Part shown: positions 1 through 64,000 of the stretch, piece by piece
Layout: every line of letters begins with the position of its first letter
Numbering within the stretch: the first letter of the stretch is position 1
NCBI RefSeq assembly: GCF_900129295.1
Contig: NZ_FQUU01000011.1
Location: 1 to 64,000 of the forward strand
Direction of reading: 5' to 3'
DNA: 64,000 bases
Origin: Flavisolibacter ginsengisoli DSM 18119
Lineage (GTDB): Bacteria; Bacteroidota; Bacteroidia; Chitinophagales; Chitinophagaceae
Notes under the pieces: model-generated
Told to the model about the DNA's origin: nothing
What the model saw: only the letters and a program-made list of their open reading frames with translations
Databases searched by the model: none
Made by a program: the position numbers and the translations under genes

Positions 1-208
1 TTGAGCTGGTTCCGTTGCGGCTATTGGGATACTCACAGGCATCAGGAGCATGCTTTTCATAGCCTACATGATTGTCCATTTCTGCCTGAAGCATCTCCTG
101 GATAGCTTCTTTAAAGACTTGTTGCAATAAATCGCTGATGCCACCAGCGCTGGATTGCCGCTTTACCTGCTCTTTGAGCAAAAGCTTTAATTGTTCGCTG
201 ACTTCCAT
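1..208 (-). CDS. IS256-family (mutator) transposase, N-terminal part, cut by window edge
   Basis: The minus strand opens at an ATG (206-208) and reads about 69 codons to the window edge without a stop. The translation contains LLQAEMDNHVGYEKH-like and NSRNGTS segments (near residues 42-68), the N-terminal signature of IS256/mutator transposases (MLQAEMxxHLGYEKHxxxxxxxNSRNG). These enzymes cut and paste DNA with a DDE active site, which would lie beyond the edge. Whether the element is intact cannot be judged. Nothing else is encoded between it and the gene at 858. Confidence 0.8.
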   Translation of the reverse strand, partial: MEVSEQLKLLLKEQVKRQSSAGGISDLLQQVFKEAIQEMLQAEMDNHVGYEKHAPDACEYPNSRNGTSS

Positions 209-320
209 AAAAACAACTGTGTTTTAAAGTTAACTAATATCGTCCGGCAACAGCAGCTGAGGTAATCCTAATCACCCAACTGCTGTGCCTCACTATCCCT
301 TTACACAGTTATCTAAACAC
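209..320 (-). mobile_element. probable terminal region of the IS256-family element
   Basis: About 85-105 bases upstream of the transposase start, the minus strand carries ATAACTGTGTAAAGGGATAG (312 to 293). It resembles IS256-family terminal inverted repeats, which usually contain a CTGTGTAAA core. The element end is therefore placed near 312-320. The other terminus and the target duplication lie outside the window, so the exact boundary is inferred. Confidence 0.4.
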
Positions 321-360
321 TACCTACATAAACCCAATCTTATCCCATACATAAACCATA

Positions 361-446
361 GATGTCCCGAGGATATCCCGACTCTATAAGAGTCGGCTTA
401 TCGTCGGCTTATCCTCGGGATATCCTCGGGATATCTTCGGGACATC
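361..446. repeat. 86-bp imperfect palindrome with internal tandem TCCTCGGGATA units
   Basis: The 21-base arm at 361-381 (begins GATGTCCCGAGGATATC) is the reverse complement of 426-446 with one mismatch. The loop holds a second small hairpin (GACTC..GAGTC, 380-394) and direct repeats of TCGGCTTATC and ATATCCTCGGG. There is no poly-T tract, so it does not look like a terminator. It lies just outside the presumed IS end. The rest of 321-857 shows nothing recognisable. Confidence 0.75.
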
Positions 447-857
447 CCCCCATTTGGTTAGTCTTTACCTGGGAATGAAACCTTTCATATAAAAAGCTCT
501 TTATGCATTGGAATAACTGGTTGATCAACCACAGGGAGGAAGGGCTTAAAAATCAACTTTTGATAAAGTGTATAGACATACATGGGTATTAGATAGGATA
601 ACCTATGGAACCGGTATCGGGGTTAATTCATACTACACCACCTGGCGGGCAGTGGCTTCTATATTATTGTTTTTGGTTTATGCCGGTGAGGAGAATTGAA
701 GTCGGTAATTCCATTTTTTCAATCCTTTTCAGTTGGAAACTAACGAAATATCAATGTGTAATCTTAATTTGTAGCAAGTTTATTATCATTCAGAAGAGCC
801 GTTTAAGTGAGTGTATGGACATACCGGTTATAAATCCCTTTCAATGCCCAAGGTTAT

Positions 858-3623
858 ATGAAGTTTTTTTCTCTTCAAAAATTGATGATCGCTGCTATTG
901 TTGTGATGGGAGTGGGTGCATGGTGGTTGTTTAAGCCTTCTGCTAAGATCGACTTCAGCACCGAGGTAAAACCCATTCTCAATAAGAAATGCATCACCTG
1001 CCATGGCGGCGTGCGGCAGAAATCAGGCTTCAGCCTTTTATTCAGGGATGAGGCACTAGCCAAAGCGGAATCGGGTAAATACCCTATTGTGCCGGGAGAC
1101 CCAAATGCAAGTGAATTGGTTCGTCGCATTCATTCTAAAGATCCGGAAGAACGTATGCCTTACCATTCGGAGCCATTGAGTGAACAGGAGATCAATATCC
1201 TTACGGAATGGATCAAACAGGGAGCTCAGTGGGGCGAGCACTGGGCCTATGTTCCGGTTCAGGAAGTGGCCCTTCCAAAGCCTTCTACGTCTTTCTTTGG
1301 TTTATTCTCTCCATCCAAACCGGCATGGGTAAAAAATGATATCGATTATTTTATTTACGACCAGTTGCAGCAAAGGAAACTCGATCCATCGCCTGTAACG
1401 GAAAAGCCTACCCTGTTAAGGAGGGTGAGTATGGACCTTACGGGTTTGCCACCATCTGATCACCTGGCACAACAGTTCCTGCAAGACAATTCACGAAAGT
1501 CCTATGAAAACCTGGTTGATTCATTACTGGCTTCTCCGGCTTATGGCGAACGGTGGACAGCCATGTGGATGGACCTGGCCCGCTATGCGGATACCAAAGG
1601 TTATGAGCGGGATGCCAACCGTGACATCTGGCACTATCGCGACTGGCTGATCAAAGCTTTTAATGCAGACAAGCCTTATAATGAATTCCTAACCGAGCAG
1701 ATAGCCGGTGACCTGCTACCTAATGCCACCGATGATCAGTTCATTGCCACCGCCTTTCACCGCAATACCATGACCAATGATGAAGGTGGCACGGATAACG
1801 AGGAATTCAGAACTGCGGCTATTGTTGACCGTGTGAATACAACCTGGGAAGCCCTGATGGGCACCACCTTTGCCTGTGTGCAATGCCACAGCCACCCTTA
1901 CGATCCATTTAAGCATGATGAGTACTACAAATTCATGGCCTTCTTTAACAACAGCCGTGATGAAGATACCGAGGCCGATTACCCGCTGCTCAGGCATTTT
2001 TCTGGAAGCGATAGTGCAAAACTTGTTGCAGTGGTAAACTGGCTGAGGGAAAAAGGCTTTAAGGGCGAAGCTGCAAAAACATACCGCTTCCTGAAGACAT
2101 GGGAGCCCACCTACAACTCTTTGACCACGGACCATTTTATCAACAGTGAATTGAATGATACCAAATGGCTGGCCATGCGCACTCCATCGAGTGCACGTTT
2201 GAAAAATGTTGTACTTGACAGAAGATCAGAACTCATTTACCGCTATATAGGCTTTGTACCAGGCGGCACAATAACCATCAGGCTTGATAATGTCAATGGC
2301 CCTGTATTGTTGTCAACCTCCATAAAACCTACAAAGGATTGGGAGCTCGTTAAACTTCCTTTTACGCAGGTGCAGGGTACACATGACCTGTACTTTATTT
2401 ACAACAACCCTTCCCTGAAAGATCCAAAGGCAAGCGGTATCATGTTCGACTGGTTTTATTTTACCAGGCCCTTGCCCGGTCAGTCACTACCGGGATATGA
2501 TTCTACCAATAAGAACTTTTGGCAGGTACTGAGTGCTAAAAATATTCCTGTCACACCCATAATGGTTGACAACCCTCCTGAAATGTTCCGGCACACTTAT
2601 GTTTTTGAGCGGGGCAACTGGCTGGTAAAAGGTGATGAAGTGAAACCTGCCGTTCCTAAGTCATTAGGTGCTCTTCCTAAAGGAGCACCTAACAACCGCC
2701 TTGGATTGGCGCAATGGCTTACCGATAAAAGAAATCCATTGACCGCACGCACCATGGTCAATCGCTTATGGGAACAGTTGTTTGGTACTGGCCTGGTGGA
2801 AACACTGGAGGATATGGGTACACAGGGTGCCGAGCCTACGCACCGCCAATTGCTCGATTACCTTGCCTGGCAGTTTATGAACCGGTACAACTGGAGCATC
2901 AAAAAACTATTGAAAGAATTGGTGCTTTCTGCCACCTACACACAGGATTCCAGGGTGTCGAAAGAAGCCCTTGAAAAAGATCCGCTGAATAAATTCTATG
3001 CAAGGGGACCACGTGTGCGTTTTTCGGCTGAGCAGGTCCGGGACCAGGCCCTGGCAGTGAGTGGTTTGCTAAGTCCTAAAATGTATGGACCAAGTGTAAT
3101 GCCCTGGCAGCCTGCAGGCATCTGGATGTCGCCATGGAATGGTTATACCTGGACCAGGAGTGAAGGAGAGGACCAATACCGAAGGGCCATCTATACTTTC
3201 TGGAAAAGAACTGCGCCCTATCCATCGATGATCAGTTTTGACGGGGTAGGCAGGGAAGTGTGCATGCCGCGGCGCATACGCACCAACACGCCTTTACAGG
3301 CTCTTGTTACACTGAATGATTCTGTTTACCTGGAGGCCTCCCGGTATTTTGCCTACCGCATGCAGCGCGAAGCTAAATCCAGGAATGCAGAGGACCTTAT
3401 CAATAAAGGATATGAGCTGGCCATGTACAAGCCCATAGCTCCCGGAAAATTAAAAGCACTGATGGAATTATATGCCACCGCCTTGCAGGCTTTTACAAAA
3501 GATAAGGACAAGACCTGTGAAATGATAGGAACGAATAATGAACACAATGATCCTGGAACGGCAGCGCTGGTGGTGGTTGCCAATGCCATCCTGAACCTGG
3601 ATGAACTGGTCACCAAGAGTTGA
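858..3623 (+). CDS. DUF1549/DUF1553 planctomycete-type cytochrome c protein
   Basis: The 921-residue protein has an N-terminal membrane anchor (about 8-24) and then a haem-binding CITCH motif (C45-H49) in a planctomycete-type cytochrome c domain. A DUF1549 domain follows (about 155-365, with a second CVQCH motif at 340-344). Next come a beta-rich insert resembling a carbohydrate-binding module (about 440-520) and a C-terminal DUF1553 domain (about 630-890, containing NPLTARTMVNRLW). Such proteins almost always stand beside a DUF1501 protein, as here with 54 bases between. They are thought to act at the outer face of the membrane in redox steps of carbohydrate use, but the reaction is not established. 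The ATG at 858 was chosen because it gives the membrane anchor. An overlapping frame starting at 605 has no support. Confidence 0.9.
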   Translation: MKFFSLQKLMIAAIVVMGVGAWWLFKPSAKIDFSTEVKPILNKKCITCHGGVRQKSGFSLLFRDEALAKAESGKYPIVPGDPNASELVRRIHSKDPEERMPYHSEPLSEQEINILTEWIKQGAQWGEHWAYVPVQEVALPKPSTSFFGLFSPSKPAWVKNDIDYFIYDQLQQRKLDPSPVTEKPTLLRRVSMDLTGLPPSDHLAQQFLQDNSRKSYENLVDSLLASPAYGERWTAMWMDLARYADTKGYERDANRDIWHYRDWLIKAFNADKPYNEFLTEQIAGDLLPNATDDQFIATAFHRNTMTNDEGGTDNEEFRTAAIVDRVNTTWEALMGTTFACVQCHSHPYDPFKHDEYYKFMAFFNNSRDEDTEADYPLLRHFSGSDSAKLVAVVNWLREKGFKGEAAKTYRFLKTWEPTYNSLTTDHFINSELNDTKWLAMRTPSSARLKNVVLDRRSELIYRYIGFVPGGTITIRLDNVNGPVLLSTSIKPTKDWELVKLPFTQVQGTHDLYFIYNNPSLKDPKASGIMFDWFYFTRPLPGQSLPGYDSTNKNFWQVLSAKNIPVTPIMVDNPPEMFRHTYVFERGNWLVKGDEVKPAVPKSLGALPKGAPNNRLGLAQWLTDKRNPLTARTMVNRLWEQLFGTGLVETLEDMGTQGAEPTHRQLLDYLAWQFMNRYNWSIKKLLKELVLSATYTQDSRVSKEALEKDPLNKFYARGPRVRFSAEQVRDQALAVSGLLSPKMYGPSVMPWQPAGIWMSPWNGYTWTRSEGEDQYRRAIYTFWKRTAPYPSMISFDGVGREVCMPRRIRTNTPLQALVTLNDSVYLEASRYFAYRMQREAKSRNAEDLINKGYELAMYKPIAPGKLKALMELYATALQAFTKDKDKTCEMIGTNNEHNDPGTAALVVVANAILNLDELVTKS

Positions 3624-3677
3624 ATCGCCTGATATAAATTTATTTGTAGTACACTTAACTGGAACGAAATAAAACGC

Positions 3678-5189
3678 ATGACACAAAAAGAATTGCACGC
3701 GCAGCGATTGTTGAATGAAGCCCGGGAAGCTTCCGCACGCCTGCACACACGGCGGCATTTTTTAAAGGATTGTGCTTTTGGCTTTGGCTCACTGGCATTG
3801 GGCTCCCTGCTGCAATCCTGTGGCCTGGGTGGTTCCGGTGCGCCTGCAGCTAATTTATTTGATCCTGCACATCCATTGTTACCTAAGCTGCCCCAATTCG
3901 CGGCTAAAGCAAAAAGCGTTATTTACCTGCATATGGCAGGCGCTCCCTCACAACTGGAATTGTTTGACTATAAACCAGAATTAATGAAGCTTGACGGGCA
4001 GGATTGTCCGCCTTCATTACTGGAAGGCAAGCGCTTCGCTTTCATACGCGGCGTTCCCAAGATGCTGGGTCCACAGGCCAGGTTTGCACAATATGGACAA
4101 AGCGGTGTCTGGATCAGCGACAACCTGCCGCACCTCTCAGGCATAGTGGACGAGATCTCTTTTTTAAAGGCTGTCACCACCGACCAGTTCAACCATGCAC
4201 CTGCGCAGTTGCTGATGCATACCGGTGGGCCACGCCTTGGAAGACCCAGCATGGGTTCCTGGGTAACTTATGGTCTTGGTACAGAAAACCAGAACCTGCC
4301 GGGTTTTGTGGTGCTCACCTCCGGCGGTAAATTTCCCGATGCCGGCAAAAGCGTTTGGGGCAGCGGGTTCCTGCCTTCTGTTTACCAGGGCGTGCAATGC
4401 CGCAGTGAAGGTGATCCTGTATTGTTTATCAACGATCCCAAAGGCATGGACCGTGACCTTCGCAAAGCTTCCATCAATGCCATTAACAAGGTCAATGAAG
4501 AAGAGTACCAGGAGTATAACGATCCTGAAATTCTTTCCCGTATATCGCAATACGAAATGGCTTACCGCATGCAGATGTCTGTGCCGAAAGTTATGGACAT
4601 CACTAAGGAACCACAATATATTCATGATATGTACGGCACCAAACCCGGTGAAGCGCATTTTGCCAACAATGTGCTGCTGGCAAGAAAGCTGGTAGAAAAA
4701 GGAGTGCGCTTTGTACAATTATTTGACTGGGGCTGGGACAGCCACGGCACTGATCAGTCACTCTCTATAGATGTGGGCCTGATCAACAAATGCCGCCAGA
4801 CGGACAAGGCAGTTACAGCCCTGATACTTGACCTCAAACAGCGAGGCCTACTCGAAGATACATTGGTGGTATGGGGTGGAGAATTTGGTCGTACACCCAT
4901 GATGGAGAACAGGGAAGGCAAGCAAAATCCATTCAAGGGTAGAGACCACCACACCGAAGCTTTTACCATCTGGATGGCCGGTGGTGGCATTCGCAAAGGA
5001 ACCAGTTATGGCGAGACTGATAATATCGGGTATAGTTCCATAAGCGGTAAAGTAACTGCGTTTGATATACAGGCCACCATCCTCAACCAGTTGGGTTTTG
5101 ACCATGAGAAGTTTACGTACCAGTTCCAGGGCAGACCATTCAGGCTAACCGATGTTCATGGGAAAGTGATACAGGAGATCATTGCCTGA
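3678..5189 (+). CDS. DUF1501 domain-containing protein with Tat-like lipoprotein signal
   Basis: 503 residues. The N-terminus holds TRRHFLKDCAFGFGSLALGS followed by LLQSC, a twin-arginine-like motif with a possible lipobox cysteine, so folded export with or without lipid anchoring is likely. The body is a DUF1501 domain, related to the alkaline phosphatase/sulfatase superfamily fold. It includes the WGWDSHG and GGEFGRTP segments typical of the family. It is the second gene of the four-gene run and the standard partner of DUF1549/DUF1553 cytochromes. Substrate and reaction are unknown. Confidence 0.9.
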   Translation: MTQKELHAQRLLNEAREASARLHTRRHFLKDCAFGFGSLALGSLLQSCGLGGSGAPAANLFDPAHPLLPKLPQFAAKAKSVIYLHMAGAPSQLELFDYKPELMKLDGQDCPPSLLEGKRFAFIRGVPKMLGPQARFAQYGQSGVWISDNLPHLSGIVDEISFLKAVTTDQFNHAPAQLLMHTGGPRLGRPSMGSWVTYGLGTENQNLPGFVVLTSGGKFPDAGKSVWGSGFLPSVYQGVQCRSEGDPVLFINDPKGMDRDLRKASINAINKVNEEEYQEYNDPEILSRISQYEMAYRMQMSVPKVMDITKEPQYIHDMYGTKPGEAHFANNVLLARKLVEKGVRFVQLFDWGWDSHGTDQSLSIDVGLINKCRQTDKAVTALILDLKQRGLLEDTLVVWGGEFGRTPMMENREGKQNPFKGRDHHTEAFTIWMAGGGIRKGTSYGETDNIGYSSISGKVTAFDIQATILNQLGFDHEKFTYQFQGRPFRLTDVHGKVIQEIIA

Positions 5190-5271
5190 TATTCTTTAGA
5201 GGATACAAAAAACCCGTTCATCAACCCCAATTGAAAGAGGCAATTCAATAAACATTATTTTCGACACCAGC

Positions 5272-6207
5272 ATGATACAACACAGGAGAGATTTTATTAA
5301 AACAACTGCTTCAGCAACAACCGCACTTATGCTTTCATCATTAGATATACTAGCCGCAGGCAACCAGCCTGATTTTGCTGCCGGAAACAACTTCGACTTA
5401 AAGATACTCGCCACCAATTGGGGCTTTCCAGGCAGCCTGGAGGAGTATTGTACCAAAGTAAAAAAAGAAGGGTATGATGGCATCGAGCTGTGGTGGCCAA
5501 AAGAAAAGCAGGCACAGGATGAATTATTCGGTCTGCTGGAAAAATACCAGCTTGAAGTGGGTTTCCTATGTGGCGCTTACCAAAGTAATTATAAAGAGCA
5601 TGCGGCTGATTTTAAAAAAGCGGTGACAGATGCTGCCGCCAGCAGGCATCGTCCCCTGTACATCAATTGCCACTCCGGTAAGGATTATTTTTCTTTTGAA
5701 GAGAACCAGGCGCTGATCGATCATACCCTGCAGGTTTCTAAGAACACCGGGTTATTGATCTGCCATGAAACACACAGGTCAAGAATGCTGTTTGCTGCAC
5801 CGGTAGCCCGCAAGTTTTTGGAAAAGAATAGCGGGTTGAAGATCACCTTTGATGTGTCGCACTGGTGCAACGTGAGCGAGTCGTTGCTGGAGGACCAGCC
5901 GGAGACATTAAAGCTGACCCTGGAAAGAACAGAACATATTCATGCCCGCATCGGGCATGCCGAAGGTCCGCAGGTGAATGATCCACGTGCACCTGAATGG
6001 GAAGCAGCCGTGAAAGCACACCTGGCCTGGTGGGATACCGTAATAGCACGCAAGAAGAAAGAAGGAGGCAGGATCACTATATTAACCGAGTTTGGCCCAC
6101 CAGATTATATGCCTACAACGCCCTACACCCGTCAGCCATTAGCCGACCAGTGGGGCATTAATGTTCACATGATGCATTTGTTACGTAAACGTTATTTGAC
6201 TGCTTAA
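5272..6207 (+). CDS. exported sugar phosphate isomerase/epimerase-like TIM-barrel protein
   Basis: 311 residues with a Tat-like leader (HRRDFIKTTASATTALMLSS). A xylose isomerase-like TIM barrel follows. GYDGIELWW, CHETHRSR, FDVSHW and ILTEFGPP match the metal-binding Glu/Asp/His positions of the AP endonuclease 2/isomerase superfamily. The leader implies periplasmic action, unusual for classical sugar-phosphate isomerases but common for Bacteroidota and Planctomycetes homologues beside DUF1501 genes. It starts 82 bases after the DUF1501 gene. Substrate unknown; isomerase or epimerase activity on an oxidised sugar is a guess. Confidence 0.85.
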   Translation: MIQHRRDFIKTTASATTALMLSSLDILAAGNQPDFAAGNNFDLKILATNWGFPGSLEEYCTKVKKEGYDGIELWWPKEKQAQDELFGLLEKYQLEVGFLCGAYQSNYKEHAADFKKAVTDAAASRHRPLYINCHSGKDYFSFEENQALIDHTLQVSKNTGLLICHETHRSRMLFAAPVARKFLEKNSGLKITFDVSHWCNVSESLLEDQPETLKLTLERTEHIHARIGHAEGPQVNDPRAPEWEAAVKAHLAWWDTVIARKKKEGGRITILTEFGPPDYMPTTPYTRQPLADQWGINVHMMHLLRKRYLTA

Positions 6208-6218
6208 AATCCATTTCC

Positions 6219-7616
6219 GTGCTCCTTTCTGTTTCAGAATTTATTGGACGTTTTCACCCCGTGCTTGTGCATTTGCCCATTGGCATCTTGTTGCTGGCAT
6301 TGTTGCTGCAACAGCTTTCGCGTAAAGAAAAATATGCCGTTTCCAGCCCTGTCCTGAAGTTGATCTGGCTGTTAGGTATCGGTGCTGCCCTGGTTTCCTG
6401 TATCACCGGTTTTTTATTGTCAAACAATGGTTCGTACGATGGCACTATCGTTTCGCTGCACATGTGGGGTGGCATTGCCGTTACTGCCGTTTCCTTACTG
6501 GTGGCCTCAAGGATATTCAGCGGCCGTTTAGATGCCCTTTATAAGGCTAGCAGTGTGCTGTTGCTGGTTTTGATCATCATCACAGGACATTTGGGAGGTA
6601 CGCTCACACATGGTGAAGGCTACCTGTCTGGCGCAACCGAAGCTGAAAAAGCACCTGCACCGGTAGTGATGCCTGCGGGCAATATCCAGGAAGCACAGGT
6701 ATACAACGATATGGTGCGGCCCTTGCTGCAGGCACGCTGTTATGACTGCCATGGCGACAAAAAGCAAAAAGGCAAACTTCGCCTGGACAGCCCGGAAGCT
6801 ATATTGAAGGGAGGGAAGAAGGGCGAGGTGCTGGTGAAAGGGAAGGCTGAGGAAAGTGAGTTGATCAAAAGATTGCTGTTGCCAAAAGACAATGACGACC
6901 ATATGCCGCCAAAGCAAAAGCCGCAGTTGACCAAAGATCAAATTGCGCTCCTGCATTGGTGGGTGCAGCAGGGTGCTCCATTCAGCAAAAAAGTAAAGGA
7001 CCTGGAGCAACCTGAAAAAGTTAAAAGCGTGCTGGCGGCTTTACAACAGCCTGCAACCCCCGGCGCTGAAACAGATGCACCGGAAACCCCGGTGGAAGCA
7101 GCTGACCCGAAAGCAATAGAAGCACTGAAAAACAGGGGCGTAGTGGTGTTACCTATTGCGCAAAACAGTAATTACCTCTCCGTGAATTTTATTTCTGCCG
7201 GCAAGGTAAATGATAAGGACCTGTCTTTGTTATTGCCATTAAAAAAGCAGTTGATCGTACTGAAGCTCAGTGATGCGCCTGTGACTGATGCGGGTGTTTC
7301 TTTACTGTCCGGCATGGCTGGTCTCAGGAAACTGTATTTGGATCATACCCAGGTTACTGATAAAGGAATAACGTCCCTGCAAAAGCTGGAACGGTTGCAA
7401 TACCTGAACCTGGTAGGTACGAGTGTAAGCTTCAATGGCCTGAAACAATTAAGGGGTTTAAAAGAATTGAAGACCATCTACCTCTATCAAACAGGAATCA
7501 AAGGCAATGAATGGACAGCCTTGCAAAAGATATTTCCCGGTGTATTGATTGATACCGGTGGGTATCATGTGCCTACACTGGTTACTGATACAACAGTAGT
7601 GAAGCCTAAGAAATAA
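6219..7616 (+). CDS. membrane c-type cytochrome (DUF2231-like) with leucine-rich repeats
   Basis: 465 residues starting at GTG, 11 bases after the previous stop. Four hydrophobic segments (about 15-31, 48-66, 80-98, 110-128) form a DUF2231-like membrane domain. A planctomycete-type cytochrome domain follows with CYDCH (C174-H178) and the HMPPKQKPQLT motif. After a Pro/Ala-rich linker (about 265-290), leucine-rich repeats (about 320-440, LRKLYLDHTQVTDKG-type) end the protein. This fusion suits an electron-transfer anchor for the soluble partners encoded upstream. The electron acceptor is not shown by the sequence. Confidence 0.85.
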   Translation: MLLSVSEFIGRFHPVLVHLPIGILLLALLLQQLSRKEKYAVSSPVLKLIWLLGIGAALVSCITGFLLSNNGSYDGTIVSLHMWGGIAVTAVSLLVASRIFSGRLDALYKASSVLLLVLIIITGHLGGTLTHGEGYLSGATEAEKAPAPVVMPAGNIQEAQVYNDMVRPLLQARCYDCHGDKKQKGKLRLDSPEAILKGGKKGEVLVKGKAEESELIKRLLLPKDNDDHMPPKQKPQLTKDQIALLHWWVQQGAPFSKKVKDLEQPEKVKSVLAALQQPATPGAETDAPETPVEAADPKAIEALKNRGVVVLPIAQNSNYLSVNFISAGKVNDKDLSLLLPLKKQLIVLKLSDAPVTDAGVSLLSGMAGLRKLYLDHTQVTDKGITSLQKLERLQYLNLVGTSVSFNGLKQLRGLKELKTIYLYQTGIKGNEWTALQKIFPGVLIDTGGYHVPTLVTDTTVVKPKK

Positions 7617-7774
7617 GCGGTGCGAAGGAGAAAGTCCAGGGGAAGCACTCATTAAGAATAGGGTAGAGCCTGGAGAAGCAAGGTACTCCTGCGCTGACCT
7701 ATGGGGAAATGGATGGATCAAGGTTCATTGGATAAGCTAATTATTTTTACGGCTTTCGTTTGTATTCTTCTCCA

Positions 7775-7800
7775 GCGAGTCTCCTGAAAGGGACTCGCGG
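7775..7800 (+). repeat. REP family A hairpin, upstream copy flanking the RAYT gene
   Basis: GCGAGTC (7775-7781) pairs with GACTCGC (7792-7798) around the loop TCCTGAAAGG. The same sequence recurs in reverse complement at 8414-8441, on the other side of the transposase gene. REP sequences mirrored around a REP-associated tyrosine transposase form a REPtron. Confidence 0.85.
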
Positions 7801-7828
7801 GTTTCAGTTTGATGACGTAAATTGAACA

Positions 7829-8411
7829 ATGTCTATTGAAACCTTAGTTACATCAAAAGGTGTATACTTCATAACATTTACCTGTCATAACTGGCTTCCA
7901 TTAATTGATACTGCTGATGCCTATGATGAAGTATATAAATTCTTTGAAGTAATAAAAAAGGAAGGGAATGATATTGTTGGCTATGTGATCATGCCCAATC
8001 ATTTACATCTTCTAATTAATTATAGGAACACTTCTAAAAAACTAAATACCATAATAGGTAATGGAAAGAGGTTCCTGGCATATGATATAGTCAATAAACT
8101 ACAGCAGAAAAAAGAAAATGAATTGTTGAATCTGTTAACCTCAGGAGTAGAACCCAAAAGACAGATCAAGAGGAAAGAAGCATGAGATATGGAAACCAGG
8201 TTTTGATATAAAGGAATGCAGGACGGAAAAGTTCTTGTTGCAAAAACTTAATTACATTCATGATAATCCTGTAAAGGGAAAGTGGATGCTAGCGAAAGAC
8301 AATGAAGCTTATATTCATTCTTCCTGTTTATTCTACTTTAAGAGGAAACAAAGATTTTGTGAAGTGACGCATTATGAAGAAGTTCTGGATTGGGAGAATA
8401 TGTACTTATAA
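7829..8411 (+). pseudogene. RAYT (REP-associated tyrosine transposase, IS200-like), single frameshift
   Basis: The first frame (7829-8185) gives the Y1 transposase N-terminus, with the IMPNHLHLLI motif (HUH-type His58/His60). A stop follows at 8183-8185. One frame over, the protein continues as HEIWKPGFDIKECRTEKFLL, and then LNYIHDNPVKGK with the presumed catalytic tyrosine, to a stop at 8409-8411. The total span fits a normal RAYT of about 194 residues plus one extra base. The shift lies in the purine run at 8171-8180. The histidine motif and the tyrosine are therefore separated, and the gene should be inactive unless the ribosome slips. Mirror-image REP hairpins flank it on both sides. Confidence 0.85.
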
Positions 8412-8413
8412 AT

Positions 8414-8441
8414 CCGCGAGTCCCTTTCAGGAGACTCGCGG
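8414..8441 (-). repeat. REP family A hairpin, downstream mirror copy
   Basis: CCGCGAGTC (8414-8422) pairs with GACTCGCGG (8433-8441). The whole is the exact reverse complement of the upstream REP, loop included. It begins two bases after the RAYT stop codon. Confidence 0.85.
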
Positions 8442-8531
8442 AGGAAGAAAATATCACTTAATGTGATTTTTGAAGGTGATATTGCAGTAGGTGTAGCTAT
8501 TGATAGCTAGCAAACTTTTACTTCAAGATCT

Positions 8532-9152
8532 ATGAGAATTTTAGTTAACTATTCAATGTCAAGTATTATTTTAAAACTGTTTGTTTACTCATCTTTTTTT
8601 CTTACGCAGTGCTACGGGCAGGGAAATAAAATGAATTGCACTCCTAAAGCTATAGAATTGAACAATAAGGCTGCAGATTACCTACAATTTCAAAATTATG
8701 ATAGCGCACTCTTTTACTTAGACAAAGCAATTGAACTGGATTCAAGCTATTATATCGCGTATAGCAACAAAGGCGCTATTTACTGTACATTAAAGAATTA
8801 TAGAAAAGCACTGATTGAGACAAAGAAGGTCTTAGTTATAAAGCCCGATTTGGCAGAAGCATGGGTTATAGCAGGCATGCTGAGTGACAAAATTGGAGAT
8901 ACGCTGCATGCACCGGCATTTTACAAAACAAGTATTGAAATATTTGAAAGAAGAATCGCGGACCCCAATAAAACAAAACAGTCTGAATCAAATAGTATTA
9001 ACAGGGCATTGTCATTAATTCTTATTGGCCAGGAGCGAGAGGGCCGTGAGGAATTCCGGAGACTTACGGAATTGTATCCGAATAATAAGATGCTGGGCCA
9101 ATTGTTGAATTTAAGCAAGAAGGATTACATAAGCCTAACATTTAGAGAGTAA
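8532..9152 (+). CDS. exported tetratricopeptide repeat protein
   Basis: 206 residues with a signal-like hydrophobic stretch (about 10-28, ending near CYGQG). About three TPR units (residues 38-140; AIELNNKAADYLQFQNYDSA and AYSNKGAIYCTLKNYRKAL patterns) follow. TPRs are protein-docking scaffolds, so no enzymatic role is indicated. The gene stands alone, downstream of the RAYT/REP unit. The ATG at 8532 is the only one that includes the leader. Confidence 0.75.
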   Translation: MRILVNYSMSSIILKLFVYSSFFLTQCYGQGNKMNCTPKAIELNNKAADYLQFQNYDSALFYLDKAIELDSSYYIAYSNKGAIYCTLKNYRKALIETKKVLVIKPDLAEAWVIAGMLSDKIGDTLHAPAFYKTSIEIFERRIADPNKTKQSESNSINRALSLILIGQEREGREEFRRLTELYPNNKMLGQLLNLSKKDYISLTFRE

Positions 9153-9324
9153 AGTACAGTGTAAAAATGCAGCTTTCACCAATACGCAACAAGGCAAATG
9201 AGCAGCAGGAATGCTAATACTGCCACATAGTAAACACTTTGTTTGTTAGCTGCAATCGAAGGAAAATATTCGCTAAGTTTAGCTCATAAAAATGTTCCTA
9301 ACCAAAACAACTTAAATGACATTG

Positions 9325-9732
9325 ATGAAAACCAAATGCCACCTGCTCTTCGGCCTAACTGCACTTTTAGCAAGTTGTACACTAACCACTACCCGGATGA
9401 AAGACCCGATTTTTATTGACTCTGGCAAAGTTGAAAAGGAGTTGACAAGCATGGTTCGTGCTGAACACATCAATCTTGCCGGAAAGGAAATCACTTCGAA
9501 TGGTAAGACAAGTACTGAATTAGAGGTAGCCATTACCAATGGGACAAATGTCCCTAAAGGGGACAACGAAAGGAAATCCCTTGAGAAATCAATTGCAGCC
9601 AGTGTCAAAAACAATTTAAAAGACCCGAACGCCTACGAAAAGTATACAGTATTGTTCGTGACCAAAGAAACAAGCGGAGCCGTGACAAAGCGCAACTGGG
9701 TAGGCGATGTATTTAGTGTTAAAGAACTCTGA
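9325..9732 (+). CDS. small lipoprotein of unknown function
   Basis: About 135 residues. MKTKCHLLFGLTALLASC is a lipoprotein signal with the LLASC lipobox, so the mature protein should be tethered in the envelope. The start at 9325 is preferred over the ATG nine bases earlier because it gives a standard leader. The rest is polar with no recognised domain. It has EVAITNG- and SVKNNLKDPNAYEKYTVLFV-like stretches suggesting a small alpha/beta fold. Confidence 0.65.
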   Translation: MKTKCHLLFGLTALLASCTLTTTRMKDPIFIDSGKVEKELTSMVRAEHINLAGKEITSNGKTSTELEVAITNGTNVPKGDNERKSLEKSIAASVKNNLKDPNAYEKYTVLFVTKETSGAVTKRNWVGDVFSVKEL

Positions 9733-9908
9733 TAGTAACCAACATCGCTCGATGTAAAGAGATAGCCGGTTGTTCTCATAAAGTTACTTTGACTTTCAAG
9801 GGTACGCAAGGAAACTCGCGGACAAAAAGTGCTTGAATACACCTTTAATAAGGGTTGCAATAACAAAGCCTGGGTATTACATTTGACCCATTCAAAGCTT
9901 ACAAGTTT

Positions 9909-10445
9909 ATGGGTAAAGGATCACTAACAGCTTTCCTCGTGTTTTTTTTAATGTTGCAGGCAAATGCCCAAATTGGTGCAATGAAGTTAGTTGGGAACAA
10001 CACTAAGGATTATTCAATGGGGTTTGGCGCATTTATTAAAACCGGGGTGCCTGTCTCAGACGCAGCTGATATCACAATGGAATTAAGCGCTAATATTTTT
10101 CCCCTGAAAGGTTATGGAATGGATTACGGTACTATCATGTGTCCATTGGTAGCCGGTTACAGGTATACATTGAATGGGACCGGCCAGGGATTATATATTG
10201 AACCCCAAATTGGCTACAGCCTGGTTGGAATAACCTCGTTGCCAAATGATGGCAATGACATAGACCTAAAATATCATGGTGTGGTATTGGCAGGAGGAAC
10301 AGGCTACTTATTTACAATCGGGAGTGCACCTTTTGATTTGAACCTTCGATATGAAACAGTAATCGCTCATGGGGGCTCTAATAATTTTATAAGCCTGGGA
10401 ATATCAAGATTTATCTCTTTTGGAAAAAGAGACACCAATTATTAA
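9909..10445 (+). CDS. predicted outer-membrane beta-barrel protein
   Basis: 178 residues with a signal peptide (about 1-20, ending QANAQ). Alternating hydrophobic/aromatic strands follow, ending near a terminal strand NFISLGISRFISFG. This is typical of small outer-membrane barrels (about 8 strands) in Bacteroidota. The next lipoprotein gene starts about 20 bases later, so the two may be co-transcribed. Function unknown. Confidence 0.65.
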   Translation: MGKGSLTAFLVFFLMLQANAQIGAMKLVGNNTKDYSMGFGAFIKTGVPVSDAADITMELSANIFPLKGYGMDYGTIMCPLVAGYRYTLNGTGQGLYIEPQIGYSLVGITSLPNDGNDIDLKYHGVVLAGGTGYLFTIGSAPFDLNLRYETVIAHGGSNNFISLGISRFISFGKRDTNY

Positions 10446-10464
10446 ACTACACCGTGACCATATA

Positions 10465-11013
10465 ATGACTATGAAGTTTTACCTCACCATTGCCGCTACA
10501 ACTTTGGTTTTGTCCTCCTGCTATAAGCAATCCATCGCTGATTCTATGCTTGGTGTTACCAGCATCAAACAAACCACTACTGCTACTTTAAGTTATGAAA
10601 TCAATGGTAATCCTGTCTCAATCTCAGTTAAGGATGCTGACCACCAGCTCGCTGGTAGTCCCACATTATATTGTGAAAAATCGGGTGGCTATATTCTTAG
10701 TGGCATAAGCAGTTTCGGAGAAATTGTTTTTACTTTTCACACTGATAGTCTAATAGTTGGGAATTACAAATACACAAGTTATTATGGCCCCATGTATGTT
10801 ACCAGTTTCGAAGGCAAGCCTCAATATGTGTATAATCCAGGTGATAATATGAACTTTACTGTTACATCCTATACGGATGGACATATAAGTGGAAATTTTT
10901 CCGGCCAGCTTACACCAGCGATAAGCCCGGGATACCCCGATAATATTTACGGTACCCCAGGCTCAGTAATAATTAAAAACGGTTCATTTAATAACGTTCC
11001 GGTATTTTATTAG
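10465..11013 (+). CDS. lipoprotein of unknown function
   Basis: About 182 residues beginning MTMKFYLTIAATTLVLSSC, with a lipobox cysteine (LSSC). An upstream in-frame ATG at 10420 would overlap the previous gene and bury the leader, so 10465 (or 10471) is preferred. The mature part is rich in Ser, Thr, Gly and Tyr with short beta-strand patterns and no recognised catalytic motif. The beta-barrel gene lies directly upstream. Confidence 0.65.
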   Translation: MTMKFYLTIAATTLVLSSCYKQSIADSMLGVTSIKQTTTATLSYEINGNPVSISVKDADHQLAGSPTLYCEKSGGYILSGISSFGEIVFTFHTDSLIVGNYKYTSYYGPMYVTSFEGKPQYVYNPGDNMNFTVTSYTDGHISGNFSGQLTPAISPGYPDNIYGTPGSVIIKNGSFNNVPVFY

Positions 11014-11131
11014 TCCTTCATTAATTTGGATTTTTAAATAATTAAGTTCGTTGGCGGCTAGCAAAAGTTATTCATTGCAGAAATGAACGATTATATAGAT
11101 CTGTCTAATGAAAATCATTGTTTATAGTAAT

Positions 11132-11371
11132 CCTGGGTTTCCCTACGCCAAGGCTAAGGCAGTGAAGTCCCGGGTGGACTGTAAAATGATACCTCAGTAA
11201 ACAATAAAATGATGTGTTTCCAGGTGTCCGCCTGGGGACTTCTCCCATGGCCTTGTGCGAAAGGCGGAGAGACCCCGGGATTGCATTTGAGCCGTATCTT
11301 TAAACCATACTCCTTCGTTTAGTAGTAATCCCGGGATCTCCATATGCATAAGCCCAGGCAGTGAAGACTTC
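11132..11371. repeat. REP/BIME family B, copy 1 plus an extra half unit
   Basis: A full unit has a left block (11225-11280, CCTGGGG..GAGAGACCCCGGGA) and a right block (11328-11371, TCCCGGG..GCAGTGAAGAC). The right block is roughly the reverse complement of the left, with about 50 bases between. An additional right block stands at 11132-11180. This fills most of the gene-free stretch 11014-11494; the remainder shows nothing recognisable. Confidence 0.75.
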
Positions 11372-11494
11372 GAATAAACTAAAAGAAGATCTGTGTGATG
11401 GGAGATTTTCAGGAACCGTTAGTGCGTTGGGGTGTAAATCCCTGCATTAGCGATTAGGAATAATGTTACAACGAGCTACATCTAAATTAATGGC

Positions 11495-12256
11495 ATGAAA
11501 AAGATTTTTTTTTCGACTTCTTGGTTGCTGATTCACTTTTTAGGAACTGCACAATCTCAGGATAAAGCAGATACCGTTTTTGCCAGAGAACTCTCGCAAC
11601 TGGCATATAAAAGGATTGAAGCCTTTGACTTAGGTGATACCAGCATCTGGTCGCGTTATGTGGCAAACAGTTACATCATTGCTACACCAACAGGAAAGGT
11701 AATAACCAAAGTAGATGTGATGAAGGGATTTGGACCACCTACCCAGGGATACAAAGATGTGTTTCAATTTGAGGACGTGCATGTAATCAAAGACAGCAAC
11801 GTTGCGGTCATGTCCTATAAAATAAAAGAACACGAATGGTGGGGAAATCAACACAATGACGTGCAGGATTTGAGAAAAACAGACATCTATATTCAGAAAG
11901 ACGGTTCCTGGTTGCTATTAGCCTCACATGAAACATTTTACCCCCTGGCAAGGAAAGCCGTAAACACTATTCCGATAAAATACGACCGTTATATCGGGCA
12001 GTACCAGGTGATGCCTGCCCTGGTTTTTTCCATTTCCCGGGAGAATAACAAACTGTTTATTCATGAAAACACTAACACAAATAAATTTGAACTTTTGCCA
12101 CTTTCAAACAATGTTTTTTTCTGCCAGCCAGACACCGGTTTCTTTAACGAAGGCGGCGTGGGTGTGGTAGCTTTTGTAAGCGACAAAAAGGGGAAAGTAC
12201 AATCCATTGCGTTTCGCAGGTACGGAGCGGAAACCAAAGCACAAAGAATGAAATGA
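11495..12256 (+). CDS. exported DUF4440/SnoaL-like (NTF2-fold) protein
   Basis: 253 residues with a signal peptide (about 1-20, FLGTAQS). An NTF2-like domain (about 25-150) shows ELSQLAYKRIEAFDLGDTS, a VMSYKIKEHEWWG strand and IYIQKDGSWLLLASHETF, as in DUF4440 proteins. The C-terminal part (about 160-250) resembles DUF3471-type beta modules that follow secreted hydrolases. NTF2-like domains bind small ligands and often lack catalytic residues, so the substrate is unknown. The next gene starts 80 bases downstream. Confidence 0.7.
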   Translation: MKKIFFSTSWLLIHFLGTAQSQDKADTVFARELSQLAYKRIEAFDLGDTSIWSRYVANSYIIATPTGKVITKVDVMKGFGPPTQGYKDVFQFEDVHVIKDSNVAVMSYKIKEHEWWGNQHNDVQDLRKTDIYIQKDGSWLLLASHETFYPLARKAVNTIPIKYDRYIGQYQVMPALVFSISRENNKLFIHENTNTNKFELLPLSNNVFFCQPDTGFFNEGGVGVVAFVSDKKGKVQSIAFRRYGAETKAQRMK

Positions 12257-12336
12257 GTTCTTTGTTGTTCAATCCAAGGAAAAGTAGCAGTTATGAAAAA
12301 AAATCCTTATTTAGCAGAATTAAACCAGCCTTATTT

Positions 12337-12771
12337 ATGAAAACAATTTCTTACTTCTTATTTTTTCTTTTTTTACTTATCGGCGCTACCTCTTGCAAAA
12401 AAGAAAAGGATAGTAGTATTACCACCAAAACAAAAACAGAGTTATTGACCTCAAAAACCTGGGTATATGATGAATATTTCACTAACTATAATCAAGCCAG
12501 CACATTAGTAGCGTATAAAAAAGGAAAAGCAAATAACTCAATGGACCTCTCCTTAAATAAGGTCAGGTATAACGCCGATGGTACTTACCAGGAGACCACA
12601 GAAAACGGAACAACTCTTAGTGGAACATGGAAGTTTCTAAATGGGGAAACTCAAACAGAAGTGACAAATGTAATGGGCACTTTTACATCAAATGTTATTT
12701 CACTAACAGAAACAAGTTTTATCTGGTATGACCAATCAGTCGGCAGGTACGGCAAAATGATCCCTCAGTAA
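12337..12771 (+). CDS. lipocalin-like lipoprotein whose 3' end runs into a repeat
   Basis: About 144 residues. MKTISYFLFFLFLLIGATSC is a lipoprotein leader (ATSC lipobox). The in-frame ATG at 12253 would overlap the previous gene and hide this leader, so 12337 is preferred. The body (LTSKTWVYDEYF, VRYNADGTYQETTENGTTLS, GTWKFLNGETQ) fits Bacteroidota lipocalin-like lipoproteins. The last codons and stop match the conserved tail of the adjacent BIME family, so the repeat may have replaced the original C-terminus. Confidence 0.7.
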   Translation: MKTISYFLFFLFLLIGATSCKKEKDSSITTKTKTELLTSKTWVYDEYFTNYNQASTLVAYKKGKANNSMDLSLNKVRYNADGTYQETTENGTTLSGTWKFLNGETQTEVTNVMGTFTSNVISLTETSFIWYDQSVGRYGKMIPQ

Positions 12772-13137
12772 ACAATAAAATGTTTCTGGCGTCCGCCTGG
12801 GGTCTTCTCCCATAGCCTTGTGCAAAAGGCGGAGAGACTCCGGGATTACATTAAGCAATATCTTTCTACCATTGCCCCTTCGTTTTCTAGTAATTCCGGG
12901 ATCTCTCTACGCACAAGCCCAGGCAGTGAAGACCCCGGGTGAACTGAAAAATGATACTTCAGCGAACAATAAAATGATGTCTTTCCTGGTGTCCGTCTTC
13001 TCCCATAGCCTTGTGCAAAAGGCGGAGAGACCCCGGGATTAGATTGAGCCTTATCTTTAAACCATGCCCCTTAGTCTTGTAGTATCCCGGGGTCTCCCTA
13101 CGCAGAAAACCCAGGCAGTGAAGACCCCGGGTGGACT
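12755..13137. repeat. REP/BIME family B, copies 2 and 3 in direct tandem
   Basis: Two head-to-tail units (12755-12943 and 12944-13137) repeat the copy 1 plan. The left block carries CCTTGTGCAAAAGGCGGAGA, a variable 50-base middle includes TTATCTTTAAACCATGCCCC, and the right block carries CCAGGCAGTGAAGACCCCGG. Left and right blocks are approximate inverted repeats. Copy 3 lacks CCTGGGG from its left block. Confidence 0.8.
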
Positions 13138-13204
13138 ATTGAGAATGTTCCAGTATTTTATTATGTCCCTGCACTTTTTACAAAGCAAACACGTTATAAA
13201 AGGC

Positions 13205-14716
13205 ATGATTAAAAACGTAATCAATTTTTTCTTTTCGATTTTCATTGCACAATCCGTCTTTGGCCAATCTAAGCAAAAGACAATAGACGATTACTTCCTG
13301 GCATTAGTTAAAAATCAACAATTCAGCGGAAACGTTTTGGTGATTGAAGAAAATAAAATTGTTTATGAAAAATCTTTCGGGTATGCAGACTATACAACGA
13401 AAACACCAAATACGCCCAACATCTCATTCCCTATAGCAAGTATTTCAAAACTCCTGACAGCAACAGCCATTCTCCAGTTAATAGAAAAAGGTTTATTGAA
13501 AATTACCGACCCCGTTATTCAATATCTCCCTGATTTTCCATATCCTGAAATAACCCTCAGGCATTTGCTTTCGCATACTTCCGGATTGCCGCCTTACAAT
13601 GCTTATTTTGATCAATACAAAAGGGAAGACCCTTCGAAAGTCTTCACAAACAAGGATTTCATTCCCGGAATTGTTGCAAACAAACAACCTTTAATTTACC
13701 AACCCGGCGAAAAAGGTAATTATGACAACATCAACTTTATTGTACTGGCTTTGATTGTTGAAAAGCTTACTGGAATACCTTATAAAGCCTATATCGAAAA
13801 AAATATACTTCAACGTGCAGGTATGAATGAAACCTCGTTTTTTCCATTACCTGAACAATTTAACAGGGCCCAAATCAAAAATTATGCATTTCCACATGTG
13901 TATTTGCACCTCTATGATGCCAAACCTGTAAAATCCAATTCTATTCCCTATGTAAGGGCATATTGGCATTCGTATGGTTTTAACGGTTTTGGCGATTATA
14001 CAAGCACCATGCGGGATCTATGGAAATTTGACAATGCTTTATACAGCAACCAATTACTAAAGCAACAAACATTGGAAGAAGCATTTGTGCCGGTGAAATT
14101 AAATAGTGGTGAAAATAATGCCGATGAATTTGGATTAGGATGGGAAATTGAAAAAGATACTTCATTAGGCAAATTAGTTTACCATAGCGGTGCTGCCATG
14201 GGTCTAAGTTCCAATATTTTAAGAAATATCACCAAACACCAGACAGTGATCTTATTTGACAACACGCATTTTAATGCCCATGACAATGCTTCAAAAGTAA
14301 TGATGCTTTTAAATGGCAAAAAAGTTGATACGCCTAAAAAAAGCATTGCGAAAGTGTATGGAAATATTTTGCTCAGTAAAGGTGCAATTGCTGCCAAAGA
14401 AAGTTTGGAAACTTTAAAAAGAGACACGGTTAATTATTATCTGAGCGAAGATGAGATGAATTCCCTGGGGTATGACTTTATGGGAAACAATAACCCTTAC
14501 CATTTGCCCGAAAGACATTTGAATAGACAAGCCGTTGAAACACTGAAAACAAATGTTGATTTGTTTCCAGGGAGTTGGAATGCTTATGATAGTTATGCCG
14601 AAGCGCTTTTAGCCGCCGGGCAAAAAGCAGAGGCCATTAAAATGTATCAGGAGTCAGTCAAATTAAATCCCGCGAATGAGAACGGGAAAAAGATTCTAGA
14701 AAAGCTTTTAGAATAA
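13205..14716 (+). CDS. serine hydrolase, beta-lactamase/PBP4* family, with C-terminal TPR
   Basis: 503 residues from the ATG at 13205, which opens MIKNVINFFFSIFIAQSVFG, a signal peptide. Longer readings back to 13064 would be coded by the repeat and are rejected. The beta-lactamase fold carries Ser79-Ile-Ser-Lys82 (SxxK), a YDN motif (YxN) and VYHSG (the KTG-equivalent), so the catalytic set is complete. The last 60 residues form a TPR (SWNAYDSYAEALLAAGQKAE). Likely an envelope D-peptidase or esterase; true beta-lactamase activity is not implied. Confidence 0.85.
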   Translation: MIKNVINFFFSIFIAQSVFGQSKQKTIDDYFLALVKNQQFSGNVLVIEENKIVYEKSFGYADYTTKTPNTPNISFPIASISKLLTATAILQLIEKGLLKITDPVIQYLPDFPYPEITLRHLLSHTSGLPPYNAYFDQYKREDPSKVFTNKDFIPGIVANKQPLIYQPGEKGNYDNINFIVLALIVEKLTGIPYKAYIEKNILQRAGMNETSFFPLPEQFNRAQIKNYAFPHVYLHLYDAKPVKSNSIPYVRAYWHSYGFNGFGDYTSTMRDLWKFDNALYSNQLLKQQTLEEAFVPVKLNSGENNADEFGLGWEIEKDTSLGKLVYHSGAAMGLSSNILRNITKHQTVILFDNTHFNAHDNASKVMMLLNGKKVDTPKKSIAKVYGNILLSKGAIAAKESLETLKRDTVNYYLSEDEMNSLGYDFMGNNNPYHLPERHLNRQAVETLKTNVDLFPGSWNAYDSYAEALLAAGQKAEAIKMYQESVKLNPANENGKKILEKLLE

Positions 14717-14744
14717 AGCGTTGATAAAACCACTATTGTAATAC

Positions 14745-14912
14745 GGGGGTCTGTCGTCCGCCTGGGGTCTTTTCCCATGGCCATGGCAAGGGCGGAGAGA
14801 CCCCGGGACTTACATTGAGCCTTATCTTTAAAGCATGCCCCTCCGTCCTGAAGTACCCCGGGGTCGCCCTACACTAAAGCCAGGGCAGTGAAGACCCCGG
14901 TTGGACTATAAG
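14745..14912. repeat. REP/BIME family B, copy 4
   Basis: A diverged full unit. The left block (14756-14812) contains GGCGGAGAGACCCCGGGAC, the middle has ATTGAGCCTTATCTTTAAAG, and the right block (14855-14907) contains GGGCAGTGAAGACCCCGG. It lies between the serine hydrolase and the permease gene. Confidence 0.75.
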
Positions 14913-14990
14913 GATATAAATGTTCTGGGTTGAAAGCTGTAATTTCCATTCAACAACACCGGGAGTGAAGAAGAGAAAAACAAATGGTCT

Positions 14991-16073
14991 ATGAACAACA
15001 ATACGGCAGAAAGCAGGTATAAAAATGGAGTGCGCCTCATCTTAATTGCTGCTTTTGTAATTTTAGGACTGTGGTTCGCAAAGGAGGTTATAAGTATTCT
15101 ATTCCTATTCTTTCTTGCAGTTGTGCTCACCCTTATTTTAAATGCTCCCACCATGTGGCTGGTTTCTAAAAAAGTTTCAAGAACCGGGGCAGCTTTACTC
15201 GTGTTTTTTGCTATGATGCTCTTTTTGTTTTTTCTGGGCTGGCTGGTTGTGCCACGTATCCTGGAGCAGGTGAGTTCATTAGTGGCCGGTCTCCCGAAAT
15301 ACGTAACAGATCTACAGCGGCAGGTTGCTTCCTTGTTGGTAGATTATCCTTCCCTGAGGGAAAAAGTATTGGATAATTCAGCTTTGAATGAAAACCTGCC
15401 TTCGGTTAGTAAAGTAATCACCAGTGTAGGCAGTTTTTCTTATTCACTGATTGGTGGCATTTTCCTGCTTATTGTTTTTTTCAGCATTGTAGTTTATATG
15501 CTGATCAATCCTGCTCCACTGATTGAAACCTACCTCACACTTTTTGCGAAGGAAAAAAGACAAAAAGCAACCCTGGCATTGGCAAAGGCTTCGCAAATGA
15601 TGGTAGGCTGGATGTGGTCGAACCTGGTGGTGGGTTTGTTTGAAGCCATTTTAGTTTTTATATTTCTTACGTTTATGGGTCTTCCCGGTGTTTGGGTGTG
15701 GGCAGGATTAGCACTGTTTGCCGAATTGGTTCCAAAACTGGGCCTTTACATAATGGCTGTTCCACCGGTTCTGATAGCGCTTTCCATTGCTCCGATGACA
15801 GCCCTTTGGGTGCTTATCTTTTATCTGGCAACGAACGAGATCATGGGTGATTTTGTTATGCCACGCATCCGGTCTTCTACCATGAACCTGCACCCGGTTT
15901 CTACTTTGTTTGTTATGCTTGCCATGGCAAGTGCATTTGGATTGATTGGTGCCCTGATTGCTACACCTTTGACCGCTTTTATCAAAGCATATTACGAAAC
16001 ATTTTACTTATCCACGGCATCAAAGGAAAAATTAGGCGACCAGGTAAGGATGATCCTGAACAGGGAAGTATGA
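14991..16073 (+). CDS. AI-2E family transporter (PerM-like permease)
   Basis: 360 residues with 7-8 hydrophobic segments. Two lie at the N-terminus (about 15-60), one near 65-85, and a periplasmic loop spans about 90-140. Transmembrane pairs follow to about 330. The conserved LPGVWVWAGLALFAELVPKL and PRIRSSTMNLHPV motifs define the family. Members have been linked to autoinducer-2 export or Na+/H+ antiport; the substrate here is unknown. The gene stands alone. Confidence 0.85.
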   Translation: MNNNTAESRYKNGVRLILIAAFVILGLWFAKEVISILFLFFLAVVLTLILNAPTMWLVSKKVSRTGAALLVFFAMMLFLFFLGWLVVPRILEQVSSLVAGLPKYVTDLQRQVASLLVDYPSLREKVLDNSALNENLPSVSKVITSVGSFSYSLIGGIFLLIVFFSIVVYMLINPAPLIETYLTLFAKEKRQKATLALAKASQMMVGWMWSNLVVGLFEAILVFIFLTFMGLPGVWVWAGLALFAELVPKLGLYIMAVPPVLIALSIAPMTALWVLIFYLATNEIMGDFVMPRIRSSTMNLHPVSTLFVMLAMASAFGLIGALIATPLTAFIKAYYETFYLSTASKEKLGDQVRMILNREV

Positions 16074-16167
16074 TTGACTGTACTTTCGATGCAGAAAATG
16101 TGAAGCTTTTATGGCAGTGAAGACCCAGGCGGGCCAAAAGTAATAGATCCAAACTGGCCGCTTTTCT

Positions 16168-16203
16168 TCCTCGCGTCTCCTGCAAGGGACTCACGGGCGA
16201 AGA
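16168..16203 (+). repeat. REP family A copy, left of the PKD lipoprotein
   Basis: TCGCGTCTCCTGCAAGGGAC followed by TCACGGGCGAAG matches the REP hairpin next to the RAYT gene (loop TCCTGCAAGG instead of TCCTGAAAGG). It is close to the reverse complement of the copy at 17411-17450. Just upstream (16113-16132), GCAGTGAAGACCC is a relic of family B. Confidence 0.75.
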
Positions 16204-16308
16204 ATGTATATTGAAACTATGGTCCAGGGTGTTGAAACAAAGGGATTTGAGGATGTTTTATAATTAAGTGCTGCAAGTCAGATTGTTATATTAGTTGTTT
16301 TAAATATT

Positions 16309-16323
16309 ATACAAATTTTGTAT
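16309..16323. promoter_or_regulatory. short palindrome upstream of the PKD lipoprotein
   Basis: ATACAAATTTTGTAT is a perfect 7-1-7 inverted repeat 23 bases before the start codon. It could be an operator or simply AT-rich promoter sequence; no regulator is encoded next to it. Confidence 0.25.
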
Positions 16324-16346
16324 CTTATATCTCTTAACTAAAATGC

Positions 16347-17330
16347 ATGATAACCAGACTTGCTTTAGTTGCAATTGCTACAGCAATCATTATTTCATCC
16401 TGTAGGAAAGAAACTTCATGCAAAAGTTGTATTGAAGGTAATAAGCCCCCTGTGGCAGTGGCCGGGAATGACCAGGTAATCAGACTTCCTGTTGCCAACA
16501 TTGTACTAAATGGCACTGCGTCATACGATCCAGATGGAACAATAACAACATGGCGATGGACAAAAATTTCTGGGCCTGCCTGCCAGTTAAATCATGCTGA
16601 CTCTGCCATCACCAATGCAGACCAATTGGTGCAGGGAATTTACCAGTTTGAGTTGCAGGTAACAGATGATAAAGGAGCAAGTGCAAGGGACACAGTTCAA
16701 TTGAATGTGAATACTGCATACAATATTAATCATCCACCGATTGCTATTGCCGGAGCGGACCAGGTAATTTACCTGCCACAGGATAATATATTGCTGGATG
16801 GCACTGCCTCAACTGACACTGACGGGCAAATAATGAAATGGCGATGGAAAAAGATTGCAGGTCCTTCTTCTTCAACTATTCAAAATGTCGATTCATCCAA
16901 AACAGTCGTTAGCTCGTTAGTCCTGGGCAACTATCAATTTTCGCTGCAGGTGACCGATGACAAAGGTGTAAGTTCAAGGGATACGATTGATGTTATAGTA
17001 ACTCGCAGGTATACTGACAGTATTAGGGTGGATAGTTTATATGGAAATTTATCATGTGTTATGAAGATACCTAACCTTAATAACGTGTTGCCTCCAGGTG
17101 CCAAATTCGACGTTTATTTGAAATACTATTGGGGTACGGCTGACAATGGTTATATAGGGTCATTTTATAGTTTAGATACGATACCTGATGGGCAAACTTC
17201 AAACCAGTCGACCCCTGGTTATTGGTACTGGTATGAATATAACAATGGTTTGTTGACCATTCATTACCCGGGCAATGTTGATTGTTCATTTACTCCGGCT
17301 TATCATGATGTTATGATTAAGTGGTATTAA
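16347..17330 (+). CDS. lipoprotein with two PKD domains
   Basis: 327 residues. The leader ends in ISSC (lipobox), and a second Cys pair follows (CKSC). Two PKD-type repeats of about 90 residues (about 35-125 and 128-220) share the NxPPVAVAGxDQVIxLP, ASxDxDGxIxxWxWxKIxGP and FxLQVTDDKGxSxRDT patterns. The C-terminal 100 residues are Tyr/Trp-rich and of unknown fold. PKD domains are surface adhesion or spacer modules. Mirror-image REPs flank the gene on both sides. Confidence 0.8.
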   Translation: MITRLALVAIATAIIISSCRKETSCKSCIEGNKPPVAVAGNDQVIRLPVANIVLNGTASYDPDGTITTWRWTKISGPACQLNHADSAITNADQLVQGIYQFELQVTDDKGASARDTVQLNVNTAYNINHPPIAIAGADQVIYLPQDNILLDGTASTDTDGQIMKWRWKKIAGPSSSTIQNVDSSKTVVSSLVLGNYQFSLQVTDDKGVSSRDTIDVIVTRRYTDSIRVDSLYGNLSCVMKIPNLNNVLPPGAKFDVYLKYYWGTADNGYIGSFYSLDTIPDGQTSNQSTPGYWYWYEYNNGLLTIHYPGNVDCSFTPAYHDVMIKWY

Positions 17331-17410
17331 CTTCCTGCATTATTTGCAGGATTGTAATGTTTTCCCGCATCATTAAAACCAATAACTTTTAACTTTCATC
17401 TTTCAGTGCT

Positions 17411-17450
17411 TCTTCCCCGTGAGTCCCTTGCAGGAGACCCGCGGGCGAAG
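17411..17450 (-). repeat. REP family A copy, right of the PKD lipoprotein
   Basis: CCGTGAGTCCCTTGCAGGAG followed by ACCCGCGGGCGAAG. It is inverted relative to the copy at 16168-16203, so the two bracket the PKD gene as the REPs at 7775 and 8414 bracket the transposase. Confidence 0.75.
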
Positions 17451-17529
17451 AATTAGGAACGTATCAATCACTTGTTCATGGATGCATTAACTTGAACCCC
17501 ATTATAAATATTTACCTTTTTTAAAACTT

Positions 17530-18996
17530 ATGCTCCAAACATTCAGGAAAGCAATTTTGATAGGTAGTATCCTTGTATTGACCTGGAGCGGGTTGTCAGC
17601 ACAATCAAGAAAAGCAGCACCACCCGCACCAGTTGGACCCGTACCCTCAGCCGCTCAATTGCAATGGCACGAAATGGAAATGAATGCCTTTGTACATTTC
17701 ACCATCAACACCTTTACGGGTAAGGAATGGGGTTATGGCGATGAAAGCCCGGCCCTGTTCAACCCCACAGCCTGCGATCCGCAACAGTGGACCAGGGTAT
17801 TAAAGCAAACGGGCTTCAAAGGCCTCATCCTTACCTGCAAGCACCATGATGGCTTTTGCCTTTGGCCTTCAAAATACACGGACCATGCTATTCAAAATAG
17901 TCCCTATAAGGCAGGAAAGGGCGACCTGGTAAAGGAAACAAGTAATGCCGCCAGGGTATCTGGATTGAAGTTTGGCATCTACCTTTCGCCCTGGGATCGC
18001 AACAGGGCTGATTATGGCACTCCTTCCTACATTACCTATTACCGCAAACAGTTGAAAGAGCTGATACACAACTATGGACCTGTATTTGAAATGTGGTTTG
18101 ATGGCGCTAATGGCGGAGATGGCTATTATGGCGGTGCCAGGGAAATGCGCAGGATCAATGGGGCCAGCTATTACGGTTGGCCCGCAACGTTAGACATGGT
18201 GCGCAAAATGGCGCCCAATATCATTTTTTTCAGTGATGCCGGGCCGGGTGTAAGATGGGTGGGCAATGAGAGAGGGGTAGCCGGAGAAACCAATTGGAAT
18301 ACCATCTCCATTGATACCTTGTATGCCGGGAAGGCAGGTATAGAAACCCTGCTCAATACTGGTAGCCCGGATGGAAAAAATTGGGTCCCTGCAGAAACGG
18401 ATGTATCCATCAGGCCAGGCTGGTTTTATCACGAAACTGAAGACTCACTGGTAAAAACGCCCGAACAATTATTTGATATCTACTTAAGCTCCGTGGGACG
18501 CGGCTCCACATTGTTGCTTAATATCCCGCCAGACAAAAGGGGACTTTTCAATGAAATTGATGTGAAGGCCCTTGATGGTTTTGCAGCGCTCTTAAAAAAA
18601 GAATTGGGGACCAACTTCGCAGCAGGCTCAAAGGTCCAGGCCAGTAATACGAGGGGCATGCTCAAACAGTTTGCAGCGGCCAACCTTACCGATGGCAACA
18701 GGCAAAGTTATTGGGCTACAGATGATAAGGTGACAAGGGCAAGCGTGGAGTTGCAGTTAAGGAAGAAAACAAGGGTAAAGTACATATTGATACAGGAGTA
18801 TATCAGGTTGGGACAAAGGGTCAATGCATTTACGGTGGAGGCCTGGAAGGACAATGCCTGGCAGGAAGTGGCCTCCGCTACTACCATAGGCTATAAGCGC
18901 ATTCTTAAGATAGATCCCGTGGAAACAAATAAGATCAGGATCAATATCAGGGATTCCAAAGCATGCCCGGTTTTATCTGCTATAGAAGTGTATTAA
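17530..18996 (+). CDS. alpha-L-fucosidase, GH29
   Basis: 488 residues with a signal peptide (about 1-25, GLSAQS). The GH29 TIM barrel shows WHEMEMNAFVHFTINTFTG, CKHHDGFCLWPSKYTDH and MWFDGANGG; Asp191 in WFDGA aligns with the family nucleophile. A C-terminal F5/8-type beta-sandwich (about 370-488) probably binds sugar. It releases L-fucose from glycans in the periplasm or at the surface. The next gene, a GH3 enzyme, starts 15 bases later, which points to joint degradation of a fucosylated plant polysaccharide or host glycan. Confidence 0.92.
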   Translation: MLQTFRKAILIGSILVLTWSGLSAQSRKAAPPAPVGPVPSAAQLQWHEMEMNAFVHFTINTFTGKEWGYGDESPALFNPTACDPQQWTRVLKQTGFKGLILTCKHHDGFCLWPSKYTDHAIQNSPYKAGKGDLVKETSNAARVSGLKFGIYLSPWDRNRADYGTPSYITYYRKQLKELIHNYGPVFEMWFDGANGGDGYYGGAREMRRINGASYYGWPATLDMVRKMAPNIIFFSDAGPGVRWVGNERGVAGETNWNTISIDTLYAGKAGIETLLNTGSPDGKNWVPAETDVSIRPGWFYHETEDSLVKTPEQLFDIYLSSVGRGSTLLLNIPPDKRGLFNEIDVKALDGFAALLKKELGTNFAAGSKVQASNTRGMLKQFAAANLTDGNRQSYWATDDKVTRASVELQLRKKTRVKYILIQEYIRLGQRVNAFTVEAWKDNAWQEVASATTIGYKRILKIDPVETNKIRINIRDSKACPVLSAIEVY

Positions 18997-19010
18997 AAAG
19001 ATCATTCATC

Positions 19011-21188
19011 ATGTTCACCAGTTGTTATAAACTATCGAAGCTTGCGCTATTGCTGTTATTATTTGCAGGCAATGCATCAAAGGCACAGCAGCCTGTTCTT
19101 CCATTCAGGCAGGCATCATTGTCACAACAGGCAAGGGTAAGCGATCTGTTGTCAAGACTGACACCGGAAGAAAAGATCTCGGTACTCGGATTCCGCAGCC
19201 AGGCAGTTGACCGCCTGGGCATCCCTGCTTACAACTGGTGGAATGAAGCGTTGCATGGTGTGGCAAGGGCAGGTAAGGCCACGGTATTTCCGCAGGCTAT
19301 TGCCATGGCGGCCTCGTTCAACGACGAACTAATGCTACAGGTGGCCGATGCGATCTCCACCGAGGCAAGGGCAAAGTATAACCTTGCGGTTCAGCAGGAC
19401 AGGCGCCTGCAATACATGGGACTCAGCTTCTGGTCGCCCAATATCAATATTTTCCGCGATCCGCGTTGGGGACGAGGGCAGGAAACCTATGGCGAGGATC
19501 CTTTTTTAACTGCTACCATGGGTACTGCCTTTGTGAGGGGAATGCAGGGTAATGATAAGGACCATTTAAAAACTGCGGCCTGCGCTAAGCATTTTGCCGT
19601 ACACAGCGGGCCGGAAGCCACCCGGCATAGCTTTAATGCCCTGGTAGATGAAAAAGACCTTAGGGAAACTTACCTCTATGCCTTCAAAAGATTAGTGGAT
19701 GCCGGTGTGGCCTCGGTGATGTGCGCATACAACCGTGTAAACGGAGAACCCTGCTGCACGGGCAATACCTTACTGCAACAAATATTGCGCAAGGAGTGGG
19801 GCTTTAAAGGCCAGACGGTTACGGATTGCTGGGCACTGGAAGATATATGGTCAAGACATAAAACATTACCCAACAGCGTTGAGGTGGCAGCCGCTGCTAT
19901 TAAAGCAGGGGTCAACATGGATTGCAGCAACCTGCTCCAGGATGATGCCATGAAGGCATTGCAACAAAACCTGGTAACACAAAAAGAGGTGGATAGTGTC
20001 CTGGCTATAACATTGGGCCTCCAGGTGAAGTTGGGTTTTTATGATGACCCTAACGCCAATCCTTATTCGCACTATGGCGCTGATAGTATCAGTAACGCTT
20101 ATCATACAGGACTGACCAGGAAGATGGCTGGGCAAAGCATGGTATTGCTGAAAAATGAGCACAACCTGTTGCCTCTTGATAGAAAGAAGTACAGCAGCAT
20201 TATGGTTGTTGGTCCGACTGCAGCTTCCCTGGATGCGTTGCTGGGCAATTACCATGGCCTTAGCGGCCAGTCCGTAAATTTTGTGGAAGGCATCATTGCA
20301 GAAGTGGGAGCTGGAACAAGGGTGGAGTATGACCAGGGTTGCGACTTTACCGATACCACGCATTTTGGTGGAACCTGGGCGGCCGGGAATGCAGATATCA
20401 CCATTGCAGTAATAGGTTTAACGCCGGTGTATGAAGGGGAAGAAGGTGATGCCTTCCTGGCCCCTGGAGGAGGTGATAAAAAGAATATCAGCCTGCCTGC
20501 ATCTGAAATTGCTTATATGAAGGCATTACGCCAGGCGCACAATAAACCCATCATCGCAGTGATCACTGCAGGCAGCGCAGTAGATGTTTCGGCCATAGCC
20601 CCGTATGCAGATGCCATTATTTACGCATGGTACCTAGGCGAACAGGGTGGTACCGCACTGGCCGACCTGTTATTCGGTAAAATTTCTCCATCCGGTCATC
20701 TGCCTGTTACATTTTACGCCTCCATCAATGACCTTCCAGCTTATGACAACTATGACATGCAGGGTCGTACCTATCGTTACTATAATGGCAAGGTGCTGTA
20801 TCCTTTTGGGTATGGACTGAGTTATACATCGTTTGACTATGCCTGGGAAAAACCACTGAAAGCAAAGTATACACCTGGGGATAGTATTGTAGTTTCCTTA
20901 AGTATTAAGAATACAGGTGCCATGGATGGTGATGAACTGGTGCAGGTGTATGTGGAATATCCCAGAGTGGACCGCATGCCATTGAAAGAATTAAAGGCAT
21001 TCAAAAAGGTCAGTATAAGAAAAGGTGATAGTAAGGAATTAAGCCTGAGCATTCCCCTGGCTGAACTGCAAAAATGGGATGCGTCCAGTCATAAGTGGAA
21101 GCTTTATAATGGCATCTATACCATTGCTATTGGTAAAAGTTCTGAGGACTATTATTTAAAAAAGAACTTCCGGGTAGCTGATCATTAA
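19011..21188 (+). CDS. beta-glucosidase/beta-xylosidase, GH3
   Basis: 725 residues from the ATG at 19011, which opens a signal peptide (ending NASKAQQ). A longer frame from 18963 would overlap the fucosidase gene. The GH3 TIM barrel contains FRDPRWGRGQETYGEDP and KHFAVHSGPE. Asp272 in VTDCWAL is the expected nucleophile. The alpha/beta sandwich with GEEGD supplies the acid/base region, and a C-terminal fibronectin III-like domain (about 630-720) follows. ALHGV and DCWAL favour the xylosidase/glucosidase branch. It is probably co-transcribed with the GH29 gene. Confidence 0.92.
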   Translation: MFTSCYKLSKLALLLLLFAGNASKAQQPVLPFRQASLSQQARVSDLLSRLTPEEKISVLGFRSQAVDRLGIPAYNWWNEALHGVARAGKATVFPQAIAMAASFNDELMLQVADAISTEARAKYNLAVQQDRRLQYMGLSFWSPNINIFRDPRWGRGQETYGEDPFLTATMGTAFVRGMQGNDKDHLKTAACAKHFAVHSGPEATRHSFNALVDEKDLRETYLYAFKRLVDAGVASVMCAYNRVNGEPCCTGNTLLQQILRKEWGFKGQTVTDCWALEDIWSRHKTLPNSVEVAAAAIKAGVNMDCSNLLQDDAMKALQQNLVTQKEVDSVLAITLGLQVKLGFYDDPNANPYSHYGADSISNAYHTGLTRKMAGQSMVLLKNEHNLLPLDRKKYSSIMVVGPTAASLDALLGNYHGLSGQSVNFVEGIIAEVGAGTRVEYDQGCDFTDTTHFGGTWAAGNADITIAVIGLTPVYEGEEGDAFLAPGGGDKKNISLPASEIAYMKALRQAHNKPIIAVITAGSAVDVSAIAPYADAIIYAWYLGEQGGTALADLLFGKISPSGHLPVTFYASINDLPAYDNYDMQGRTYRYYNGKVLYPFGYGLSYTSFDYAWEKPLKAKYTPGDSIVVSLSIKNTGAMDGDELVQVYVEYPRVDRMPLKELKAFKKVSIRKGDSKELSLSIPLAELQKWDASSHKWKLYNGIYTIAIGKSSEDYYLKKNFRVADH

Positions 21189-21436
21189 ATCAATCTTTGC
21201 TACGCACTGCTCAGTTAAAAATTTAACCAGCCCTCCTTTATATCTTGTCCATAGGTTTACTTTTTCATTCCTACTGATGGATATCACTGGTATTTCTGTT
21301 GCCGGTCATCGGTTGAATCATATGTATGGCGGAACTTTCAATTCCGTATGCTATACCAAACTATATACAAAGCTTATACTTCCATTCCTGGTTAACCGGA
21401 GCTTGATCATTTATTATATCAATCAAAATTAACGTC

Positions 21437-24400
21437 ATGAAAAAAATAGTAATGGTGCTTATCCTGACGGCATTATTCAAAACTATCTTTAGCCAAGCCG
21501 GCAACCTGGATCCTTCATTTGGTAATCATGGCATCGTCAGAACAGATTTCGGAAGCAGGGAGATCATGTATGACAACCAATGCCAGCAAATACTGCTTTC
21601 ACCGGATGGGTCGTTTTACCTGGTCTTTGCAATGAACAAGCAAACGCTCATAACCCATCGCCTTACAAATGGTGCTTTAGATTCCGCCTATGGAGAGGGT
21701 GGCTATTCAGTTCCCGTATTTATCCGGGAGCCTAAAGCTGTAATGCAGGCAGATGGAAAGATCATTATTGGTGGTACCACGCAAACTTCTGATAAAAAGG
21801 ATTTTGCCCTGGCCCGGTTCAATACCGACGGCACCCTTGACAATAGCTTTTCAGGTGACGGCTCAGTAACGATGGATTTTTCTTCCACTGACGATTCCTT
21901 TTTTGGAATGGCACTACAGCCTAATGGTAAGATCGTAATGGTGGGCAGCACCTATGATAATGTCAGGGACAGGATAGCTCTTGCGCGTTTCAATTCCGAT
22001 GGTACTGCTGATAACAGCTTTTCGGGTGATGGTAAACTGCAGACCAACCTCATAGGTGCGGCAGGTGCTAATGGAGTAGCCATACAGCCTGATGGTAAGA
22101 TCGTGATAGCAGGTTATTTCAGCCAGTCAGGCGTGATCCGTATGGCCCTGGCCCGGTACCTGCCCGATGGCAATATGGATCTGTCTTTTGGACTCAATGG
22201 ATTCCAGTTTATTGTTAATGGATGGAACAGCGTAGCCAAGGCCATAGTCATACAGCCTGATGGTAAGATCATAGCTGGAGGATTCACCCTTAATAACGTC
22301 AACGTTATGCAATTTATGCTGGTCAGGCTGAATACAGATGGTTCCCTGGATCCTACTTTTTCTGGTGATGGCATACAGATCAGCCAAATGACGGATAATG
22401 ATGACCTGGTCAATGCCATGGCCTTGCAAACAGATGGAAAGATCGTGGTAGCAGGTGCTGCCAGGACCTATGCGTACCAGGATTTTATTGTGGCAAGGTA
22501 TACTGCCGATGGTAACCTCGATAACAGCTTTTCTAGTGATGGCTTTGACATACCCGGCGTGAATGAATACCAATCCACAGCCGGCGCTTCAGCTTCCTCC
22601 CTGGTTATTCTGCCGTCCGGTAAGATCATGATCGCAGGTACTTATCGTTATTCAATGGGCATTGCGGTTGCTGGCTACCATGCAGACGGTACGCTGAATA
22701 ATAGTTTTGGAGTAGCCGGCATTCTAAAAGATTTTAAACATTCCAGCAGGACTGTTTATGAGGCTTCTGCCGTGCAGCCGGACGGAAAGATCATTACGGC
22801 AGGTGTCACCCAGATGTCTCCTGAAGCACTGGATTTCATTGTGATCAGGTACAATAAGAATGGTAGTTATGACATGAGTTTTTCAGGTGATGGAGTAGTC
22901 ATGCCCAAGTTTGGAATGGGTGGAGCAGAAGCAAAAGCCATTGCGATACAGCCAGACGGCAAGATCGTAGTGGCCGGCTATTTTTGGAATGGCAGCACTG
23001 GCAAATTTGATATGGCGGTGATCCGCCTCAATCCGGATGGTAGCCCGGATAATAGTTTTTCCGGTGATGGCCAACTGTTAATGAAAATACGGGATTATAC
23101 TATTGCAACAGATTTAGTTATCCAGCCCGATGGAAAAATAGTTGTTGGCGGATACACTGCATCAACTAACGGTGGCATTGATATGGCACTGGTGCGGTAT
23201 AACAGTGATGGTACATTGGATAATACTTTTTCCGGTGATGGCATGTTGACGGTAGATTTCGGATCAGATGATGATAGGGTGGTTAGCTTGCTTTTACAAC
23301 CTGATGGGAAATTGATGGTTGTAGGAGAAGCGCAAACAGGTAAAATTGTCCTGGCGCGGTTTAATCCCGATGGTTCACCTGACCTCTCCTTTGACGGAGA
23401 TGGAATGGTAATAACCGGGGACGGCACATTTTCAAATGCAGCAACAGATGGCTTACTGCAGCCTGATGGGAAGATAGTAGTGGTAGGGATAAAAGATAAT
23501 CATTTCTGGATAGAGCGTTTTAACAGCAATGGGTCTGTGGATAATAGTTTTTCAGAAGATGGAAACCTGGAAATTAATTTTAACCTCGGTAATGAACAGG
23601 CAACGTCGATCGTGTTGCAGCCCGATGGGAAATTGATCATTGGCGGCTATGCCAAAGGGTGGCCTTTAACAGATATGGCGCTGGCGCGGGTGAATACAGA
23701 CGGGAGCCTGGATAATAGCTTTTCTACCGATGGTAAAGCGGTCATAGAATTGGGATGGGGTATAGATGAAATTCACAGTCTTTCCATACAGGGCAATCGT
23801 TTATATGCAGCCGGAAAAACCACTTATGGAGGTGAATTAGGTATGCTCGCTGCCATCCAGTTGGGATGTGATCTGACTGTTAATATTCCAGGTGCCATTA
23901 CAATGAAAAGAGGCGTGGACTCCAATACGGTTTACCAGGGTTATGCACCTGCAGGAGCCATCACCTTAAAAGCCCAGTCAACAGGTGGGGCTGAACCTTA
24001 TACTTATCTATGGAGCAATGGAGCAGTGACAACATCGGTTACCGTATCACCCACTATGGCAACAACCTATTCTGTTACAGTGACTGATGCTTCGGGTTGT
24101 AGCCAAACCATGAGCAAATTGATAAACGTGGTGGATGTACGTTGTGGCAATAAAATGGATAAGGTATTGGTCTGCCAGGTACCTCCGGGAAGGCCTTCCA
24201 ATGCCCATACCATTTGTGTGGGTGCCAATGCGGTGGCGGCACATTTAAATAATGGCTCAAGGTTAGGCAATTGTAGCCATGATGCTTCCATAACAAAACG
24301 TAATGCTTCAGATGAACAAATGGAAGAAAATGCGGTTGGCATCCAGGTATATCCAAATCCAACTCATTCAAGCTTTACGCTTTTGTACACTGCAGTAAAC

Positions 24401-24577
24401 AGATCATTGACTGATCTGGTGGTGTATGATGTTTCAGGCAGGGTTGTGGAGAAAAGGAATATCACTCCAGGTAAGCCTCTTGAATTAGGAGCTGCGTACC
24501 GGCCGGGAATTTATTATGTGCAATTAACACAGGGCGAAGTAAAGACCTGGACCAAAATTGTCAAACAAGCATGGTGA
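21437..24577 (+). CDS. secreted delta-60 repeat protein with type IX sorting domain
   Basis: 1046 residues. A signal peptide is followed by about 14 delta-60 repeats (about 55 residues each). Each holds an AIQPDGKIVVAG strand and an LARFNxDGTLDNSFSGDG loop. A bacterial Ig/PKD-like segment (about 815-905), a Cys-containing linker and a C-terminal sorting domain (VYPNPTHSSFTLLY..YDVSGRVVEKRNI..GIYYVQL) follow. The sorting domain directs export by the type IX system. The function of delta-60 repeats is unknown; a propeller-like surface structure is often assumed. A paralogue lies at 39530-42346. Confidence 0.88.
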   Translation: MKKIVMVLILTALFKTIFSQAGNLDPSFGNHGIVRTDFGSREIMYDNQCQQILLSPDGSFYLVFAMNKQTLITHRLTNGALDSAYGEGGYSVPVFIREPKAVMQADGKIIIGGTTQTSDKKDFALARFNTDGTLDNSFSGDGSVTMDFSSTDDSFFGMALQPNGKIVMVGSTYDNVRDRIALARFNSDGTADNSFSGDGKLQTNLIGAAGANGVAIQPDGKIVIAGYFSQSGVIRMALARYLPDGNMDLSFGLNGFQFIVNGWNSVAKAIVIQPDGKIIAGGFTLNNVNVMQFMLVRLNTDGSLDPTFSGDGIQISQMTDNDDLVNAMALQTDGKIVVAGAARTYAYQDFIVARYTADGNLDNSFSSDGFDIPGVNEYQSTAGASASSLVILPSGKIMIAGTYRYSMGIAVAGYHADGTLNNSFGVAGILKDFKHSSRTVYEASAVQPDGKIITAGVTQMSPEALDFIVIRYNKNGSYDMSFSGDGVVMPKFGMGGAEAKAIAIQPDGKIVVAGYFWNGSTGKFDMAVIRLNPDGSPDNSFSGDGQLLMKIRDYTIATDLVIQPDGKIVVGGYTASTNGGIDMALVRYNSDGTLDNTFSGDGMLTVDFGSDDDRVVSLLLQPDGKLMVVGEAQTGKIVLARFNPDGSPDLSFDGDGMVITGDGTFSNAATDGLLQPDGKIVVVGIKDNHFWIERFNSNGSVDNSFSEDGNLEINFNLGNEQATSIVLQPDGKLIIGGYAKGWPLTDMALARVNTDGSLDNSFSTDGKAVIELGWGIDEIHSLSIQGNRLYAAGKTTYGGELGMLAAIQLGCDLTVNIPGAITMKRGVDSNTVYQGYAPAGAITLKAQSTGGAEPYTYLWSNGAVTTSVTVSPTMATTYSVTVTDASGCSQTMSKLINVVDVRCGNKMDKVLVCQVPPGRPSNAHTICVGANAVAAHLNNGSRLGNCSHDASITKRNASDEQMEENAVGIQVYPNPTHSSFTLLYTAVNRSLTDLVVYDVSGRVVEKRNITPGKPLELGAAYRPGIYYVQLTQGEVKTWTKIVKQAW

Positions 24578-24604
24578 GTGAATAGTAATTCGTATGCCTC
24601 TTTA

Positions 24605-24641
24605 ATAAGCCATTCACCTAATATGGGTGGGTGGCTTTTTA
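24605..24641 (+). terminator. rho-independent terminator
   Basis: AAGCCATTCACC pairs with GGTGGGTGGCTT around TAATATGG-type loop bases, followed by TTTTT on the plus strand. It sits 30 bases after the delta-60 gene and also ends against the small minus-strand lipoprotein gene, so it may act in both directions. Confidence 0.7.
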
Positions 24642-24767
24642 ATTCCAACTGAATTTGGAGGCTTTATACCTTGGACCCTGGTAGCTGGCACCGGGACATC
24701 CCTGTTTGGAGGTGCTACATCCGGCCAGGATGAGGATGAACAGCAGTAAGAGTAGTTTAGGTTTCAT
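24639..24767 (-). CDS. very small lipoprotein (42 residues)
   Basis: The minus strand encodes MKPKLLLLLLFILILAGCS, a textbook lipoprotein leader with an LAGC lipobox. A short mature part (STSKQGCPG..YQGPRYKASKFSWN) follows, with the stop at 24639. The mature peptide would be about 26 residues. Similar tiny lipoproteins ending in Lys/Phe/Trp-rich tails occur in Bacteroidota, without a known role. It is convergent with the delta-60 gene and shares the terminator. Confidence 0.7.
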   Translation of the reverse strand: MKPKLLLLLFILILAGCSTSKQGCPGASYQGPRYKASKFSWN

Positions 24768-24993
24768 GATTTCCATTGTTAAGTAGTACGGAGGACTAAA
24801 TTAATATTTGGAATTGGTAAATGGAAATGCCATTCATTTTGTTGACTTTATAACCATTGATCATGGAAGTTTGCTGTACAAATGCCTGGGTAACGACTAT
24901 GTACATACTTTTACAACTTTAAAAACATTGTATAATTGAGAAAAATATGCCATACTTGTATATTTAACTAAGATTGACTAGCCTATAAACCTC

Positions 24994-25272
24994 ATGAAAA
25001 CTATACGTATAATTTTAATTATTCTTGGTTACATCTTCCTATTCTTCCAATTGGCAGGTTTTTTTCAATTATTAGTTGTGGAAGGAAATGAACGTAAGGA
25101 ATTATTTGATAAACAGCTTCCCGATCAAATAGCATTCTTCTTTGGCTATTGCTTTTTGTTTTACCTGTCTATAGCTTGTTTCGTGTTGGCTAATAAGTTG
25201 AAGAAGAAAATCAAAAAGAAAGCTGATTTTGATATGGTTGATGGATTGGGTGTTGATGGAAATATTTCCTGA
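24994..25272 (+). CDS. small two-TM membrane protein
   Basis: 92 residues with two strongly hydrophobic segments (about 5-28 and 45-68), then a lysine-rich stretch (KLKKKIKKKAD) and an acidic tail. The positive stretch after the second helix puts both termini in the cytoplasm. No family is recognised and no close neighbour shares its direction. Confidence 0.55.
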   Translation: MKTIRIILIILGYIFLFFQLAGFFQLLVVEGNERKELFDKQLPDQIAFFFGYCFLFYLSIACFVLANKLKKKIKKKADFDMVDGLGVDGNIS

Positions 25273-25369
25273 GCAAAGGGAAAAAATTAATTGAATCATA
25301 ATAAAACATTTTGCCTTTTTGGAAACCAATCTACAGGTGAACTTAAATCTGCAATATTTCGGATCCGGA

Positions 25370-25430
25370 CAATAATTGGTTACTTTAGAACATCAACTGT
25401 CAAACCTGGCATTTATTTGTTCGATGTTGT
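25370..25430 (+). repeat. truncated copy of an intergenic leader repeat
   Basis: AATTGGTTAYTTTAGAACAT is shared with 47749-47848, where Y is T; here it is C. The match then fades. The remainder of the gene-free stretch 25273-25618 shows nothing recognisable. Confidence 0.45.
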
Positions 25431-25618
25431 TTTTTTAATACGACCAGGAAAAGTATAGAAGCGGATAGGAGCGCGGAAGAACTACTGTTATAAACGGTAG
25501 CCAATAAGAAAGTTCCTGCATGAAAGCTTTCCATTCAATTATGCTTACTTAAAATGTCAGAATACCACAGTTTTCTTTCTTTAAAACTGTAACCATACTA
25601 TTACCTGTTACTTCATTT

Positions 25619-26221
25619 TCAGGCAACATGCTGTAGTAAAAACAAAGGCACCTGGTAATCATCAGGAAACGTTCCTTCAAAACTTACCTTCCAGTCATAA
25701 TCATCCATATGAAGTGCTAAGAATTCATTGTCTTCTTGCTGCAGGGGGGCTGTAACTATGAGCTCCAGCTTATTCTTTGATTTCTTTACCTTTTCTTCCT
25801 TTGGTTCATTGAGCCTTTCAGCCAGTTCCTGTTCAAAGGAAGCAAGCAATACATCAAACTGCTCCCTTGTAAGAGAGATCCGCTTTTCTTGCTCCAGGAA
25901 GGTATAAATGGCATTGAAAACATCTGCTTTTGACATGTCATGCTTCAGGCAGACTATGGCTATGGTTCTTACCTGTTTAAACAAATGCCTGAACCTTCTT
26001 TTTTGAGGCACAAAGCGGTAGATAATGGAACACATGATATTGCCCTCACCAAAGCGCCTGGCACTCTTCCTGCTTCCTTCAAAGGCAGGATCTTCCCGAA
26101 AGCGTTTTGCATCCACACCTGGAATCAGCCTTGCCAGGTAACCCCAGGCAATTGTTTTATAAAAGTTCAGGTTACCATCAACTGTTCCCTTAGCCTTCAC
26201 TGATCCTTTTTGCTTTGCCAT
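25619..26221 (-). CDS. uncharacterised 200-residue protein, paralogue 1
   Basis: Not assignable to a function. It begins MAKQKGSVKAKGTVDGNLNF and continues YK..GYLAR..GVDAKRF..DPAFEGSRKSA..FGEGNI. This is an N-terminal signature I know from uncharacterised Bacteroidota proteins (MAKQ..KGTIG..FYK..G.LAR..DAKR..DPAFQRTR). The middle is basic and helical (RFVPQKRRFRHLFKQVR), then comes a Lys/Glu linker (about 137-148) and a C-terminal beta/acidic part (about 150-200). There is no signal peptide, so it should be cytoplasmic. A same-length paralogue is at 59271-59873, about half identical. Both have 10-bp iterated repeats 60 bases upstream and the same hairpin nearby, which suggests autoregulation or a DNA-associated role (inference). 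Confidence 0.8.
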   Translation of the reverse strand: MAKQKGSVKAKGTVDGNLNFYKTIAWGYLARLIPGVDAKRFREDPAFEGSRKSARRFGEGNIMCSIIYRFVPQKRRFRHLFKQVRTIAIVCLKHDMSKADVFNAIYTFLEQEKRISLTREQFDVLLASFEQELAERLNEPKEEKVKKSKNKLELIVTAPLQQEDNEFLALHMDDYDWKVSFEGTFPDDYQVPLFLLQHVA

Positions 26222-26280
26222 ATAGAATTGATTTTATGGCTGCAAGTTTGAAAAAAGTATAAGTACATCAAAGCCCAGGT

Positions 26281-26314
26281 GCCGGAATTGCCGCTTTTTG
26301 CCGCTTTTTGCCGG
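26281..26314 (-). promoter_or_regulatory. 10-bp iterons upstream of paralogue 1
   Basis: Read on the minus strand: CGGCAAAAAG, CGGCAAAAAG, CGGCAATTC, then CGGC. The spacing is 10, 10 and 9 bases, ending 60 bases before the start codon. The same phased pattern lies at the same distance from paralogue 2. Helical phasing suggests repeated protein contacts on one DNA face. Confidence 0.65.
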
Positions 26315-26563
26315 AAAAGGGTCTAAAAGGGTCATGGGAAAGATTGATGGGGGGGTATAAGGAATAACCCGTTGACAGGTTGGCAAGTTAACAAGGTGAT
26401 AAACAGCCTTTACCGGTTATTGATCAGTCACATGCTTAAACTCGGGTTATTAGGTTTGGCGTTTATAGCCATGGTGTGAACAGGAAGATTCACCTTCTGC
26501 AAAGAGCCTGGCTTCCTTCTTAGATAAAGGCAGTCAACAGCATAGTAACCAGCTATTTACGAT

Positions 26564-26596
26564 ATAGATACTGCGTGGTGGTCACGCAGTATCTAT
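26564..26596. repeat. family C hairpin (ATAGATACTGCGTG arms), copy 1
   Basis: 14-base perfect arms (26564-26577 and 26583-26596) around a 5-base loop. The copy at 59012-59050 has identical arms. Flanking bases are also alike (GGAAGGGCGTTGATAG after the hairpin). There is no T-tract, so it is not a standard terminator. The rest of 26315-26859 holds no gene; 26369-26400 resembles the GTTGACAGGTTG-type simple repeats at 57242. Confidence 0.8.
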
Positions 26597-26859
26597 GCTT
26601 CTGGAAGGGCGTTGATAGGGAGCTTCTATGGAGCTGCTGTACTTAAGGTACTTACTTAAATTGAAAGGAGATAGGGCATTGTTAAACGCCCAATGGAACT
26701 CTTTAACAGGCAAACGAGGCCACGTTAATCTGTAACTAAAATTAGCAATGCCTATTGCACCATAAGCACCTTGAAAGATCCCGGCTTCATTTTAGGTGGG
26801 GCTCCGACAACAAAACCAGGGGAGGGTAGCTAAATGATCTGTTTAGCCAGGTCAGCGCT

Positions 26860-27762
26860 TTATTTCAATTGCCCTTTGCCTGTTGTTAATAGTTGTAGTA
26901 AACTACCCTGAAAATAATGGGTCCAACCCTTAATACAATTTTCATAACATTCAACTTCAGGAATTAAGCCCAGATGTTTGAAATTTATCCGGGATGAATG
27001 CCCCTTTTCTTCAATTTCAAAAATTACCTCAGTGTCTGTCCATTCAGTTTTGTTAGTTTGAAAATGCAAGTAGCAGTCGGTAACATGCCATATAATTTTC
27101 CTATCATTACATTCTGTGATCTTGAATTTTACCCAGGTATCATTGGGTCGATAAATAAATTCATCGTTTAGTTTTCCGGTTTCTCCTTCAATATTTCCCC
27201 ACCATTCATTTACCTTACAAATTCCTTCAAATGCTTCTTTGGCTGAAATGTTTGCTGAAATACTACTATGGAAACTTGCATTCGCTTTTGCAGCCTGATT
27301 TCTAATTTCTGCTGCTTTGGCCATATCTATTGATGGTTTACCTGTGCTGATGAGGTGAAGCAACCAATTTCCGACAACAAGGTCCCAGCCTTTTACACAC
27401 ATCGCACAACATTCCTTATCCGGAGTAAGTCCTTCATGTGTGAAGCGAAGTTCAGTTTTGTCGTCTTTTGGGTTTACCTCGAAAATCATTTTTGTATTTG
27501 TCCATTCCTGCTTATTGGATTTAATCCAGTTTAGATTGCTATCGATAACAAGCCAAACAACCTTTTTATTGGGAACCACTTCAATCAATCTTTGTTTGGA
27601 ATAATGTGCATTAGGGTGGTTAATGGTAAACTCATCATTTAATTTTGTGCTGTTACCTTCAAAGTCCTTACTCCACCAGTTTGTCACGTCACTGATTGCA
27701 TCAAAAACTTCCTGTGAAGATTTTGCAACTTCAACCGTTATGGCATAATCTCTATTCTCCAT
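26860..27762 (-). CDS. tandem SRPBCC (AHSA1-like) domain protein
   Basis: 300 residues from MENRDYAITVEV; the in-frame start 48 bases earlier adds a stretch outside the fold. Two SRPBCC domains (about 1-145 and 158-300) look like an internal duplication. Each carries FDAISDVTNWW/FEGICKVNEWWG near its start and a Cys-x2-3-Cys-x-KGW segment near its end (CCAMCVKGW, CYENCIKGW). The helix-grip fold binds hydrophobic ligands. It lies 72 bases downstream of the AraC-type gene in the same direction, so the regulator probably controls it. Confidence 0.85.
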   Translation of the reverse strand: MENRDYAITVEVAKSSQEVFDAISDVTNWWSKDFEGNSTKLNDEFTINHPNAHYSKQRLIEVVPNKKVVWLVIDSNLNWIKSNKQEWTNTKMIFEVNPKDDKTELRFTHEGLTPDKECCAMCVKGWDLVVGNWLLHLISTGKPSIDMAKAAEIRNQAAKANASFHSSISANISAKEAFEGICKVNEWWGNIEGETGKLNDEFIYRPNDTWVKFKITECNDRKIIWHVTDCYLHFQTNKTEWTDTEVIFEIEEKGHSSRINFKHLGLIPEVECYENCIKGWTHYFQGSLLQLLTTGKGQLK

Positions 27763-27834
27763 TTTCCTGTTTATTTTAAATTGATTGTAAAACAAGGCAA
27801 AATGATACATGTAAAATTGTAAAAATCGGAAGTA

Positions 27835-28668
27835 CTATGCCTTGTAATAGCTTTCACCAAAGCTGTTTATTTGTTTTTCAAACTTTGTGGGTACTGATCC
27901 GGTAAAGCGTTTAAAGTCTTTTATGAAATGTGACTGGTCATAATACAGTTCGTAAAAATCATTTTTTAGGAAAGATTTTTCCTTTCCGTTTACGATAGCC
28001 TGGTAGTAATGCTTGAAGCGAATAACAGAAGATAAATTTTTGGGGCTTACACCTAATTTTTCTTTGAATTTTATATTGAGCCAGCGGGTACTGTAACCCG
28101 TTTTCTTTTCCAATTCCTTTATTGTAATTTTTCCTTTTGAGGAATTTATTTTTTCTACACAATATTCAAAAATTAAATCTTCATCCTTCCGGTAAAGTTG
28201 ATCGATCAAAAATTGTTGTACCAAAAACATTTTTTGCTTTGCAGATGCGGCGTTGGCAATTTGTTCAGTTAGTTGCTTTCCTCTATTACCTAACAAATCA
28301 TCTAAAGAATAAATTTGATTTTTGATTTCGTTCAAATTAAAATGAAAGAAACGATACACGCCTTGCGGCCGAAATTCAATACCAATGGTTTCCGTTTCCA
28401 CATCTTTTTCTGTGTCTAAGATTACAGGCACATCAACTAAACCGGTCAATGTAATGTCGTGTTCTTTTGACGAAAACGTTTTTCCTTTCATTGACGCAAC
28501 AATTCCGTTTTTGTATGAAATGGTAAGCTTGAGGTTTCCGTTCGGCACAACCAATTTCAAATCTTCCATGGGCATTCGTCCGCTGGTTTTGAACAGCCAC
28601 ATTTTTTCAATGTAGTTTTTGAGTAGAAAATGAGGCTCAATATGCTGAAACTGTATTTGCATTTTCAC
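27835..28668 (-). CDS. AraC-family transcriptional regulator (DUF6597-type N-terminus)
   Basis: 277 residues. The N-terminal half (IQFQHIEPHFLLKNYIEKMW, LVVPNGNLKLTISY, FRPQGVYRFF) matches the sensor domain common in Bacteroidota AraC proteins. The C-terminal half carries the two helix-turn-helix units (ITIKELEKKTGYSTRWLNIK and YYDQSHFIKDFKRFTG, the second being the AraC signature). The ligand is unknown. It is the first gene of a likely two-gene operon with the SRPBCC protein. Confidence 0.88.
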   Translation of the reverse strand: MKMQIQFQHIEPHFLLKNYIEKMWLFKTSGRMPMEDLKLVVPNGNLKLTISYKNGIVASMKGKTFSSKEHDITLTGLVDVPVILDTEKDVETETIGIEFRPQGVYRFFHFNLNEIKNQIYSLDDLLGNRGKQLTEQIANAASAKQKMFLVQQFLIDQLYRKDEDLIFEYCVEKINSSKGKITIKELEKKTGYSTRWLNIKFKEKLGVSPKNLSSVIRFKHYYQAIVNGKEKSFLKNDFYELYYDQSHFIKDFKRFTGSVPTKFEKQINSFGESYYKA

Positions 28669-28689
28669 TAACTAATATAGTATTTCTAT

Positions 28690-28720
28690 CCCGGACTAGT
28701 CTCCTGCAAGTGACACGCGT
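28690..28720 (+). repeat. degenerate REP family A copy
   Basis: CTAGTCTCCTGCAAGTGACA then CGCGTGATTC: the loop TCCTGCAAG is kept but the arms are eroded. It lies between the AraC gene promoter and the DinB gene 3' end. Confidence 0.5.
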
Positions 28721-28831
28721 GATTCTAAAACCTTTTGGCCTTGAATAAAAATATACTTCTCATTAAAAATCCACTAATGGGCCCTTGCACCCCCGGCCGC
28801 AACAAATAATTACAATATTTTTTTTGGCATT

Positions 28832-29365
28832 TCAAGTTTCAATGGCGACCTCAATGCGGTGTTTCTGTCGAAGGTGGTGCCGCATGTGCATTTCAGCGAA
28901 TTCAAGCCATTCCCTTGCATTGAAATAGCCAAGTCCCGGGTGCTTTGTTTTTCCATAATCGCTGCTTTCCGAAACCTTTTCCCATAATGAGGTTAAGCTG
29001 GCCTTCAGTTGTTCCATTTGTTCCACCAGGTCAGCTTTGTTGGTTGGTTGCGGTATGGTTCGATTGGCAAGCAGATCAACTTCAATCTTTTCATCAGGAA
29101 ATCCATTGTTTGAAAATAACAGGGCTGCAAATTCCGTCTTCTTTTCTGATTGGTTTTCTTTATGAGAGAGGCAAATCCCGGCCTGTTCCATATAAAAGTT
29201 GGTGTCATTAAGGATATGCAAATAAACCTGTCCAAGGGACCAGTTATCCGAGTCAGGTTGAGTTTGCAGCACAGATACATCATATTTCTGTAAAGCAATG
29301 ATCCAAATGTCAACTGTATTTTCCAGTTCAGTTAGCGTCATATGGATCAAATCTTGTTTCGTCAA
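28832..29365 (-). CDS. DinB-family (DfsB-like) protein
   Basis: 177 residues forming a four-helix bundle of the DinB superfamily. DNWSLGQVYLHILND (first metal His) and AEMHMRHHLRQKHRIE (other His residues) are the expected metal-binding positions. Such proteins are metal-dependent, sometimes thiol transferases; the substrate here is unknown. It starts 165 bases from the oppositely oriented cupin gene, with their promoters in between. Confidence 0.85.
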   Translation of the reverse strand: MTKQDLIHMTLTELENTVDIWIIALQKYDVSVLQTQPDSDNWSLGQVYLHILNDTNFYMEQAGICLSHKENQSEKKTEFAALLFSNNGFPDEKIEVDLLANRTIPQPTNKADLVEQMEQLKASLTSLWEKVSESSDYGKTKHPGLGYFNAREWLEFAEMHMRHHLRQKHRIEVAIET

Positions 29366-29453
29366 AACTAGAAATCTTTTATGGAAAACTGTGCTCTACC
29401 ATGTTAGCCTAATGTGCAGATAATAAACCTTACACATCAAGTATTTAGAGCAA

Positions 29454-29469
29454 CTTACCTATTGGTAAG
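29454..29469. promoter_or_regulatory. candidate HxlR operator upstream of the cupin gene
   Basis: CTTACCTATTGGTAAG is a perfect 6-4-6 inverted repeat. HxlR-family regulators often bind palindromes with ACTTAC/GTAAGT-like arms, and an HxlR gene is convergent with the cupin gene 13 bases away. It lies 61 bases before the cupin start. The link to this regulator is inference. Confidence 0.45.
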
Positions 29470-29529
29470 ACCCAGGTGTTTTGAAACAGTAAGCTTGTAG
29501 GTTTGCTCAGAAACCAAACATTACTAGTT

Positions 29530-30093
29530 ATGCCAACCAGAAAAGCATTTTTAAATACATTGGGAGTAATGACGGGCATGTCCATTGTTCCTAACGCATT
29601 TGCCAATATCAAAAATGAAGCAGCGCAATTGATACCTATGCTTGCCAGCAGGACGAAAGAAAACTCTTATTGGTATATAGGTCATTTTATGTCAGTACTC
29701 CTGTCTTCAAAAGAAACGGCAGGTGAGTACGCCTTGCTTCGTGCCACTGAACGCAGAGGCCTTGAACCCCCGCCTCACACCCATACCAAAGAAGACGAAG
29801 CCTTTTTAATACTGGATGGCGAAGTGGTATACACTGTTGGCCATCAAAGTTTCCAGGCAAAACAAGGAGATGTTATGTTTTTGCCTAAAAATATTCAGCA
29901 TTCATTTAAAATACAGTCTGAAAAACTGGAAACATTGATTTTACTTACGCCTGGAGGGCTGGAGAATTATTTTATTGAAATGAGCAAACCTGCTGAAGAA
30001 TTGCAGCTTCCGCCGCTTCCTCAAGGGCCGCCTGATATTCAAAAGCTGGTTGCAACAGCTTCAAAATATGGAGTTGTGTTTCCAAAGCTGTAA
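29530..30093 (+). CDS. cupin-domain protein with Tat-like leader
   Basis: 187 residues from MPTRKAFLNTLGVMTGMSIV, a leader-like N-terminus. A TTG 27 bases upstream is possible but less likely. The cupin barrel carries PPPHTHTKEDEAFLILDGEV (motif 1 with His, His, Glu) and QGDVMFLPKNIQHSFK (motif 2 with His), a complete metal site. Homologues include quercetin dioxygenase-like proteins. It is probably under the control of the convergent HxlR regulator. Confidence 0.85.
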   Translation: MPTRKAFLNTLGVMTGMSIVPNAFANIKNEAAQLIPMLASRTKENSYWYIGHFMSVLLSSKETAGEYALLRATERRGLEPPPHTHTKEDEAFLILDGEVVYTVGHQSFQAKQGDVMFLPKNIQHSFKIQSEKLETLILLTPGGLENYFIEMSKPAEELQLPPLPQGPPDIQKLVATASKYGVVFPKL

Positions 30094-30105
30094 GTAAAAA
30101 AACGA

Positions 30106-30507
30106 TTAGTCTCTCTGAGCTATTCCATCTTCTATAGCTTCAATGGCAGGCAACGGTGTCATGCTCATTTCTTTACTGACTTGTTCATCTTGTAAGTTTA
30201 AATAACCCCATTCCACTATTGAATTGATGATAGGGATTAAACTCCTCCCTATGGGTGATAATGCATATTCGGATTTAGAGTTTTGATATTCAAAAGTGTT
30301 ACGGGTAATAATTTTTTTCTCAAGAAAAAAGTCCAGTTCCTGTGTAAGTATTTTATCTGATAAGCCCGGAAGTTTGCTTTTTATTTCACTAAAGCCCAGG
30401 GGTTGATTACTTAAATTCCACAGGATACCCATTTGCCACTTACCTGCAATAAATTGCCTGGCATACTGAACCGGGCAGCCTGTATATAACTCATCATTAT
30501 TACTCAT
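30106..30507 (-). CDS. HxlR-family transcriptional regulator
   Basis: 133 residues of winged helix. The N-terminal cysteine in YTGCPVQYARQFIAGKWQMG is the usual redox- or electrophile-sensing Cys. GFSEIKSKLPGLSDKILTQE is the recognition region and EYALSPIGRSLIPI the wing. It is convergent with the cupin gene. Confidence 0.9.
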   Translation of the reverse strand: MSNNDELYTGCPVQYARQFIAGKWQMGILWNLSNQPLGFSEIKSKLPGLSDKILTQELDFFLEKKIITRNTFEYQNSKSEYALSPIGRSLIPIINSIVEWGYLNLQDEQVSKEMSMTPLPAIEAIEDGIAQRD

Positions 30508-30707
30508 AATGTCAAATTAGACTACTTTAAATTCTCATCAAAGAACTTTCTGAATTTCGGTTTCGGAATTTATAATTTTCTATTAGCCTGTAAACGATCC
30601 TCAGCTTTTGCTATGGTGATATTCTAAGATTTCTCAGCTTGGAAATTAGCCGATTAGGTGATCAGGGCCGGTGCTACTATGCACCCAATCGATAAACCCT
30701 ATACAAT

Positions 30708-30735
30708 AAAAAAACAGCCTCACGGCTGTTTTTGG
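30708..30735 (-). terminator. rho-independent terminator of the 30753-31412 lipoprotein gene
   Basis: AAACAGCC (30712-30719) pairs with GGCTGTTT (30724-30731) around TCAC. T-runs flank it on both strands. It is 18 bases past the minus-strand stop codon. Confidence 0.8.
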
Positions 30736-30752
30736 TTTTCATAGGAAATTGC

Positions 30753-31412
30753 TCAATGATGGTGGTGTACCTCTACCTCCGTTTCGTGGTGTTTTTGAAA
30801 GTTAGCAAGGATATCATTGAAAAGATTCTGATTGGAACTGGATGATATCACGATGGTCCCGTTGGTTTGCGTGGCATTTGCAAAATCATCCGCGGAGAGC
30901 CCGAACGTTAACTGTGAAAGGTTCATCGTATTCAGGGCCACATCTGCTCCGCCTAAGGTAACCTGCGATTGCTCGGATTTGATCTCGAGCGTATTGTCTA
31001 CTCTTAATACTACCGGCACGCCATTCACGCTGCCCTGCAGTTGTAATGCGGGCTCATTGCCATTGGGTGCCGCAACAATTTTAAACTCCACTTCGTCAAA
31101 CGTACCTGTTGGCAGGTTGATGGTGCCAATGGTGGACAATGTTCCAAACAGGTCCACATGCTTTTGTACATTGGATTTGAATTCTGTCTCCTGGCCGTTT
31201 TGCCTGGCTTCAAATTTGATCAAATTGGCATTGACAAAACCCGCCTCCCAGGTGATGGTGGCAGAGGTGCGTTCCACAACGGAACTGGGGTTGGTAGCTC
31301 TTAATTGAAAGTCCAGCCCAGCATTGCTGATGCTAACACTGTCAACATTCTTTTTGCAGCTGAATAAGCCAACTGTTACTATGGCTGATAAGATGATTGC
31401 TCTTGTTTTCAT
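30753..31412 (-). CDS. DUF4382-like lipoprotein with natural histidine tail
   Basis: 219 residues. The leader MKTRAIILSAIVTVGLFSC has a lipobox cysteine. The body (LRATNPSSVVERTSATITWE, IGTINLPTGTFDEVEFKI, VNGVPVVLRVDNTLEI) resembles DUF4382-type beta-sandwich lipoproteins. The C-terminus ends HHETEVEVHHHH, which could bind a metal. It is divergent from the ECF sigma gene and shares its promoter region. Confidence 0.75.
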   Translation of the reverse strand: MKTRAIILSAIVTVGLFSCKKNVDSVSISNAGLDFQLRATNPSSVVERTSATITWEAGFVNANLIKFEARQNGQETEFKSNVQKHVDLFGTLSTIGTINLPTGTFDEVEFKIVAAPNGNEPALQLQGSVNGVPVVLRVDNTLEIKSEQSQVTLGGADVALNTMNLSQLTFGLSADDFANATQTNGTIVISSSSNQNLFNDILANFQKHHETEVEVHHHH

Positions 31413-31457
31413 ACAAATTGTTTTATGGTTTAATGATTATGAGTCATCGCAGATCAT

Positions 31458-31469
31458 TGAAATGTAACC
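31458..31469 (+). promoter_or_regulatory. TGAAATGTAACC motif, left arm of a divergent promoter pair
   Basis: The 12 bases are the exact inverse of 31546-31557. On the plus strand TGTAACC points toward the sigma gene (start 109 bases on), as a -35 element read by an ECF factor would. A related motif (36645-36655) stands before the CHAT operon. The assignment to this sigma factor is inference. Confidence 0.5.
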
Positions 31470-31545
31470 ATGTCAGTCAAAAATTTATTATTACGGGGTA
31501 TTTTCGTTCGGAAAGCGATGTTTTTATAAAATGTTCCCATTTCAA

Positions 31546-31557
31546 GGTTACATTTCA
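31546..31557 (-). promoter_or_regulatory. TGAAATGTAACC motif, right arm
   Basis: Read on the minus strand it is identical to the motif at 31458-31469 and points toward the lipoprotein gene at 31412. Together the two may form overlapping divergent promoters or a single operator. Confidence 0.5.
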
Positions 31558-31577
31558 AACCTGCATATAAACTAATA

Positions 31578-32186
31578 ATGGATAGCCGGACAGGATCTTA
31601 TAGTGACGCCGAGTTGTTAAGCAATTTGTTGAATAATGAATCAGTTGATAATTCCATAAGGTTCTTATACAGGCAGCATTTTGAATTCCTGTCTACTTAT
31701 GTGCTCAATAACAGCGGTGATATACAGGATGCGGAGGATATCTTCCAGGAGGTGATTGTGTCCTTTATTAACCTGGTCAAAGCGGGCAAGTTCAGGGGTG
31801 AGTCTTCCATAAAAACCTTCCTGTATTCTATCAACCGCAACCTCTGGCTGAATGAACTGAAAAAAAGAGGCAGGGCACAATTGCGGGAGCTGAGATATGA
31901 GCAGGTAAAAGAGGAGCAGGATTTATCATCCAGCCTGGCGATCGAGAGCAGGGAAGCTTCAGTAAGATTGATGGCAACTCTCAATCAACTGGGCGAGACC
32001 TGTAAAAAGATATTGGTGCTCTTTTATTTCGAGAACTTGCCTATGAAGGAGATACTGGGTGCCCTGCACTACGAGAACGAACAGGTAGTTCGCAATAAAA
32101 AATACAAGTGCTTAAAGGCGCTGGAGGAAATGATACGGAGCGATAAAACCCTTTATGAACAATTAAAACAGTTTGTCAATGGATGA
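31578..32186 (+). CDS. ECF-type RNA polymerase sigma factor
   Basis: 202 residues. Region 2 includes FLYRQHFEFLSTYVL and DAEDIFQEVIVSFI. Region 4 includes LNQLGETCKKILVLFYFENL and EILGALHYENEQVVRNKKYK, which recognises the -35 element. It overlaps the next gene by eight bases, as expected for a sigma/anti-sigma pair. Its regulon probably includes the flanking lipoprotein and CHAT genes because the motif GAAATGTAACC recurs there. Confidence 0.92.
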   Translation: MDSRTGSYSDAELLSNLLNNESVDNSIRFLYRQHFEFLSTYVLNNSGDIQDAEDIFQEVIVSFINLVKAGKFRGESSIKTFLYSINRNLWLNELKKRGRAQLRELRYEQVKEEQDLSSSLAIESREASVRLMATLNQLGETCKKILVLFYFENLPMKEILGALHYENEQVVRNKKYKCLKALEEMIRSDKTLYEQLKQFVNG

Positions 32187-32922
32187 ATCTTTACATAACA
32201 ACCAAACCATCATCAATTACCTGGATGGGCTGATGAACCCGGAAGAACAAGCTGCGTTTGAAAAGCAAATGACGCAGGATCCTGCCTTGAAAGAACAGGT
32301 GGAGTCGCTGCGGGTAGCAGTGGAAGCAGTAAGGCAATCCGCAACAAGAGAAAGGGTAAGCACCATCCACCAGGAAATGATGAAGGAATTGAAAACGCAG
32401 CAGTCACCAGCCAAAGTAACTGGCATCAGCAGGGTGCTACGCTATACCATCGGGGCGGCTGCGGCGGTATTGATTCTTTTCATCGGTATACAAACCTTCA
32501 GGTACCTAAGTAATACGCCAGGCAAATTATATAATGAGACCTTTGTAGATTATTCCTTGTCCTCTGTACGCGGAGCAGGTGACAATGCCAGTCTGGTAGA
32601 GAATGATTACAGGACCCAGGCTTACAATGATGTAATTAAAGATGCCAGCAAAGCAGGCCTTTCGCAAAAGGATAGCTTCCTGGTTGCAATATCTTATCTC
32701 AAGACTGGCAACCTGCCTACGGCGATAACCTGGCTGGAACAGGTGAATGCCAGCAGTCCTTTTGCAAAGGATGCCCAGTTTTATTTGTCCCTGGCTTATT
32801 TGAAAAATAAGAACTATTCCGAAGCACTGGGCATGATGCGAATCATCCGTAATGATGCCAATCATCCCTACCACGAAAACATTTCTGGGGAGTTGGTGGA
32901 GAAGGTCAGGAAACTTCAATAA
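32179..32922 (+). CDS. anti-sigma-like single-TM protein with periplasmic TPR
   Basis: 247 residues from MDESLHNN (32179), overlapping the sigma gene by eight bases. The cytoplasmic N-terminus (INYLDGLMNPEEQAAFEKQM..DPALKEQVESLR) has the helical pattern of anti-sigma N-termini, without the zinc HxxxCxxC set. One transmembrane helix (about 86-106) leads to a periplasmic TPR-like region (about 150-240). It should hold the ECF factor at the membrane until released by a periplasmic signal or cleavage. Anti-sigma function is inferred from position and layout. Confidence 0.75.
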   Translation: MDESLHNNQTIINYLDGLMNPEEQAAFEKQMTQDPALKEQVESLRVAVEAVRQSATRERVSTIHQEMMKELKTQQSPAKVTGISRVLRYTIGAAAAVLILFIGIQTFRYLSNTPGKLYNETFVDYSLSSVRGAGDNASLVENDYRTQAYNDVIKDASKAGLSQKDSFLVAISYLKTGNLPTAITWLEQVNASSPFAKDAQFYLSLAYLKNKNYSEALGMMRIIRNDANHPYHENISGELVEKVRKLQ

Positions 32923-32938
32923 TGCCTTAACTTAAACC

Positions 32939-35707
32939 CTATGAGAAACGGCTCCCGCCAGCTCGGGACCTTTTTATTGCCAGTATCAGGAGAATAAAGA
33001 GTCCAATGGCTATTGCAATGATCACCCAGTTCCAGGCGAACGATCGACTCTCAGCCACATCACCTACAAATACCAGGTGCGACCAGTAATAAGGAGTCTT
33101 TAACCGGGGATTGATCTTTTTATCAGCCAGGTAATCCAGCTTGGCTTGTTGCAAGGCTTTGTCTATAGAAAGTCCTTCATCTAAATATCCATGCACCTTA
33201 TTACTTAGGTAGGCGGTGGAATAATCATCGGCCTTCCATAAGGTGGTTATTATATTGGAGCAGCCTGCATAGCTGAATGCCCGGCTCAGGCTCATCACCC
33301 CTTCACCCTTAATGAAATTACCCGCCCCTGTTTCGCAGGCACTCAGGATGACGAGGTCTGTATTTTTTAAAGGAAGGTTGTATATCTCGCCTGCATACAA
33401 CCTGCTTTGCGTGCTATCTGCGCCAGAGAAAACAATGTAGGAGAAGTTGTTTTCCCTATTGTTCACCACGGCATGCGTGGCCAGGTGAACGACCCTGTGA
33501 TCCTGCAGGTGGCGAATAAAGTTCTCCTTAGTGGCGGCAGTATCTATGAATTTTTCTCCGCGCAAACCAGAAACCTCGGACAAGGAATTGGGTAGCCTGC
33601 CGAATGCCTGTCCTGCGCGGGAAGCAAATGGTACAAAGGACAGGGTCTGGTGATGGCTGAACGCTGCCCCTGATCTTTTCAATAAGTTAGTGGAATACTG
33701 GTATTGAATGGAATGGTTCTCAATCAAATACTTTCCTTGTTGGTCTATGAGTGATTCAAATGGCAGATAGCACAATTCATTGTCTGGGATGAATACCAGG
33801 TGTTTGACCTTACTATCAATACCCTTGATCAAGTATGTATATAAAGCTTTTGATGTCCCCATTGCGAAAGTACCGGAAGGGGTCAGTAGGGATTGAATAT
33901 AACTTTGAAGCTGCTGATGAAAAACTGGCGGGAGGGTATCCTGGTAACATGTAAAAGAATCTTTTGTAATGACTGTTTTGGTCAGCCTGTCTTCTGAAAG
34001 CGTATAAGAAACGATGGCCGTTTCATCATCCAGTACTTTAGCCTGCTGGTCGCTGACAGGCTGCACATTACTAACAGGCAAATGGATCTTTTTTGCCAGC
34101 TCCTCCTGTTTCTTTCCCAGCTCTATTTCCAGGTTGCGGATGGTAGTTGTTGTCCTAGCCAGGTCCAGGCTGTCAGTCATCTGGTTGGCTTTTATGGACA
34201 ATGCCGTGATCTTTCTTTTCAGGTCCTGCACTTCCTTTAAAACTGGCAGGTTACTATGCTGCGCCAGTGCCGAGAACTCTTGGTTAAAGGCCAGCACAGT
34301 TGCCTTGTTCTGCTGGTCAAACTGGTAGAGTGCTTCCGCGTATTTTTTATTGCGGGTCTTCGTATACAGCTCATAGGCCATCTCTATGGGCCTGGAATGG
34401 ATGGCGTATTTTATCTTTCCCAGGAACAGTCTCGCCTGGTCACTGTCATATGTCCTTTCCACGTAGGCCACCAGTGCAAAAGCAGACCGATAGGTTTTCA
34501 ATTCTTCCTCAGCATATTCGAGGTTGAGTGATTGGAGGTAGCGCAAATGCCAGGTTTCCGCCTTAGCCACCAGCACCTGAAACAGGTCGATGTAAGAAAA
34601 TACACCCGAAAATTGTTGTGGAAGGGCATGGATGGAGGTATCCCTAAAAGAAGGATACAGCTGGTTGCAGGCTTGTTGATAATAGGATAGGGCTTCCGGA
34701 TATTTCCCTGACTCTTTATGAAGATCGCCCATCAATTGATAGCTGCGCCCCAGGTGTTTATTCCGGTTATTCTTATAATAAACCCCGTTTTGATCAATGG
34801 CCCGGCGCAGGTAGTTCATGGCAGCAGGATAATTTTTTAAATCAAGGCAAGCCCTGGCCATATCATTCAGCAATCCCAGTTGTAAAAAATTACTGTACTG
34901 CACTTTACTAAAATACTCAATAGCCTTTTGCGGTTGATGGGTATAGAGATGGATCAACCCGATGTTATTATAGATCTCGTTTTGGTAAATATGATAGGGC
35001 AGAAGCTGTTGGTAGATTTTGCTGGCTGTATCATATTCCTCTAATTTAAATAATACCGTGGCCAGGTTGATCTGGTAATTCACATAAAGGCCCTTGTAAA
35101 AAGAATGGCTTTTAGATAAGGCTTCGGCAGCTTTTAAAAAATAATTCTTTGCCTGGTAGTAATTGCCTGACTCGTAATAGATGGCGCCCAGCAAATTGTA
35201 CAGGCGTTCACTCTCCAAAAGCTGTTGAGGATACTGATCGTGTATGGCTTCCGCTTTTTTGAAATAGCTGGCAGCACTGTCAGCCTGGCTTTGCTGGTAG
35301 TAAATGAGACCGGCAAACAAATAAGATTTGAAAAAGAAGGAGTCGGGTAGAAAAGGCAGGCCTGATTGCATGCCCAGCGCCTGGTTGTAATATTTCAGGG
35401 CATTTTCCGTGCTGTCGAAATAGCTTTCCAGTTCCCCTATCTTGAGGCAGGAAAAAAACTCTACGGTATCGGCGGTAGATTTTTTTTTCCTAATATGAAA
35501 CAGGAGCGATAGAAATTCCTGCAAGGCCAGTTGATTGAGCCTGGCTTCTTTTTTATCATCAGCGGAATATTGTAAGGCTTCGTTATAATACCTGTTGGCT
35601 TTTTGGTATTGTGCCAATATGGAAGGCGGCAGGTTACCGGCCTGTGAAAAGCAGTGTAAAAGCAGGAACAAAAAAACGCAGGAAAGTAAACAGTAAACAA
35701 ATTTCAT
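32939..35707 (-). CDS. exported TPR-CHAT protease with C-terminal membrane anchor
   Basis: 922 residues from MKFVYCLLSCVFLFLLLHCF; an upstream TTG would only prepend four residues. After the signal peptide come many TPR units (about 30-450) and a coiled-coil region (about 470-540). A CHAT caspase-like domain (about 640-880) follows with the dyad His745 (HLATH) and Cys791 (SACETG). A transmembrane helix (about 893-911) and a short basic tail end it. CHAT proteins are cysteine proteases of the caspase/separase clan. This topology puts the protease in the periplasm, where the anti-sigma C-terminus also lies. The gene ends 17 bases from the anti-sigma gene end (convergent) and starts one base after the lipoprotein stop. 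Confidence 0.9.
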   Translation of the reverse strand: MKFVYCLLSCVFLFLLLHCFSQAGNLPPSILAQYQKANRYYNEALQYSADDKKEARLNQLALQEFLSLLFHIRKKKSTADTVEFFSCLKIGELESYFDSTENALKYYNQALGMQSGLPFLPDSFFFKSYLFAGLIYYQQSQADSAASYFKKAEAIHDQYPQQLLESERLYNLLGAIYYESGNYYQAKNYFLKAAEALSKSHSFYKGLYVNYQINLATVLFKLEEYDTASKIYQQLLPYHIYQNEIYNNIGLIHLYTHQPQKAIEYFSKVQYSNFLQLGLLNDMARACLDLKNYPAAMNYLRRAIDQNGVYYKNNRNKHLGRSYQLMGDLHKESGKYPEALSYYQQACNQLYPSFRDTSIHALPQQFSGVFSYIDLFQVLVAKAETWHLRYLQSLNLEYAEEELKTYRSAFALVAYVERTYDSDQARLFLGKIKYAIHSRPIEMAYELYTKTRNKKYAEALYQFDQQNKATVLAFNQEFSALAQHSNLPVLKEVQDLKRKITALSIKANQMTDSLDLARTTTTIRNLEIELGKKQEELAKKIHLPVSNVQPVSDQQAKVLDDETAIVSYTLSEDRLTKTVITKDSFTCYQDTLPPVFHQQLQSYIQSLLTPSGTFAMGTSKALYTYLIKGIDSKVKHLVFIPDNELCYLPFESLIDQQGKYLIENHSIQYQYSTNLLKRSGAAFSHHQTLSFVPFASRAGQAFGRLPNSLSEVSGLRGEKFIDTAATKENFIRHLQDHRVVHLATHAVVNNRENNFSYIVFSGADSTQSRLYAGEIYNLPLKNTDLVILSACETGAGNFIKGEGVMSLSRAFSYAGCSNIITTLWKADDYSTAYLSNKVHGYLDEGLSIDKALQQAKLDYLADKKINPRLKTPYYWSHLVFVGDVAESRSFAWNWVIIAIAIGLFILLILAIKRSRAGGSRFS

Positions 35708-35708
35708 T

Positions 35709-36509
35709 TTAGTGCCCAATGATCACGATACAAGGCGGTCTTGGTTTGGATAAAGATAAGTCACTCGACAGATTATTGTCCACGGGTGCAGGAGTGGAAG
35801 GAATGGCCCTGGTATTCAATCCCAATGATAAAGATTGGTGTGCCTGCATCAGTCCACTCACATTGGTGGGCACATCAGCCAGGCTGTTATAGCGGTACAG
35901 GATGATATCCAGCTGGTTCTCCACTGCATTGCTCCTGTCATTGATGGCATACTTGATAGTGACCTGCTTCCAGCTGCTGTGTGAAGGGTCGTCAAAAAAA
36001 CCTCTCCTGATGGATTCATTGACATTGATCTGTCCATTGGCTGAGTTGATGGCCAGCTTATTATCCAACCCAATACCGTAATTACCCGATGGCAAGGCTA
36101 AGCTGTTATCCGCATTATAGGTGGGACTGATAATGGAATCGTTTTGCGACAGGTAATGAAAGGCATCTAAATAGTTGATCCCCGAGATGGTGATATAGGT
36201 GGAGTCTTCCTGGTCGCTGTTGGAAGACCTGAATTTGATCTTGTATTTGAGTCCTGTCTGGCTTTGTCCGTCTCTGCCTTTAAGGGCTATGGTAATAGTG
36301 CCTGTGGCATTATCGATCAACAGGTTGTCAGTGAAGGCAGTATAGCTGCCTGGTTTTGCACTCTTTGGAGATATGGTATAGTTGCCGGCCTGCAAGTAAA
36401 ATACAGAGTCGCTGTAACTGAGGTGCTCTGCCTGGGTTACCGCTGTTTCTTTTTTACAGGCAAAGACCAGGAAGCAGGTAAGGGACAATATATAAAAGGA
36501 TGTTTTCAT
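35709..36509 (-). CDS. lipoprotein co-transcribed with the CHAT protease
   Basis: 266 residues. The leader MKTSFYILSLTCFLVFAC carries a lipobox cysteine. The mature part is beta-rich with three similar segments built on SGNYGIGLDNKLAINSANGQ and AGNYTISP..FTDNLLIDNATG, suggesting an internal repeat. No known domain. The CHAT gene begins one base after its stop, so the two are surely translated from one mRNA. It may be a substrate, sensor or anchor for the protease (inference). Confidence 0.75.
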   Translation of the reverse strand: MKTSFYILSLTCFLVFACKKETAVTQAEHLSYSDSVFYLQAGNYTISPKSAKPGSYTAFTDNLLIDNATGTITIALKGRDGQSQTGLKYKIKFRSSNSDQEDSTYITISGINYLDAFHYLSQNDSIISPTYNADNSLALPSGNYGIGLDNKLAINSANGQINVNESIRRGFFDDPSHSSWKQVTIKYAINDRSNAVENQLDIILYRYNSLADVPTNVSGLMQAHQSLSLGLNTRAIPSTPAPVDNNLSSDLSLSKPRPPCIVIIGH

Positions 36510-36644
36510 GAAGCAGCATATTTCAGGTACTGCTTTGCCGAAAATACAGTTTTAGCCCGGGATGGGGTCATTAATGCAGAAGTTTTACATTCATTTTTTA
36601 ATGCCATGATTCAATGTCTTATTAATAAGTACGAACAGGAGAGG

Positions 36645-36655
36645 GAAATGTAACC
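36645..36655 (-). promoter_or_regulatory. GAAATGTAACC-type motif upstream of the CHAT operon
   Basis: GAAATGTAACC is read on the plus strand here; on the minus strand it is GGTTACATTTC, 136 bases upstream of the lipoprotein start. Similarity to 31459-31469 extends downstream (TG..GT.AAAAA, then GGTATT). The orientation for -35 use faces away from the CHAT operon, so an operator role is possible. The gene-free stretch 36510-36873 otherwise holds only a degenerate REP at 36709-36730. Confidence 0.4.
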
Positions 36656-36708
36656 GTGCGTGTAAAAAGATTTTATGAAGGTATTCTTCCCGCGCATCAG
36701 TTGGCCTG

Positions 36709-36730
36709 GAGCCTAGCGAGACACGCGGGT
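36709..36730 (+). repeat. degenerate REP family A remnant
   Basis: GAGCCTAGCGAGACACGCGG keeps the AGACNCGCGGG arm of family A but has lost the loop and the other arm. Confidence 0.35.
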
Positions 36731-36873
36731 AAAGATTTGTAGAAAAGAGAATAAGTAAACCTAACAACATTTTCATGATATAAAATAGGCTTCCTTTTAA
36801 GGCAGGCGCGCTCCTTTTTTAATCGGGGGCCATTTGCCTTTCTGACAAACAGGGGAGATGCGAGGGCTGAATT

Positions 36874-39141
36874 TTATAGCATAATCTTTATCCCCCCATT
36901 AATAGTTCTTCCTTCCAGCGGAGCGTATATATCTGAAAATGTCGGATTCGTGCCTGGTCCATTGTAAATAGCACCCCAATCGGTTTGTTTTACATTGTTC
37001 AGGTCTTCCCCGTTGATGAATAAAGAAAAATGTTTCCAGCTTTTTTCAATGAGCGCACCGGTTAACCAATAACTCCTTCCCTTAGTGTCGTCAGAAAGCT
37101 GTTGAGGGCCGGTGTAATAGGTTTCGAACGCCACGCGTAAGCTGTTCTCTATTTCATATACCAGGTCAAAATGAAGTTTGTGCCGGGGAGCAAGAGGGTA
37201 AACAGTCGTTTGCCCGTTGAAATGATTTTGTGCAATTGTATAAGAATAGCCAGAATAGAATTTGATCTTATCAAGACTTAAACGAAAGGATACATCCATT
37301 CCCTTCGAGTCGGTAAACCCTCCGGCATTGACCAGTTGAAATTGAGTTCCGGTTGGAATCAATACCAGGGGATGATTGATGCGCGTATAGAAAAACAAAG
37401 GATTGATCATGAGCCTTACTTCGTCTATTGAAGTCGTGTAGGTAAAATCAATATTAGCCCCGGCAGATTTTTCATAACTGGCCCTATCTTCATCGATGGG
37501 TAAGACATCCTGGTATTGCCTTTCCTCAGTTTCTTCGGTAAATAGAGTTGGCAGCTTATAACCTAAACCACCACCAATACGGGAGCTGAAGCTGTTTGAA
37601 AAATGAAATAGGGCAGCAACCCTGGGCAACAATACAGATCCGTATTGGGAATTGTGATCTTCCCTGATACCTGCTTCTAAACTAAAGACCCCGGCAGGCG
37701 ACCAGGTGCTTTGTAAGAAACCCCCAACAGTGCTGTGATGGTAATTTCTTAAGGGATGACTGGAATGAAGTGTTTCATTGAACTTATCTGTGTAAAGATT
37801 TAAGCCACCAACCCATTGCAACTGCTCTTTTCCTGCATTGATGCTTATTTCTGAAAAAGAAGATTGCTGCAGTCCGTCAAATTGATAAGATGGATTGGAG
37901 CTTATTCTTTTAAAATGATTGTAGCTGTTCCTGATGTTGAGAGAGGTATGGTCGTTGAACCGGTGTATCACGCCTAATTGAGTGGTAAAGCGGTCAGAAT
38001 TATTCTTTTCATAATATCCAGCCCTGCCATTTTTTACGAAATCCATATTGCCCCCAAGCCTGTCTTCAGTGATATAGCTTATCCCGGCATTTACATTGGT
38101 CTTATTGCCATAATAAAATAAACGGGGAGTTAGGGTATACCGTGCAAACTTTGGAATGGCCGTAAAACCAATACCGGAAGGATCGTAGGGTTGGTTAGTA
38201 TTGCGTGAGCTAAAGATGGTAAGGCCAAATTTTTTAAACCGTTGCCCAAAGAAACTGCTTAGATCAAGTCCGCCGCCAGACGTTGCATTGGCAAGAAAAC
38301 TTAAATCTCTTTTCTCTGTGGGTGTTTTGCTTACCAGGTTAACAAGTCCGGCGATGGCTCCCCCGCCATATAAGGTAGAAGAAGAACCCTTAATGATCTC
38401 CACCTGCCTTAAATCAAGCGGTGCGATCTGCACCAGGCTTAATCCTTCTGACATGCCTGAATACAAAGGAAAACCATCCCGTAATATTTGGGTATACCTT
38501 CCTGCCAGTTCCTGTATGCGCAGATCGGCGGTATTGCTGATAGCAGAAGTTTGTTGAGTAATGATGCCTGTTGTTTCATTTAGCAGCATTTTGATTTCGC
38601 CGGGACGCATACTTATGTTCTCCGAAATTTCTCCTCCTGCAATTACCTCAACTCTTGTTGGTGTATTGCGAATAGAACGGTCGGTTCGCGTAGCAGTTAT
38701 AATAATATTGGGATTATCTTCCTCATCAGCTTCTTCAAGCATTATTTCTACCTCTTTGGCAGAGGGAACTGCAATCATTTTTTCTATTGTGGTATATCCA
38801 ATAAAGGAAACTTCAATTTGAACTTTTCCAATGGGAAGGTTTGTAAGTACTGCACTGCCTGAACTGTCTGTCATCGTTCCCTTTTTCAACTGCGGAATGA
38901 AAACTGATGCACTGGCTAAAGGCAATTTATTGTCTTCAGTTTTTACAATGATCTTTACACTGTTTTGTGCTTGAGAGCAAAAACTAACTAGTAAGAAAAG
39001 ATGAAGTATAAAAAAATGTTTCTTTGGTCCCTTTCTTTTATGACCTGGTAAAAGAAACTGATTACCCCGATGGAGTAAGAAATCAGACAATTGAATCATT
39101 AGCTGGCAAAGCTCTTTTAACATTGATGTAGGTGCTATCAT
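36874..39141 (-). CDS. TonB-dependent outer-membrane receptor
   Basis: About 755 residues. A signal-like segment (KKHFFILHLFLLVSFCSQAQ) appears after about 40 residues, so the true start may lie downstream of 39141. A carboxypeptidase-regulatory-like domain (about 62-135) and a plug (NIIITATRTDRSIRNTPTRV..IKGSSSTLYGGGAIAGLVN) precede a 22-strand barrel ending in GGIKIML. It takes up a ligand such as a siderophore, vitamin or metal chelate using TonB energy. No SusD partner or regulator lies beside it, so the ligand is open. Confidence 0.9.
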   Translation of the reverse strand: MIAPTSMLKELCQLMIQLSDFLLHRGNQFLLPGHKRKGPKKHFFILHLFLLVSFCSQAQNSVKIIVKTEDNKLPLASASVFIPQLKKGTMTDSSGSAVLTNLPIGKVQIEVSFIGYTTIEKMIAVPSAKEVEIMLEEADEEDNPNIIITATRTDRSIRNTPTRVEVIAGGEISENISMRPGEIKMLLNETTGIITQQTSAISNTADLRIQELAGRYTQILRDGFPLYSGMSEGLSLVQIAPLDLRQVEIIKGSSSTLYGGGAIAGLVNLVSKTPTEKRDLSFLANATSGGGLDLSSFFGQRFKKFGLTIFSSRNTNQPYDPSGIGFTAIPKFARYTLTPRLFYYGNKTNVNAGISYITEDRLGGNMDFVKNGRAGYYEKNNSDRFTTQLGVIHRFNDHTSLNIRNSYNHFKRISSNPSYQFDGLQQSSFSEISINAGKEQLQWVGGLNLYTDKFNETLHSSHPLRNYHHSTVGGFLQSTWSPAGVFSLEAGIREDHNSQYGSVLLPRVAALFHFSNSFSSRIGGGLGYKLPTLFTEETEERQYQDVLPIDEDRASYEKSAGANIDFTYTTSIDEVRLMINPLFFYTRINHPLVLIPTGTQFQLVNAGGFTDSKGMDVSFRLSLDKIKFYSGYSYTIAQNHFNGQTTVYPLAPRHKLHFDLVYEIENSLRVAFETYYTGPQQLSDDTKGRSYWLTGALIEKSWKHFSLFINGEDLNNVKQTDWGAIYNGPGTNPTFSDIYAPLEGRTINGGIKIML

Positions 39142-39148
39142 AGGTAAA

Positions 39149-39454
39149 GTGGTGCGAAGATATACCAGTACTATAATTCGGACCGTTAAACATATTGCAT
39201 ACTATGCCAAAAAAGCCTCGAAAATTTATACTTTCAAGGTCACTGGTTTTTACCCTGGGATCATTGTGTTATGCTTACTGGCGATGGTTCCAATAGCTTC
39301 GAAGTGGTTCGCTAAAAAAAGAATGGCAAAGTCCAATGATTTCCAAGGAAATTATTACACTGCACTCACCCTTATTAATTTGCTAACCATCCTGGTTGTG
39401 TTATGGATGACATTTGTAATTGTTCATGACCGTGTGCTCCAGGATTGTTGCTGA
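39149..39454 (+). CDS. possible small two-TM membrane protein
   Basis: Up to 101 residues with two hydrophobic segments (about 36-52 and 71-91) joined by a basic loop (KWFAKKRMAKSND). The first 30 residues are odd for a leader and may be untranslated, but no better in-frame ATG exists before the first helix. It is divergent from the TonB receptor, eight bases away, which is very tight if both starts are right. No family recognised. Confidence 0.4.
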   Translation: MVRRYTSTIIRTVKHIAYYAKKASKIYTFKVTGFYPGIIVLCLLAMVPIASKWFAKKRMAKSNDFQGNYYTALTLINLLTILVVLWMTFVIVHDRVLQDCC

Positions 39455-39475
39455 TCTTATTATTCAATATAATTG

Positions 39476-39507
39476 ATAAAAGGTAGCACCATCGTACTAC
39501 CTTTTTC
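39476..39507. terminator. bidirectional rho-independent terminator
   Basis: AAAAGGTAG (39478-39486) pairs with CTACCTTTT (39497-39505), with T-runs on both strands. It sits between the convergent small membrane gene and the second delta-60 gene. Confidence 0.75.
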
Positions 39508-39529
39508 ATTCCTTATATTTTAATATTCC

Positions 39530-42346
39530 TTACTGCTTGATCAGTTTTACCATTGCTTTTTCAGTTCCCTGCACAACTTCTACATAATAAATACCAGGCT
39601 TATAATTAGCTCCAAACTGCAGGCTGTTTGCAGCAAAGCTTGTTTTCCTTTCCATGAGTTGTCCCCCCGCATTGGTAATGCTGATGGTAGCGGGGCTATT
39701 GTTCGCACTATGCAACAGCAGGGTAAAACTAGTAGTGAACGGATTAGGCATGGCTTTCACCGAAAGAACAGGGGCTAGTCCATTCTCCCTGGCTGGCAAA
39801 CTGGTAATGGCTGGTAAAGCGCCTGCGATGGTGCTGGTTGTGTAGGCTGCAACCAAACCCTTATCAACTGGTCCTCTTGTTGATCCTGCTACATAAATAT
39901 CATTACCATGTATGGCTACAGCATAAGCAATATCATAACCTCCGGAAAAAGCACTGGTTTGTTTACCATCTGCATCAAAACCAGCATCCAATAAACCATC
40001 GGCAGTATATCGGGCCACTCCAAAATCATAACCTCCGTTTTCTGAATTAAACACGCCTCCCACTACAATTATTTTGTTATCGCTTTGCAGCGCCATGGCA
40101 CTGGCATAATCTTCCCCAAGCAGGAAATCAGTTGTTTGTTTACCATTATCACCAAAGCTGACATCTAAAGAACCATCCGTTTTATTGAAACGGGCCAGGC
40201 CAAAGTCATAATTGGTACCATTAGTGTTAAACACTTCGCCGGCAACAACAATTTTATCACCCTGGATAGCTATAGCATGAGCACCATCATAATTGCCAAA
40301 AAAATCCACCGTTTGCCTGCCATCTCCATCAAAATCTCCATCCAGGGAACCGTTTGTAGTGTACCGGGCCAAAGCAAAATCATAATAGCTGGTGTTATTA
40401 TAGGTCATTCCGGCTACTACTATCTTACCATCACTTTGAATGGCAAGGGCATGGGCATAATCATCATAACCTGTGAAATCCGTGGTTTGCTTGCCAGCCG
40501 TACCAAATGTTCCATCTAAAGAACCGTTGGAATTGTAACGTGCCAGGCCAAAGTCAAAGCGGTTACCATTGGTAGTATAAGCACGACCACCCACAACAAT
40601 TTTGCCATCGCTTTGAAGGGCAATAGAATAGGCTTCATCAATATCACCAAAGAAATCCGTGATTTGTTTTCCGTTTCGGTTAAACTTATTATCGATTGAT
40701 CCATTTGAATTGTAGCGGGCCAGGGCAAAATCTGCTAAATAAGATTCTGGATCAGATGGCTTAGGCATAGAGGAAGCTCCTGCTGCAACTATTTTTCCAT
40801 CTGGTTGGATAACTATAGCACGCACGTAATCATCATTCCCTGAGAAATCTGTGGTTTGTTTGCCGGTACGGTTAAATGTTTTATCCAGCGTACCATTTGT
40901 ATTATAACGTGCCAGGGCAAAATCTCCATTATAGTTCGCGTTATACGCTGTACCTGCCGCTATTATTTTGCCATCATTTTGTATCGCCAACGCAGTAAAA
41001 TACATCACTCCGGCAGTATAATAACCGGTTAGTCTTCCATCCCTGTCAAACCTGTTATCCAGGGTACCATTGGTATTGTAACGTACCAGGGCAAAATCAG
41101 TATTCCTGTTGGTGTTATAGGCTTCTCCTATGGCAACAATTTTGCCATCGCTTTGTATAGCAAGGCCTAAAGCATAGTCTTGTCCACCAAAGAAATCAGT
41201 AATTTGTTTGCCTCCAGTACCAAAGCTGGCGTCTAAAGCCCCACCCGTGGTATAACGGGCCAGTCCAAAATCGAAATTATTTGTGGCATTGTTACCCACC
41301 TGGCCTGCTGCTATGATCTTGCCATCAGTTTGTATGGCAAGGCTTAACGCACGGTCATAACCACCATTTAGAAAATCAGTTGTTTGCTTACCATCCCCAT
41401 CAAAGCTGGGATCCAAATTTCCATAAGTATCGTAGCGGGCTATGGCAAAATCATCATTGTTACTGAGATTATCAGAAGCCTGTCCTGCTACCACTATTTT
41501 GTTATCAGATTGGATGGCTATAGCAAAAGCATAATCAGCATAATTTAAGATATCCGTAGTTTGTTTTCCATTTACTCCGAAATTATTATCCAGGGAGCCA
41601 TCAGTATTGTAGCGCGCAAGTGCAAAATCTATAGTAGTACCCTCCCCGCCGTAAGCCTGGCCCGCCAGGACTATCTTATCATCGATTTGAATGGCTATGG
41701 CTGAAGCAAGGTCCATGTCACCAAAGAAATCTGTACTTTGTTTTCCTTCCGTACCAAAGCTGGCATCCGGAACTCCATTAGTAGTATAGGCAGCCAGTGC
41801 AAAATCATATGAGTTGCTGACGGTACTGTATGCCTGTCCAGCTACGATGATGGTGCCGCTTGTTTGAATAGCGATGGCAAATGGCCAGTCCCAATCACCA
41901 TAGAAGTCTGTTGTTTGCAAGCCATTTATTCCAAAGCTATTATCCAGTGAACCATCAATATTGAAGCGGGCAAGACCAAAATCCAAATTTCCGGTTACAT
42001 TATAAAGACCTGTGACGACAATTTTGCCATCAGTTTGCTGGGCAGCCGCCGCATATTCAAGGTGTACCGGTTCCGAATAGCCATCAGTACCATAACTGAT
42101 ATCCAATGTATTGTTTTTAGTGAGGTAACGGGCAAGAATGGTATAGCCGTTAATGTTGAAAACCACCATATAGGTTCCATTTGTTTGCAGGAATACCTGC
42201 CTGCCGGATTCATAGTAAAAATTGCCCCGGGTAAATTCTGTTGTTGTCCAACCTTTTCCTGCAAAAGCCGGGTCTAAGGCGCCATCCTGGCTGTATGCAA
42301 AGAATAGGGTCAGCAGCGCTATGGTGCATAAGTATATCTTTTTCAT
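39530..42346 (-). CDS. secreted delta-60 repeat protein, type IX sorted, paralogue 2
   Basis: 938 residues with a signal peptide and about 14 delta-60 repeats of 55-57 residues. Their consensus is FGxxGKQTTDFFGxxDYAxAIAIQSDGKIVVAGxAYNxxxxDFALARYNTNGSLD-like, and they are more regular than in the 21437 protein. The C-terminal type IX sorting domain (VKAMPNPFTTSFTLLL..GIYYVEVVQG) matches that paralogue. The DUF4907-like lipoprotein gene lies 28 bases upstream, so the two probably form an operon. Repeat function unknown. Confidence 0.88.
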   Translation of the reverse strand: MKKIYLCTIALLTLFFAYSQDGALDPAFAGKGWTTTEFTRGNFYYESGRQVFLQTNGTYMVVFNINGYTILARYLTKNNTLDISYGTDGYSEPVHLEYAAAAQQTDGKIVVTGLYNVTGNLDFGLARFNIDGSLDNSFGINGLQTTDFYGDWDWPFAIAIQTSGTIIVAGQAYSTVSNSYDFALAAYTTNGVPDASFGTEGKQSTDFFGDMDLASAIAIQIDDKIVLAGQAYGGEGTTIDFALARYNTDGSLDNNFGVNGKQTTDILNYADYAFAIAIQSDNKIVVAGQASDNLSNNDDFAIARYDTYGNLDPSFDGDGKQTTDFLNGGYDRALSLAIQTDGKIIAAGQVGNNATNNFDFGLARYTTGGALDASFGTGGKQITDFFGGQDYALGLAIQSDGKIVAIGEAYNTNRNTDFALVRYNTNGTLDNRFDRDGRLTGYYTAGVMYFTALAIQNDGKIIAAGTAYNANYNGDFALARYNTNGTLDKTFNRTGKQTTDFSGNDDYVRAIVIQPDGKIVAAGASSMPKPSDPESYLADFALARYNSNGSIDNKFNRNGKQITDFFGDIDEAYSIALQSDGKIVVGGRAYTTNGNRFDFGLARYNSNGSLDGTFGTAGKQTTDFTGYDDYAHALAIQSDGKIVVAGMTYNNTSYYDFALARYTTNGSLDGDFDGDGRQTVDFFGNYDGAHAIAIQGDKIVVAGEVFNTNGTNYDFGLARFNKTDGSLDVSFGDNGKQTTDFLLGEDYASAMALQSDNKIIVVGGVFNSENGGYDFGVARYTADGLLDAGFDADGKQTSAFSGGYDIAYAVAIHGNDIYVAGSTRGPVDKGLVAAYTTSTIAGALPAITSLPARENGLAPVLSVKAMPNPFTTSFTLLLHSANNSPATISITNAGGQLMERKTSFAANSLQFGANYKPGIYYVEVVQGTEKAMVKLIKQ

Positions 42347-42373
42347 ATCAGAAATGTTTAAGTAAGCAATCCA

Positions 42374-42817
42374 TTAATTGTTATTGATTTGTAGCTCTTC
42401 AGCCACTTTCTTTGACAGGCGCTGGTTGATCCACGGACCCCTGCTGCCTTGCATTTGCAGTTTTTGCAGAAGAGCTGGCGGCAGCTTTAATTCCTTTCCC
42501 TGGGCTAAGGGCATTCCATGCCCCCATGATTTACCTGTTGCCAGTTGACGTATTTGCCATTGTGCCAGTTTATAGGTATCTTCTTTTCTATTGAGTCCAT
42601 CCGGAGATCCTGTGAACGGATTGCGATATTGCAGCACGATTAATTGCTTATCCTTTACAATTTCATAGCCATAGCTGCCACTCATGGCAGGTAATAGCCG
42701 GATGGTATAGCCCTGGTATTCCTGGTGGTCCTTTTTAGGATTCACAGACTCACCCCTTTGACCGCAGGCAACCATGGATATAAGTAAGAGGCTTACAGCA
42801 AGGTTGAATTTTTTCAT
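42374..42817 (-). CDS. DUF4907-like lipoprotein
   Basis: 147 residues. MKKFNLAVSLLLISMVAC gives a lipobox cysteine. The body (YTIRLLPAMSGSYGYEIVKD, LIVLQYRNPFTG, ALLQKLQM) fits DUF4907, a small beta domain of unknown role found in Bacteroidota. It is transcribed just before the delta-60 gene. Confidence 0.7.
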   Translation of the reverse strand: MKKFNLAVSLLLISMVACGQRGESVNPKKDHQEYQGYTIRLLPAMSGSYGYEIVKDKQLIVLQYRNPFTGSPDGLNRKEDTYKLAQWQIRQLATGKSWGHGMPLAQGKELKLPPALLQKLQMQGSRGPWINQRLSKKVAEELQINNN

Positions 42818-43187
42818 TTGTAAGTATTTAAAAATTAATAATGAAGTTTTATAGAGTGCTAAACAGAAGCGTAAACAAAAGGGATAGGAATATCTTTTAT
42901 AGTTGATAAAGCAGGATTAAATCATCAGAGTGGGAGAGAATCAATACAGGCCTGCAATTGCACAATAATGTTGTGTATACTAAATGAAAATAGGAATTGC
43001 TATTCCGCTGTAAAATGACAGATGTCAAACTATGTAATGATGGCTATCATCCTTATGTTGATGCTATGTAAAAAGAATTCTTTTATATGATAGCTGGAAA
43101 GTTGATTTATTGTTCATCTTATAGTTTCTATAAAATAGCATTATAAGGATTGGATAAAACGCAATACATTAAAACTGTACAATAGTT

Positions 43188-43280
43188 TGTTTACTTTAAA
43201 CATTGATCAAATGCAGCAGTTCAATCTGGCTATTGGATAATCAGGTCTATGTTTTACTTTATAGTAACGTTTATCAATAC
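43188..43280 (+). repeat. degenerate intergenic leader repeat, copy a
   Basis: About 90 bases align with 47749-47848: TGTTTACTTTAAACATTGAT, CAGCAGTTCAATCTGGCTA and GTAACGTTTATCAATAC against their counterparts. It occupies part of the 889-base gene-free stretch 42818-43706. The rest holds a weak GC hairpin at 43376-43396 (CCCGGGTTC..GCCGGGA) and nothing else recognisable. Confidence 0.5.
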
Positions 43281-43706
43281 ACGCTTATTAATCTAAGCCC
43301 ATGGACATATTCCTAATGAACCAGATTAGTTCTTTATCAAAACACTTTAGTTATAAAAGAATAGAATATAACACCCCGGGTTCTAAAAGCCGGGACCTTA
43401 TCCCATCTTGCTCTTTTCTGCTCCCGGACAAGGTGTTTACGTACCTGCCGTATGAGCAAGGAAGATGAGTTTACCTTTAGTGTGAGATCCGTATTACGGA
43501 CGGGTTAATATTGGCGGTTGGAAAGCTGCAAGGGTAGGGGTTGGTCATTCCCTGCCCTAAAAAGGCAGGCCTCCAGTGCCATAAACCGGTACACTTTGTG
43601 TCATTGTGACCATGGGGGTCAGTTTGCGGGGCGGATGGTTAAAACTGTTCATGCTGGTATACCTCTGTCATCAATGCCAATCACCTAAATTTGAGTAAAC
43701 CAATTT

Positions 43707-44927
43707 ATGAGAAGGCTGCTTGGTTTTTTAGTACTGCGCCTGTTTTCAATGACGGCTAACGCCCAGGAAGAGGTATTAAAAGCCAATACAGATTCGCCTT
43801 ATCAACGTACACAATACCCTCTTTTACTTTCCGATTCTTATGTTAGTGTGAGTGTCGGGTATATTACCTACCCGTTTTCCAACCTGAACCTGGAAGCAGG
43901 CTACAAGGCTGATGTGATTTCTATCCCTCATGTTGGTGTACGACTGGTGCTTTTTGGACACCAGTTCAACAAGTACCTGTCGGCACAAATAACATACATG
44001 AGGCCCGTGCTATGGGTGAATTATAAAAACATCAATGGAAGCCGGAGCGATAAAACCGTGTGGATGAATGTGGCAGGATTGACCGCAAAGCTGCAAGTAC
44101 CATTGATTAAGAACCTTTCCATCTTTGGGGAGGGCGGATTGGGTATTGTAACACGTAAAGGATTTATTATGGACGGCTATACGGTAATTGCCGATGCCAA
44201 TTACCCTTATATGTTATACGGTGCCGGTCTTGAGTACCGGCTCAACAACAAATGGGACCTGTTGCTTACAACAGCTTATTCGCCATCAAATTCAGGTGTA
44301 AAACAACCACATACTTTGTATGTTGGCCCGGGGTTTAAATATAAATTTTATACGCTTCCTCCCGAAACTGTGCGCAGAAATGCAACTGCCGGCTATTTTT
44401 TCCCAAAACACCTGTTGCAGGTAGGCCTTGCCACTAATGCATGGGGTTATGGTGTCAATGATTTTTTTGCAGGCAAAACCTTCCCTGTGTTTTGGGGAGG
44501 GGATGCAAACGCAAAACAAGGCGTTTTTGTACGCTACCAGCGCAATTTCTTTCATACCCTCAAAGTATTTTCCATTGACCTGGGAGGCAGCTTAGCTTAT
44601 TGGAAGAGCAGGGATGAGCAAAAGAATTTTTACACCTTATCGGTATATCCCTTGTTCCGTTTTACTGCCATCAGGACAAAACCTGTCGATCTGTATTTTA
44701 TGTACTCGGTAGCGGGGCCAACTTTTATTTCCCAAACAGAGATTGACGGTAATGCCACCGGTAAACATTTTACCTTCCAGGATATGATGGGCATGGGTTT
44801 GTTTGCAGGAAAAAACCGTGAGCTGAATGTTGAGGTCAATATCGGCCATTATTCCAATGGCAACCTGTTCCCGGAAAATGCAGGGGTGAAAATCCCGCTT
44901 ACATTCAATATTGGAATGGCATTTTGA
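43707..44927 (+). CDS. outer-membrane protein: N-terminal barrel fused to PagL-like barrel
   Basis: 406 residues with a signal peptide (about 1-19, TANAQ). Residues about 40-210 look like an 8-strand OmpA-type barrel. Residues about 222-406 resemble the PagL/acyloxyacyl hydrolase barrel, with GHYSNGNLFPENAG near the end (His381, Ser383 at the active-site His/Ser). In Pseudomonas PagL a Glu lies 14 residues after the His, whereas here that position is Lys, so catalysis is uncertain. PagL removes an acyl chain from lipid A. A lipid-transfer-type GT39 follows 93 bases later. The double-barrel fusion is unusual. Confidence 0.7.
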   Translation: MRRLLGFLVLRLFSMTANAQEEVLKANTDSPYQRTQYPLLLSDSYVSVSVGYITYPFSNLNLEAGYKADVISIPHVGVRLVLFGHQFNKYLSAQITYMRPVLWVNYKNINGSRSDKTVWMNVAGLTAKLQVPLIKNLSIFGEGGLGIVTRKGFIMDGYTVIADANYPYMLYGAGLEYRLNNKWDLLLTTAYSPSNSGVKQPHTLYVGPGFKYKFYTLPPETVRRNATAGYFFPKHLLQVGLATNAWGYGVNDFFAGKTFPVFWGGDANAKQGVFVRYQRNFFHTLKVFSIDLGGSLAYWKSRDEQKNFYTLSVYPLFRFTAIRTKPVDLYFMYSVAGPTFISQTEIDGNATGKHFTFQDMMGMGLFAGKNRELNVEVNIGHYSNGNLFPENAGVKIPLTFNIGMAF

Positions 44928-45020
44928 TTTTTATAAACTTTCCTTGTTGTCAGGTAATAATATAAATATAAAACATACCTTGTTCCTGTACTTCTTTAAA
45001 CGAGGGGTTATATACTGCTT

Positions 45021-46637
45021 GTGAAAAAATGGCAACCAGGACTGCTTATTGTTTTACTGGCTTCGGTCTTATTCATTCCTTTTTTGGGATCAACGCATTT
45101 GTTCGACTGGGACGAAGTAAACTTTGCTGAAGCCAGCCGTGAAATGATTGTCACGCATAATTATTTCATTCCCCAGATAAATTTTACACCCTTTTGGGAA
45201 AAACCTCCTTTGTTCTTTTGGCTGCAGGTGTTGTCAATGAAACTATTTGGCATAAATGAGTTTGCAGCCCGCTTCCCCAATGCAGTTTGCGGCATCATTA
45301 CCATGCTGGTGCTGTACAGAACGGGGAAGAAGCTTGTTAGTCCAGTCTTTGGCTGGATCTGGATCATTGTGTATGCCGGCTCCCTGCTGCCCCAGTTCTA
45401 TTTCAAATCAGGCATCATTGATCCCTGGTTCAACCTTTTTATTTTTCTCTCTGTCTCCAAGCTTTTTCTGTACAGCGAAGTGCGGCCCTCCATAAGCTCC
45501 ATTCTTTTGTCTGGATTGTTTGCCGGCCTGGCCATTATGACAAAGGGCCCGGTGGCCTTGCTTATTATTGGACTTTGCTATGCCGTGCATGCTTTGCTGA
45601 ACCGGTTCAGGAACTTTATAAAATTCAAAGACATACTGCTTTTTCTGTTGCTGGCTGCATCGGTAGGAAGCATATGGTTTATTGCTTTATGGCTGAAAGG
45701 AGAGGCTTATGTTATCCGGGATTTTTTCAACTACCAGCTAAGGCTGTTTGCAACAGAAGAATCAGACCACGGCGGACCATTCTATTATCATTTCCTTGTG
45801 TTATTATTTGGATGTTTTCCCGCAGCAGTATTGAGCCTTCTTTCCATGCGAAAAATAAAAAACGGCAATGAGCTTTCCCCCGCATTTCACCGGTGGATGC
45901 TGATCTTGTTTTGGGTGGTGCTGATCTTATTTTCCATCGTTAAAACAAAGATCATTCACTACTCCTCTCTTTGTTATTATCCCTTAACCTACCATGCGGC
46001 AGTAAGTTTTTACCAGGTATACCTGGGACGCTGGCGTTTGCCTGCATGGGCAAAATGGCTGCAGTTTGGTATGGGCCTGCTGGTATGCTTTGCCATAATG
46101 GCAATATCCTTTATCGATTCCTGGAAGGTATGGCTGGTGCAATCCGGTATGGTGCATGATCCTTTTGCCAATGAATCACTAATGGCAAATGTTGTCTGGA
46201 CCGGCTATGAAAAAATACCGGGTTTTATTCTGCTGGCAGGCCTGGTTGCCTTTATCCTGCTGTCAGCTCAGCATCAAAAGAAAGCACTCCTTGTTTTGTT
46301 TGCCTCCTCTGCCATCGCTATTAATTTGACCATTGTGCTGATCACTCCCAAAGTTGAACAATATGCACAGGGCGCTGCCATTGAGTTCTTTAAAAGCAAG
46401 GCAACTGGAAATTCCATTGTGGAGACCATTGGGTTTAAGAGCTACGCACATCTTTACTATGCCCGCCGAACACCAGCGCTGGCAAGGGCTGACAGTGCTT
46501 TCTTGCAGGGGCATCCAGGCTTGCAGGTATATCTTGTTGGCAAGATCCAGAACATGGAAAAAGACGAAAAGGAAAATCCAGGCCTGCAGTTATTGTACAA
46601 GAAAAACGGCTTTGTTTTTTACCAGCAAAAAAGATAG
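45021..46637 (+). CDS. GT39-family (ArnT/PMT-like) integral membrane glycosyltransferase
   Basis: 538 residues starting at GTG. About 11-12 transmembrane helices are seen. The first periplasmic loop carries FDWDEVNFAEASREM, the conserved DE motif holding the catalytic Asp of ArnT/PMT enzymes. It uses a polyprenyl-phosphate sugar as donor and transfers it outside the membrane, for example onto lipid A or proteins. Its stop codon directly abuts the stop of the convergent GT2 gene. The PagL-like barrel gene is upstream in the same direction. Confidence 0.88.
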   Translation: MKKWQPGLLIVLLASVLFIPFLGSTHLFDWDEVNFAEASREMIVTHNYFIPQINFTPFWEKPPLFFWLQVLSMKLFGINEFAARFPNAVCGIITMLVLYRTGKKLVSPVFGWIWIIVYAGSLLPQFYFKSGIIDPWFNLFIFLSVSKLFLYSEVRPSISSILLSGLFAGLAIMTKGPVALLIIGLCYAVHALLNRFRNFIKFKDILLFLLLAASVGSIWFIALWLKGEAYVIRDFFNYQLRLFATEESDHGGPFYYHFLVLLFGCFPAAVLSLLSMRKIKNGNELSPAFHRWMLILFWVVLILFSIVKTKIIHYSSLCYYPLTYHAAVSFYQVYLGRWRLPAWAKWLQFGMGLLVCFAIMAISFIDSWKVWLVQSGMVHDPFANESLMANVVWTGYEKIPGFILLAGLVAFILLSAQHQKKALLVLFASSAIAINLTIVLITPKVEQYAQGAAIEFFKSKATGNSIVETIGFKSYAHLYYARRTPALARADSAFLQGHPGLQVYLVGKIQNMEKDEKENPGLQLLYKKNGFVFYQQKR

Positions 46638-47384
46638 CTAATGCATTTTGTACATGCCATCTGTCATCATGCCCCATTTACAAAGCCGGTGCTTCACGGA
46701 AGTTTTAATTACACCTAATGCATAAACGATACTTCTTTTCAGATTAATGCTGGAGGCTTCTTCAAAATATTTAGTGGGACAGCTGATTTCAGCAATGCGG
46801 TAGTTAAAGTAAATGATTTGCGAAAGCATCTGGTTGTCGAAAACAAAATCATCCGACAAATTATGGTAGTCAACATGTTCCAGCACCTCCCTTGAAAAAG
46901 CCCGGTAGCCAGTATGGTATTCTGAAAGTTTTTGACCTAATAATATATTCTCGAAAAAAGTAAGCAGCCGGTTAGCAATGTATTTATACACAGGCATGCC
47001 GCCCTGTATGGCCCCGTTTCCCAATATGCGGGAAGCCAGTACCACCTGGTATAAGCCTGTGCTGATAATGGATGCCATGGGCGCAATTAACAGGGGCGTG
47101 TACTGGTAGTCGGGGTGGAGCATAATGACGATATCAGCCCCAAGTGCCAGCGCTTTGTCATAACAGGTTTTTTGGTTGCCCCCGTATCCTTTGTTTTTTT
47201 GATGAACAAGTATGTGTTTGATGCCCAGGTTCCGGGCCATTTCCACGGTATTATCCAGGCTGTGATCATCTACCAGGATAACTTCGTCTACTATATTCAA
47301 AGGAATTTCGCTGTAGGTTCGGTTCAAAGTACAGGCCGCATTATAGGAGGGCAAAACCACAATCAATTTTTTGTCACCGATCAT
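46638..47384 (-). CDS. GT2-family glycosyltransferase (dolichyl-phosphate-mannose-synthase-like)
   Basis: 248 residues from MIGDKKLIVVLPSYN; the longer in-frame start is not supported. The GT-A fold has VVLPSYNAACTL, VILVDDHSLDNTV (DDxS nucleotide site) and ADIVIMLHPDYQY (metal DxD-equivalent). No membrane helices at the C-terminus. Such enzymes charge polyprenyl phosphate with a sugar, which fits as donor supply for the GT39 enzyme beside it. Convergent with that gene, with no base between the stops. Confidence 0.88.
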   Translation of the reverse strand: MIGDKKLIVVLPSYNAACTLNRTYSEIPLNIVDEVILVDDHSLDNTVEMARNLGIKHILVHQKNKGYGGNQKTCYDKALALGADIVIMLHPDYQYTPLLIAPMASIISTGLYQVVLASRILGNGAIQGGMPVYKYIANRLLTFFENILLGQKLSEYHTGYRAFSREVLEHVDYHNLSDDFVFDNQMLSQIIYFNYRIAEISCPTKYFEEASSINLKRSIVYALGVIKTSVKHRLCKWGMMTDGMYKMH

Positions 47385-47748
47385 AAATTTCCTGTTAAGA
47401 AATACAGACAGGATCGTACAGCAGGATAAGAGCAATATTTACTTTTAGGCGATAATAGTATTGCAGATGTCAAGGTATTGAATAAAGCCATATAAAAAAA
47501 TAACTTAAGTCATATTCAGTAAAATGGCTGCATAATTTGACCGGTAAATGCAATAGGGTTTCGCTGCGGCTAACCCTTTTACAGTGCATATCAGGGGTTG
47601 TAAATAAACAGGAAGTCGCTATAACCCTGTTATCCTTTGGGGGTTATGGGCTCTTTACAGGAAAAGAGCAGGCAGCAGTTGAACAACGAAATAGGCTGAA
47701 GAAGGTGAACTTCTCCTCTGCACCTGGAGGGCTACCACAAAGCTGAGC

Positions 47749-47848
47749 AATAATTGGTTATTTTAGAACATTTATTAACGACAGCAGTGCCGATCTGGCT
47801 AATTGGTAAGCAGTTCATGTTGTTGTATGTAATAACGTTTCTCAATAG
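47749..47848 (+). repeat. degenerate intergenic leader repeat, copy b
   Basis: It carries AATTGGTTATTTTAGAACAT, CAGCAGTGCCGATCTGGCTA and GTAATAACGTTTCTCAATAG, aligned with 43188-43280 and partly with 25370-25430. It ends 23 bases before the NamZ-like gene and so may contain its promoter. The preceding 47385-47748 shows nothing recognisable. Confidence 0.5.
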
Positions 47849-47871
47849 CCTGTAATTTAAATACCCAAACC

Positions 47872-49086
47872 ATGAAATTGATTGTATCCCTTTTTTTAAT
47901 GGCAAGCGCCTTTCTTTTCCATACTGATCCTACATCTTCCATTCAAAATGAAACCAAGACCCGGATACAAACCGGTGCAGAACAAACAGGTAAATACCTG
48001 CCGTTCTTAAAAGGCAAAAGAGTAGCCATGCTAGCCAACCAGACCACCATTATTGGCAAAAAGCATTTGGTGGACAGTTTGCAAACACTCGGCATTAAAA
48101 TCGTCAAGGTCTTTGGACCAGAGCATGGCTTCCGTGGAAATGCCAGTGCCGGTGCTTCGGTTGCCGATGAAACCGATGTGGCCACAGGCATACCCGTGAT
48201 CTCATTGTATGGAAAGAAAAACAAACCAACCAAAGAAGACCTGTCGGATGTGGACATCGTCATCTATGACCTGCAGGACGTTGGCTGCCGGTTCTATACC
48301 AATATCAATGCATTGGCCCGTTTGATGGAAGCCTGTGCTGAAAACGGCAAGGAGCTGCTGATACTGGACAGGCCCAATCCCAATGGTTACCTGGTAGATG
48401 GACCGGTGCTGGATATGCAATTCAAATCGGGCATTGGCATGTTCCCCATTCCTATAGCACATGGACTGACGGTGGGTGAATTTGCCCAGATGGCCAATGG
48501 CGAAGGATGGCTGACCAATAAAGTACAATGCAAGCTGAGGATCATCAAGGTGGCTAACTACAACCACGATATGCCCTATGTACTACCGGTAAGCCCTTCA
48601 CCTAACTTAAATACGCAGCAGGCCATTATGCTTTATCCTTCCACCTGTTTATTTGAAGGCACCTACCTCAATCACGGCCGCGGCACTTATTTTCCCTTTA
48701 CCGTCATTGGCAGCCCGGAACTGAAAGGAAAATATGCTTTCAACTACATACCGAAAGGCATCAAGGGCATGGCTGAAACCCCACTCTTCATGAACCAGGT
48801 TTGCTATGGGCTTGACCTGCGCCAGTATGATGTGGATCAATTAAGAAAAAAGAAGCAGATCAACCTGCAGTGGATGATGGAACTGTACAGGGCTTCTCCC
48901 AACAAAGAGCAATTCTTTGATTCCAAACTAAGCAAGGAAATGGGAGTGATTGAACGATTGACCGGTTCTGCTTTGTTCAGGCAACAGATCATAGATGGTA
49001 AATCGGAAAAAGAAGTACGGGCCAGCTGGGAGCCTGGTTTAAGTCAATATAAGGCGATGCGGAAGAAGTATTTGCTGTATCCTTAA
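47872..49086 (+). CDS. DUF1343 protein, NamZ-like exo-beta-N-acetylmuramidase
   Basis: 404 residues with a signal peptide (about 1-20). The DUF1343 family hallmarks are present: GKRVAMLANQTT, VKVFGPEHGFRG, VIYDLQDVGCRFYT, LLILDRPNPNG, YPSTCLFEGTYLNHGRGT. The founding member, Bacillus NamZ, removes terminal N-acetylmuramic acid from peptidoglycan fragments, so a role in cell wall recycling in the periplasm is expected. The gene stands alone. Confidence 0.88.
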   Translation: MKLIVSLFLMASAFLFHTDPTSSIQNETKTRIQTGAEQTGKYLPFLKGKRVAMLANQTTIIGKKHLVDSLQTLGIKIVKVFGPEHGFRGNASAGASVADETDVATGIPVISLYGKKNKPTKEDLSDVDIVIYDLQDVGCRFYTNINALARLMEACAENGKELLILDRPNPNGYLVDGPVLDMQFKSGIGMFPIPIAHGLTVGEFAQMANGEGWLTNKVQCKLRIIKVANYNHDMPYVLPVSPSPNLNTQQAIMLYPSTCLFEGTYLNHGRGTYFPFTVIGSPELKGKYAFNYIPKGIKGMAETPLFMNQVCYGLDLRQYDVDQLRKKKQINLQWMMELYRASPNKEQFFDSKLSKEMGVIERLTGSALFRQQIIDGKSEKEVRASWEPGLSQYKAMRKKYLLYP

Positions 49087-49314
49087 AAGTTCTCAGTGTT
49101 ATATTATTTGAAATGAGGACTTCTAGAGGATTTACTAGCTGTTTACTGGCTACCAACTCCCTACTTTCTTCCCATATGCTCAACATTTCCAATTATATGT
49201 TCCTTATGAATCCTGTTTATTCGCTTCCAGTTCGCCTGCAACTGACTTGCTATGTTTAAAAATAATCTGTACACTTCTTTTTCCCTAGAAAATTGAGACA
49301 GGCGGGAGAGATTA

Positions 49315-50238
49315 TTATTGCATTGTGATTTCCATCGTATTGACCATTTTAGCTATTCCGTCCTTCGCTATTCGTTTATATCTGGCTTTTGTGATCCAAC
49401 CGCTTGATATCTCCATATCAAATTGATTATGGTCTTTTAAATTTACTTCGTCCGGAAGTTCATCCTTATCTAAGTCTTCCCCAGTTATATTTTTTGTTAT
49501 TTCACTAATCTTATCTGATGTAATTAGGGCTGCCAATTTTTTATTGGTGATTTGATCATAACGTAGTTGTGCAAAGTCCTTTGATGAATTTAACTCCTTC
49601 AATTCAAGGATCACCACATTCGGGATGTCCTTACCATTAAAGGCATTTAGTGAAGCTGAAGCTTTATATACAGGTTTTTTATAAACCAATTCAGCACCAT
49701 ACGGAGTATGATAAAGTGTCATTGGCTTGAGGTAGGTATCTAAAATGCCACTTGCAGTATTTAGTAATGTTTTATACTGATCAACAAAAGCCTGGTTAAA
49801 CGAATCATAATGTTCAATTACACTTAATGAGTCGAAAGCTTTTGACAAATGATGGTGTACCTCCTTAAAGTTTACCATATCCATCAAAAACCCTTTTTTA
49901 TCTATTTTATACTTCAACCTTAAACCATTTCTGATTTGGGCTATCAGGTTGTTCATTTCAAGCTTATTGCTTTTAGAACTGACTGTTTTAAGATCTAATT
50001 GTATGATAAAGAAGCTGGCTGAGTCGTCCAGAACTTCCATCTTCATTTCATAGCTTGAGGTGGATTGTTTTGCAACAAAACCCATATTGTAAATCTTTGA
50101 TTCTTCAACGACTTTGAAAGTTTTTTTCTCACCCTTCTTAAAGTTCGGAAAGAAGGTAGTAGAGGTATCTGTTGTAATATTTTGCGCGGGACCTTCAATA
50201 GATAGCAGTATTATAAGAAGAAGTGGAATTGTTTTCAA
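49315..50238 (-). CDS. exported protein of unknown function
   Basis: 307 residues with a signal peptide (about 1-18, IEGPAQ). The body is a mixed alpha/beta protein with FPNFKKGEKKTFKVVEESKI and SYEMKMEVLDDSASFFIIQL near the N-terminus and an acidic stretch (GEDLDKDELPDEVNLKD) near the C-terminus. Not recognised with certainty. No operon partner; the tRNA gene lies about 195 bases upstream in the same direction. Confidence 0.7.
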   Translation of the reverse strand: MKTIPLLLIILLSIEGPAQNITTDTSTTFFPNFKKGEKKTFKVVEESKIYNMGFVAKQSTSSYEMKMEVLDDSASFFIIQLDLKTVSSKSNKLEMNNLIAQIRNGLRLKYKIDKKGFLMDMVNFKEVHHHLSKAFDSLSVIEHYDSFNQAFVDQYKTLLNTASGILDTYLKPMTLYHTPYGAELVYKKPVYKASASLNAFNGKDIPNVVILELKELNSSKDFAQLRYDQITNKKLAALITSDKISEITKNITGEDLDKDELPDEVNLKDHNQFDMEISSGWITKARYKRIAKDGIAKMVNTMEITMQ

Positions 50239-50370
50239 GGCAGTTTGTTTATGAGGTTGAGGTTACAAAATAGTTGTTTTCTCCGTGAAACGCCAATCAG
50301 TAAAACCTTAATCAGAAAAATCAAAGATCAGAATTGGAAATAATGACCTGGGGGGCAACGACGATGGAAA

Positions 50371-50408
50371 AAAATAAAACCGTTCAAAATTGATTCTGAA
50401 CGGCTTTA
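50371..50408 (-). terminator. rho-independent terminator of tRNA-Arg
   Basis: On the minus strand CCGTTCAG..TGAACGG forms a hairpin followed by TTTTATTTTTTT. It starts about 27 bases after the tRNA 3' end. Confidence 0.8.
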
Positions 50409-50432
50409 TAAAGATTTGAAATAAATACTCTG

Positions 50433-50506
<74 letters not shown>

Positions 50507-50519
50507 TTTTAAAGAGCGG

Positions 50520-50527
50520 CAAATATA
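50520..50527 (-). promoter_or_regulatory. -7 box of the tRNA-Arg gene
   Basis: TATATTTG on the minus strand fits the Bacteroidota TAnnTTTG box and ends 14 bases before the mature tRNA 5' end. Confidence 0.55.
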
Positions 50528-50552
50528 AGAGAATCCAAAATATTATGGAGGA

Positions 50553-51056
50553 TTAATGCATTGAAAAGCTGTCTAAAAACAGGTCATGCTGCTCCACAGT
50601 GCTTTGATTGATGTTTTTCACATACAATACCGCAATGATCTGTCCATCGGTATAGCCCTTCACTTTCCAGTCCATCTCGTCTTCATCCTGCCAGTAATCT
50701 ACCATTTTAATGCAAGAGGGCTCCTGCTCCAAAGGTTGACAGAGATCAATACCGGTATTATACAATGCATGGAAAGGTTTGTGGAGCCTAGTAAGATAGG
50801 AGTCCATGATATCCCTGGCTTCATCCAGCGGAAGCTTTGCACTGAGCCGCGCACACAATACACCATAGCTGATCTCTTTTTCCGTGTACTCACTAAAGTA
50901 CAGTTCATCACTATCATCAGAACGGGTATAATCAAAAACAGCATCAGGGGAAAATAACACAGAACAATTGGTATCACCTATGCGGATCTTCTTTGGCTTT
51001 CTGGCAGACTTATACAGCACCAGCGATGCTGTGAGCAGGAATATCAGGTTTTCCAT
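50553..51056 (-). CDS. uncharacterised cytoplasmic protein
   Basis: 167 residues. The N-terminus MENLIFLLTASLVLYKSARK could be a short anchor. The rest is acidic and alpha/beta with no recognised family: YFSEYTEKEISYGVLCARLS, DEARDIMDSYLTRLHKPFHA, QDEDEMDWKVKGYTDGQ. It is divergent from hutH, 58 bases away. Confidence 0.65.
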   Translation of the reverse strand: MENLIFLLTASLVLYKSARKPKKIRIGDTNCSVLFSPDAVFDYTRSDDSDELYFSEYTEKEISYGVLCARLSAKLPLDEARDIMDSYLTRLHKPFHALYNTGIDLCQPLEQEPSCIKMVDYWQDEDEMDWKVKGYTDGQIIAVLYVKNINQSTVEQHDLFLDSFSMH

Positions 51057-51114
51057 AGTGGAATAAATAGTGGCTTGTGGCTGTAAGATATAAGTTATTT
51101 TCGACCATCAAATT

Positions 51115-52674
51115 ATGAAGCAGCCCTTTTTCTACGGAAAAGATAAACTGACAGTTCAAAAGGCCATATCGCTGGCTGAAGGCGGATTAGAAGGAAAATT
51201 AGACCCCGATGTCATAGGCAGGATCCAGCAAAGCCAGCAACATATCCAACACATGGCCGATACCAATAAAACGGTCTATGGTGTTACCACCGGCTTTGGC
51301 ATACTGGCCAATACCAGGATCAATGATGCGGATACAGCCACACTGCAATACAAGATCTTGCAAAGCCATAGCGTGGGCGTGGGAGATCCGGTTCCCCTGG
51401 ATATCGCCAAACTGATGCTGATCACCAAGGTGCATGCACTGGCCCAGGGCTACTCGGGCATCCAGCTAAGCACCCTGCAACGCATCCTGTGGCATATAGA
51501 ACAAAATGTGATCCCTGTAGTGCCAGAAAAGGGTAGTGTAGGGGCTTCGGGCGACCTGGCGCCGCTGGCGCATTTGTTCTTGCCCCTGATTGGCCTGGGA
51601 GAAGTGTTCTATGAAGGAAAACGGTACAGGACACAGGAGATATTCAAACAGTTTTCGTTACAACCCATACAACTGGGTCCCAAGGAAGGTCTGGCGCTCA
51701 TCAACGGCACACAGTTCATACTGGCCTTTGGCATTAAGGCCGTGCAAAGAATGCATAACTGCCTGGAAGCCGCCGATGTGATCGGGGCCATGAGCCTCGA
51801 GGCATTGACAGGCACCAAGGCCCCCTTTGATGAACGCCTGCATCAATTGCGTCCCTTCGAAGGGAATACCCTGGTGGCACAGCGCCTCAGGTTATTGCTG
51901 GCTGATTCAGAGATCATGCAAAGCCATATGGATTGCGGTAGGGTACAGGATCCCTATTCCCTGCGCTGCATGCCACAGGTGCACGGCGCCTCGCGCAATG
52001 CATGGAAACACCTGAAGGACCTGGTAGAAATTGAAGCAAATTCTGTTACCGACAACCCTATTGTATTTGGTGAGGATGATACCATCAGTGGTGGCAACTT
52101 CCATGGGCAGCCCTTAGCGCTTCCGTTGGACTATGCCTGTTTTGCATCGGCTGAAATTGGTAATATTTCAGACCGTCGCTGTTACCTGTTGCTGGAAGGT
52201 AAATGGGGATTGCCCATGCTGCTCATGAACAATGTGGGTTTGAACAGTGGCTTCATGATTCCGCAATACACCACTGCCGCCCTGGTCACGGAAAACAAAA
52301 CACTTTGCTTTCCCAGCAGCGCTGACAGCATTCCCACTTCACTGGGACAGGAAGATCATGTAAGCATGGGAAGCATCAGCGGGCGCAAACTCAATCGCGT
52401 CATTGACAACCTTGAATTTATACTAGCAATAGAATTGATGAGCGCCTGCCAGGCCATTGAATTCCGCAGGCCTTTAAAAAGCAGCGCCTTACTGGAAGGG
52501 GCACACGATTTTGTACGGCAGTTTGCCGGCTTTGCCGAAGAGGACAGGATCTTTGCTGATGATATCAACAGCATCAAAAACATCATCAGTGATTTTTCCT
52601 TTGTCCGCAAGGTGAATGAGCTGGCCCAATCCCTGGGTATTAAATTGAATGAAGGATTTGAGGCCTACCAGTAA
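51115..52674 (+). CDS. hutH: histidine ammonia-lyase
   Basis: 519 residues, the normal length. The MIO prosthetic group forms from Ala144-Ser145-Gly146 in GSVGASGDLAPLAH. YGVTTGFG (catalytic Tyr) and the QEDHVSMG segment complete the active site. It deaminates L-histidine to urocanate in the cytoplasm, the first step of histidine use. No other hut gene lies in the window. Confidence 0.95.
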   Translation: MKQPFFYGKDKLTVQKAISLAEGGLEGKLDPDVIGRIQQSQQHIQHMADTNKTVYGVTTGFGILANTRINDADTATLQYKILQSHSVGVGDPVPLDIAKLMLITKVHALAQGYSGIQLSTLQRILWHIEQNVIPVVPEKGSVGASGDLAPLAHLFLPLIGLGEVFYEGKRYRTQEIFKQFSLQPIQLGPKEGLALINGTQFILAFGIKAVQRMHNCLEAADVIGAMSLEALTGTKAPFDERLHQLRPFEGNTLVAQRLRLLLADSEIMQSHMDCGRVQDPYSLRCMPQVHGASRNAWKHLKDLVEIEANSVTDNPIVFGEDDTISGGNFHGQPLALPLDYACFASAEIGNISDRRCYLLLEGKWGLPMLLMNNVGLNSGFMIPQYTTAALVTENKTLCFPSSADSIPTSLGQEDHVSMGSISGRKLNRVIDNLEFILAIELMSACQAIEFRRPLKSSALLEGAHDFVRQFAGFAEEDRIFADDINSIKNIISDFSFVRKVNELAQSLGIKLNEGFEAYQ

Positions 52675-52689
52675 GACCTCAAATCCTTC
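52651..52689. terminator. hairpin terminator overlapping the hutH 3' end
   Basis: GAAGGATTTGAGG (52651-52663) is the exact reverse complement of 52677-52689. The hutH stop lies in the loop, and an AT-rich stretch follows toward the convergent serine hydrolase gene. Confidence 0.6.
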
Positions 52690-52694
52690 TGCAT

Positions 52695-54206
52695 TTATTT
52701 CTTGATGAACGTATAAGGATCATACTCCACGAATTCATTCTGCCGGGTGGTTACTGACTTTACTTTTTTACCTTCTATAGTAAACTTTATATTGAAAATG
52801 CCATACTCGATATTGTTGTATTGCATCAGCCATTCACCATTGTCCATATAATCCAGCGTAGCGGAAAGCTCAGGCTTGGCACTGAAGTTCATCTTCAACC
52901 GGTTGCCCACCTGGCTGATGGTAATGGGGCCATACAATTCATTGTTATAAACACCTGCATACGCTGTTAAGGGTAATTCAGGTTTATTGTTTTTTACCCT
53001 TGCCTTCCAGTCAGCGATCTCTTTGAGTTGTCCTGCCATTTCTGCCTGGAAGTTTTGCAGTTGCTGCTTACTCCTGTTTACATAGGGCACACCCAGGTAG
53101 GCATCCATGATCTGGTATCGAAGGAATTCAAAGAAGCTTTGGTTGTCATTATTGGTAAGGATGGCAATGCCCAATTTCTCTTCAGGAATAAAGCAAACAT
53201 TGCTCACCATGCCACCTGCGCCACCGGTATGCCAGTAGACCTGCCTGCCATTGTAATCTGCTACAAACAATCCCAGGCCATAACCACGGAAATGTATAGG
53301 GTATATTCCAGATTTGCGGCTGCCGGTAATGATGTTCACATCTCTTGTTTTTTGAATGGCTGCCCATGGAATGACCTGTTCGCCATTATAGCGACCGCTG
53401 TCCAGCTGCATCATCAGCCAATGAGAAAGATCACTGACATTGCTAACAATGCTGGCAGCAGGAGCCAGGTTGTTCCAGTTATCATATGGTACTTTTTGCA
53501 GGGTACCCGTATAAGAAGTTGTGTAAGGCACTGCCACATTGGTCTGTTGGGCAATACCTGTAGATAAGACCAGTGACTCGCTCATATGCAGAGGCGTCAT
53601 AATGGTGTCCTTTACAAATTCTTCCCATTGCTTTCCTGTCACCTTTGGGATCACCTGGCCTGCTGCAAGGAAATAACTGTTGCAATAGCCATAGTCCTGC
53701 CTGAAGATGCCTGTAGGCTTTAACAGGCGCATTTTATTCATGATCTGTTCCCTGCTGAGCTTAGTATTCCAGAACGTAAAATCGCCCTGGAAAGTTTTGG
53801 TACCCAACCTGTGCGTTAGCAGGTCACGTATCGTTACCAACTTATTTACTGTTGAGTCATACACCCTGTATTCGGGATAATATTTACTGATCTTGTCATT
53901 AAGGGATAATTTTCCCCTTGTTTCCAGCAATGCTAAAGCTGTTCCTGTGAATAGTTTGGTATTACTGGCGATCATAAACAGGGTATGCTCATCCACAGGC
54001 TTGTTTGTTTCCAGGCTGCGCACGCCATAACCTTTAGAAACTACAACGTGCCCATCCTTTACAATGACGATGGAAAGCCCGGGTATTTCCCAATCCTTTA
54101 AACCTGTATTGATATACTGGTCAAGGCTATCCTTGACAAAGGAAGGTGTTTGGGCTATACAAGACAGTGATAAACAAAGACTAAATAAACAGGCAAGTTT
54201 TCTCAT
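52695..54206 (-). CDS. serine hydrolase (beta-lactamase/PBP4* family) with DUF3471-like C-terminus
   Basis: 503 residues from MRKLACLFSLCLSLSCIAQT, a signal peptide; three extra residues upstream are ignored. The catalytic set is Ser81-Asn-Thr-Lys84 (SxxK), YCN (YxN) and HTGGAGG. The C-terminal 100 residues (LTAYAGVYNNELYGPITISQ) match DUF3471. It is a periplasmic peptidase or esterase; resistance is not implied. Convergent with hutH. Confidence 0.88.
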   Translation of the reverse strand: MRKLACLFSLCLSLSCIAQTPSFVKDSLDQYINTGLKDWEIPGLSIVIVKDGHVVVSKGYGVRSLETNKPVDEHTLFMIASNTKLFTGTALALLETRGKLSLNDKISKYYPEYRVYDSTVNKLVTIRDLLTHRLGTKTFQGDFTFWNTKLSREQIMNKMRLLKPTGIFRQDYGYCNSYFLAAGQVIPKVTGKQWEEFVKDTIMTPLHMSESLVLSTGIAQQTNVAVPYTTSYTGTLQKVPYDNWNNLAPAASIVSNVSDLSHWLMMQLDSGRYNGEQVIPWAAIQKTRDVNIITGSRKSGIYPIHFRGYGLGLFVADYNGRQVYWHTGGAGGMVSNVCFIPEEKLGIAILTNNDNQSFFEFLRYQIMDAYLGVPYVNRSKQQLQNFQAEMAGQLKEIADWKARVKNNKPELPLTAYAGVYNNELYGPITISQVGNRLKMNFSAKPELSATLDYMDNGEWLMQYNNIEYGIFNIKFTIEGKKVKSVTTRQNEFVEYDPYTFIKK

Positions 54207-54378
54207 ACTTATCAATAGTTGAGAAACAAAGTAAAGGTTTTTTCACTGATGGAGGGAATGCCTTCAGAGGCAATCTGTTTAAGGAATGCATGAATTATCG
54301 TTGCTGTGAATTAATATTTTAGTGTATCCTTAATAGTGGCATAAAAATTTCTGCAAAACCAGTAACAAACATTCATGT

Positions 54379-54993
54379 ATGAAAAAGAATTTCTTAGCCT
54401 TCTCAGCCATTCTGTTAGCTGCAACCCTCTGGTCTTGCGGCAACAACAAATCAACCAGCACGGAAACCACAGATTCAACATCCACCACAACCTCAACAAC
54501 GGGGATGGATACTTCTAAAACCTCAACGGCAACCACAACACCAATGAATACGGCACCAATACCTAAAGAAGATAGCCTTTTTGTATTGGAAGCAGCCAAA
54601 GGTGGCATGATGGAAGTAGAAGCAGGTAACCTGGCTCAGCAAAATGCTGCCAGCCAGCGTGTAAAAGATTTTGGTGCCATGATGGTTCGTGATCATTCAG
54701 CGGCTAATAATGAACTAAAATCACTGGTTTCAGGAAGAGGTATCATGCTTCCGGATAGCTTGCCTGCAGATATGCGTAAACACATGGATGCCATGAAAAA
54801 AATGACAGGCAAGGCCTTCGATAACCATTATGTAAGCATGATGTTGAGCGATCACAAAAAGGACGTCAGCAAGTTTGAAAAAGAATCAAAAGATGCCAAA
54901 GATGCGGATATCAGGAATTGGGCTGGTAAGACATTACCAACGCTGAAAACACACCTTGATTCCATCCAGGCCATTTCAAAAGGAAAGATGTAA
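54379..54993 (+). CDS. DUF4142 lipoprotein
   Basis: 204 residues. A lipobox cysteine (LWSC) is followed by a Ser/Thr-rich linker (about 22-65). The DUF4142 helical domain (about 70-200) contains GGMMEVEAGNLAQQNAASQR, DHSAANNELKSL and MLSDHKKDVSKFE, a ferritin-like bundle pattern. Envelope location; function unknown. Confidence 0.85.
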   Translation: MKKNFLAFSAILLAATLWSCGNNKSTSTETTDSTSTTTSTTGMDTSKTSTATTTPMNTAPIPKEDSLFVLEAAKGGMMEVEAGNLAQQNAASQRVKDFGAMMVRDHSAANNELKSLVSGRGIMLPDSLPADMRKHMDAMKKMTGKAFDNHYVSMMLSDHKKDVSKFEKESKDAKDADIRNWAGKTLPTLKTHLDSIQAISKGKM

Positions 54994-55016
54994 CCAGTAA
55001 AGTTTTAATTATCTGT

Positions 55017-55046
55017 AAGCCTTTTATGCTTTTGCATAAAAGGCTT
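55017..55046. terminator. bidirectional rho-independent terminator
   Basis: AAGCCTTTTATGC (55017-55029) pairs with GCATAAAAGGCTT (55034-55046) around TTTT. It separates the convergent DUF4142 and mutase genes and overlaps the mutase stop codon by two bases. Confidence 0.85.
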
Positions 55047-56601
55047 ATTTATATTCACCAAACACGCCCCTCAACACATCGGCGATCTCACCAAGGGTGC
55101 AATAATTTTCCACTGCTTCTATTACAGAAGGCATCAGGTTCTCATTCGCAATGGCCCTTTGCCTGATCGTTTCCAGGCTGGCACTGGCCTTCGCGGCATC
55201 TCTCGTTGCCCTAAGTTTTTTGAGCTTTTCCACCTGGTGTTCCCTGATGCTGTCATCAATGCGAAAGCCTGGTATGGGCGTTTCCTGCTCCACCTGGAAT
55301 TTGTTGACTCCCACGATGATCTTTTCATGGTTCTCAACCTGGCGCTGGTATTGGTAGGCACTGCGGGCTATCTCGTCCTGGATGAATCCCTGTTCAATAG
55401 CCGATACACTGCCACCCATAGCATCGATCTTCTCTATCAGTTGCCATGCTTTTTCCTCTACTTCTTTGGTCAGGGTCTCTATGTAATAAGAACCAGCAAG
55501 GGGATCAACGGTATCAGCCGCGCCGGTTTCAAAAGCCACGATCTGTTGGGTGCGCAAAGCGATGCGTGCCGCTTCTTCGGTGGGCAGGCTCAAGGCCTCG
55601 TCATAGCCATTTGTATGTAATGACTGGGTGCCGCCCAGGACAGCCGCCAGTGTTTGCATGGTTACCCTGGCAATATTATTCAAAGGCTGCTGCGCAGTGA
55701 GGGTGCTGCCACCAGTCTGGGTATGAAACCGCAGCATCATGGCCTTGGGATCTGTAGCGCCCAGGTCTTTCATAATGCGGGCCCACATGCGGCGGGCGGC
55801 ACGGAACTTGGCTACTTCTTCAAATAAATTGTTGTGGGCATTGAAAAAGAAGGAGAGACGCTTGCCAAACACATTGATGTCAAGCCCTTTTTCCAAAGCC
55901 GCCTGCACATAGGCCTTGCCGTTACTTAAGGTAAAGGCTATTTCCTGAACAGCCGTACTCCCGGCTTCCCTGATATGATAACCTGAAATGGAGATCGTAT
56001 TCCACTTAGGCAGCTCCGCGCTGCACCACTGGAAGATATCCGTGATGATGCGCATGGAAGGCTTGGGGGGATAGATATAGGTACCCCGGGCGGCATATTC
56101 TTTTAGAATATCATTCTGAATGGTGCCGGTAAGTTTCTTCAGGTCAGCACCCTGTCTTTTGGCCAAAGCCACATAAAAAGACAAGAGAATAAAAGCAGTG
56201 GAATTGATGGTCATGGAGGTGGAAACATCCTCCAGCCTTATACCCTTAAACAGTGCTTCAATATCATCAATAGAGTCAATGGCCACACCGACTTTTCCCA
56301 CCTCACCTTCAGACAGCGAATGGTCACTGTCATAACCTATCTGAGTGGGCAGGTCAAAGGCCACGCTCAGTCCCATGACACCCTGGGATAATAAATAATG
56401 GTAGCGTTTGTTGCTTTCTTCTGCGGTAGAGAAACCAGCATACTGACGCATGGTCCATAGCTTGCCCCTGTACATGTCAGGCTGCACACCACGGGTGAAA
56501 GGAAATTCACCCGGCGCTTCAAGCTTTATATCCCCTGTATTTTCTTTGGAGTACAGGGTTCTTATTTCTATACCGGAGTCGGTGAATACAGGTTTACTCA
56601 T
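55045..56601 (-). CDS. methylmalonyl-CoA mutase, catalytic (large-subunit) domain
   Basis: 518 residues, covering only the TIM-barrel catalytic part; the B12-binding domain is not attached and must come from another gene. [20 protein letters not shown] with Tyr54 and [13 protein letters not shown] with Arg172 match the methylmalonyl-CoA-specific residues (isobutyryl-CoA mutase has Phe and Gln). It interconverts methylmalonyl-CoA and succinyl-CoA through a radical rearrangement. The downstream gene on the same strand is a small membrane protein. Confidence 0.88.
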
Positions 56602-56658
56602 GATCTTAAAGCTTTAGATAAACAGTTTACCACATTACCATCTTCTAGCTAAGAGAAT

Positions 56659-57156
56659 CTACTTCATGATCTTCTTTGCTTCGCTGTTAAGCGTATCTGC
56701 TACATAGGTATGCAGGGCAGCTTTTTCTTCATGCATCAATCCTTCGATGATCCTCTTATTCAGGTCTGCCGCTGTGGACTCCGGTGCCAGTGTTTTGGAA
56801 ATGGTATTGATCATGAGCATATTCTGATCGCGAAGATTCCTTACTGCTTCCCACGATTGCTGGCTTACATAGATCTGCTGCGAGGCATTGTATTCATATT
56901 CCTGTTTGATGGATTCGAGCAGGAAAACCTGCATTTCTTTAGCGGTAAGACCGGGTTGATATAAACGGCTGATCAGGTTGGGCAATGCGATCCTTTCGCA
57001 TAAAATAACCAGCCTTTCATAGGCCTGCAACTGTAAGGGCCGGGTGCTGAAGCTATCCGGGGTGCTGTTGTCCTTATCCTTCAACTGGAAAAAAACGAAC
57101 AGGGAAAGAATGAGGGCGATGATAGAAACAACTAAACTGACTACGGTAACTCCCAT
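56659..57156 (-). CDS. uncharacterised membrane-anchored protein upstream of the mutase
   Basis: 165 residues. One N-terminal transmembrane helix (about 4-24) is followed by a soluble helical domain with LQLQAYERLVILCERIALPN, YEYNASQQIYVSQQSWEAVR and LNKRIIEGLMHEEK. I recall such proteins beside methylmalonyl-CoA mutase genes in Bacteroidota. It is 57 bases upstream of the mutase and probably in its operon. Role unknown. Confidence 0.7.
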   Translation of the reverse strand: MGVTVVSLVVSIIALILSLFVFFQLKDKDNSTPDSFSTRPLQLQAYERLVILCERIALPNLISRLYQPGLTAKEMQVFLLESIKQEYEYNASQQIYVSQQSWEAVRNLRDQNMLMINTISKTLAPESTAADLNKRIIEGLMHEEKAALHTYVADTLNSEAKKIMK

Positions 57157-57241
57157 TAGATTTTATTATGGGGGCAAATTTAATAGGAAACTGGGATGAT
57201 TGAAGGGATTGTTTGAGGGGGGAAGGGAGAGGTTGAAGGAG

Positions 57242-57333
57242 AAGTTGAAAAGTTGACAGGTTGAAAAGTTGACGGTGGGGTTGAAAAGTTGACAGTGGGG
57301 TTGAAAAGTTGACAGGGTTAACAAGTTGATAAG
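57242..57333. repeat. short tandem repeats GTTGAAAAGTTGACAG
   Basis: Four to five degenerate 16-20-base units (GGTTGAAAAGTTGACAGTGG and variants) end in GGTTAACAAGTTGATAAG. A similar pattern occurs at 26369-26400. The spacing is uneven and there are no unique spacers, so it is not a CRISPR. Confidence 0.7.
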
Positions 57334-57450
57334 GATCCTCATACGCTAACGCTTCGGCGGACGAGGGAGAGAGAACTGCAGAACAATAGAACAAGGAATA
57401 TCGAAGGGAGAAAGGGAGAGAAGTTTCGAAGGAAAATCAATAAATAAAAG

Positions 57451-57475
57451 TCATTGCGAGGAACGAAGCAATCTG
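57451..57475. repeat. dispersed intergenic repeat (CATTGCGAGGAACGAAGCAA type)
   Basis: CATTGCGAGGAACGAAGCAA is a motif I recognise from intergenic repeats in many genomes. It is followed at about 57537-57600 by GCGAAGGACGCAGCG..CGCAAAGTTTCGC-type sequence, echoed at 60000-60100. Confidence 0.5.
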
Positions 57476-57907
57476 TTTGGCAGATGTGTGAAGGCAGAGA
57501 CGATTCATCTTATTAGTTGGACTTAATACACATTGCGTAATAAGTAACGCGAAGGACGCAGCGTTTTCCGCAAAGTTTCGCAGAGAAAGGGGCAAAACAG
57601 TTGATGCCAAATCAAACAACATCAAACAAACGAAACGCAAAAACACTTCAATCTTTCAGACTGTTCCAGCACCTCATTGCGGGTATTCGATTACTGAAAC
57701 CATTTTAGGCCGAAGCCTTTCGTCCGCAATTCAGTGCCTTCAGTATCTGCACATAGCACGTAATACTGATTTGAGACTTTAACTACATGTAGTGAGGTAA
57801 ACAATCTCAAGGAAAGTCTGTATTCGTAATAACTGTAGCCCTCTGTAGTAAGGGCAATAGTGCGCTGGCCTGGCAAAACCCGCGGAGCGATGGTGTTTGC
57901 CTGCCCT

Positions 57908-57955
57908 TTTCTTTGGTTACTTTCTTTTGGGCATCAAAAGAAAGTGACTCGCCGA
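57908..57955. repeat. dispersed hairpin repeat (CTTTGGTTACTTTCTTTTGG)
   Basis: ACTTTCTTTTG (57924-57934) pairs with CAAAAGAAAGT (57937-57947) and is followed by GACTCGCC. This hairpin is common between bacterial genes. With the repeats above it is all that can be named in the gene-free stretch 57157-58271. Confidence 0.55.
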
Positions 57956-58259
57956 AGGCAAACAAAAATAATAAGTAGTAAACCACCTAAGGCAATCATT
58001 CCATAAAACACAATTCTTAATAGCAAAGGCCTGAACTTTTATCCACAACACTCTAGCCACTCCATCCACAATCCAAAGATTCCTTGTGCCTCGGAATGAT
58101 CCTTTCATTCGTCGGGACAAGCCTAGAGGGTGAACCTTTGCAACCATTACGTAAACTTTTAAAACCCATTAAAAATAAACTGCGTCGTTCCTATTAAACA
58201 GGATTGTTAACCTTCTGTCAGCTAACAGTCAAACAAGCAAACAAGACCTCCGGATTAAA

Positions 58260-58267
58260 TAACTTTG
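58260..58267 (+). promoter_or_regulatory. possible -7 box just before the IscA-type gene
   Basis: TAACTTTG fits TAnnTTTG and ends four bases before the start codon. If used, the mRNA would be nearly leaderless; otherwise the true start is further downstream or the match is chance. Confidence 0.35.
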
Positions 58268-58271
58268 CATC

Positions 58272-58616
58272 ATGGAAACGAAAACACTATCACCGGTAAA
58301 ATTTACAGAAGGCGCTATAAGCGAGATCAATCGTTTACAAAACGAGCCTGGGTTTGATACCACCCAGTACCTGCGTGTAGGCGTTAAGGGCGGTGGTTGT
58401 TCCGGTATGTCTTACCTCTTAGGGTTTGATGCTCAAAAACCCAACGATCATATCTATGAATCTGACGGTTTCCAATTCATAATTGACAGGGCCCATGAAA
58501 TGTATTTAGTGGATATGGAGATCGACTACCAGGCCGGGTTGAACAGCCGTGGCTTTACCTTTAAAAACCCCAATGCTTCCAGCACCTGCGGATGCGGAAG
58601 TAGTTTTGCGGTATAA
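58272..58616 (+). CDS. iron-sulfur cluster assembly protein, IscA/ErpA/SufA type
   Basis: 114 residues with the three conserved cysteines of the A-type carrier family, one in GGGCSGMSYLLGF and two in STCGCGSSF at the C-terminus. It carries 2Fe-2S or 4Fe-4S clusters to apo-enzymes in the cytoplasm. It stands apart from any suf genes in this window. Confidence 0.92.
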   Translation: METKTLSPVKFTEGAISEINRLQNEPGFDTTQYLRVGVKGGGCSGMSYLLGFDAQKPNDHIYESDGFQFIIDRAHEMYLVDMEIDYQAGLNSRGFTFKNPNASSTCGCGSSFAV

Positions 58617-58633
58617 AAGAACTAAGATTGGCA

Positions 58634-58822
58634 GGATTGGAGAGGATTATTGAGGAGTTGGGAAGCGTACTTTATCTCTTGCATGCTTTAAACTTTACCA
58701 GATTTTAATTTCTGGGCTCTTTATATTTTCAAGTAAGCAGCGACGTGAATGTTCCTTTATCCCGAAAGAACCAGGAGGGGAAGGATTGGAGAGGAGTGGG
58801 GAAGATTACTCTATCTCTGGGC
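58634..58822 (+). repeat. direct repeat pair around 150 bases apart
   Basis: GGATTGGAGAGGA..GGGAAG..TACTxTATCTCT appears at 58634-58679 and again at 58782-58818 with a small deletion. Nothing is coded in between. Confidence 0.45.
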
Positions 58823-59011
58823 TGAGGCTGTTACATTTTTCCTTTTACAATTTTTTATTGATACTCCATTTTCATCACCTGGAGATCCAGGGATTATTTC
58901 CTCAAGTAAATCCCTTTGTATTCAAAATAGCTTAACCCTGTCTGCTGCCTGGTTACTCCCAGGTTTCTCCCTGGCTGCAGTATAGCTGCCGCCTATCAAC
59001 TATATAGCTCC

Positions 59012-59050
59012 GGTATAGATACTGCGTGGTGATCACGCAGTATCTATACC
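59012..59050. repeat. family C hairpin (GGTATAGATACTGCGTG arms), copy 2
   Basis: 17-base perfect arms around the loop GTGAT. The inner 14 bases are identical to copy 1 at 26564-26596, and the following bases (GGTAGGGCTTTGATAG) are similar there too. It lies 221 bases upstream of paralogue 2. Confidence 0.85.
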
Positions 59051-59156
59051 GTTGGTAGGGCTTTGATAGTAAGTTACCTGCCCTAAGGCTACCATTTGCT
59101 TGCTATATTCTCTTCCTCCCGACTCCATACTCAATACTCCCGACTCAATGCCCTTC

Positions 59157-59214
59157 CGGACAAAAGCGGACAAAACCGGTCAAATCGGCCAAAAGCAGCC
59201 AAATCGGCCATGGC
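59157..59214 (+). promoter_or_regulatory. 10-bp iterons upstream of paralogue 2
   Basis: CGGACAAAAG, CGGACAAAAC, CGGTCAAAT, CGGCCAAAAG, CAGCCAAAT, CGGCCATGG: spacing 10, 10, 9, 10, 9 bases, ending 56 bases before the start codon. The 10, 10, 9 order is the same as upstream of paralogue 1, and the following 55 bases up to the ATG are also alike. Confidence 0.7.
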
Positions 59215-59270
59215 GGCTTGGTGTTACTAAGTATTTTAGCAATCTTTACAGTCAATAAAACCAATATCAT

Positions 59271-59873
59271 ATGGCAAAGCAAGTGGGTCATGTAAAACTA
59301 ACAGGTACAGTATGTGGAGATATTAATTGTTATAAGGATGTGGACTGGGGTTTTTTGGTAAGAATGCTTCCGGGAGTGGATTCTAAGCGCTTCTGGAAGG
59401 ACCCTGCCTTTGAAGGCAGCAGGAGAAGCGCTGAAAGGTTTGCAATCGGTAATATTATGTCATCTATTATCTACCGGTTTGTACCATTAAAAAGAAGATA
59501 CCCAAGGCTGTTTACCCAGGTAAGAAGAATAGCCATTGCTTTTTTAAAGCAGGGAAGTGAAAAAAGGGATGTGTTTTCAGCCTTGTTTACCTTTCTTACA
59601 GAGCAAAAGCGTATTTCCCTTACCCGGGAGCAATTTGATTTACTCCTGTCTTCCTTTGAAGAGGAACTAAAAGCAAGGATACAAGAACAAAAGCCAGAAA
59701 AGGAAAAGAAGATGAAAAACAAGATGCATATTAAGGTAGAAGCTCCTTTGAGTGAAGAGGATATAGAATACTTTAAGCTTTATATGGATGATATAGAGTG
59801 GACCATAAAGTTTGAAGGGGACTTTCCGGAGGATTACAGGATCCCATTGTTTATGCTTAAGCATGCTGTTTAA
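59271..59873 (+). CDS. uncharacterised 200-residue protein, paralogue 2
   Basis: Same length and about half identical to the protein at 25619-26221. Shared blocks are MAKQxGxVK, KGTV-like, GVDxKRF, KDPAFEGSR, GNIMxSIIYRFVPxKRR, EQKRISLTREQFDxLLxSFE, and a C-terminal beta region with YMDD.EW. A Lys/Glu linker splits N- and C-terminal parts (about 135-148). No signal peptide or enzyme motif. Both copies sit behind iterons and the same hairpin, so the pair may be a duplicated regulatory unit. Function unknown. Confidence 0.82.
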   Translation: MAKQVGHVKLTGTVCGDINCYKDVDWGFLVRMLPGVDSKRFWKDPAFEGSRRSAERFAIGNIMSSIIYRFVPLKRRYPRLFTQVRRIAIAFLKQGSEKRDVFSALFTFLTEQKRISLTREQFDLLLSSFEEELKARIQEQKPEKEKKMKNKMHIKVEAPLSEEDIEYFKLYMDDIEWTIKFEGDFPEDYRIPLFMLKHAV

Positions 59874-59999
59874 GCAAGTTTCTGGTTTCTTGTTTTTTGT
59901 TTTTTGTTCGTTAGGTGGAAGTGCATTTCTATTGCAGTCAGTATTTAGGCTGGAGAAAGGATTGCAATTGCAATGATTCCAGCACCTATTCTTTGCGAT

Positions 60000-60110
60000 T
60001 TTCTTTGCGCATTTCTTAGCGTCTTTTGCGTTACTGGATTTCGTAAAGTATTGCAAAGCACGTAGAGAAAAGGCACGCAAAGGATCGCAAAGGGCTTCTG
60101 GATAACGCTT
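60000..60110. repeat. GCGTTCTTTGCG-type intergenic repeat
   Basis: TTTGCGATTTTCTTTGCGCA and, inverted, CACGCAAAGGATCGCAAAGG form a loose inverted pair, related to 57537-57600. The gene-free stretch 59874-60221 contains this and the terminator only. Confidence 0.4.
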
Positions 60111-60174
60111 CACCCAGTTGAAGAATAAACGGCATGGTTCGCTGTAATTATCGTGAAGCTTTGATTTGCTTTCA

Positions 60175-60203
60175 TAAAAAAAGCCTCCCGAAGGAGGCTC
60201 TTT
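60175..60203 (-). terminator. rho-independent terminator of secDF
   Basis: On the minus strand GCCTCC TTCG GGAGGC, followed by TTTTTTT. It lies 19 bases past the secDF stop codon. Confidence 0.9.
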
Positions 60204-60221
60204 ATATGAGATTGCAAAAGA

Positions 60222-63200
60222 TTAATGTTTAGCTATTGCAGGCTTTGTTTTTGTTGCAGGCTTTTCGTTGCCGGTAGAACCATTGGAAGCAGCAAGTGCT
60301 CTTTTACCACCAAGGTCAACCAGGATTGGAGCCGCCACAAAAATGGAGGAATAGGTACCTGTTACCACACCTATCAACATCGCGAAGGCGAATCCTTTGG
60401 TAACTTCTCCACCTACCAGGAATAGGATCAATATCGTCAGAAACACCGTTAAGGACGTCATGATGGTACGGCTTAAGGTTTCGTTGATGGCTTTATTGAT
60501 CACCACTTCTTTTGGTGCACCGAGCATCTGGTGACTGTACTCCCTGATACGGTCAAATACGATCACCGTGTCGTTCATGGAGAAACCGATCACCGTTAGA
60601 ATGGCAGCGATAAAGTGCTGGTCTAGTTCTAATGGGAATGGTACTACATTCTTCAGGAAAGAGAATACCGCAAGTGTTACCAATACGTCGTGCAACAAGG
60701 CGATGATGGTACCTAGTGAATATCTCCAGTCGCGGAAGCGGATAAAGATATAAATGGCAATGATCAATACCGACCAGAACGTTGCCCATTTGGCACCGCT
60801 CTTAAGGTCATCAGAAATCGTTGGTAATACAGTAGTTCTTCCGATAACGTTTTCCTTGTCAAACTTCTCGAAGCTTTTGTTTGCAGGGATATAGTTATGC
60901 AAACCTTCTTTCAGTTTGTTCAATACCATCGTACCTGTTTCAGGCGAGGTATTTTCAATCTGGTAGGAGGTAGTAATATCAAGGTGATTGTTAGCGCCAA
61001 TGGTTTTAATAACTGGTGCTTCGCCAAATGATTTGGTCAGGTCCTCACGGATCTTTTCTACATCCTTAGTTACATCTTTATCAAAGGCTACTACATAGCT
61101 GCGACCGCCTTTGAACTCCACACCTTCATCAAAACCATTGAAGATGGCACCAATACCTAATGCCAATACAATAAAGGAAATCACATAGGCAACCTTCCTG
61201 TATTCAATGAACTTAAAGCTGGCATGTTTGAAGATGCGCTTTGATAATGGAGTGAAATATTCCAGGTGGTGGTTCTTATTGGTAAACCAGGCAGTTACCC
61301 AACGGCTCACCAGGATACCGCAGAACAGGGATAATAAGATACCAATGATCTGGGTAGTGGCAAAACCTTTAACAGGGCCTAATCCAAAAGAGAACAGGAT
61401 GATGGCAGTTAATAAGGTAGTTACGTGGGCATCCAGTACAGGTGGTAAGGAACGCTTGTAGCCTTCATTCACTGCTGGTATATAGCCTTTGCCTTTGGAT
61501 AGTTCCTCCTTGATACGCTCGTAAATAATTACGTTGGTGTCCACGGCCATACCAATGGTCAGTACAAGACCGGCGATACCAGGAGCAGTTAATGTAGCAC
61601 CTAATCCAGTCAGTACACCGATAGTAAAGAGCAGGTTCAGGATCAGGGCAATATTGGCGATCCATCCACTGGTATTATAATAAACCAGCATCAGGATGAA
61701 GATGACAAGGAAAGAGATACCAAAAGCAAGCATACCACCATGGATGGCATTTTCACCAAGGGTAGGACCGACCACCTGCTCTTGTACGATCTTGGCAGGA
61801 GCGGGCAGCTTACCAGCTTTCAATATATTGGCAAGGTCAGTAGATTCTTCAGGGGTGAAGTTCCCGGAGATCTCCGTATTACCACCTGTGATAGGACCGT
61901 TGTGTGCAATAGGTGCTGAATAAACGATATCGTCCAGAACGATGGCGATAGGTCTTTTTTGCTCATAGCTTCTGCGTGTGATCTGCTCCCACTGGCGTGA
62001 ACCCACGCTGTTGGTGGTCATAGACACACTGGGCTTTCCAAACTGGTCGAAAGTAGGTCTGGAAGAAGTCACTACTTCGCCTTCCATTGGAGGCTTTTCA
62101 GAACCGTTTGTTTTTAATACATAGAAAGGAACCACTTTCTCCTGTTTGCCTGCTGCATCACGTGCAGGTATACCAAAGGCAAACTTCGCATCGGAAGGGA
62201 AAGCACTGCGGATCTCCTCCATATTCAGGTACGACCTTAATGCATCAGTATCTTTTATAGCTACGGTCAAACCGGGCTTGAAGAATTCCTGCATTAAAGA
62301 ACGTTTTCCGGAAAGGGTAGTGTCAGCGGCTTTCTTACCAGTATCTTTTTTCATTTCCTCTGATAACTTACCTGTTTTGGAAGTATCAGCAGGCGTGGTA
62401 GTGGCTGCTTTTGTTGTATCTGCAGGGGTTGTGGTTGCAGGTGTATTTTTGGAACCGGTAACAATGGCATTGTAAGCCTGGTCAGCGGCAACAAAAGAAT
62501 TCTGCAATTCTTCTATTTTATATACTTCCCAGAACTGGAGGTTGGCAGATGACTGCAGGTACTTACGTACGCGCTCTTCATCCTGCACACCTGGTAATTC
62601 TACGGTGATCACACCACGGTCGCGGTCAGGGTTGATGTTGGGCTGTGCCACACCAAACTGGTCGATACGTGTGCGCAATACGCGGAAAGTACGGTCGAAG
62701 GCATCATTGGCTTCCTGCCTGATGGCGGCAATTACTTTATCATCACTGTCTGTAACCTTGATGCGGTCCTGGTTACCGGTAGCAAACAAAGAAGCAAGGC
62801 GTCCGTTGGGATTCAGCTTTTTATATTCTTCTACAAACAGGGTGATGTAATCTGCGCTGCTGTTGGCTTTCCTGACGTTGGCATTTTCAAGTGCCTTTAA
62901 GAAGTTGGGGTCCTTGGTGTTATTGGCCATGGAACGAAGCAAGCCTGAAAGCTCAACTTCCATGGTAACGTTAATACCACCCTGGAGGTCAAGACCCAGG
63001 TTTAATTCTTCCTCTTTGGCTTTCTGGTAACTAACAGGACCTGTGAAACTGTAGTGAACAGTAACATCTTTGGTACTGTCTAATAATCTTTTCAGACGGG
63101 CTTTGTAAACAGAGTCTTTCAAAGTCTCGTCAGCATTAGCATAGTTTTGGGCTACAAAGGATTTAGCCTTTGACTGCATTTTGTTCTCATGGCTACGTAC

Positions 63201-63281
63201 CACCCATGTAAAGGATAATTCGTAAATAGAATAAAGGATAAGCAGAATAGTAAAAAAGCGGACTAAGCCTTTCAATTGCAT
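60222..63281 (-). CDS. secDF: protein translocase subunit SecDF (fused)
   Basis: 1019 residues. The SecD half has NLGLDLQGGINVTMEVE after the first helix, a periplasmic P1 domain with a Thr/Lys-rich insert (about 275-330), and TMDTNVIIYER-type helix (GMAVDTNVIIYERIKEEL). The SecF half has DEGVEFKGGRSYVV and TVIGFSMNDTVIVFDRIREY. Twelve membrane helices in all. It uses the proton gradient to help proteins leave the Sec channel. Fusion of the two halves is usual in Bacteroidota. Confidence 0.96.
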   Translation of the reverse strand: MQLKGLVRFFTILLILYSIYELSFTWVVRSHENKMQSKAKSFVAQNYANADETLKDSVYKARLKRLLDSTKDVTVHYSFTGPVSYQKAKEEELNLGLDLQGGINVTMEVELSGLLRSMANNTKDPNFLKALENANVRKANSSADYITLFVEEYKKLNPNGRLASLFATGNQDRIKVTDSDDKVIAAIRQEANDAFDRTFRVLRTRIDQFGVAQPNINPDRDRGVITVELPGVQDEERVRKYLQSSANLQFWEVYKIEELQNSFVAADQAYNAIVTGSKNTPATTTPADTTKAATTTPADTSKTGKLSEEMKKDTGKKAADTTLSGKRSLMQEFFKPGLTVAIKDTDALRSYLNMEEIRSAFPSDAKFAFGIPARDAAGKQEKVVPFYVLKTNGSEKPPMEGEVVTSSRPTFDQFGKPSVSMTTNSVGSRQWEQITRRSYEQKRPIAIVLDDIVYSAPIAHNGPITGGNTEISGNFTPEESTDLANILKAGKLPAPAKIVQEQVVGPTLGENAIHGGMLAFGISFLVIFILMLVYYNTSGWIANIALILNLLFTIGVLTGLGATLTAPGIAGLVLTIGMAVDTNVIIYERIKEELSKGKGYIPAVNEGYKRSLPPVLDAHVTTLLTAIILFSFGLGPVKGFATTQIIGILLSLFCGILVSRWVTAWFTNKNHHLEYFTPLSKRIFKHASFKFIEYRKVAYVISFIVLALGIGAIFNGFDEGVEFKGGRSYVVAFDKDVTKDVEKIREDLTKSFGEAPVIKTIGANNHLDITTSYQIENTSPETGTMVLNKLKEGLHNYIPANKSFEKFDKENVIGRTTVLPTISDDLKSGAKWATFWSVLIIAIYIFIRFRDWRYSLGTIIALLHDVLVTLAVFSFLKNVVPFPLELDQHFIAAILTVIGFSMNDTVIVFDRIREYSHQMLGAPKEVVINKAINETLSRTIMTSLTVFLTILILFLVGGEVTKGFAFAMLIGVVTGTYSSIFVAAPILVDLGGKRALAASNGSTGNEKPATKTKPAIAKH

Positions 63282-63303
63282 ACACGGTTTTTTTAAGAGT
63301 GGG

Positions 63304-63311
63304 CAAAGATA
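63304..63311 (-). promoter_or_regulatory. -7 box of secDF
   Basis: TATCTTTG on the minus strand fits TAnnTTTG, 23 bases before the start codon. Confidence 0.5.
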
Positions 63312-63401
63312 GTTTTTTCGCCTTAAATTCAGGCCTTAATTATAAGCCTTTTGGTCGTCTAAAACGGCCTGTTTAAAGGCTTTTAGCCTTTTTTTAGCTT
63401 T

Positions 63402-64000
63402 ATGATATCTAAATACCTTGGGGTACTATTGCTGTTTCCCCTGATAATCTTTAGTAGCTGCCGCACTTCAAAACACACTATGACTCCCTCCCTGGAAATG
63501 AAAAAAGATCCTGGAAAACTGCTTTCATATTCTTTTTTGAAGAACCTGGTCAGGCAGGCTTCACCTCATTTAGACAGCCTGTTACAGTTAAAAGATCAGT
63601 ACCATGTAAAGATCATTTATACGCAGGTTGACAGGTCAGCTTCCGGCAAGCCCAGGTTTACCAATTATTATTACAACGCAGATCCCAACCAGTATTTTTA
63701 TCCTGCTTCCACTGTTAAAATGCCTGTTGCCTTCCTGGCTCTTCAAAAGCTAAACCAGCTAAACCAGCCAGGGCTGGATAAGCAAACCACTATGATCACG
63801 GAATCGGCTTATGCTGGCCAAACACAGGTTTATAATGATCCTTCTTCAGCAGACGGAAGGCCTACAGTGGCACATTACATCAAGAAGATATTTTTGGTCA
63901 GTGATAATGATGCCTTTAACCGGTTGTATGAGTTTTTAGGCCAGGAGTACATTAATGAAAGCCTGCATAAAATGGGGTACGACAGTGCGCAGGTCCTTCA
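63402..64000 (+). CDS. class A beta-lactamase-like serine hydrolase lipoprotein, cut by window edge
   Basis: The reading frame is open from the ATG at 63402 to the window end (about 199 codons). The leader MISKYLGVLLLFPLIIFSSC has a lipobox cysteine. Ser103-Thr-Val-Lys106 in PASTVKMPVA is the SxxK motif and Ser167-Asp-Asn is the SDN motif, the order of class A enzymes (beta-lactamase2 domain). The KTG part would lie beyond the edge. In this setting an envelope peptidase is as likely as a beta-lactamase. Confidence 0.82.
   Translation, partial: MISKYLGVLLLFPLIIFSSCRTSKHTMTPSLEMKKDPGKLLSYSFLKNLVRQASPHLDSLLQLKDQYHVKIIYTQVDRSASGKPRFTNYYYNADPNQYFYPASTVKMPVAFLALQKLNQLNQPGLDKQTTMITESAYAGQTQVYNDPSSADGRPTVAHYIKKIFLVSDNDAFNRLYEFLGQEYINESLHKMGYDSAQVL

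Follow-up and report, generated by a model that had tools for sequence, protein, structure and literature searches.

Genes of a dispersed, uncharacterised protein family in Flavisolibacter have probably been placed under the SOS repressor LexA, and the phased iterons in front of some of these genes would form an array for a second DNA-binding protein. We hold this reading, as a whole and on the strength of sequence comparisons, with moderate confidence. The predicted LexA operator, CTAA-N5-TTAG, is a stronger and better explained signal than the iterons to which an earlier note on this DNA had pointed. It stands upstream of all 28 main-clade family genes in a complete genome of the genus (G015) and of half of those tested in the genome analysed here (Flavisolibacter ginsengisoli DSM 18119, G000), and SOS control looks like a gain of this lineage.

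Two family genes preceded by phased arrays

The window, a stretch of 64,000 nucleotides from the start of one G000 contig, contains two copies of the family gene separated by 33 kb, whose products, P0001 (copy 1) and P0002 (copy 2), are 61% identical (Table 1). The range 25619..26314 given in the earlier note for copy 1 is correct for the gene and its iterons together, the gene alone being shorter. Phased iterons before copy 1, spaced as the note had stated, were borne out: the array ends 58 bases 5' of the ATG at 26221, and its chain score of 9 was reached in only one of 500 dinucleotide shuffles of the 300-bp upstream region. The array of copy 2 ends 57 bases 5' of its ATG and scored 21, a value reached in none of 500 such shuffles; the top score elsewhere in the window, both arrays excepted, was 7. 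The further claim that copy 2 shows the same pattern at the same distance holds fully for the geometry and approximately for the sequence, its units being of the type CGGnCAAA and those of copy 1 of the type CGGCAAAA. The note had overlooked the LexA-type palindrome of copy 2 and the perfect palindrome upstream of each copy (Table 1). The unusual feature is the phased array, whereas the single 10-mer CGGCAAAAAG is not special: with 17 matches in the genome versus 14 for the backwards pattern it is not rare, and only 3 of the 17 lie at family genes (two on C17, one on C9).

Table 1. Features of the two family loci in the window
Feature	Position	Strand	Description
Family gene, copy 1	25619..26221	-	200 aa (P0001), stop codon within range, open frame
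Iteron array, copy 1	26280..26313	-	Four CGGCA units, spacing 10, 10, 9: CGGCAAAAAG CGGCAAAAAG CGGCAATTC CGGCA
Promoter place of copy 1 matching, by eye, the LexA-type palindrome of copy 2	26249..26265	-	Without CTAA-N5-TTAG
Perfect palindrome GATACTGCGTG-N5-CACGCAGTATC	26567..26593	.	Repeat dispersed in the genome; lies 346 bp 5' of copy 1 start
Family gene, copy 2	59271..59873	+	200 aa (P0002), stop codon within range, open frame
Iteron array, copy 2	59157..59213	+	Six CGGnCAAA-type units, spacing 10, 10, 9, 10, 9: CGGACAAAAG CGGACAAAAC CGGTCAAAT CGGCCAAAAG CAGCCAAAT CGGCCATGG
Predicted LexA operator, copy 2	59225..59241	.	TACTAAGTATTTTAGCA (CTAA-N5-TTAG), motif from PMC8565304
Perfect palindrome GATACTGCGTG-N5-CACGCAGTATC	59018..59044	.	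227 bp 5' of copy 2 start

The family and its repeat-rich upstream regions

P0001 matched 24 places in its own genome, itself included: 15 at 60% identity or more (again with itself, and with one interrupted copy), five more full-length proteins at 33-38%, and fragments. With the wider profile A5 the count rose to 28 places on many contigs, and 24 of these have open frames. G015 holds 30 members with open frames, namely 28 main-clade and two other-clade intact copies, and 33 in all when interrupted ones are counted. Decayed copies occur as well (L031, L035, L023, L029/L032, L300 and L305, L-numbers denoting loci examined), and some of them keep arrays or boxes. The 28 intact main-clade copies of G015 are spaced more evenly than chance would give, with a minimum gap of 67.7 kb (P 4e-5 in one simulation, 6e-5 in another), less clearly so once the two intact other-clade copies are added (21.6 kb, P 0.035); for all 33 members the minimum gap is 8.5 kb (P 0.21), with low gap variation (P 0.009). 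This spacing test was post hoc, and we did not use it as evidence.

The N-terminal domain (A5) was present in 9 of 18 genomes of the genus and, at E ≤ 1e-6, in 82 of the 214 examined for the taxonomic family. Other large expansions were found in genomes G134, G193 and G239 of genus g111, each with at least 22 family matches; these genomes measure 8.4-8.8 Mb and gave 71-91 first-look candidates. Core-type orthologues of 251 aa are common in Bacteroidota, at least 586 of 597 candidate stretches being confirmed and the best 80 retained. We rejected a reading as a phage or plasmid gene: pattern-based scans (A1 or A2) confirmed no relative in viral contigs, none was found in phages, and the plasmid relatives came down to one record (Marivirga) of 72,556. 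We read copies 1 and 2 as members of a fast-evolving, dispersed, single-gene family of Bacteroidota.

The family remains uncharacterised, as the note had it, in that the members scanned gave no significant match in Pfam, NCBIfam, PADLOC or PDB sequences, and P0001 had one weak PHROG hit (E 5e-4) to an entry of unknown function. Its description as basic holds for the N-terminal 112 residues, with a pI of 9.5-10.2 in all 11 members computed; the whole proteins span 6.8-10.5. A structure model of P0001 built from 31 sequences (pLDDT 69, pTM 0.54) shows three N-terminal strands and a helix bundle, with residues 143-200 unreliable; fold comparison of this model returned no significant match and no trustworthy relative. 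The family product is most likely a basic nucleic-acid-associated protein.

Arrays like that of copy 2 are associated with the family in G000. The two-unit iteron pattern GGnCAAAAnCGGnCA, which copy 1's own array does not fit, had 30 matches in this genome versus 3 for the backwards pattern, and 27 of these immediately precede family genes, one truncated gene included. The remaining three form a single array at C6:22651, followed by promoter-like sequence with no family frame left. The spacing 10, 10, 9, 10, 9 is contained in 11 of 15 inspected arrays of this genome. The note had proposed checking the upstream regions of all family genes for CGGnCAAAA iterons; the association within the own genome stood up to this check, and arrays proved not to be universal in the family.

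Across genomes, 9-10-bp arrays in the last 200 bases, scored above the 97.5th percentile of controls, preceded 32 of 117 family genes versus 5 of 256 control genes. These counts are dependent, as promoters are shared by descent, and the loci sampled in other genomes are the best-scoring ones; the 117 upstreams omit L023, L029, L032, L063 (the L030 locus), L156, L158, L365, L388 and any upstream shorter than 300 bp, and include the truncated L031. By group, arrays were frequent in G000 (16/22), the mixed set L151-L170 (8/18) and G134/G193 (3/4), followed by G239 (2/15), G015 (1/28) and others (2/9), and none was seen in 12 family upstreams of G031 or 9 of G113. The units elsewhere have other sequences: CGGCACAAA in G013, AATGCCACGG in G193 and ACCTGTCATT in G239. 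Phased arrays thus recur beyond this lineage with other sequences, but not in every lineage.

Other periods were raised too. Arrays of 7-8 bp preceded 14 of 117 family genes (5 of 256 controls) and arrays of 11 bp 16 (6 controls), the latter reaching 24 versus 7 when 350 bp were considered. For 12-13 bp the counts were 1/117 and 4/256, and for 14-15 bp 9/117 and 7/256 (P 0.19), or 14 and 4 in 350 bp (P 0.054). In wider bands, periods of 6-8, 9-12, 17-20 and 21-23 bp were all raised upstream of the family, 9-12 bp most (43/117 versus 12/256). Since periods of 6-8, 11, 17-20 and 21-23 bp are over-represented as well, not all repetition here is iteron-like; family upstreams are repeat-rich in general, with the helical period strongest. 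Treating all tandem arrays as one thing was dropped, as 11-bp arrays further upstream also precede non-family genes; similar units before other genes (L408 and L410 in G000, L430 in G005) are the reason why we did not count them as family iterons. Such 11-bp arrays (TATGTAACGGC, ATGTCCCATAG and others) were seen at L408, L410, L430, L070, L306 and L307, before family and other genes alike.

A predicted LexA operator at family promoters

A palindrome located between array and gene is common to many promoters of the family. In G015, all 28 main-clade copies had CTAA-N5-TTAG in the 300 bp before the gene, versus 1 of 73 other genes; in G000, 11 of 22 copies had it, versus 0 of 64 other genes. Because the copies share promoter DNA by descent, the 28 occurrences are not 28 independent events. 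The extended pattern TRCTAAN5TTAGYA was found at 25 places in G000 and 32 in G015, its reversed form at 2 in each. Of the G015 places, 27 lie at the 28 main-clade genes, the 28th gene fitting the shorter core CTAA-N5-TTAG; one more belongs to a copy with a broken reading frame and another to a distant, interrupted member, so that the family accounts for 29 of 32. The rest belong to a dinB-type polymerase gene, an efflux gene and a place without a start within 260 bp. Three further G015 members (1315611, 3436209 and 3508113) are at none of these places. In G000, family members account for 14 of the 25 places, among them a remnant on C32 that matches weakly, and umuD/umuC for one. Among three loci missed by the first family profile, L068 has the box, and L064 and L066 (reread as L306 and L307) do not. 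The CTAA-N5-TTAG at L301 (G015:C1:242270) lies about 200 bp upstream of an apparent efflux membrane-fusion gene.

Aligning the 28 G015 promoters on the box gave a consensus of TTG, a gap of 20 bases and TAAATTTG, whose last base is also the first of the box; we take the TTG and TAAATTTG pair to be a Bacteroidota promoter. At copy 2, the corresponding -33/-7 elements could not be placed with confidence. A further element, TGTGnATAA, which resembles a DnaA box, begins 57 bp before the LexA box in 23 of the 28 copies (L111-L138) and 55 bp before it in four, and is absent from one; in either orientation, it was found within 300 bp of 1 of 73 control genes. It also stands 36 bp upstream of the box in two G000 copies of the MPKQ subgroup.

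Array and box are separate modules. Copy 2 has both, its CTAA-N5-TTAG being the only one in the whole window, and copy 1 belongs to the loci with an array and no box (L009, L010, L012-L016 and L031). The MPKQ subgroup (L024-L028) shows the reverse combination, with a box in three of five members and no 9-10-bp array. An intact box is missing from half of the G000 members tested, and copy 1 may have lost one.

CTAA-N5-TTAG is the published operator of the Bacteroidetes SOS repressor LexA, with an identical motif in Chitinophagaceae, the family to which Flavisolibacter belongs; in PMC8565304, whose main text does not contain the name Flavisolibacter, the P. actiniarum repressor bound this sequence in gel shifts and mitomycin C induced predicted genes. 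Matching regulators and targets occur in both genomes studied here. Each encodes an S24 protein of LexA-like layout (N-terminal HTH judged by eye) with two boxes 40 and 17 bp upstream (L321 in G000, L319 in G015). The same box precedes the SOS genes umuD/umuC in G000 and the dinB-type polymerase gene in G015, and the umuD-like gene of G015 (L312) has no intact box.

Outside these two genomes the box was found in 1 of 67 further sampled family upstreams (L162 in G005) and in none of 79 core orthologue upstreams, two of which carry GGA-N5-TCC. In G031, the LexA-like and umuD-like genes have CTAA boxes and 0 of 12 family genes do, indicating that SOS control is not a family trait. With the box present in G000 and G015 and nearly absent elsewhere, SOS control of the dispersed family looks like a gain in this genus, and it was not conserved across the relatives sampled. 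Two candidates for diverged LexA operators were dropped: TTCGTATATTCGTA in G046 more likely belongs to a conserved promoter, and TGAC-N4-GTCAT occurs in G031, whose LexA-like and umuD-like genes still have CTAA boxes.

In the mechanism that we propose, a LexA dimer on the copy 2 operator would sit in the promoter and keep the gene off, and DNA damage, by removing LexA, would induce many paralogues together. The iterons, phased at 9-10 bp, would serve a second DNA-binding protein as a cooperative array, on which several of its monomers may bind side by side along one helix face, next to RNA polymerase, and tune the same promoter. Box and array would act together at box-bearing copies; copy 1, which keeps an array and has no box, would be expected to respond only to the array protein.

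In published work, the SOS regulons of these bacteria are limited in size, with repair and replication genes making up most of them. Here, most predicted LexA sites of both genomes lie at one unstudied, lineage-expanded family, which would change the composition of the damage response in these bacteria and may mean that part of it consists of unstudied proteins. The operator would also give a first handle on the function of this widespread family. The family is also a natural example of how promoters evolve: within one set of paralogues, an SOS operator would have arisen in a single genus, is absent from some copies and is joined to phased arrays of changing sequence and constant spacing.

Alternative readings and known systems

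A possibility that we doubt but take seriously is that the copies are a selfish or mobile cassette of palindrome, array, promoter and gene, with LexA control and arrays serving its life cycle, damage-induced spread included. Whether a cassette has spread with the upstream palindrome is a separate question, compatible with LexA control and a protein-bound array. The number of open members in both genomes (24 and 30) and the existence of decayed copies would fit such spread. So would the borders of MPKQ homology, which ends about 200 bp upstream, at the palindrome, and no more than 11 bp after the stop in four of five copies, and the placement of the GCGTG-type palindromes, of which 11 of the 17 precede family genes by about 225-355 bp. 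Between G000 and G015, the regions flanking family copies have just two non-family neighbours in common (36% and 42% identical). However, MAKQ homology runs to -470 and +476 without a sharp common end, the other 6 of the 17 palindromes lie away from family genes (three inspected had no family remnant), no transposase-like domain was found in the members scanned, and relatives were absent from the viral contigs and phages and confined to that single plasmid record. G000 carries two types of perfect dispersed palindrome, 17 of the GCGTG type and 13 of the CCGTG type. At L080 and L078 (the C29 and C35 ends), identical sequence starts beside one palindrome half and contains a gene that by eye resembles an IS110-type transposase.

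The note had suggested that the family binds its own promoter or that a dedicated regulator does. We consider it unlikely that the family's basic N-terminal domain binds its own phased array, with array and protein changing together in each lineage, much as ParR binds an array at its own promoter in parC. The family is the only shared factor that we can name for the array, its N-terminal domain is basic, and phased 9-10-bp arrays recur at its promoters with other sequences; moreover, CGG-type pairs precede core orthologues at 12 of 42 picked loci, mostly in Chitinophagaceae, versus 21 of 730 background windows. Yet no known DNA-binding fold was recognised, and many members have no array, as in G015, G031 and G113. 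Nor does array type follow protein type. The 150 bases upstream of L011 and of the interrupted L023 are 93% identical and carry an unlike array, whereas the L023 protein is 72% identical to that of L011 and 91% identical to those of L018 and L022, which have the usual array. The 251-aa protein of L030, in turn, is alike in the N-terminal domain only and has the usual array. Arrays that are neither universal nor matched to protein type argue against a family that binds its own promoters, and near-identical upstreams before unlike proteins suggest that promoters also move. Promoter exchange and absent arrays thus speak against strict self-recognition, and we prefer an array read by a second protein.

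That the array has no binder at all, its helix-phased A-tracts bending the DNA or forming an UP-like element that strengthens the promoter, is improbable. Runs of three to five A do recur at 9-10-bp intervals immediately before the promoter, but in units gathered with the seed CGGCCAAAA the information content peaks at C, G, G, C and A (1.67-1.91 bits) and not in the A-run (0.44-1.13), which favours a protein site over bent DNA, and the G193 and G239 arrays have no A-tracts. Equally improbable is a palindrome bound by another repressor of the same type, leaving the family not damage-inducible: each genome encodes one more full-length S24 protein (L318 in G000, L316 in G015), which has no box, and CTAA-group regulators show paralogy in Weeksellaceae according to PMC8565304, but the same motif stands before umuDC in G000, dinB in G015 and the LexA-like gene itself. 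More speculative still is the idea that the family product is the array binder and that its loci, each a gene with a phased array, form a chromosome-wide network held by LexA until damage occurs. If true, a basic, array-forming protein made from dozens of sites would coat or mark the chromosome there, a new kind of SOS output.

Three known systems come close to the arrangement for which we argue, a family held by LexA with an array for a second protein. REP/RAYT systems combine dispersed palindromes with a gene family that encodes a Y1 (HUH) transposase domain. Like them, G000 has dispersed palindromes, many beside copies of one gene family; unlike them, the members scanned are without a transposase match, no Y1 (HUH) domain being found by Pfam in P0001, P0002, two other G000 members and 49 core orthologues. 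Type II plasmid partition relies on the centromere parC and on autoregulation by ParR. As at the family promoters, its direct repeats are short, follow one another at about a helical turn and lie next to a promoter, and cooperative binding is expected. Here, in contrast, the loci are chromosomal with many dispersed copies, the protein is not recognised as ribbon-helix-helix, and no ParM-like gene was seen among ten scanned neighbours of the two window copies (DUF5122, AHSA1, AraC-type, DinB superfamily, cupin, DUF7935, Fe-S, SecDF, MM-CoA mutase and DUF4142). The third system is the Bacteroidetes LexA SOS regulon of PMC8565304, with the same operator in the same host family, Chitinophagaceae, and, as here, an operator at the LexA-like gene, at umuDC (G000) and at dinB (G015). 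Regulons in Hymenobacteraceae, Sphingobacteriaceae and Chitinophagaceae were put there at 8.90 +/- 3.27 operons, whereas 29 of the 32 boxes in G015 fall to a single, unstudied family of paralogues.
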